The notes below the pieces were generated by a model that saw only the letters and a list, made by a program, of their open reading frames with translations, ran no database searches and was not told the origin of the DNA. Made by a program: the position numbers and the translations under genes. Positions 1 through 22,593 of a stretch of DNA of 22,593 nucleotides are shown here, in pieces. The DNA comes from a virus. Numbering within the stretch: position 1 is the first letter of the stretch; the number at the start of each line of letters is the position of its first letter. Location of the stretch: the IMG/VR virus record IMGVR_UViG_3300020438_000303, positions 1 to 22,593 of that record; one strand, given 5' to 3'.

Positions 1-19
1 ATATACAGTATACTACCTT

Positions 20-679
20 TTATGGTAATTGTCTAGCATTAATTGTTTCCAAAATAATTGCACTGTATTTCTCATTGGTACTCCAAGGAGCAATATTAGG
101 CACTAACAATTCATAGTTCCAACTTTCTACCCATTCACTCTGTCTTGCTCTTTCTGTTCGAAAGTCTTCATATGCAGGGTGACGATTCAAAATGTCTATA
201 GCATCTTGTACACTTAGACATTTGGTTGGATATGTTCTTACACCAAAACGTGCGTCCGGTAGATCTAATGGTTTAAGTTGCGGAACTTTAGGATCCCAAG
301 TTCTAATACCAAATAGGTTATTACCTTCTTTACTAAATCTACTTGTACCCCAACCGCTTTCTATACCAGCCATAGCAATAATCAAACCTTTAGGTATACG
401 TTCTTTGTGATGTACTGTAAAGTTAAGATAATCTACACAATCGCTTACAGCCTGTGTAAATGTTTCGGGGGAGTTGTATTTGAAGTCTGGTTCGTGCAAC
501 CCTAGATTCTTTGCACGTTCTAATAGTATGCTTTCAATCTTGTATACTAACTTGTCTGTTATGTAGTAATTTGGATAGAATGTTCCTGTTCCGAAAGATC
601 CTGCTACACATAATATTGCAACGAATCCAATTACTATTTTGCCTTTTATACTGCCTAAAAATTTACTAAACTTAGCCAT
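20..679 (-). CDS. Membrane-anchored glucosaminidase (Bax-like, GH73 family)
   Basis: The 219-residue product has a hydrophobic anchor at about residues 13-31 after a short basic N-terminus, then a peptidoglycan N-acetylglucosaminidase domain. The family signature is clear around residues 101-127: AGIESGWGTSRF followed by GNNLFGIRTW, with E107 the expected catalytic acid. Such enzymes cleave the glycan strand between N-acetylglucosamine and N-acetylmuramic acid; the anchor would place it on the periplasmic face of the inner membrane. The length is close to that of bacterial Bax-like proteins. A GAAAGGCAG ribosome site precedes the ATG, and the gene has its own sigma70-type promoter. A role in lysis or envelope remodelling is inference; it is not fused to virion domains, so a tail-lysin role is less likely. 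Confidence 0.85.
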   Translation of the reverse strand: MAKFSKFLGSIKGKIVIGFVAILCVAGSFGTGTFYPNYYITDKLVYKIESILLERAKNLGLHEPDFKYNSPETFTQAVSDCVDYLNFTVHHKERIPKGLIIAMAGIESGWGTSRFSKEGNNLFGIRTWDPKVPQLKPLDLPDARFGVRTYPTKCLSVQDAIDILNRHPAYEDFRTERARQSEWVESWNYELLVPNIAPWSTNEKYSAIILETINARQLP

Positions 680-711
680 TGTCTGCCTTTCGTTTTGTTA
701 ATTATAGTTAC

Positions 712-740
712 ACTATACACTACTATTAAGGCATTGTCAA
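712..740 (-). promoter_or_regulatory. Sigma70-type promoter for the glucosaminidase gene
   Basis: On the minus strand, TTGACA (740-735) and TATAGT (717-712) are separated by exactly 17 bases. It lies 33 bases upstream of the start codon at 679 and just after the terminator that closes the porin gene, so the glucosaminidase forms a separate transcription unit. Confidence 0.8.
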
Positions 741-753
741 GTAAAATCTATCC

Positions 754-780
754 AAAAAAATAGGGCCGTAAAGCCCTATT
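754..780 (-). terminator. Intrinsic terminator after the porin-like gene
   Basis: An 8-bp stem (AATAGGGC at 759-766 with GCCCTATT at 773-780) around a 6-base loop is followed on the minus strand by a run of T residues (7 in total, counting the two at the base of the stem). It begins 17 bases after the porin stop codon. Confidence 0.85.
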
Positions 781-796
781 CTTTTAATGTTTTATA

Positions 797-1864
797 TTAG
801 AATTTCCATCTAACTGAACCAACAACTTGCTCAGTTTCTGCATAGTCAACACCTGTGAAAGTTGACGTACCTGCTTTGTCGTGGAAGTAAAGTCCTACTT
901 CTAAGCCGTCCTGTTTGTCAGCACGTTTAGAAGGATCACGGTTTGCTACTACGTTGTAAACAACACCATAGTAATTACCATCATATCCTAAGTCATCATT
1001 TTCAGTTCTATGTGCTGTAACATAAACTGACTCATTTACAAAATACATTGCACCTATGTCAATTCTGTTATCACTTGCAAGACCTGTGTCTTTGTCGTCC
1101 CACACTTCAGCACCCCAAGTCATTGGAACACCAAATCTAAATAGTGATCCGCCAATGGAGTAACCTTCTTGACGTGTATCTGTTGTGTAACTTGCACTAC
1201 CATCTGCTTTTGTATCGATCATCATATATGACACATCAGCATAGCCCATTAGGCTCACTGTTGCACTTGCATATGTCGATTGCTCGGCTGCATCATAACC
1301 TAGTACAAATCCATATGGCTGTTCTTTCTTAAGCCTATATGTATCAAAGTCAAACTCTGAATCACGTTCAAAGCCACCAAAGGTAATAACTGTTTTAGGG
1401 TTATGGTCTAATCTATTACTTGATTCAGTAATAATGATCGGAGCGCCAATTTTTGAAGTTTTGGCAAAACCTAAACGCTGTGCGTCAGTTTCACCTAGGT
1501 AGATTGTTGCGAAGTCATTTCCAAGTCCGATTTGTTTTTCAACCATCGTATTGTCTTTTGTAGCGTCTAATGAGTAGTCACTATCGTAAGTCATAGTTGC
1601 TCCAGCATAATCGATATTCAAACCGTTATCTGGTAACTCAACATCAAAACCTATTTGTAATTCGGATCGAGCTTCCCAGCCAGAGTCGAACTGCTTGTCA
1701 TCGTAGCGGCCTTCAATCTCACCCGAGATAAACATACCGTGCGGTAAATCAACACCACTACTTTCAAGATCTGAAACTCGTTGTTCCAGTGTCTTGTCCT
1801 CAGCCAATACTTGCGTGGTCGCTAAACCAACAAGAAAGGCTAAACTAAAGATTAGTTTTTTCAT
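797..1864 (-). CDS. Outer-membrane porin-like beta-barrel protein
   Basis: The 355-residue product has a classical Sec signal peptide (MKKLIFSLAFLVGLATTQVLA, cleavage predicted before EDKT). A short heptad-like segment (LEQRVSDLES) follows, and then a long run of alternating polar and aromatic beta-strands. The chain ends in W-K-F; a terminal aromatic residue is the usual BamA recognition signal for outer-membrane barrels. The fold and length match general Gram-negative porins. Some phages encode porins that replace or mask the host receptor, as lambdoid phage PA-2 does with Lc; that role here is inference. The gene stands alone between a terminator at 754-780 and a leader rich in inverted repeats (1884-1951). 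An alternative is horizontally acquired host DNA with a nutrient-uptake role. Confidence 0.8.
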   Translation of the reverse strand: MKKLIFSLAFLVGLATTQVLAEDKTLEQRVSDLESSGVDLPHGMFISGEIEGRYDDKQFDSGWEARSELQIGFDVELPDNGLNIDYAGATMTYDSDYSLDATKDNTMVEKQIGLGNDFATIYLGETDAQRLGFAKTSKIGAPIIITESSNRLDHNPKTVITFGGFERDSEFDFDTYRLKKEQPYGFVLGYDAAEQSTYASATVSLMGYADVSYMMIDTKADGSASYTTDTRQEGYSIGGSLFRFGVPMTWGAEVWDDKDTGLASDNRIDIGAMYFVNESVYVTAHRTENDDLGYDGNYYGVVYNVVANRDPSKRADKQDGLEVGLYFHDKAGTSTFTGVDYAETEQVVGSVRWKF

Positions 1865-1883
1865 TTTGCTTCTGTTTCCTATA

Positions 1884-1951
1884 TTTTATTGCAATAAAAG
1901 CGATCCATAATATTATGGTCGCTTCGTATTAGTTATGCACTCTTCGAGTGC
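1884..1951 (-). promoter_or_regulatory. Leader of the porin gene with three dyad elements
   Basis: Three inverted repeats lie within 87 bases upstream of the porin start. The first is a perfect 16-bp palindrome (TTTTATTGCAATAAAA, 1884-1899). The second is a 13-bp dyad with one bulged base (1898-1924, core CCATAATATTATGG). The third is a 6-bp hairpin with a 3-base loop (GCACTC/GAGTGC, 1937-1951). They could be operators or RNA hairpins controlling message stability. I could not identify a convincing -35/-10 pair here. Confidence 0.5.
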
Positions 1952-1970
1952 AGTAATAGCAGTTGTGAAT

Positions 1971-1997
1971 AAAAAAGGCACCCGAAGGTGCCTTTTT
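1971..1997 (-). terminator. Bidirectional intrinsic terminator after the yhhQ-like gene
   Basis: GGCACC (1977-1982), CGAA loop, GGTGCC (1987-1992), flanked by six A residues on the left and five T residues on the right. On the minus strand the loop reads TTCG, a stabilising tetraloop, and is followed by six T residues. It lies 20 bases beyond the stop codon of the transporter gene. Confidence 0.88.
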
Positions 1998-2016
1998 GGA
2001 GTGTTATGTTCTTAAT

Positions 2017-2664
2017 TTACTTTGTAGTAACTCTTTTTTGTAGATACTTCAGTAATACACCGTATGCTGGCAGGAATACTACCAATCCTACGACAATCTT
2101 AGTCAGTGTGTTGTTCTGTGCAACAATGTGCCAGTTAGCACCAATCCAAGATAGTTTACCTTCTGCATCCAACGATCCTGCAAACGCCACATAAAAGAAT
2201 GAGTATGTGTCAATTACATTTGCAACAATAGTTGAAAGTGCTGGTGCCGCCCACCAAGCATTTGAACGTTCTCTAATTGCTTGGAATACATATACGTCAA
2301 GCATTGTACCAATTGCGTATGCAGTACCTGATGCTAAACCTACTCTGTATGCGTGTTCGTCACCTAGTGCTAATAGCACAAGTACCGACGCAATGATAGC
2401 CGGAATAATAGCAAGTGCTACAACAGCCCGACCTGCTTCTTTACCAACCATCCTTACTGTTAAGTCAGTTGCTACTACAACGATCGGAAACGTAAACGCT
2501 GCCGCCGCTAATGGAAATGATCCAAACAAGGGCAGTTCTGCACCTGGGAATAAATCAAACCTGATAGTTACTAGATAGTTTGACACAGCAATAACAAGCG
2601 TGTGTAAAATAACTAGATTTCTAACTAGCGCCTTATCGACACCATTTAGTAATGTTTTGAACAT
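2017..2664 (-). CDS. yhhQ: YhhQ/VUT-family queuosine-precursor transporter
   Basis: The 215-residue protein has about six hydrophobic membrane segments. Features typical of the VUT family (YhhQ) include FPLAAAAFTFPIVVVATDL in the first half, with the buried aspartate, and ANVIDTYSFFYVAFAG in the second. YhhQ imports 7-deazaguanine precursors (preQ0/preQ1) used for tRNA queuosine; in some phages related 7-deazaguanines modify DNA to evade restriction. No Que biosynthesis or tRNA/DNA transglycosylase gene is visible in this window, so which use applies is unknown. A strong AAGGAG site precedes the ATG by a few bases. The gene follows the peroxiredoxin by 42 bases with no separate promoter seen, so the two are probably cotranscribed and end at the hairpin at 1971-1997. 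Confidence 0.85.
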   Translation of the reverse strand: MFKTLLNGVDKALVRNLVILHTLVIAVSNYLVTIRFDLFPGAELPLFGSFPLAAAAFTFPIVVVATDLTVRMVGKEAGRAVVALAIIPAIIASVLVLLALGDEHAYRVGLASGTAYAIGTMLDVYVFQAIRERSNAWWAAPALSTIVANVIDTYSFFYVAFAGSLDAEGKLSWIGANWHIVAQNNTLTKIVVGLVVFLPAYGVLLKYLQKRVTTK

Positions 2665-2706
2665 ATGTTCTCCTTTTTGTTTTTGTTACTCTGCCCTATC
2701 ATTAAT

Positions 2707-3243
2707 TTAGGCAGTTAAGTAGTCCATTATATTTTCTGGTGATGTTTCGCCATATGGATCGTCATTATCTTTTGACGCTTCTGGTTCAACGAACATCTTT
2801 TCAACCTTACTGTCGTTTATCACAACAGCAAAACGTCTCGAACGCATACCAAATCCCTTATGTTTAAAATCAATTAGCATACCTAATGATTCTGCTAATT
2901 CACCATTACCATCTGGAATAACTTTTACGTTCTTAATGCCAAGGTGTTGCGCCCAAGCATTCATTACAAAACTATCATTAACACTTGATACATAGATTTC
3001 ATCTACGCCTAAGTCATTAGTAATAGTATTGTAGTTTTCTTCAAAGCCTGGAAGTTGGTAAGTTGAACAGGTTGGTGTAAATGCTCCAGGTAAAGAGAAT
3101 ACAACAACTCTCTTACCTGCAAATAAATCGTCAGTAGTTTTACCTACAAACTCTCCACCGATCGGACAACCACCATCTTCTGGTTCTTCGTCGCCTACTC
3201 TACACTGAAAGGTAATAGTAGGAATTCTGTTTTCTTCTGTCAT
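2707..3243 (-). CDS. Peroxiredoxin, Prx5-like
   Basis: The 178-residue protein has the thioredoxin-fold peroxiredoxin core with the Prx5 active-site segment PGAFTPTCS, giving peroxidatic cysteine C59 with its T56 and P52 environment, and the downstream segment GMRSRRFAVVI that supplies the active-site arginine. It would reduce hydrogen peroxide or organic peroxides in the cytoplasm. Some bacterial Prx5 proteins carry a fused glutaredoxin domain; this one does not, although a separate glutaredoxin gene lies at 7692-7943. Cysteines C14 and C26 near the N-terminus could act as resolving residues, which is untested. It has a perfect-consensus sigma70 promoter and is followed by the transporter gene. 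Confidence 0.9.
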   Translation of the reverse strand: MTEENRIPTITFQCRVGDEEPEDGGCPIGGEFVGKTTDDLFAGKRVVVFSLPGAFTPTCSTYQLPGFEENYNTITNDLGVDEIYVSSVNDSFVMNAWAQHLGIKNVKVIPDGNGELAESLGMLIDFKHKGFGMRSRRFAVVINDSKVEKMFVEPEASKDNDDPYGETSPENIMDYLTA

Positions 3244-3296
3244 AAATTATTAAGTCCTGTATTTTAGTTGCTTTAAAATATTTTAAAGTCTATTGC

Positions 3297-3325
3297 ATTA
3301 TAACTTATCTTTAATACTGTGTCAA
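3297..3325 (-). promoter_or_regulatory. Perfect-consensus sigma70 promoter for the peroxiredoxin operon
   Basis: On the minus strand, TTGACA (3325-3320) is followed after 17 bases by TATAAT (3302-3297), matching the vegetative consensus at all 12 positions. It lies directly behind the stop codon of the upstream glycine-zipper gene and about 54 bases before the peroxiredoxin start. Confidence 0.9.
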
Positions 3326-3329
3326 CAGT

Positions 3330-3755
3330 TTATTTTTGAAAGCGTACAGTGTAAGATTGGTTGTTGTGGATAAAACTAACTGTACTGTGACTATAAACTT
3401 CTTGGTAAGACTCGTTAAAACGTTGTTCTCTGCGGCATTGTGTCTCTACACGACTCTTTGCTTTGGAGTTATTGTGTCCAATAATGCCTCCAAGTAGGGC
3501 ACCAACTGCACCACCATTGTCTACATTTTTGGTAACATTATTTCCAATTACGCCGCCGATAATTGCTCCTGCTAGTGCATCACCAGTCCTATCGCCTCCG
3601 ACTGTTACGTCTTGGCAAACTTCTACATAGTAAGGTGTCTTGTTTATCACAGTCTTGTAATGATCTTTAATTACTTCTGCGTGTGCTGCACCTGATAAGA
3701 AACCTACGCCAATACAGATGGCAATGACGTGGAAATATAATTCTTTAAACTGCAT
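3330..3755 (-). CDS. Secreted glycine-zipper (17 kDa antigen-like) envelope protein
   Basis: The 141-residue product begins with a probable signal peptide ending in GAAHA (cleavage near residue 26). A glycine-zipper segment follows at about residues 59-93 (GDALAGAIIGGVIGNNV and GGAVGALLGGIIG), the pattern of the Gly-zipper_2/Rick_17kDa family of outer-membrane-associated proteins. The C-terminal part is polar and ends with a short beta-rich region. Cysteines at about 48 and 107 could form a disulfide. No lipobox cysteine is seen at the cleavage site, so it is probably soluble or membrane-inserted rather than a lipoprotein. It lies just after the tmRNA, with an AAGGGAT ribosome site, and is probably transcribed with it. 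Function unknown; the porin nearby suggests an envelope role. Confidence 0.7.
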   Translation of the reverse strand: MQFKELYFHVIAICIGVGFLSGAAHAEVIKDHYKTVINKTPYYVEVCQDVTVGGDRTGDALAGAIIGGVIGNNVTKNVDNGGAVGALLGGIIGHNNSKAKSRVETQCRREQRFNESYQEVYSHSTVSFIHNNQSYTVRFQK

Positions 3756-3789
3756 TTGGTTATCCCTTCTGCTTGAATAAGCGTTGTAA

Positions 3790-4069
3790 TAAGTGCAACT
3801 TTTCTGTTGCCAGGTAAGTTGCCAACCCCGTCACCTAGTTAGACTAGGCAGCAAGAGCAAAGTTTTCGTTTGCGTCTATAGTTTTGTTCGCGATAACGGT
3901 GCTTACATCCCGGTAATCTCGTTCACCTTTAACAAGCCAGTCGATCCTAGTTCGCCCCCATCATAAGCACATTAAATTGTCTGTGTTAATCTTCAATGTG
4001 CTTATGGTGGAGGCGTCGGGTACTGCCCCCGAGTCCTGTTCTTGTGACATATGATGCTGTCATCAATTA
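3790..4069 (-). ncRNA. ssrA: Circularly permuted (alphaproteobacterial-type) tmRNA
   Basis: Read on the minus strand, the 3' acceptor part comes first: a T-arm (TCGGG, loop GGCAGTA, CCCGA at 4032-4016), then CGCCTCC plus A and an encoded CCA ending at 4005. A 45-base intervening segment (4004-3960) forms a 10-bp hairpin (TAAGCACATT/AATGTGCTTA). The 5' part then begins at 3959 with GGGGGCG, which pairs with CGCCTCC over 7 bp and includes the G3-U70 pair (3957 with 4011) recognised by alanyl-tRNA synthetase. The tag frame is 3873-3844, encoding ANENFALAA and a UAG stop; the stop lies in a stem (CCTAG/CTAGG), as in other tmRNAs. CTTGT in the 5' part can pair with ACAAG upstream of the T-arm as helix 2. 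This order matches two-piece tmRNAs. Outer ends are approximate; further pairing at 3785-3840 probably forms a pseudoknot. Confidence 0.93.
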
Positions 4070-4074
4070 CACTA

Positions 4075-4105
4075 TATTTATAACACCTTTTTAAGTGCTT
4101 GTCAA
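4075..4105 (-). promoter_or_regulatory. Consensus sigma70 promoter overlapping a late-type TATAAATA box, for tmRNA
   Basis: On the minus strand TTGACA (4105-4100) is followed after 17 bases by TATAAA (4082-4077). The same bases form the octamer TATAAATA (4082-4075), identical to the T4 late promoter. Transcription would start near 4069, just ahead of the tmRNA acceptor piece. Either or both polymerase forms could use it. Confidence 0.85.
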
Positions 4106-4119
4106 TCTTTTTTTAAGGA

Positions 4120-4210
4120 TGGTAGCAGTGGCCGGATTCGAACCGACATCAGCCAATTATCTGTTGCTACGGAGTATAAACCCGCTGTTTTACCATTAAA
4201 CTACACTGCC
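4120..4210 (-). tRNA. tRNA with long variable arm; predicted anticodon UAU, identity uncertain
   Basis: On the minus strand a 91-base cloverleaf folds as follows: acceptor GGCAGTG/CACTGCT (the first pair is G-U) with an encoded ACCA end; D-arm GTTT/AAAC with an AATGGTA loop; anticodon stem GCGGG/TCCGT around loop TTTATAC; a 21-base variable region; and T-arm GTCGG, TTCGAAT, CCGGC. The loop puts UAU at 34-36, which would read the isoleucine codon AUA. A variable region this long normally occurs only in Leu, Ser and bacterial Tyr tRNAs, so identity is doubtful. The D-arm resembles tRNA-Gly. It lies 8 bases after the 58-residue gene and upstream of the tmRNA promoter. Confidence 0.8.
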
Positions 4211-4218
4211 AACAAATG

Positions 4219-4395
4219 TTAGTGTATTGTGTCTACGCCTGGTATGGGGTTAGGATATTCTGCTATCAAAAGTATATCGTCTATTTTGATTTCTGGATGT
4301 TGTTCTTCTAGGGTAAGACATGCATCTTTGAAACCCATTGCAACAACTTCGTACACATCGTTGTTAGTCAATTCAAAATGATATAGTATTGGCAT
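4219..4395 (-). CDS. Small hypothetical protein, 58 residues
   Basis: The frame begins MPILYHFELTNNDVYEVVAM and ends at a TAA just before the tRNA. An AAGGAAA ribosome site lies a few bases upstream of the ATG, and a near-consensus sigma70 promoter precedes it, which together make it a credible gene despite its size. The sequence alternates acidic and hydrophobic residues and looks like a small soluble alpha/beta protein; no membrane segment or known motif was recognised. It is probably cotranscribed with the tRNA. Confidence 0.65.
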   Translation of the reverse strand: MPILYHFELTNNDVYEVVAMGFKDACLTLEEQHPEIKIDDILLIAEYPNPIPGVDTIH

Positions 4396-4422
4396 TTGCT
4401 TTCCTTTTGCTAATGTTTAACT

Positions 4423-4451
4423 AATATAGCAGAGGTTGTTTAGTTTGTCAA
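4423..4451 (-). promoter_or_regulatory. Sigma70-type promoter for the small gene and tRNA
   Basis: On the minus strand TTGACA (4451-4446) and TATATT (4428-4423) are separated by 17 bases. It lies 28 bases upstream of the start codon at 4395. Confidence 0.8.
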
Positions 4452-4456
4452 CCTTT

Positions 4457-4762
4457 TTATGCAACTTCTTGATAAGGTATTTTTTCTTTTTGTGATGTTT
4501 TTTGTGTATCTGGACGAAGTGGTTCTAGCCAACTGTCTGCAATATATGCTTTAGGTGTATCACCAAACATATTGCTTAGGCCTTCTCCGCTTACCCACCA
4601 ATAATGATCTGCAACAGGGACAACACAGGCAATACCTCTAAAATCAAATCTACCACCTGCATTAAATTTACCAATATATTTGTCGACGAGTACTATCTTA
4701 CCGATATTCTTCTCGTTTAACGAAAATATAATTTTTGCTAAATCTCCCTGTTCACACTTCAT
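4457..4762 (-). CDS. Hypothetical phage protein, 101 residues
   Basis: A small soluble protein with a beta-rich N-terminal part (DLAKIIFSLNEKNIGKIVLV), a tryptophan pair (HYWWVSGEGL) and the C-terminal segment IADSWLEPLRP followed by a lysine-rich tail. This arrangement recalls a family of short phage and bacterial proteins that end in a D/S-x-L-x-P-(I/L)-R-P motif, but I cannot name a function. The ATG lies 1 base after the stop codon of the upstream YbaN-like gene, so translation is probably coupled. Confidence 0.7.
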   Translation of the reverse strand: MKCEQGDLAKIIFSLNEKNIGKIVLVDKYIGKFNAGGRFDFRGIACVVPVADHYWWVSGEGLSNMFGDTPKAYIADSWLEPLRPDTQKTSQKEKIPYQEVA

Positions 4763-4763
4763 A

Positions 4764-5183
4764 TTATTTTAACCAAGCAACCTTTTCGCCTGCTTTAACT
4801 CTTCTCTTTTGTTCCTCAACTGAACCTGGATATCTCCAAGCCCATATTGCTACTAATGCCATTGAACCACCTGTCCAAGCAACTGCGGCAATGTTATATG
4901 TAGTAAACCAAAAGAAAGCAAGTGATGATGACATAACTATCACCATTGCGTATTTTCCTTTTGTAGGAAATACTTTCTTCTGTACCCAGTTTGTTAAGAA
5001 CGGTCCAAAATATTTGTGATTGTATAACCAATCGTGCATTCGCTTAGAACTTTTAGCAAAACAATATGCTGCAAATACTAAAAAGATAGAGAAAGGAATA
5101 CCTGGAACAATTACACCTACGTAGGCCATGCCCAGTGATAAAAATCCAATTCCCATCCATATATATTTTTTTATTTTATTCAT
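4764..5183 (-). CDS. YbaN/DUF454 inner-membrane protein
   Basis: The 139-residue protein has three to four hydrophobic segments and the characteristic DUF454 signature: a Gly- and Leu-rich first helix, VGVIVPGIPFSIFLVFAAYCFAKSS at about 22-46, then HDWLYNHKYFGPFLTNW. The positively charged C-terminus is probably cytoplasmic. YbaN-family proteins are common in proteobacterial inner membranes, with no assigned biochemical function. A phage copy is unusual and adds to the cluster of envelope proteins here. A weak ribosome site (AAAGG) is present; no promoter was identified, so transcription may continue from the fibre operon upstream. Confidence 0.82.
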   Translation of the reverse strand: MNKIKKYIWMGIGFLSLGMAYVGVIVPGIPFSIFLVFAAYCFAKSSKRMHDWLYNHKYFGPFLTNWVQKKVFPTKGKYAMVIVMSSSLAFFWFTTYNIAAVAWTGGSMALVAIWAWRYPGSVEEQKRRVKAGEKVAWLK

Positions 5184-5231
5184 AATTCTATATTACCTTT
5201 ATTATTGTAAAAGTAGTTATCTATAAATTAA

Positions 5232-6149
5232 CTATGGAGATACAACTATGACTTCTTTAGTTGTAGGGTTGTAATACATTGGACTAAATCCTGCAGGGGC
5301 AGAACCGCCTGTTACTTCTCGAATAGGACTTATATATGCTTGGCCAGATCCTGAAGGAGCAATTGTTGCTAGATCTGCACAAATTATCAATGTTTCATCT
5401 GGTTGATTCAAAGTTCCAGTAACACTTCCAATTGCTATACACTTGGCACCCTGACCGCTTCTACCAGCCGTATAACCAATTGCTATTGAATTTTGTCCTT
5501 GTGAAGTGGCTCCTGCTTCAAATCCTATTGCTACACTGTTACTACTTTGTGCAAATTCGGCAGCCTGCGCACCTATAGCAACTGCTCTATTACCGGCGTT
5601 TGTTTCTTGTGCTTTCCATCCAACTGCTGTGTTTAAGTAACCTTGATTAGTCAATCCTGAGTTCGAACCAATAGCAACGCTACTTGATGCCTGATCTGTT
5701 TTTCCTGCTCGATATCCTATAGCAACACTAGAACGCTCAGAAGCGTGGGAGGCAAATATTCCGCCTTCACTTTGATTTTGATTACCTGCTTCAAATCCTA
5801 TAGCAATACCACCTGACAGTTGACCTGTAGCACCTGCGGAAGATGCTAGAGCAATTGTTTCATCTTGTGTCCTTAGAGAAGATGCAAAAACAGAACCGTT
5901 AAGTCCGTCAATAACCAAAGTGCTGTCATCTGCAAATACACTGCCTTTGAAATCTGCTGTAATTAATTCAGGAAGGCCACCACTTTGAAAAGTTAAATTA
6001 CCATTTCCGTCTGTTTGTAATACTTGATTTGCTGTGCCGTCTGTTGCAGGGAACTGATAACTTCCATCACCTCCTAGATGTGTAAAGTTGCCATCTAGTT
6101 CTTCGTAGGTTAATGCTTGTCCTTTGTCTGCACGTTTAATTAATGTCAT
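5232..6149 (-). CDS. Tail fibre with YadA-like head repeats
   Basis: The 305-residue protein starts with a fibre-type N-terminus (GQALTYEELDGNFTHLGG), which probably docks to the particle. It continues with GTANQVLQTDGNGNLTF, a short adaptor seen in many fibres. From about residue 113 to 255 there are eight or so repeats of the S-(V/I)-A-I-G-x-x-(A/S)-G type, the left-handed parallel beta-roll of YadA-like trimeric adhesin heads. The C-terminus (ISPIREVTGG, YNPTTKEVIVV) is a compact cap. It would act as a trimeric host-binding fibre. The ATG overlaps the stop of the upstream 65-residue gene as ATGA. Confidence 0.85.
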   Translation of the reverse strand: MTLIKRADKGQALTYEELDGNFTHLGGDGSYQFPATDGTANQVLQTDGNGNLTFQSGGLPELITADFKGSVFADDSTLVIDGLNGSVFASSLRTQDETIALASSAGATGQLSGGIAIGFEAGNQNQSEGGIFASHASERSSVAIGYRAGKTDQASSSVAIGSNSGLTNQGYLNTAVGWKAQETNAGNRAVAIGAQAAEFAQSSNSVAIGFEAGATSQGQNSIAIGYTAGRSGQGAKCIAIGSVTGTLNQPDETLIICADLATIAPSGSGQAYISPIREVTGGSAPAGFSPMYYNPTTKEVIVVSP

Positions 6150-6343
6150 TCGCTAGTAGTTCCATCATCATCGTAGTGTTTGCCTACGTAACTGCTATAT
6201 TTATTACCACGTGTTCCAGGATTATCTTTTATGTAATCAAAGACGACATATTCAAATCTTGCTGTTTGATTTTTTGTGGGAAGTTTTGTAAAACTAAAAC
6301 CGTCTGCTGTCAATTCTGCTTTTACTTCACTGTACTTAGGCAT
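6146..6343 (-). CDS. Small hypothetical protein, 65 residues, between spike and fibre genes
   Basis: A short basic and acidic protein (begins MPKYSEVKAELTADGFSF, ends YDDDGTTSE). It is coupled at both ends: the start lies 2 bases after the spike-tip stop, and its stop overlaps the fibre start as ATGA. The position suggests a structural or assembly partner, such as a fibre connector or chaperone, but no domain was recognised. An AATAAATA octamer falls inside it (6198-6205, minus strand), about 50 bases before the fibre start, and could be a weak late promoter. Confidence 0.7.
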   Translation of the reverse strand: MPKYSEVKAELTADGFSFTKLPTKNQTARFEYVVFDYIKDNPGTRGNKYSSYVGKHYDDDGTTSE

Positions 6344-6345
6344 TA

Positions 6346-7407
6346 TTATGCTCTCACTGGTCTAAATATTCCAGATATTCTTCCGTTGCTACTACGCCAA
6401 CCGCCTTTCCAACTATTAGTTATTGTTCCGCCACTTGGATTGTTGTTTGTAGCACTTGCTTTATCACTTTGGTTACCACCTACAAATGTATATACTCCTG
6501 GACTAGGTGATGAGTATATAAAGTTAACGTGGCTGTAATTCCACACAACTATGTCTCCAGGCTGTCCGTCTGATAACGGTACAGGAACTCCGCCATATAA
6601 ACTTGTTTTATCTCTAAAGTCATATGCTCTAGCACTTTGCATATACTTGTAACCTGTACGTTTTAGCACCCAGTTTGTAAAACCTGCACACCAAGGTGTT
6701 TGATCTGTTTTCCAATATTTTGTATCTGGAAATCCTAATTCTCGCCATATACCAATAATGTTTCCATTACTAGGATCTACGGTTTCGTCCCATTGATTGT
6801 TGTCTGCTTCTTCTAGCAGTTGAGTTAAGAATCCTGGAATACCATCAGCGGCTGCTGTTGAACTGGCAGCAGTTGCATCTACTAATGCTTCTGTTGTTCC
6901 TAGTGTATCAACTCCTGTTGCATCTGGAGTCTGTTCATATAGGTCAGGCACCTGTCCGCTTTCAACTTGTCCGTTAGCCTGTGCTCCACCTGTACTACCT
7001 ACTGCCGCAGGTGTTGCAATTGCAGTTGCAATACTTGAATTCACTGCTGCCGCAGTTTCAGGTGATAATATGATAAGTGGTGCTTGGGTTGCTACAAAAT
7101 TAGATGCTTCGCCATCGTTGGCAAAAACATTACCCGAACCAGTGGCTGCTGCATTTGGAACCCAACTGCCATGTCCAGCAGTTGCATCTCCTAATCTATG
7201 AATAGCAATACTGTTAGCAAATACATTTGGTGAAGCACCTACTGCAGGGTCACCACAAGCAGTTACATCACCTAGTCTTACTGTTGAACTATCGTTTGTA
7301 AAAACATTTGGCGAGCCAACTGCATAGGGAGTTTGATGAAATGGACTTGGGCTAGGACTTGCATGTCCAACGTGTACGTCTTGTCCTACTCGTACAACGC
7401 CGGGCAT
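6346..7407 (-). CDS. PAAR spike-tip protein fused to a CHAP/NlpC-like peptidoglycan hydrolase
   Basis: The 353-residue protein has two parts. Residues 1-105 are PAAR-like, with repeated blocks SPNVFTNDSSTVRLGDVTAC, SPNVFANSIAIHRLGD and SGNVFAND, histidines and one cysteine that could bind metal at the tip. Residues 106-190 form an Ala/Thr/Gly-rich linker. Residues about 195-353 match the TIGR02594-like CHAP/NlpC hydrolase pattern: TPWCAGFTNWVL with nucleophile C240, GQPGDIVVWN, then SHVNFIY with H293. In T4, gp5.4 (PAAR) caps the gp5 lysozyme spike; here a wall-cutting domain is carried on the PAAR protein itself. It would sit at the centre of the baseplate and open the cell wall during injection. 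The start follows the Sm-like gene's TAG directly. Confidence 0.85.
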   Translation of the reverse strand: MPGVVRVGQDVHVGHASPSPSPFHQTPYAVGSPNVFTNDSSTVRLGDVTACGDPAVGASPNVFANSIAIHRLGDATAGHGSWVPNAAATGSGNVFANDGEASNFVATQAPLIILSPETAAAVNSSIATAIATPAAVGSTGGAQANGQVESGQVPDLYEQTPDATGVDTLGTTEALVDATAASSTAAADGIPGFLTQLLEEADNNQWDETVDPSNGNIIGIWRELGFPDTKYWKTDQTPWCAGFTNWVLKRTGYKYMQSARAYDFRDKTSLYGGVPVPLSDGQPGDIVVWNYSHVNFIYSSPSPGVYTFVGGNQSDKASATNNNPSGGTITNSWKGGWRSSNGRISGIFRPVRA

Positions 7408-7695
7408 CTATGTTGCTATTCCGGTTGTGCTTGTAATATATTGTTTAGACATTTCGTCTTGTGTTTTTACAACACAAACTACTTTGCTATTATCTATTGA
7501 CACTGTAGAGTCAGGTCCAATAGTAAACATAAATGGTGCTAGACCTAAGCCTTTTTGTGTTGCTGTAACCATTAAAGGTTTAGACAGTACCATAGCACTG
7601 TTTTTATCTTCTTTGTATCTTGCGACAACTTCCTCGCCTGATGTAAGTTTAATAGAGACTGTGTCTCCTACTTTGTAAGGTGTTTCAATTATCAT
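7408..7695 (-). CDS. Sm/LSm-like small phage protein, 95 residues
   Basis: The product has the five-strand pattern of an Sm-like barrel: VGDTVSIKLTSGEEVVARYKED, then MVLSKPLMVTATQ, APFMFTIGP and STVSIDNSKVVCVVKT. The segment D-x-V-x-I-x-L-x-S-G-E-x-V-x-A resembles Sm1 motifs of Hfq-type proteins. Similar small proteins are widespread in marine T4-like phages near structural genes. Whether it binds RNA or is a structural ring is unknown. The start overlaps the glutaredoxin stop as ATGA. Confidence 0.65.
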   Translation of the reverse strand: MIIETPYKVGDTVSIKLTSGEEVVARYKEDKNSAMVLSKPLMVTATQKGLGLAPFMFTIGPDSTVSIDNSKVVCVVKTQDEMSKQYITSTTGIAT

Positions 7696-7943
7696 ATAGT
7701 GTGTCCTGTTCCGTTGTATCCTGTGTCATCTAGATACTTTTCAAATTCATTATAACCGCCAATTGTCTTACCATTAATTTTAATTTGCGGCACTGTTCTT
7801 GCACCTGGAAACCATTCAAGTAATTCTTCTCTTGAGTAATCTGTTCCTAGTGATTTATATGTGTGTTCAAGTTGACGTGTTTTGCATAAGTTTATTGCTT
7901 TAACACAATAAGGACAACTTGGTTTTCCGTATATCTCAATCAT
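7692..7943 (-). CDS. Glutaredoxin
   Basis: A single-domain glutaredoxin of about 83 residues with the redox motif C-P-Y-C (in YGKPSCPYC), the cis-proline segment TVPQI and the glutathione-site segment GGYNEF. It would return electrons to the ribonucleotide reductase encoded just upstream, as NrdC does in T4. An in-frame ATG also exists at 7958, but the ATG at 7943 gives the canonical short N-terminus (MIEIYGKP) and an ATGA overlap with the preceding 47-residue gene, so I prefer it. Confidence 0.92.
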   Translation of the reverse strand: MIEIYGKPSCPYCVKAINLCKTRQLEHTYKSLGTDYSREELLEWFPGARTVPQIKINGKTIGGYNEFEKYLDDTGYNGTGHTI

Positions 7944-8083
7944 TCTTTCATCATCCATTTCTTTAAAAATTGTTTTTGTTGCTTATCTGTATATATGTAT
8001 TTAGATTCTCCTGTTACAAACAATCTGAATTTCTGCAGAAGTGCAATTTTCCAATCTATCAACTGTAGTAAAAAATATCGCAT
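7940..8083 (-). CDS. Small hypothetical protein, 47 residues, between nrdB and grx
   Basis: The frame starts MRYFLLQLIDWKIALLQKFR and ends KKWMMKE. It is basic and amphipathic. The ATG comes 3 bases after the stop of the 55-residue gene, and the stop overlaps the glutaredoxin start as ATGA, so it fills the gap exactly like an operon member. No clear ribosome site is seen, which suggests coupled translation. Function unknown. Confidence 0.55.
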   Translation of the reverse strand: MRYFLLQLIDWKIALLQKFRLFVTGESKYIYTDKQQKQFLKKWMMKE

Positions 8084-8086
8084 ACG

Positions 8087-8254
8087 TTAACCAGAATAAA
8101 TTACTGAGCCTTTTTTATCAGTAACTCTTACCATAATAACATTTTGTCTTTTCTTTCCTAAAGCAGCAGAGATAGCCTGTGCTTCTGAACCGTATGATCC
8201 AATTGTTACCCAAGATTCGTATGGTGAATGTTTTTTAAATTGAGCTTTGAACAT
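8087..8254 (-). CDS. Small hypothetical protein, 55 residues, after nrdB
   Basis: The frame (starts MFKAQFKKHSPYESWVTIGS, ends KKGSVIYSG) begins 12 bases after the nrdB stop. It has a pattern of short strands and one helix (SEAQAISAALGKKRQNVIMV), like a small alpha/beta protein. The ribosome site is weak (TAAG). Its tight placement in the nrd operon and codon use like its neighbours support it. No motif was recognised. Confidence 0.6.
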   Translation of the reverse strand: MFKAQFKKHSPYESWVTIGSYGSEAQAISAALGKKRQNVIMVRVTDKKGSVIYSG

Positions 8255-8266
8255 ACTAATACTTAT

Positions 8267-9397
8267 CTAAAGTTCGAAACCTTTGAAGGTATCTTTCTCA
8301 ACATCTTGTTTAACACCCCCAACGATATAACTTTCTACTTCTGTTTCCTGCGGAGCAACCTGTAAGCCTGAACTAGATAGCCAGTGCTGTGTCCACGGTA
8401 AAGGATTAGTGTTTAATGGACGATCGTAGATTGTTTTAAGTCCTAGTGCTTTTAATCTCTTATTAGCAATGAACTCTACATATGCATGTAGTAGATTTGC
8501 ATTAAGTCCTACAATTGATCCTTTCGCAAAAAGATAATCTGCCCAACGCTTTTCTTCTTCAACACACTCACGCCACATTTCATAAACTTCTTCTTCACAC
8601 TCTTTAGCAATCTTAATAAAATCTGGATCATCATCACCTTTCATCCAATGCTTTAAGATGTGTGTAGACAAATTCAAATGTGTTGCTTCATCACGTGCAA
8701 TCAACGAAATAATCTTTGCAGATCCTTCCATTTTCTTTAGCTCACCAAATGCAAACGTACAAGCAAATGATACATAGAAACGTAAACCTTCTAAAATGTT
8801 TACAGTCATCATTGCTTTGTATAATTGCTTCTTGACTTCATACATATCGCCTTTCTTATGATGGAACCAATTGTCTGCAATTTCATTAAACTTGTCGTAT
8901 TCTTTAGTAACACTTTCTGCTCTGGCAAGAATTTCTTTGTCTTCTAAGATAGTATCAAATACTTCGCTAGGATTTGCATAAACATTTTTTACAATGTGTG
9001 TATATGAACGACTGTGAATTGTTTCTTGAAAGTCCCAAGCCACAATACAACTTTCTAATTCAGGATTAGAACAGTATGGTAGGAAAGCAAGACAAGGTCC
9101 ACGTCCCTGTACACTATCTAATAGTGTTTGATATTTTAAGTTACTTGTAAAAATATGTTTTTCTTCTTCACGAAAGTCTTGATAGTCTGCTCTGTCTTTC
9201 TGTAAAGAAACTTCTTCAGGTCTCCAAAAGTAACCTAACATAGTTTGATTAAGTTTGTCATACTCCGGATAACGAAATACGTCATAACGTTGTGTGTTAC
9301 CGTCTTCTCCAAAGAACATAAATTCTTTAGTAAAGTCTACTTTCTTTTTGTTGAATACTGTTTTAGCCAATGTCTGTCTCTCTCTCTTTTTCGTCAT
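8267..9397 (-). CDS. nrdB: Ribonucleotide reductase class Ia small subunit
   Basis: The 376-residue protein aligns by eye with E. coli NrdB along its length. Key elements are present: W in FFWRPEEV (radical transfer), D in LLDSVQGR, E and H in ETIHSRSYTH with the radical tyrosine, E in LEGLRFYVSF, and E and H in IARDEATHL. The C-terminal tail carries the conserved tyrosine (VESYIVGG) and ends in F-E-L for docking to NrdA. It makes the diferric-tyrosyl radical needed for reduction of ribonucleoside diphosphates. The start lies 8 bases after the nrdA stop. Confidence 0.97.
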   Translation of the reverse strand: MTKKRERQTLAKTVFNKKKVDFTKEFMFFGEDGNTQRYDVFRYPEYDKLNQTMLGYFWRPEEVSLQKDRADYQDFREEEKHIFTSNLKYQTLLDSVQGRGPCLAFLPYCSNPELESCIVAWDFQETIHSRSYTHIVKNVYANPSEVFDTILEDKEILARAESVTKEYDKFNEIADNWFHHKKGDMYEVKKQLYKAMMTVNILEGLRFYVSFACTFAFGELKKMEGSAKIISLIARDEATHLNLSTHILKHWMKGDDDPDFIKIAKECEEEVYEMWRECVEEEKRWADYLFAKGSIVGLNANLLHAYVEFIANKRLKALGLKTIYDRPLNTNPLPWTQHWLSSSGLQVAPQETEVESYIVGGVKQDVEKDTFKGFEL

Positions 9398-9405
9398 ACG
9401 TTCTA

Positions 9406-11796
9406 TTATATATTACATGCTTCACATTCTTCGCCATCATCAATATCCACTGTGATAGTTTCTTTACCATTCACATGTCCATTAACGCCATTATGGCCAT
9501 TTATAGTGCCGTTCATTGTAGCACCATTAATTTGATTGTCAACAACAGTTTCTTCCAATCCTGCTGGTTGAACATTTTCGTCATCACCTTTGAAGTCATA
9601 GGTGTTTTGATAGTAACTAGTTTTCCAACCCATCTTGTAAGTTGTTAACATGTCTTTCATCATAACACTTAGAGGTACTTCATTGTTCTCAAAGTGTGTT
9701 GGATTATAACTCCAATTACCGCTAATTGCTTGATCGTAAAACTTCTGCATAGCAGCAACGATATTTATATAACCTTCATTACTGGGCATATCCCAAAGCA
9801 ATGTATAAAAATTCTTTAGTTGACCAAACTGCGGAACAACCTGTTTAAGAGGCCCTTTCTTTGACTTCTTAATGGACAAGAAAGCTCTTGGGGGCTCAAT
9901 ACCGTTTGTTGCATTTGACACAACGGAACTGCTTTCCGATGGCATCTGTGCGGACAATGTTGAGTGCCGTAACCCGTATTGCTTGATGTCCTTGCGTAGA
10001 GCAGACCAATCATACTGTAACTTCTCCTTAATAACATTATCGACATCTTTCTTATATGTGTCAACAGGTAAAATACCATCCGCATATTTAGTACGACCGA
10101 ATCCTTCACACGCACCACGTTCTTGAGCAAGATCATTACTTGCAACAAGTAGATAGTATTGGAATGCTTCTGAAAGTTTGTGTACTAGTTTCCATGCCTC
10201 TGGATTATCATACTTAACTTTATGCTTTGCAAGATAGTGTGCAAGGCCAATGTAACCAATACCAAGCGAACGTCTTGATTTAGTGCTTAGTTCAGCAGCC
10301 TTAACAGGATAACCTTGATAGTCAATAATTTCTTCTAATGCTCTTACTGCAAGATCACATAAGTTTTCTAATTCTTCTAGTTTGTTAATTAAACCTACGT
10401 TAATAGCAGAAAGAATACAAAGAGCAATTTCGCCTTCTTCATCATCAATGTGTTGAATAGGCTTAGTTGGTAATGTAATTTCTTGACACAAGTTGCTCAT
10501 AAAGATTGGATCTTTAAATGAACTGTGTGAGTTACAATGATCAACATTCATAATATAGATACGTCCTGTTTCAGCACGTTCTTTTAATAAGTCACCGAAA
10601 AGATCTCTTGCTTTAATCTTCTTCTTTCTAAGAGATGTTTTTCTTTCTGCTGCTTCATATACTTCTTGAAACTTATCGTTGTCACCTGAGTAAAATGCAT
10701 CATACACTTCTGGGACATCGTGTGGCGAGAAAAGAGTTATGTCTTTATCAGCCAACAGCCTTTCGTAAAATACTTTATTAATTTGAATTGAATAATCTAA
10801 TTTACGTACACGATTGTCTTCAGTACCTTTGTTATTTTTAAGTACAAGAATATCTTCAATCTCATAATGCCAAATAGGAAAGTGTGTAGTTGCACTACCA
10901 CCACGTACACCATTTTGTGTACAACTTCTTACTGTGCTTTCGTAAACTTTTAAGAATGGGACAACGCCTGTATGGGCTACTTCTCCACCTCGTATTTTTG
11001 AATTGATTGCTCTTGTTCTTCCTGAGTTAATCCCAATTCCTGCCCTTTGAGCAATGTAGTAACCGATTGCGCTATTAGAGCTAAAGATACTAGGAAGAGT
11101 ATCATCCACATCAACAAGAACACAACTGGCAAACTGACGAATAGGAGTACGCACTCCTGCCATGACAGGTGTTGGTATGTTGATTTTAAAAAGACTGGTC
11201 GCATCGTAATATTTTTTCACGTATGATAAACGTGTCTCCTTAGGATATTCAGCAAATAGTGTTGCAGCAATCATCATATACATATGCTGTGGCGTTTCAA
11301 AAATGTCGCCGTTACTTCTATCCTGACACAAGTACTTATCTACAACTTGACGTAATCCAGCGTATGTAAATTCTTCGTTACGATCATGTTTGATGTATGT
11401 GTTTAATTTTTTTAGTTCAGTGTCTGTATATTTTTCTTTAATATTAGAATCGTATACACCACGCTTAATATTCATATCGATAATTTGTGTTAACGACTGG
11501 TGTTCGTATCTGCCGTAAACTTTTTTATGTAAAGTATACAGTAATAATCTTGCTGCTGCATATTGATAGTTAGGTGCTTCTAATGATATAAGATCATTAG
11601 CACTTTTTACTAGTATATCTTGAATTTCGTCTGTTGTCATGCCGTCATAAAATTGTAAATCAGCATTCATCTCTATTTGACTTGCGCTTACACCGGAAAG
11701 ACCATTACAAGCCTCATCAACTACAAAGTGCATCTTGTCTAAATTTAGTATTTCCTTGGAGCCGGAACGCTTCGTGATGTAAATCTCTTTTGTCAT
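9406..11796 (-). CDS. nrdA: Ribonucleotide reductase class Ia large subunit
   Basis: The 796-residue protein has an N-terminal ATP-cone (about 1-95). The catalytic barrel includes the redox cysteine in FASCVLVD, the N-x-C-x-E triad in SNLCQEITLPTKP, the partner cysteine in ALCILSAINVG, and the radical-relay tyrosine pair in TSYYQNTYD. The C-terminal swivel ends DGEECEACNI: cysteines C791 and C794 are spaced C-x2-C rather than the C-x4-C of E. coli. Before it lies an unusual Asn/Gly/His-rich linker (about 750-778). With NrdB and glutaredoxin it converts ribonucleotides to deoxyribonucleotides for phage DNA synthesis. A GATAAATAC late-type box lies about 40 bases upstream. Confidence 0.97.
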   Translation of the reverse strand: MTKEIYITKRSGSKEILNLDKMHFVVDEACNGLSGVSASQIEMNADLQFYDGMTTDEIQDILVKSANDLISLEAPNYQYAAARLLLYTLHKKVYGRYEHQSLTQIIDMNIKRGVYDSNIKEKYTDTELKKLNTYIKHDRNEEFTYAGLRQVVDKYLCQDRSNGDIFETPQHMYMMIAATLFAEYPKETRLSYVKKYYDATSLFKINIPTPVMAGVRTPIRQFASCVLVDVDDTLPSIFSSNSAIGYYIAQRAGIGINSGRTRAINSKIRGGEVAHTGVVPFLKVYESTVRSCTQNGVRGGSATTHFPIWHYEIEDILVLKNNKGTEDNRVRKLDYSIQINKVFYERLLADKDITLFSPHDVPEVYDAFYSGDNDKFQEVYEAAERKTSLRKKKIKARDLFGDLLKERAETGRIYIMNVDHCNSHSSFKDPIFMSNLCQEITLPTKPIQHIDDEEGEIALCILSAINVGLINKLEELENLCDLAVRALEEIIDYQGYPVKAAELSTKSRRSLGIGYIGLAHYLAKHKVKYDNPEAWKLVHKLSEAFQYYLLVASNDLAQERGACEGFGRTKYADGILPVDTYKKDVDNVIKEKLQYDWSALRKDIKQYGLRHSTLSAQMPSESSSVVSNATNGIEPPRAFLSIKKSKKGPLKQVVPQFGQLKNFYTLLWDMPSNEGYINIVAAMQKFYDQAISGNWSYNPTHFENNEVPLSVMMKDMLTTYKMGWKTSYYQNTYDFKGDDENVQPAGLEETVVDNQINGATMNGTINGHNGVNGHVNGKETITVDIDDGEECEACNI

Positions 11797-11835
11797 CTTT
11801 TTTCTTGCCTCTATTCCTTAATTATTTGTATAAGG

Positions 11836-11844
11836 GTATTTATC
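11836..11844 (-). promoter_or_regulatory. Late-type promoter box (GATAAATAC) upstream of nrdA
   Basis: On the minus strand GATAAATAC differs from the T4 late octamer TATAAATA at only the first base. It lies 39 bases upstream of the nrdA start, and no -35 element is visible, as expected for a sliding-clamp-dependent late promoter. The same 9-mer precedes two other genes in this window. Confidence 0.6.
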
Positions 11845-11878
11845 AGGATTGGTTTTACCCACCCATATTACAGAACAA

Positions 11879-11899
11879 ACGAAGATACCTTTTCTTCGT
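11879..11899 (-). terminator. Possible weak terminator after the tailspike gene
   Basis: ACGAAGA (11879-11885) pairs with TCTTCGT (11893-11899) around a 7-base loop. On the minus strand it is followed by TTGTT, a poor U-tract. A second stem (GAACGC/GCGTTC, 11940-11961) lies between it and the tailspike stop. The 177-base gap 11797-11973 holds these hairpins and the nrdA promoter box but no gene. Confidence 0.4.
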
Positions 11900-11973
11900 G
11901 TGCATTTAATTAGTTTTTATTGTAACAGAAAGTGTTCAAGAACGCAATAGAAAAAGCGTTCAAAAGCGTAAAA

Positions 11974-13554
11974 TTATACACCGTAGGAAACATCAAAAGA
12001 TATATTGCCTGTTTGTCCTGTTGTCAAAGGATTTTTATAGTACAATACAATTGTTTCTACGCCACTGTCCGTATCATTGTCTCTTAGTTCTACATCAAAC
12101 TGAAAGTTACTCATAATTTTGCCACCCTCAGAAGTTGTTCCTAAGTCTGAATATTGATACTCATCTGTAAAACTAATCTTCTGTAAGCCGTCGCCGACTG
12201 TCATAACTAGTTTTCCGTATCTTACATGAACACCTAATCTTAAAATGTAGTTTAATGATATAAAATTGTTTAGTGCGCCAAAGACCGCTACTGGTCTAAA
12301 ACTGTTAGATAAAAATATCTGTGAATTATTTCTATTTGTAATTTGTGTAAAGTCTGAATTTACAACCTCTGCTATACCTGTAATTGTTTCTGAACTTACA
12401 ATACCTGCATTTTGTTGTCTGTTAGAAAAACAATTGTGTACAATGTTGTCAGTACTTTCACCAAACGATATCATTGGCCAAACAGGATTGGCTGCTGTGT
12501 TAGTGCTGTTACCACAGTTTGTAAATGTAGACCCTGTAAATTTAGTTCCTGAACCCCAGTTACTTGTAAACACATATCTACTTACTTCTTGGAATTCACA
12601 ATCTTTAATTTGCCAATTGTTTGCTTGTCCACTGACACCAATAACATTAATTGATGTATCGTTAATAAAGAATTTACAATCATGGAAATCAACTTTAGTA
12701 TCAGTTACAATTGTTTGACTACACTTAACACTCAAAGCATTGCTTTCAAATAAACAGTCCTTAAATTTAATGTCGTCAACTTTGATACCTGCTGTTGAGT
12801 TTGTCCAAAACACTGCACTATCTATTGTAGATAAGTTAATGCTTGTTGAAGGAGTACTTAATAAGTATTCGCCTTTCCAAGTTACATTTTTAAAAGTTGA
12901 ATTTTTCAAACCTGATATAACAGTTTGTCCACTTGACCTTTCAATAGTCAAATTCTCAATTACAATATTTTCTGGTCTGTCGCTACTTGTAAAACTTGAA
13001 AGCGCAGTTGTTCCTGCAGATGTAATAAATTTAATATTCGTTGTGTCTATTTTAAGTTTTGCGCCTGACTGTGTTTCTCCACGTAATATTACATTACTAG
13101 GTATCTCTAAGTCACTAGTAAATAAGTATTCTCCATTAGGTACTTTTAAGACTTTTTTATATGTGTCGTCAGTATTTCTAAATAGTTCTGTAAATGCATT
13201 TACAAATGCTTGGTTAGCAGATGTAGAACCATCTGGTACAGCACCATAATCAATAACAGAAACTTCAATTTCATCTACCTTACCTAATAGTGTTCTTGGT
13301 TGAGATAATGTAATTGCAGGATCATCTGATGAGAATCTATAACTGTTGGCAAGTTCTAGTATGTTATCATGCTCAGTAATTACTTTAGTATTACCTACAT
13401 ACGGAGCACCTTCTTGAACTGAACCGTTACCAATGTACAGTTCTTGTGTATCTACTGCCCATGCAAGTTCAGCAGAACTTAACTGCGGAACACCACTGCT
13501 TGAATTCTTTTGACCTCTACGGATCTGGATTTTGCTTATTTGAACAACAGCCAC
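11974..13554 (-). CDS. Tailspike or tail fibre with beta-helix (pectate-lyase-like) domain
   Basis: The 526-residue protein begins with a short particle-binding domain (QISKIQIRRGQ, then LSSAELAWAVDTQELYIGNG), the module found at the N-terminus of many phage receptor-binding proteins. At about residues 98-120 (VIDYGAVPDGSTSANQAF) begins the Pectate_lyase_3-type right-handed beta-helix, with repeated short strands such as NIVIENLTIERSSG, STFKNVTWKG and WQIKDCEFQEV. The C-terminal 100 residues form a beta-sandwich-like cap. It probably binds or cleaves surface polysaccharide; no catalytic residues can be assigned by eye. The start is GTG, with a TTAGGAG ribosome site, and a GATAAATAC box precedes it by 25 bases. 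Confidence 0.82.
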   Translation of the reverse strand: MAVVQISKIQIRRGQKNSSSGVPQLSSAELAWAVDTQELYIGNGSVQEGAPYVGNTKVITEHDNILELANSYRFSSDDPAITLSQPRTLLGKVDEIEVSVIDYGAVPDGSTSANQAFVNAFTELFRNTDDTYKKVLKVPNGEYLFTSDLEIPSNVILRGETQSGAKLKIDTTNIKFITSAGTTALSSFTSSDRPENIVIENLTIERSSGQTVISGLKNSTFKNVTWKGEYLLSTPSTSINLSTIDSAVFWTNSTAGIKVDDIKFKDCLFESNALSVKCSQTIVTDTKVDFHDCKFFINDTSINVIGVSGQANNWQIKDCEFQEVSRYVFTSNWGSGTKFTGSTFTNCGNSTNTAANPVWPMISFGESTDNIVHNCFSNRQQNAGIVSSETITGIAEVVNSDFTQITNRNNSQIFLSNSFRPVAVFGALNNFISLNYILRLGVHVRYGKLVMTVGDGLQKISFTDEYQYSDLGTTSEGGKIMSNFQFDVELRDNDTDSGVETIVLYYKNPLTTGQTGNISFDVSYGV

Positions 13555-13578
13555 TTAATAACTCCTAAATTGTTACTA

Positions 13579-13587
13579 GTATTTATC
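13579..13587 (-). promoter_or_regulatory. Late-type promoter box (GATAAATAC) upstream of the tailspike
   Basis: Second exact minus-strand copy of the 9-mer, in the 41-base gap between the nuclease stop and the GTG start of the tailspike. It lies 24 bases upstream of that start. Confidence 0.6.
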
Positions 13588-13595
13588 AGACTGTA

Positions 13596-14294
13596 CTATA
13601 AAGAGTTGTAATACTCTTCTACTTTGTTAAGCCATATATCCTGGTACTTTGCAAAAGTGTCCTCTGTTACCTCAAATTGCTGGTATTGAAAGGCTCTACT
13701 ACACATAAAGATAACACCTGTCTTAATATCTGTGCCATATACTTCGTTATGTGCCATAGCGTATGCCACAAGTTGCAAATAGTAATCTTCTACCCATTCT
13801 GCTTTCTTAGGCTTATTAGTTTGTTTGTGGTCCATTATAGCAGGTTTGCCCTTATAAACACCACATAAGTCTGTTGTACCTGAGTATAGCCCTGGGAAGT
13901 ACAAACTTTGCTCCATTGCCCATACTTCGTCAACATCTTTAAGTCCGTTCTCAATAATCACATCAGCCATCTTGTTCGCTTGTACGTGTACAGGATTGTT
14001 TCCCGGCTGTCTTTGCATACCAACTAAGAATCTTTCTAAGTTGCCGTGCATTGCAGTACCAACTCCGGCTGCTTCAGTTGTAATGCGTTTTGCATTTTCT
14101 TCGCCAACTCGTTTGCGCCATTCAATAAGGTGAGTCATATCTTTAGTTGCACCAAGGATAGTTGTAACACTTGGAAGTTTTTCACCGTCTGGTGTAAGGT
14201 ATACACGTTTACGTGTAACTTTATCATTAATTTGTTTCAGCTCGTTATACTGATATCTTTCTACGAAGGGTGGTGGTGTTAAAGTCTTTGACAT
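13596..14294 (-). CDS. PD-(D/E)XK nuclease, MGME1/RecB-like
   Basis: The 232-residue protein carries the RecB-type nuclease motifs in order: the GTAMHGNLERFL helix with H83, E128 in AMEQSLY, D142 in SGTTDLCGVY, D155-x-K157 in IMDHKQTNK and the Q-x3-Y motif (Q174, Y178) in YLQLVAYAMA. The N-terminal half (PSVTTILGATK, then IEWRKRVGEENAKRITTEAAG) is typical of MGME1-like single-strand DNA exonucleases found in T4-like phages. It probably trims or degrades DNA during replication or recombination. It starts 1 base after the stop of the oxygenase gene. Confidence 0.87.
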   Translation of the reverse strand: MSKTLTPPPFVERYQYNELKQINDKVTRKRVYLTPDGEKLPSVTTILGATKDMTHLIEWRKRVGEENAKRITTEAAGVGTAMHGNLERFLVGMQRQPGNNPVHVQANKMADVIIENGLKDVDEVWAMEQSLYFPGLYSGTTDLCGVYKGKPAIMDHKQTNKPKKAEWVEDYYLQLVAYAMAHNEVYGTDIKTGVIFMCSRAFQYQQFEVTEDTFAKYQDIWLNKVEEYYNSL

Positions 14295-14295
14295 A

Positions 14296-14946
14296 TTATA
14301 ATACTAACCTATTGATTGGTGCTTTATCTTTCATCCATGAATCATGAAAATCTCCGTGTGCAAACACATTGAATGCTAAACAGTAACGCTTGTCTGTGTT
14401 AGATGTCATAGCAGTAGTTCCATGTTCTAAGTAAGAAGGAAAAAGTATTGTTGTTCCAGTATTTGGTTTTGCGGACCAATTTTTGCTGTTAAAAATATTC
14501 CATTGTTTATATTTTGGTTTTAAGAAACCAAAAAGATTATGTGCCTGCGGAGCATATATTTCAAACATGCTTTCGTCGTCCTCTGGAATATTAATATAAC
14601 AAGTTCCAGATAACAAACTGTTATCATGATTGTGTGCAGGTGCAAAATCACCCTGTTGGTGTACTGTTACCCAACTGTTGGTTATGTAAAAGTCTATGTC
14701 GTCTTGTATTTGTAACATAGCATGTGCATAACCTTGAATAATGTTTACTAGGTTGGATTTGAAACCAGCCATAACAGGATTATCTAATACTAGAGTATCT
14801 TCGGAGAGCCAGCCAACGCTTGACTCCATTTCATAATACTCTAAGTTTCTTATGTGTTTTGCTACTTCTTCTGTAATAGGCAGTTCTGTAACACAGATTG
14901 GCTGAGAAAATAGTGGCAGTAGATCGGCTTTGGGTTCATGAGTCAT
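14296..14946 (-). CDS. 2OG-Fe(II) oxygenase (TIGR02466-like)
   Basis: The 216-residue protein matches the TIGR02466/2OG-FeII_Oxy_5 pattern: NSWVTVHQQGDFAPAHNHDNS with iron ligands around H105/H107, LLSGTCYINIP, then FPSYLEHGTTAM with H175 and the 2-oxoglutarate-binding arginine R187 in DKRYCLAFNVF. Such enzymes hydroxylate protein or small-molecule substrates; the substrate here is unknown. A longer frame exists from a TTG at 15009, but it overlaps the upstream gene by 31 bases. The ATG at 14946 is preferred, although no ribosome site is seen. A promoter whose predicted start falls at about the ATG suggests a nearly leaderless message. Confidence 0.83.
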   Translation of the reverse strand: MTHEPKADLLPLFSQPICVTELPITEEVAKHIRNLEYYEMESSVGWLSEDTLVLDNPVMAGFKSNLVNIIQGYAHAMLQIQDDIDFYITNSWVTVHQQGDFAPAHNHDNSLLSGTCYINIPEDDESMFEIYAPQAHNLFGFLKPKYKQWNIFNSKNWSAKPNTGTTILFPSYLEHGTTAMTSNTDKRYCLAFNVFAHGDFHDSWMKDKAPINRLVL

Positions 14947-14953
14947 ACTGTAT

Positions 14954-14982
14954 ATAGTACTATCATTTTGTTTGCTTGTCAA
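14954..14982 (-). promoter_or_regulatory. Probable sigma70 promoter for the oxygenase gene
   Basis: On the minus strand TTGACA (14982-14977) is separated by 17 bases from TACTAT (14959-14954, 4 of 6 consensus). The -35 overlaps the stop codon of the nitrilase-like gene. The expected transcript start is within a base or two of the ATG at 14946. Confidence 0.5.
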
Positions 14983-15785
14983 GTATGATTGGCAAGATAA
15001 TTTCCCCAAGGATGCATCTTGTCCATTGGTAACGTAACTGTGAAGTTGTGCTGTCGACTTTCGGAGACACCTGCTATCTTTTCACCAGATACCCAGCATC
15101 CGCTAGGAGATGAAGTTCTTCCATTATAGGGTTCTCCTTTCATATGACAACTGCTGTCAACACTAATAACCACAATCCTAAAGATACTGCTTATCTGTTG
15201 TAACCAAGCAGTGTGCCAATCCCAATTAATCTGATCAATCAACTCACCATTGCCACGAGCACCATTTGTGCAGTGTATTAGGATATTAACACCGCCGTCC
15301 TTACAATATTGTTGTGGAAGGCAAGTCATTCCTCCGAGTGGGCCTCCCCAGAAATCATTGCATACCATAACACCGGCAGAGATACCAGGATGATCAGGAA
15401 GTTGAATAGGGTCAGTAGTTGGTGCAGGTTTACATCCTAACTGTGTATCGTAAGGTATAATTTGTCTTTTTGGTTGATGATTTACAATCGTTCCTTGTTT
15501 GTTAATAATTAAACAATCGTTATATAAGTCTACTCCGTCTTTTGCCATTGTGCCTAGAAATAAACCTGTTTGTGTTTCTCTAGATGCATTTAGCACAATC
15601 TCCAATGCTTCATCGACAGACTCATTCGGGCTATTCTCTCCATACCCACTTAGCGCACATTCTGGAGTGATTGCGTAATCACACTCAGGATTATCATAAA
15701 GAGACTCAGCAATATGGTTAGCATTTCTAACACTATCAGTAGTGCAATCCATTTGTATTCCCAAGAATTTTAAATCACTATTCAT
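14979..15785 (-). CDS. Nitrilase-superfamily carbon-nitrogen hydrolase
   Basis: The 268-residue protein has the complete Glu-Lys-Cys catalytic triad of the nitrilase superfamily: E42 in TPECALSGYG, K106 in NHQPKRQIIPY and C142 in GVMVCNDFWGG. Its length is that of a single-domain amidase. Members hydrolyse amides, nitriles or carbamoyl groups; the substrate is not predictable from sequence alone. Its neighbour is a 2OG oxygenase, so the two could act on a shared small molecule or modification, which is only a positional inference. The start has no visible ribosome site. Confidence 0.87.
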   Translation of the reverse strand: MNSDLKFLGIQMDCTTDSVRNANHIAESLYDNPECDYAITPECALSGYGENSPNESVDEALEIVLNASRETQTGLFLGTMAKDGVDLYNDCLIINKQGTIVNHQPKRQIIPYDTQLGCKPAPTTDPIQLPDHPGISAGVMVCNDFWGGPLGGMTCLPQQYCKDGGVNILIHCTNGARGNGELIDQINWDWHTAWLQQISSIFRIVVISVDSSCHMKGEPYNGRTSSPSGCWVSGEKIAGVSESRQHNFTVTLPMDKMHPWGNYLANHT

Positions 15786-15830
15786 AATAGTATATATTCT
15801 ACGCCGAAAGTTAAAATGTAAAGAGTGGTA

Positions 15831-16190
15831 TTATTGTTGTGCTAACTGCTGTGGTGCTGCACTTGCCGCTGTAGCATCAACTGCTGCCTGTGCATCTGTT
15901 GCTCCGTCTGCTGGAGTCTCATCATCTTGTGCTCCGGGAACATTCAGTTCAATTCCATCTGCGTTAAAGTTCTTAACTAGATTTTGGATTGCTGGTGAAG
16001 TATCGTACATCGCTTTGAACATTTCATAATCTGCCATTAGTGATGCATCGTTTGATTTAAGTATTTTATTAAGTCCTGCCCAATTCATTTTAGCAGGTAC
16101 TTTCTTAGCAGATGCTCTGCCTATAAGATTTTTTAATACAATGACATATCTATCAACCATCATGTTAGGAGAAAATTCTACAAATCTCAT
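15831..16190 (-). CDS. Hypothetical structural-region protein, 119 residues
   Basis: Residues 1-80 are mainly helical (begins MRFVEFSPNMMVDRYVIVLK); residues about 81-119 are low-complexity Ala/Asp/Gln-rich. The start codon shares one base with the preceding stop (TAATG), so translation is coupled to the 84-residue protein. Low-complexity acidic-alanine tails also occur in the two upstream proteins, suggesting that the three are related in role, possibly head core or scaffold-type components. No motif was recognised. Confidence 0.7.
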   Translation of the reverse strand: MRFVEFSPNMMVDRYVIVLKNLIGRASAKKVPAKMNWAGLNKILKSNDASLMADYEMFKAMYDTSPAIQNLVKNFNADGIELNVPGAQDDETPADGATDAQAAVDATAASAAPQQLAQQ

Positions 16191-16444
16191 TACTTGATGC
16201 TCGCTAGTTGTTTTTGTAAGTCCATGATTTCTTGTTGTTTGGCTTTGATAGTATCTTGCAATTCTTTCTTTCTATTCTGCATGTCAAGTGCTTGCTGTGC
16301 CATCATCTTTGCTTGTGCTTGTGGATCAGTAGCAGGTGCTTGTCCTGGAACTGCTGCTGGTGCTGGTGTAGGTGCTGCTCCCATTCCTGCTGCAGGAAGA
16401 GCATCAGTAAGTTCTTTGTCTAAATAGAACTCCGACAGTTTCAT
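16190..16444 (-). CDS. Small Ala/Pro-rich coiled-coil protein, 84 residues
   Basis: The product has a short N-terminal motif (MKLSEFYLDKELTDALP), an Ala/Pro/Gly-rich linker (about 18-42) and a C-terminal coiled coil of about 38 residues ending DLQKQLASIK. It starts 1 base after the stop of the upstream 266-residue gene and is coupled to the next gene by TAATG. Probably a virion or assembly component; function not identified. Confidence 0.68.
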   Translation of the reverse strand: MKLSEFYLDKELTDALPAAGMGAAPTPAPAAVPGQAPATDPQAQAKMMAQQALDMQNRKKELQDTIKAKQQEIMDLQKQLASIK

Positions 16445-16445
16445 A

Positions 16446-17243
16446 TTAACCTGCCAGTGTTTTTAATAAACGTGACTCGTAATTAATTGATTCGCGTGTT
16501 TCTCTACCGGCTGTTTCCATTCCGCCTGCTGCTGGTTCTGCTGTTGCAAAATCATCTGCTGCTGGTGCTTCTGCTGGTGCTTCTGCTGGTGCTGGTTCAG
16601 CCATGTCAGTTTCGCCACCTTCTTCAGGTTCAGTACCAAGCATATCGCTTGAAGTTTCTTCGCCTGCTAAAACGCCAACTGCGCTTGATAGTGTTTCACG
16701 TGTAGTTTTTAAATTTTCTAGTGCTGCTTGAATTGCTGGTGCACTTGATTCGATGAATGTCTTTGATTCTGCTTGACCAATTTCATCTCTAATTGAATCA
16801 CCTAATTGTAGTAATGTTTCGTTTTCCATTGAAGAAATCTCTTCAATGAAACGGCTCAATCTGTCAACCATAGTTTTTGCTGTAACAATAGCACTGGCTT
16901 GTTGGATTTCACCTTCTGTGACTTTAGTTTCCATTTCTTCTCCGGAGTTATCTGGTGTTTCTTCTGCTATTTCAAGACCTTTAATAGCAACTTCTTCTCT
17001 TTCTTCTAACTCTTTGTTAATTGCATCAAGCATCCATTGTGCTTCGTGATATGTATCACTTTCTAAGTTTTCATTAAACTCAGATGTACTTCTTGCTTGA
17101 TGTAATTGTGTTCTAAGTTTGTTGCGTGCATCTTCTAACTTTGCGGCATCAAACGTAGAAAAATCAATTTTCTTGCCAAAAGCCTTGTGAATTGATTCAT
17201 TCACCTTTGCTGCTTTAGTTTTAAATAGGTCTTGTGTTTTCAT
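16446..17243 (-). CDS. Conserved marine T4-like phage structural-region protein
   Basis: The 265-residue protein begins MKTQDLFKTKAAKVNES. Its helical segment (KLEDARNKLRTQLHQARS, then YHEAQWMLDAINKELEERE) resembles a protein conserved in marine T4-like phages. The middle is helical (about 105-180), followed by an acidic Ala/Pro/Glu-rich tract with repeated PAEAPAEAPA units (about 205-245) and a basic C-terminal end. This pattern suits a scaffold, core or internal head protein, but the role is inference. The frame is open to 17279; I chose the ATG at 17243 because GGAAGAG lies just upstream and promoter elements occupy 17263-17290. Confidence 0.72.
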   Translation of the reverse strand: MKTQDLFKTKAAKVNESIHKAFGKKIDFSTFDAAKLEDARNKLRTQLHQARSTSEFNENLESDTYHEAQWMLDAINKELEEREEVAIKGLEIAEETPDNSGEEMETKVTEGEIQQASAIVTAKTMVDRLSRFIEEISSMENETLLQLGDSIRDEIGQAESKTFIESSAPAIQAALENLKTTRETLSSAVGVLAGEETSSDMLGTEPEEGGETDMAEPAPAEAPAEAPAADDFATAEPAAGGMETAGRETRESINYESRLLKTLAG

Positions 17244-17262
17244 TGCTCTCTTCCCAGATGTT

Positions 17263-17290
17263 ATAATATATTTATTCAAAAGCCTGTCAA
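17263..17290 (-). promoter_or_regulatory. Promoter for the 265-residue structural gene
   Basis: On the minus strand TTGACA (17290-17285) and TATTAT (17268-17263) are 16 bases apart. An AATAAATA octamer (17276-17269) lies in the spacer and could serve as a late box. The region overlaps the last codons of the upstream gene. Confidence 0.55.
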
Positions 17291-17716
17291 AAGTTCTGCT
17301 CTCGACTTAGCATATAGTGCTTTTTCTTTTGCTATGTCGTATCTTGTCCACAAAATCTCTGCTCTTGCTTCGTTACTGTTATTTACCGCTTTATGGTAGT
17401 TATCCAAATGAAATTTGCTATCTAAAAAATATTTGCTATATTCTCTATCAATATCGAATAATTGGGTAGTAAGGCTTTCATTTTTACCACTTGCTAGATT
17501 GTTTGCTATCTTAATTGCAACACAATTAAGTGATATTTCGTTAAACTTAACTACTCCGTCAACTACTATATCTTTTAGTGGGCCAGCACTCTTTATGAGT
17601 ACATTTCCTACTAGAATTCCTTCTGCTGTTCGGGTTGGCAGATGTATTCCGTTATCTATAAATTTCTTATAGACGGAGTTAACTAGTTGTTCAAAACGTT
17701 TTGATACTTCATTCAT
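17276..17716 (-). CDS. Hypothetical protein, 146 residues, behind a terminator-like hairpin
   Basis: A soluble, mainly helical protein with a beta segment in the middle (EGILVGNVLIKSAG, then DIVVDGVVKFNEIS) and a C-terminal helical region rich in Lys/Glu/Arg. No family was recognised. The start ATG directly abuts a seven-T tract that ends a GGCC-based hairpin, and the only ribosome-site-like bases (AAGG) lie inside that hairpin, so expression may be controlled by folding. The stop lies 32 bases before the next start. Confidence 0.68.
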   Translation of the reverse strand: MNEVSKRFEQLVNSVYKKFIDNGIHLPTRTAEGILVGNVLIKSAGPLKDIVVDGVVKFNEISLNCVAIKIANNLASGKNESLTTQLFDIDREYSKYFLDSKFHLDNYHKAVNNSNEARAEILWTRYDIAKEKALYAKSRAELLTGF

Positions 17717-17735
17717 AAAAAAAGGCCCTTAGGCC
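17717..17735 (-). terminator. Terminator-like hairpin merged with a ribosome site
   Basis: On the minus strand GGCC (17735-17732), TAAG, GGCC (17727-17724) is followed by seven T residues (17723-17717) and then immediately by the ATG at 17716. The stem is only 4 bp, extendable by A-T pairs. It could end transcription from the 79-residue gene or act as an attenuator for the next gene. Confidence 0.65.
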
Positions 17736-17764
17736 AATATTTACTCTTTCTATACTTGTGAGTG

Positions 17765-18004
17765 TTACATCTTGAGTAGAATTGTAACTACTATTGAAAG
17801 AACTGCTGCAATCACAGTACCTGTAGTACCTATAATAACTTTTGTTAATCCTTTTTGTCCTTCTGTAATATCTTTATGAATATGAGCAACCTTAACTTCT
17901 AGGTTATTCATACGTGTGTCTAACTGCTCGTAACGAAGAGCGCACAGGTCAACGTGTGCTTCTAAACTTTCTCTTTCTAAACTTGTTGTTTGGCTTTTTG
18001 CCAT
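17765..18004 (-). CDS. XhlA-like membrane protein (coiled coil plus C-terminal anchor), holin candidate
   Basis: The 79-residue protein has a long helical coiled-coil region (RYEQLDTRMNNLEVKVAHIH) and a single C-terminal membrane helix at about residues 55-77, ending in K-M. This layout matches haemolysin XhlA-like proteins, which are often associated with phage lysis or membrane anchoring. The ribosome site (TTGGAGAAC) is good. It lies downstream of a two-helix membrane protein (18117-18407). Lysis function is inference from architecture only. Confidence 0.68.
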   Translation of the reverse strand: MAKSQTTSLERESLEAHVDLCALRYEQLDTRMNNLEVKVAHIHKDITEGQKGLTKVIIGTTGTVIAAVLSIVVTILLKM

Positions 18005-18116
18005 CTTTTGTTCTCCAAAACAAATCCCCTCTCTAGGGACAATTAGTAAACTTGTTAGTTGGCCTAATGTGTTTTTAAGATAGCCTAAATTTAATTAAAT
18101 GTAATTGCCTATATGT

Positions 18117-18407
18117 TTATTTATCATTACTACGATCAAATAGTTTGCGGATTAGTCCTTTTATTCCAACTAATTCAACCTTAACTTCAACCATTTTGTC
18201 TGCTGCCCTTTCAACCCTGATAAACATATCCTTAATTACAAACATAACCCAAAACCACCATACAGCACACACAACTGCCATAATGCTTATACCTAGATAA
18301 ACTAGGTTATGTGCTTCTGTGTGTAACCCGAAGACTGATAATAGGAAGCCAAATATCATAAAAAAGATAGTGCTCATCATTATTGTATTGTAATATAGTT
18401 TGTTCAT
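18117..18407 (-). CDS. Two-helix membrane protein, 96 residues
   Basis: Two hydrophobic helices (about 8-28 and 36-60) separated by a short loop with HTEAHN are followed by a charged cytoplasmic-type tail (about 62-96: DMFIRVERAADKMVEVKVEL). An AGGAG ribosome site precedes the ATG. The size and topology are compatible with a class II holin or a small membrane regulator, and it neighbours the XhlA-like protein. No family was identified with confidence. Confidence 0.68.
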   Translation of the reverse strand: MNKLYYNTIMMSTIFFMIFGFLLSVFGLHTEAHNLVYLGISIMAVVCAVWWFWVMFVIKDMFIRVERAADKMVEVKVELVGIKGLIRKLFDRSNDK

Positions 18408-18455
18408 ACTAATATTTACTCCTAGATAGGGGGCGATAATACTGCCAGTATATCG

Positions 18456-18827
18456 TTAAGATTTTTCAATCCAGATGTTTTGATCTCCGTTAAGAGTCAT
18501 AAAACATGCTTTGGATAGTATTTCTGTTTCTGTTAGATTTTTTATAATTGGAATGCCGTGTAAGTCTTGCTTCAATAAGCCAACAGGATCATCTCCTTTA
18601 GTAAAAGTATCTTCACGTTCAACTTCAAAGTTCCAATGCCAGTAGGCAATGTCGTTAGAAACTGTTCGGATAGGATCTTTTGGCCATTGAGTATTTGCTC
18701 TCATACCTATGCCTTGGACCAACGTATTGAAATTGCTTTGTTGGCCTTGTTTAATTTGATCAGAATCTGCTCTGTCGGGGTTAGAGCGTGTAATGTCAAT
18801 TATTGTTTTAATAGTGTAACCTGGCAT
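18456..18827 (-). CDS. Conserved marine T4-like phage hypothetical, 123 residues
   Basis: The protein begins MPGYTIKTIIDITRSNPDR and contains QQSNFNTLVQGIGMRANTQW, WHWNFEVEREDTF and a C-terminal PIIKNLTETEIL segment. This resembles a small protein commonly seen near structural genes in marine T4-like phages, with no assigned role that I know. It follows the strong terminator at 18850-18881 by only 23 bases, so it is expected to have its own start signal; an ACTAAATAC sequence (18842-18834) resembles the late box but is very close to the ATG. Confidence 0.68.
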   Translation of the reverse strand: MPGYTIKTIIDITRSNPDRADSDQIKQGQQSNFNTLVQGIGMRANTQWPKDPIRTVSNDIAYWHWNFEVEREDTFTKGDDPVGLLKQDLHGIPIIKNLTETEILSKACFMTLNGDQNIWIEKS

Positions 18828-18849
18828 AGTGATAGTATTTAGTGGTCAT

Positions 18850-18881
18850 AAAAAAAGGGTGCCAACGAATTGACACCCTTT
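18850..18881 (-). terminator. Strong UUCG-capped intrinsic terminator
   Basis: On the minus strand a 12-bp stem (AAAGGGTGTCAA with TTGGCACCCTTT, including one G-U pair) is closed by a TTCG tetraloop and followed by a run of T residues (7 in total, counting three at the base of the stem). It ends the transcript of the 132-residue gene. Confidence 0.93.
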
Positions 18882-18907
18882 AGTTTTAGTAAAGTTAAAA
18901 CTTACTA

Positions 18908-19306
18908 TTAGCCAGAAATTCCTGAGAATTCAGCAAGTAATGAACTTGTTACGCCAGTTGTACCAACACCGTAGTTTGCACCAACTGTACATACGCCTGT
19001 ACCTTGGATAGCAACTTGTACTGCATCAGTAGTTCCACTTGTGAATACACCTGACTCAGTTAAAGGTTGTACACCAACAACTGTGTGTGCGTCGTCAGTT
19101 CCTGCAGTTCCACCTTGTGTAATAAACAACAAAGCAGCATCTAATTCTGCTTGTGTCATATTAGTTTTTGCAAGATTGATGATTCTAGTACGACCAGCAA
19201 TACCTTGTCCAGATTCTGCTCTTTTGTTGTCACCTAGTTCAGCAACACCTACACCTGCGTTATTAAAAGTTTGGAAGACTGAACTTCCGTTTGATAAATC
19301 AGCCAT
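18908..19306 (-). CDS. Probable abundant virion protein, 132 residues
   Basis: The protein starts MADLSNGSSVFQTFNNAGVG and is rich in Gly, Thr, Ala and Val, with beta-strand-like stretches (DAVQVAIQGTGVCTVGANYG) and one helix (TQAELDAALLFITQ). No signal peptide or membrane segment is present. It has an excellent ribosome site (AGAGGAG), a hairpin in its leader, a GATAAATAC box 61 bases upstream and a very strong terminator, so it is a self-contained high-output unit. That organisation suits a head-decoration or other structural protein; the identity is inferred, not recognised. Confidence 0.72.
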   Translation of the reverse strand: MADLSNGSSVFQTFNNAGVGVAELGDNKRAESGQGIAGRTRIINLAKTNMTQAELDAALLFITQGGTAGTDDAHTVVGVQPLTESGVFTSGTTDAVQVAIQGTGVCTVGANYGVGTTGVTSSLLAEFSGISG

Positions 19307-19330
19307 TATATTTTCTCCTCTGATAATGTT

Positions 19331-19347
19331 AACCCTTCTCCAGGGTT
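19331..19347 (-). promoter_or_regulatory. Leader hairpin of the 132-residue gene
   Basis: AACCCT (19331-19336) pairs with AGGGTT (19342-19347) around a 5-base loop in the 5' leader. It lies between the late box and the ribosome site and may stabilise the message. Confidence 0.5.
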
Positions 19348-19366
19348 GCTATTTTGTCTAGCACAT

Positions 19367-19375
19367 GTATTTATC
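19367..19375 (-). promoter_or_regulatory. Late-type promoter box (GATAAATAC) of the 132-residue gene
   Basis: Third exact minus-strand copy of GATAAATAC, in the 121-base gap after the KxDG-protein gene. Upstream of it (19385-19418) are two direct repeats of TTTTTT(C)AGGAGTT, 20-21 bases apart on the plus strand, whose role is unknown. Confidence 0.6.
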
Positions 19376-19427
19376 CAAAAAGGGTTTTTTCAGGAGTTAT
19401 GGTGCTTTTTTAGGAGTTTTTAGCGAA

Positions 19428-20528
19428 TTAATCGCTTTTAAAAGGTGTCCAACGGTCTCTTGGTACTAGTTTAACCTTATCTTTGGTTTTAACATAGCCT
19501 TCTCCGCCTGGCTTGCCGCCTGTAGTGGAAACTACATCACCTTCAGCCTTATCAAGTTCATCAATGATCTCGTTCTTGGCTTTCATCAGTTCAGTTACAA
19601 GATAAAAGATATCTTTCATTACTTGTTCCTGTTCCTTAGCAATATTTAGTATCTTGTCTTGTTTGTTAGCAGATACCTTTGAATTTTGAAGCCAATTGAG
19701 GAAACTGTTTACATTTAAGTCTTCTAGTTTCTTAGCACGGCTCATTTGATTTATGTAGGTATAGAATATATTATTTAGGTCACTTAGTCCTGCACGTTTT
19801 TCAAAGAACTTAGAAATATTACCCTGTGCTTGATTTGCTACCTTTTCAATGTTACCTAAGTTGTCAGCATTTACAGCAGGTGCTTTACTTACATACTGTT
19901 GTCCTAGTACTATAATTTCTGATGACCCATTAAACTGTTTTACATCTGATATAGGAGTTCCGCTCTTATCGCCAAAGTATTGATAAGTGTTATGTGCTGC
20001 TACAGCAACTTTACTTTTTGCAATACGTCTTCCTAGATCACTATCTGCTCTTACATTGTAAGTTACTTGGTTAGGTGTAAAACTAATACTACCATCACTA
20101 CCATCATACGGCTTTCCAGGATAGTATAGCAAGTCTGCATAAATGTATCCCTTAAAGTCTGCTGGTGTTGCTTTCTCAAATATAGGCCAAAGGTCTGCCA
20201 TCTCACCTGCGAATCTTTCACGCCAGTCTTCGCCCTTACCTCTGCTCATAATAAATTTTTTAAGTTCTTCTGGACTACCTGACTTGCCTTCTTCTCTACC
20301 CCAGTTGTTCTTGCCAACTAATCTAAAGGTACCATCATCGTCACGTCCCCAGTAAAGTGTAGGATAGCCATCCCACTTAATAGCAACATCTGAACTGTCC
20401 TGTTCCATATCCTTAATGATTTGAACAGCACGTTTTGCTCCATCATCTGGATTAGTAAACACTAGATCCTCAAGGTGATTAAACTCTCTACCTACTGTTG
20501 CTTCTGTTAAAAATTCAAATGCTCTCAT
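19428..20528 (-). CDS. KxDG-motif protein (DUF6267-like), possible nucleotidyltransferase/ligase
   Basis: The 366-residue protein contains K51-W-D-G54 in VAIKWDGYPTLYWGRDDDG, resembling motif I of covalent nucleotidyltransferases (DNA/RNA ligases and capping enzymes). YIYADLLYYPGKPY (about 129-141) and a C-terminal EGYVKTKDKVKLVPRDRW (343 onward) could match motifs III and IV-V. The spacing between these is unusually long, with helical segments between (about 225-330), so the ligase reading is uncertain. Related proteins, which I recall as DUF6267, occur in marine T4-like phages. The start overlaps the 52-residue gene's stop as ATGA. It sits in an operon with a polymerase-beta-like nucleotidyltransferase, hinting at a joint nucleic-acid function. 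Confidence 0.7.
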   Translation of the reverse strand: MRAFEFLTEATVGREFNHLEDLVFTNPDDGAKRAVQIIKDMEQDSSDVAIKWDGYPTLYWGRDDDGTFRLVGKNNWGREEGKSGSPEELKKFIMSRGKGEDWRERFAGEMADLWPIFEKATPADFKGYIYADLLYYPGKPYDGSDGSISFTPNQVTYNVRADSDLGRRIAKSKVAVAAHNTYQYFGDKSGTPISDVKQFNGSSEIIVLGQQYVSKAPAVNADNLGNIEKVANQAQGNISKFFEKRAGLSDLNNIFYTYINQMSRAKKLEDLNVNSFLNWLQNSKVSANKQDKILNIAKEQEQVMKDIFYLVTELMKAKNEIIDELDKAEGDVVSTTGGKPGGEGYVKTKDKVKLVPRDRWTPFKSD

Positions 20529-20683
20529 TTTTTAAGTAACTTCTTTTGTCTGTTTGTTTTATCCACATACTTTGCATGCGGAATCTTTAAATTCTTCTTG
20601 CCATATACGTCACCAATGGTATGCATTTTGCCTGGCTTGTCAAATGCACTGTACCTAATGTCAACTACTTCATTTATTCTCAT
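20525..20683 (-). CDS. Small basic protein, 52 residues, coupled between two enzymes
   Basis: The product starts MRINEVVDIRYSAFDKPGKM and ends with many lysines (KTNRQKKLLKK). It overlaps both neighbours as ATGA: its start with the nucleotidyltransferase stop, and its stop with the start of the KxDG protein. That double coupling makes it a very likely real gene. The strongly basic composition suggests nucleic-acid binding; no domain was recognised. Confidence 0.7.
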   Translation of the reverse strand: MRINEVVDIRYSAFDKPGKMHTIGDVYGKKNLKIPHAKYVDKTNRQKKLLKK

Positions 20684-21462
20684 TTAACAACATCAATCAT
20701 CTGTCTCATCCAACCAATTGTGCCTGGCTGAAAACTTTCTAATTGACCTTCTTTAGGAAGTTCTAATCCATCCTTTTCAAATGTTTCTCTTGCATCTGCT
20801 ACAAGTTCCTCATAGTTAGGTAACTTCTTAATGTAACTTATAATGCCTTCCACACTGTCCATAGTAGATGGAGTTGCAGTTTGACCTAACAGAGTTTTTG
20901 CTACTGCGTTAGGATCTTTTGTTATTAACTCGTTTGTTTCTCTATCCATTAAACCATTATTTGCTGACCACTTCATATCCTTAGTTTTCGCTATGCTGGC
21001 AAGCAAGATGTGTCTGTGAACCCCTTTGAATGGGCTACCCTCACCGCTTCCCTGTAGGCTAAATTTCATCCATTCAGGATCACCAAACATAAGGTCTGTT
21101 TGCACAAAACCGTTTGCTGGGTCGCCCTTGATTGGAGTTTTGAAGTGAACCGAAATGCCTGACTTTCGTATCCACATCTTAGTGTTTTCACCTTCGTGAT
21201 TCTTTGATACGTAATCTGCTAGTTTGCTTTCTAGATCTGCTTTAGTTGTTTTTGTTGTGTCTACAGCAACATCAATGTCTCCACTGTCTGCTTTTTTGCC
21301 GGTAGTACCTAACATGTTATCTGTTAGTTCTAAGTCAATAATACCTTCAAGCCACTGTAGGGTTGGTACAATGTCATTCTTTTGAATTCTTTGTGTAGCA
21401 GGGTTCCCTTCAGTATCTTTGAATATATTCCCACCTTCATTTAAAAGTTCGTTGCCTGACAT
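20680..21462 (-). CDS. Polymerase-beta-fold nucleotidyltransferase-like protein
   Basis: The 260-residue protein has the minimal nucleotidyltransferase signature: a glycine turn (LGTTGKK at about 51-57) followed by D62-x-D64 in SGDIDVAVD. A third carboxylate, D123, lies on a later strand (GFVQTDLMFGD). Together these match the metal-binding set of pol-beta-like enzymes. The remaining C-terminal part (about 160-260) is helical and could provide substrate selection. The substrate (tRNA end, protein or small molecule) is unknown. It starts 2 bases after the stop of the 86-residue gene and leads into the 52-residue and KxDG genes. Confidence 0.78.
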   Translation of the reverse strand: MSGNELLNEGGNIFKDTEGNPATQRIQKNDIVPTLQWLEGIIDLELTDNMLGTTGKKADSGDIDVAVDTTKTTKADLESKLADYVSKNHEGENTKMWIRKSGISVHFKTPIKGDPANGFVQTDLMFGDPEWMKFSLQGSGEGSPFKGVHRHILLASIAKTKDMKWSANNGLMDRETNELITKDPNAVAKTLLGQTATPSTMDSVEGIISYIKKLPNYEELVADARETFEKDGLELPKEGQLESFQPGTIGWMRQMIDVVK

Positions 21463-21464
21463 TA

Positions 21465-21725
21465 TTATCCCTTTGGTCTCTTAGACTCTGTTATTTTTCG
21501 TATGCCTCTGTTAAATTTAGCGACATCAGAGCCCTTAATACTATTAATAAATCTTCTTTCTAGATCAAGTGCTGTCTGTTCATCATATGTTTTATGTATT
21601 AGTTCCATAAGGTTAATTGCACTATTAAGAATATTTGCCGCACGTGATTCTATTATTGCTTCAGAGTCTTTTCTATCAGCAATTGCGTTAAGTTCTTGTA
21701 GAATTGATCTAGTTTTAATTTTCAT
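21465..21725 (-). CDS. Hypothetical helical protein, 86 residues, first gene of its operon
   Basis: A charged, all-helical protein (MKIKTRSILQELNAIADRKD, then LNSAINLMELIHKTYDEQTA) with a basic end (RKITESKRPKG). It follows a perfect-consensus sigma70 promoter by about 39 bases and is 2 bases from the next gene, so it opens an early-type operon of four coupled genes. A GTTAAATAC sequence (21743-21735) just upstream resembles the late box. No function was recognised. Confidence 0.72.
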   Translation of the reverse strand: MKIKTRSILQELNAIADRKDSEAIIESRAANILNSAINLMELIHKTYDEQTALDLERRFINSIKGSDVAKFNRGIRKITESKRPKG

Positions 21726-21763
21726 ATGCTTCCCTATACTGTATTTAACCTTTTACGCTCATT

Positions 21764-21792
21764 ATTATATACGGTGTGATATCTATTGTCAA
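21764..21792 (-). promoter_or_regulatory. Perfect-consensus sigma70 promoter, leftward
   Basis: On the minus strand TTGACA (21792-21787), 17 bases, then TATAAT (21769-21764). It drives the operon beginning with the 86-residue gene and lies back-to-back with the rightward promoter at 21879-21907. Confidence 0.9.
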
Positions 21793-21878
21793 CCATTAAC
21801 ATTAGGTGTCAACATTTGTAAGGCACACCCATGCAAAAATAGCACTGACGTTATGCATAAAAGTAATGAAAAAACCGG

Positions 21879-21907
21879 TTGATTTCAGCTCATATAGAGG
21901 GTATAAT
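21879..21907 (+). promoter_or_regulatory. Sigma70-type promoter, rightward
   Basis: TTGATT (21879-21884, 4 of 6) is separated by 17 bases from a perfect TATAAT (21902-21907). It points to the small rightward genes and predicts a transcript start near 21914. Confidence 0.78.
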
Positions 21908-21919
21908 AAAGTACGTTTA

Positions 21920-21927
21920 TATAAATA
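21920..21927 (+). promoter_or_regulatory. Late-type TATAAATA box, rightward
   Basis: An exact match to the T4 late octamer, followed by C as in the minus-strand copies. It lies 13 bases after the sigma70 -10 element, so the same genes may be transcribed both early and late. Confidence 0.55.
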
Positions 21928-22017
21928 CACGTGAATAGGGCAGTGACACTGTACTATTTGACACACAGACACTGGGATAGACCGGGGCAACTTTTCTGCA
22001 ATGCCTTAAAAAGCGAA

Positions 22018-22078
22018 TGACGATGTCCAAAGTGACATTGACGGTAGCAAAGACTACTGACGCCTAGAAAAGACTAGG
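22018..22078 (+). repeat. Three tandem stem-loops with shared loops and linkers
   Basis: Three consecutive units each begin with TGACG and form a hairpin: ATGTC-CAAAGT-GACAT (22023-22038), GTAG-CAAAGA-CTAC (22044-22057) and CCTAG-AAAAGA-CTAGG (22063-22078). The linkers are identical and the loops nearly so, while the stems differ in sequence but keep pairing. This is the pattern of a repeated RNA-protein recognition element rather than a DNA iteron. Confidence 0.8.
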
Positions 22079-22123
22079 GGTATCATGCTAACCATAAAGC
22101 ATCCATACATCAAGGAGAAAACG

Positions 22124-22327
22124 ATGACGCACTTAATAAGTGGTCTGATGTCTTGGGTGAATAGCGGGTCAACTAAAAGTTACCGCTCTGAGCTACTGAC
22201 TTGGGCCAAAACTGAATACGGCAATGACTGGCGTTATGCATATGAATATATGCTTACACATAACGGCAGAGCACCAACAACAACTGAAATACACGGACCT
22301 AGATTTTACCGAAAGGAGGTTGCATAA
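22124..22327 (+). CDS. Small hypothetical early protein, 67 residues
   Basis: The product begins MTHLISGLMSWVNSGSTKSY and contains SELLTWAKTEYGNDWRYAYE followed by a short basic tail (GPRFYRKEVA). An AAGGAG site at 22112-22117 fixes the ATG at 22124; the frame is open further upstream to 22085, but that ATG has no ribosome site and lies next to the hairpin array. It looks helical and soluble. No family was recognised. It is the first gene after the structured leader, and its stop (TAATG) overlaps the next start. Confidence 0.72.
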   Translation: MTHLISGLMSWVNSGSTKSYRSELLTWAKTEYGNDWRYAYEYMLTHNGRAPTTTEIHGPRFYRKEVA

Positions 22328-22503
22328 TGCGATTCCTACGTAAAATTTTTAAGCAACTATTGTGGACACAGAAGGACTGGACCGAAGATTATCTCGGTCG
22401 TTCTACTGATCATGCTGACCTGGAACGCAGGCTCAGGCAACTGGATAGGGGCGAGGTCAAAGCCGGCCCTTTCGGGACATACACGCAGTATTATAGACAT
22501 TAA
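22327..22503 (+). CDS. DUF3563-like small protein, 58 residues
   Basis: The product has a basic, hydrophobic N-terminus (MRFLRKIFKQLLW), then EDYLGRSTDHADLERRLRQL followed by DRG and an aromatic tail. The order E-x-Y-L-x-x-S-x-D and D-L-E-x-R-x-R-Q-(I/L)-x-R-G is the DUF3563 pattern found in Alpha- and Betaproteobacteria. Biochemical function is unknown. An AAGGAGG site lies within the end of the upstream gene, and the genes overlap by one base. The coding region is visibly richer in G+C (CTCAGGC, GGGGCGAGGTC, GCCGGCCC) than the leftward genes, suggesting recent acquisition from a host-like source. Confidence 0.72.
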   Translation: MRFLRKIFKQLLWTQKDWTEDYLGRSTDHADLERRLRQLDRGEVKAGPFGTYTQYYRH

Positions 22504-22527
22504 CACATACACACAAAGGGGAATACA

Positions 22528-22593
22528 ATGTTAATTTGGGAAAGAATAAAAAACACATTTGAAGCAGTTGGCTACTTACGAGCAGCATCACAA
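22528..22593 (+). CDS. Start of a small rightward gene (truncated by window end)
   Basis: The frame begins MLIWERIKNTFEAVGYLRAA and runs off the window after 22 codons. A ribosome site (AAAGGGG) lies 7 to 8 bases upstream of the ATG. The amphipathic basic N-terminus is like those of other short proteobacterial proteins, but too little is visible to assign a family. Confidence 0.6.
   Translation, partial: MLIWERIKNTFEAVGYLRAASQ

Follow-up and report, generated by a model that had tools for sequence, protein, structure and literature searches.

What is a circularly permuted tmRNA gene of alphaproteobacterial type doing in a phage genome, and what is the nature of the gap between its two pieces? 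The question is raised by the window, by which we mean the whole stretch of DNA analysed here, a 22,593-base IMG/VR virus record from a T4-like marine phage. A first-pass annotation, made from the letters alone, had recognized such a gene, had proposed that the host lineage could be read from it, and had left open whether permuted phage tmRNAs were already described.

Results

Anatomy of the tmRNA gene

The window carries a complete, circularly permuted tmRNA gene of alphaproteobacterial type on the minus strand (4120-3792), as identified with ARAGORN and Rfam. ARAGORN called one permuted tmRNA (tmRNA*) with the tag ANENFALAA, together with one tRNA. The Rfam model alpha_tmRNA (RF01849) matched the same interval with a score of 150.3 bits (cut-off 50; E = 9e-42), and tmRNA_permuted (RF04321) matched 4070-3844 (-) with 118.6 bits (cut-off 47). 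Chance is excluded, because of the covariance-model E-values and because relatives carry the same gene at the same locus.

The anatomy given in the first-pass annotation holds on the minus strand (Table 1). The acceptor piece, whose CCA ends at 4005, lies upstream of the coding piece, whose 5' G is at 3959, and the 45-base spacer between them contains a hairpin of 10 bp that is Watson-Crick throughout. The acceptor strands GGGGGCG and CGCCUCC pair over 7 bp and include the G3-U70 alanine identity pair; this pair, the ANENFALAA frame and the stop in a stem, all claimed earlier, were each confirmed by direct reading, and the frame by ARAGORN as well. The tag frame has an alanine resume codon, a hydrophobic ALAA end and a stop codon within a helix. 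In the computed fold, the spacer and the acceptor strands form a single long hairpin of -34.8 kcal/mol. The window spacer holds no ORF of note and is non-coding, and Rfam searches with relaxed E-value limits revealed neither a riboswitch nor an intron nor a ribozyme there. A DNA similarity search of phage records with the tmRNA region returned matches to the neighbouring tRNA only.

Table 1. Positions of the tmRNA gene, its parts and its neighbours in the window.
Feature	Position	Strand	Basis
Acceptor piece (T arm, acceptor 3' strand CGCCUCC, A, CCA)	4005..4070	-	RF04321 and RF01849 alignments; 5' boundary approximate
CCA end of acceptor piece	4007-4005	-	Encoded; exact position
Intervening spacer, 45 nt, TAAGCACATT...AATGTGCTTATGAT	3960..4004	-	Without ORF; exact position
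Spacer stem, 5' arm	3995..4004	-	Fold; covariation over 108 unique spacers
Spacer stem, 3' arm	3964..3973	-	Fold; covariation over 108 unique spacers
Coding (mRNA-like) piece: acceptor 5' strand GGGGGCG, tag frame, 3' domain	3792..3959	-	RF01849 alignment; 3' end approximate
Tag frame ANENFALAA, stop TAG, resume codon GCA	3844..3873	-	ARAGORN and exact position
Hairpin CCTAG/CTAGG enclosing the tag stop codon	3834..3848	-	Seen directly
Promoter-like site TTGACA-17-TATAAA, just upstream of acceptor piece	4077..4105	-	Exact position; relaxed motif recurs in relatives
Glycine-zipper protein gene, directly downstream of tmRNA	3330..3755	-	Locus marker in relatives
tRNA-Ile(UAU), CCA encoded, long variable region	4120..4210	-	ARAGORN and Rfam

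The second box of the promoter-like site can also be read as TATAAATA, the T4-late consensus, so that early and late timing are both possible. A simple scan misses this site because it demands T as the last base of the second box. A relaxed motif, defined as TTGA[C/T]N followed after 15-19 nt by one of six second-box variants, was found at about the same upstream distance in 135 of 187 phage tmRNAs, compared with 24 of 1275 random windows.

The spacer as an exchangeable cassette

Phage tmRNAs at 404 loci yielded 267 parsed permuted genes, with spacers of 9 to 499 nt. tmRNAs whose tags differ and whose bodies have diverged can share near-identical spacers. The window spacer is 100% identical in two other contigs (L353 and L383), where the flanks are 65-87% identical, and a 266-nt spacer shared by L029 and L352 is 99% identical, as against 71% for the acceptor piece, 57% for the coding piece and 53% for the 3' part. 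Chimeric assembly could mimic single swaps of this kind, and nearly all of the relatives are metagenomic contigs, but it could not account for isolates or for repeated independent cases.

Over 108 unique spacers, pairing with the spacer's own arm involves 9.58 of the first 10 positions, compared with 7.11 when arms are swapped (1000 trials, maximum 7.41), and several pair types are found at each position. This covariation shows selection on the closing stem at the RNA level, and across phages the tmRNA spacer is, on sequence comparison, an exchangeable cassette slot and not inert. The first-pass annotation, right about the permuted alpha-type phage tmRNA, had missed this property of the spacer. 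Recurrent non-coding spacer families of ~60-106 nt, common to divergent tmRNAs, were also observed (L265, L290, L215, L396 and L053; L291, L339, L360, L375 and L376).

Small protein genes in the spacers of relatives

Perhaps the window simply holds an ordinary phage permuted tmRNA whose spacer is a neutral insertion site for random sequence, any ORFs being passengers or products of chance. The many spacers without an ORF, the window's included, and the wide range of spacer lengths would suit this idea, which we nevertheless regard as unlikely, given that the ORF counts lie far above their controls. Among the 61 unique spacers that reach 95 nt, 39 have an ORF covering 70% or more of their length, 28 of these with a Shine-Dalgarno sequence (SD), as compared with 4 on the antisense strand and 4.8 in dinucleotide shuffles (0.9 with an SD). 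Also against a neutral site, the ORFs are fitted to the arms at both ends: they start mostly shortly after the CCA, and their stops cluster at -1, -7, -12 and -15 before the 5' G, or at +13 inside the coding piece. The tmRNAs concerned remain recognizable, with RF04321 above its cut-off in 24 of 24 records tested with cmsearch, many of which have a spacer ORF.

Selection on one spacer gene family, MEVIWH (MEVIWHILLTVC...), weighs further against neutrality. In divergent pairs (dS ~0.9-1.4) its dN/dS is ~0.13-0.24 and third positions differ most, a pattern by which the family is under purifying selection. A wider scan recovered 191 relatives; among the best 80, 29 lie within tmRNA spacers, with at least 11 tags, a count from a strict parser that may miss some nested copies. 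The C-terminus of every one of the 29 is S-M-S-L or S-V-S-L, since TCT TTA TGA is the 3' arm of the stem, and this re-encoding of the C-terminal codons as stem is again not what a neutral site would produce. The other 51 of the best 80 lie between tRNAs, just upstream of a tmRNA or in other gene arrays, and most have a different C-terminal ending.

This distribution bears on a second alternative, namely that the spacers are self-mobile, MITE-like elements that insert into permuted tmRNAs, with the stem arms as terminal inverted repeats. Such elements could leave near-identical spacers in divergent tmRNAs and near-perfect inverted repeats at both spacer ends, as observed; the arms, however, differ and covary between spacers as expected of an RNA stem, and outside tmRNAs the MEVIWH gene is without the arm-coded C-terminus in nearly all copies, which together make this explanation distinctly improbable.

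An AlphaFold model of a MEVIWH protein (L421 1501-1686) is confident overall, with a pLDDT of 90.8 and a beta-beta-alpha-beta arrangement, the arm-coded C-terminus being of low confidence. Fold searches with the model produced nothing at E <= 0.001; the nearest PDB entry, 8g9s_A, a 70-residue chain from a study of CRISPR-Cas3 inactivation, had an E-value of 0.35 and was rejected as too weak. Pfam and PHROGs returned almost nothing for the spacer ORFs, save a DUF2061 match just below the cut-off (L305, 21.9 against 23.1 bits), and tblastn of the L323 and L305 spacer ORFs found no homologue in isolates.

Phage setting and the question of the host

The genes of the window include NrdA, NrdB, glutaredoxin, a PAAR-CHAP protein, a PDDEXK-type exonuclease and a 2OG oxygenase. 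The Pelagibacter phages Mosig and HTVC008M have NrdA proteins 67-71% identical to that of the window, and the cyanomyophages follow closely. The same tmRNA is present in L121, L273, L259, L293 and L312, several of them syntenic with the window; in independent contigs it adjoins the same glycine-zipper gene, and the order PDDEXK-NrdA-NrdB-glutaredoxin-tmRNA is common to several. This conserved phage synteny upholds the earlier reading of the gene as a phage tmRNA, and, since relatives carry it at the same locus, a join to host DNA by misassembly, which the first-pass annotation had allowed for, is unlikely. Indeed, although the alphaproteobacterial type of the tmRNA and its host-like neighbours (peroxiredoxin, VUT transporter, DUF454) might suggest DNA of SAR11 or another alphaproteobacterium, misassembled or recently captured, such an origin is very improbable: independent phage contigs have this tmRNA together with these neighbours, the exact tag was found in none of the alphaproteobacteria of the genome collection, and the cultured phage Mosig has a permuted tmRNA.

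Several features of the locus merit record. The host-like genes of the window, for a peroxiredoxin and a VUT-family transporter, lie at 797-3243 (-), where a 355-residue protein, porin-like in appearance, is without a Pfam or PHROG match. The variable region of the tRNA-Ile(UAU), at ~20 nt, is unusual for tRNA-Ile; a tRNA-Ile(UAU)-like gene stands beside the tmRNA in relatives and aligns with the tRNA-Ile of many Vibrio phages. One relative (L264) has two different permuted tmRNAs, at 8159-8493 and 9090-9481, with the tags ANDNFASEDYALAA and ANENFALAA, flanking the glycine-zipper gene and two tRNAs. SmpB does not figure among the annotations obtained for 20 scanned proteins of the window.

The tag proved a poor guide to the host. 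We searched for ANENFALAA and its stop, allowing all synonymous codons, in 84,980 species genomes and in viral contigs. In the species genomes the exact tag occurs in 12 stretches, all of them one-piece tmRNAs of other phyla, and no alphaproteobacterial genome among those scanned has a match. It occurs in 75 viral contigs, 72 of them parsed as permuted and 3 as one-piece. The ANENFALAA tag thus marks phages and not the host, and the earlier suggestion that the tmRNA reveals the host lineage, which called for comparison with host tags, is rejected; methylophage Melnitz, moreover, has a gammaproteobacterial host and yet an alpha-type tmRNA (PMC9004378). The one-piece tmRNAs with this tag in 3 viral contigs (L261, L270 and L314) are probably convergent. 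The permuted tmRNAs of L115, L117, L326, L486 and L495 were parsed with very long tags of 29-31 residues (ANDNALSNVTFVDFSAPVTAVNEDFALAA, for example).

Discussion

A probable cargo slot within a tmRNA gene

The best overall explanation, and one that we hold to be quite probable from the sequence evidence, is an intact phage permuted tmRNA with a stem-closed, exchangeable spacer that in relatives holds small protein genes. Transcription from the upstream promoter would give one precursor comprising acceptor piece, spacer and coding piece, and host tRNA-processing enzymes would be expected to cut it in two places, the CCA end and the 5' G, leaving a two-piece tmRNA. By analogy with the family, this RNA would be charged with alanine by host AlaRS and, with host SmpB, would rescue stalled ribosomes and add the tag ANENFALAA; ribosome rescue with SmpB and processing enzymes of the host is the natural inference.

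Selection probably keeps the stem because it brings the two acceptor strands together in the precursor and allows correct cutting. The arms can enclose widely differing contents, so that the slot collects non-coding cassettes as well as small protein genes, which most likely pass between phages through homologous recombination at the conserved sequences of acceptor and arms. Since the small genes of relatives run from arm to arm, one precursor could be both mRNA and pre-tmRNA, its spacer ORF being translated perhaps before and perhaps after cutting. In several families the SD lies within the 5' arm, and stem formation would therefore compete with translation. It is tempting to speculate that this competition couples both uses of the transcript.

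It thus seems likely, on balance, that the permuted-tmRNA gap of marine T4-like phages is a dedicated cargo slot, filled by swapped, stem-bounded cassettes, frequently whole small protein genes that bring a ribosome-binding site of their own and whose stop is fitted to the RNase P site, on a transcript that would serve as both mRNA and pre-tmRNA. The window would then represent a non-coding cassette and, its spacer being without an ORF, the cargo reading depends on the relatives.

On its own, the window gene confirms and extends a published kind. If true, the spacer result would represent a new form of gene nesting, in which protein genes lie inside a permuted non-coding RNA gene, share one promoter and are presumably released by tRNA-processing enzymes. 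In the open literature consulted, we found no earlier report of protein genes inside permuted-tmRNA spacers. Such a slot is one possible reason why a phage would retain the permuted form of the gene in preference to a one-piece tmRNA, and the spacer ORFs provide a catalogue of small unannotated phage genes, with Melnitz (on OM43) as a cultured case.

Comparison with known systems

Permuted phage tmRNAs are not unprecedented, which settles the question left by the first-pass annotation and places the window gene by itself within a known kind. A two-piece tmRNA was reported in Melnitz, together with a count of 53 suggested two-piece tmRNAs in phage genomes, of which 50 are marine or aquatic; the proposal was that they help to keep the hijacked machinery going or tag host proteins (Buchholz 2022, PMC9004378). 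Melnitz and Mosig resemble the window in having a broadly similar permuted tmRNA, a T4-like marine phage genome and a promoter-like site just upstream, but they differ in their tags (ANDNYVPVDYALAA in Melnitz and GEDNFALAA in Mosig) and in genomic place, their tmRNA adjoining the late-transcription coactivator. As called by ARAGORN, the Mosig tag (L406 11467-11805) begins with glycine, not alanine.

The 142-nt Melnitz spacer contains GGAG and an ORF (MFKWLSKTRLVVITRDYFRERNRKADAKIPKYLSG...; MZ577097, 46096-46257) that is present in all 4 isolate records, under the SsrA annotation and without a named CDS; by eye, it resembles the spacer ORF of L096. The consulted text of PMC9004378 makes no mention of this ORF. 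Immediately upstream of its tmRNA, Melnitz has an annotated relative of MEVIWH, and the loop of the Mosig spacer recurs in another phage tmRNA (L366).

With the families RF01849 and RF04321 the window gene shares gene order, acceptor, tag and 3' domain, scoring far over the cut-offs, but it differs in its 9-residue tag, not found in scanned alphaproteobacteria, and in its exchangeable spacer. As for inserts, the consulted text of one survey describes intervening sequences with one tRNA gene and one repetitive element, and protein genes are not mentioned there (PMC11915505). According to the same source, some tmRNAs are interrupted by a group I intron, in some cases with homing endonuclease genes; Rfam detected no intron in the window. 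Such tmRNAs are alike in that a tmRNA gene hosts an insert, sometimes with an ORF (PMC11915505), but the intron is a self-splicing insert in the T loop, whereas the insert of the window lies between two pieces and needs no ligation.
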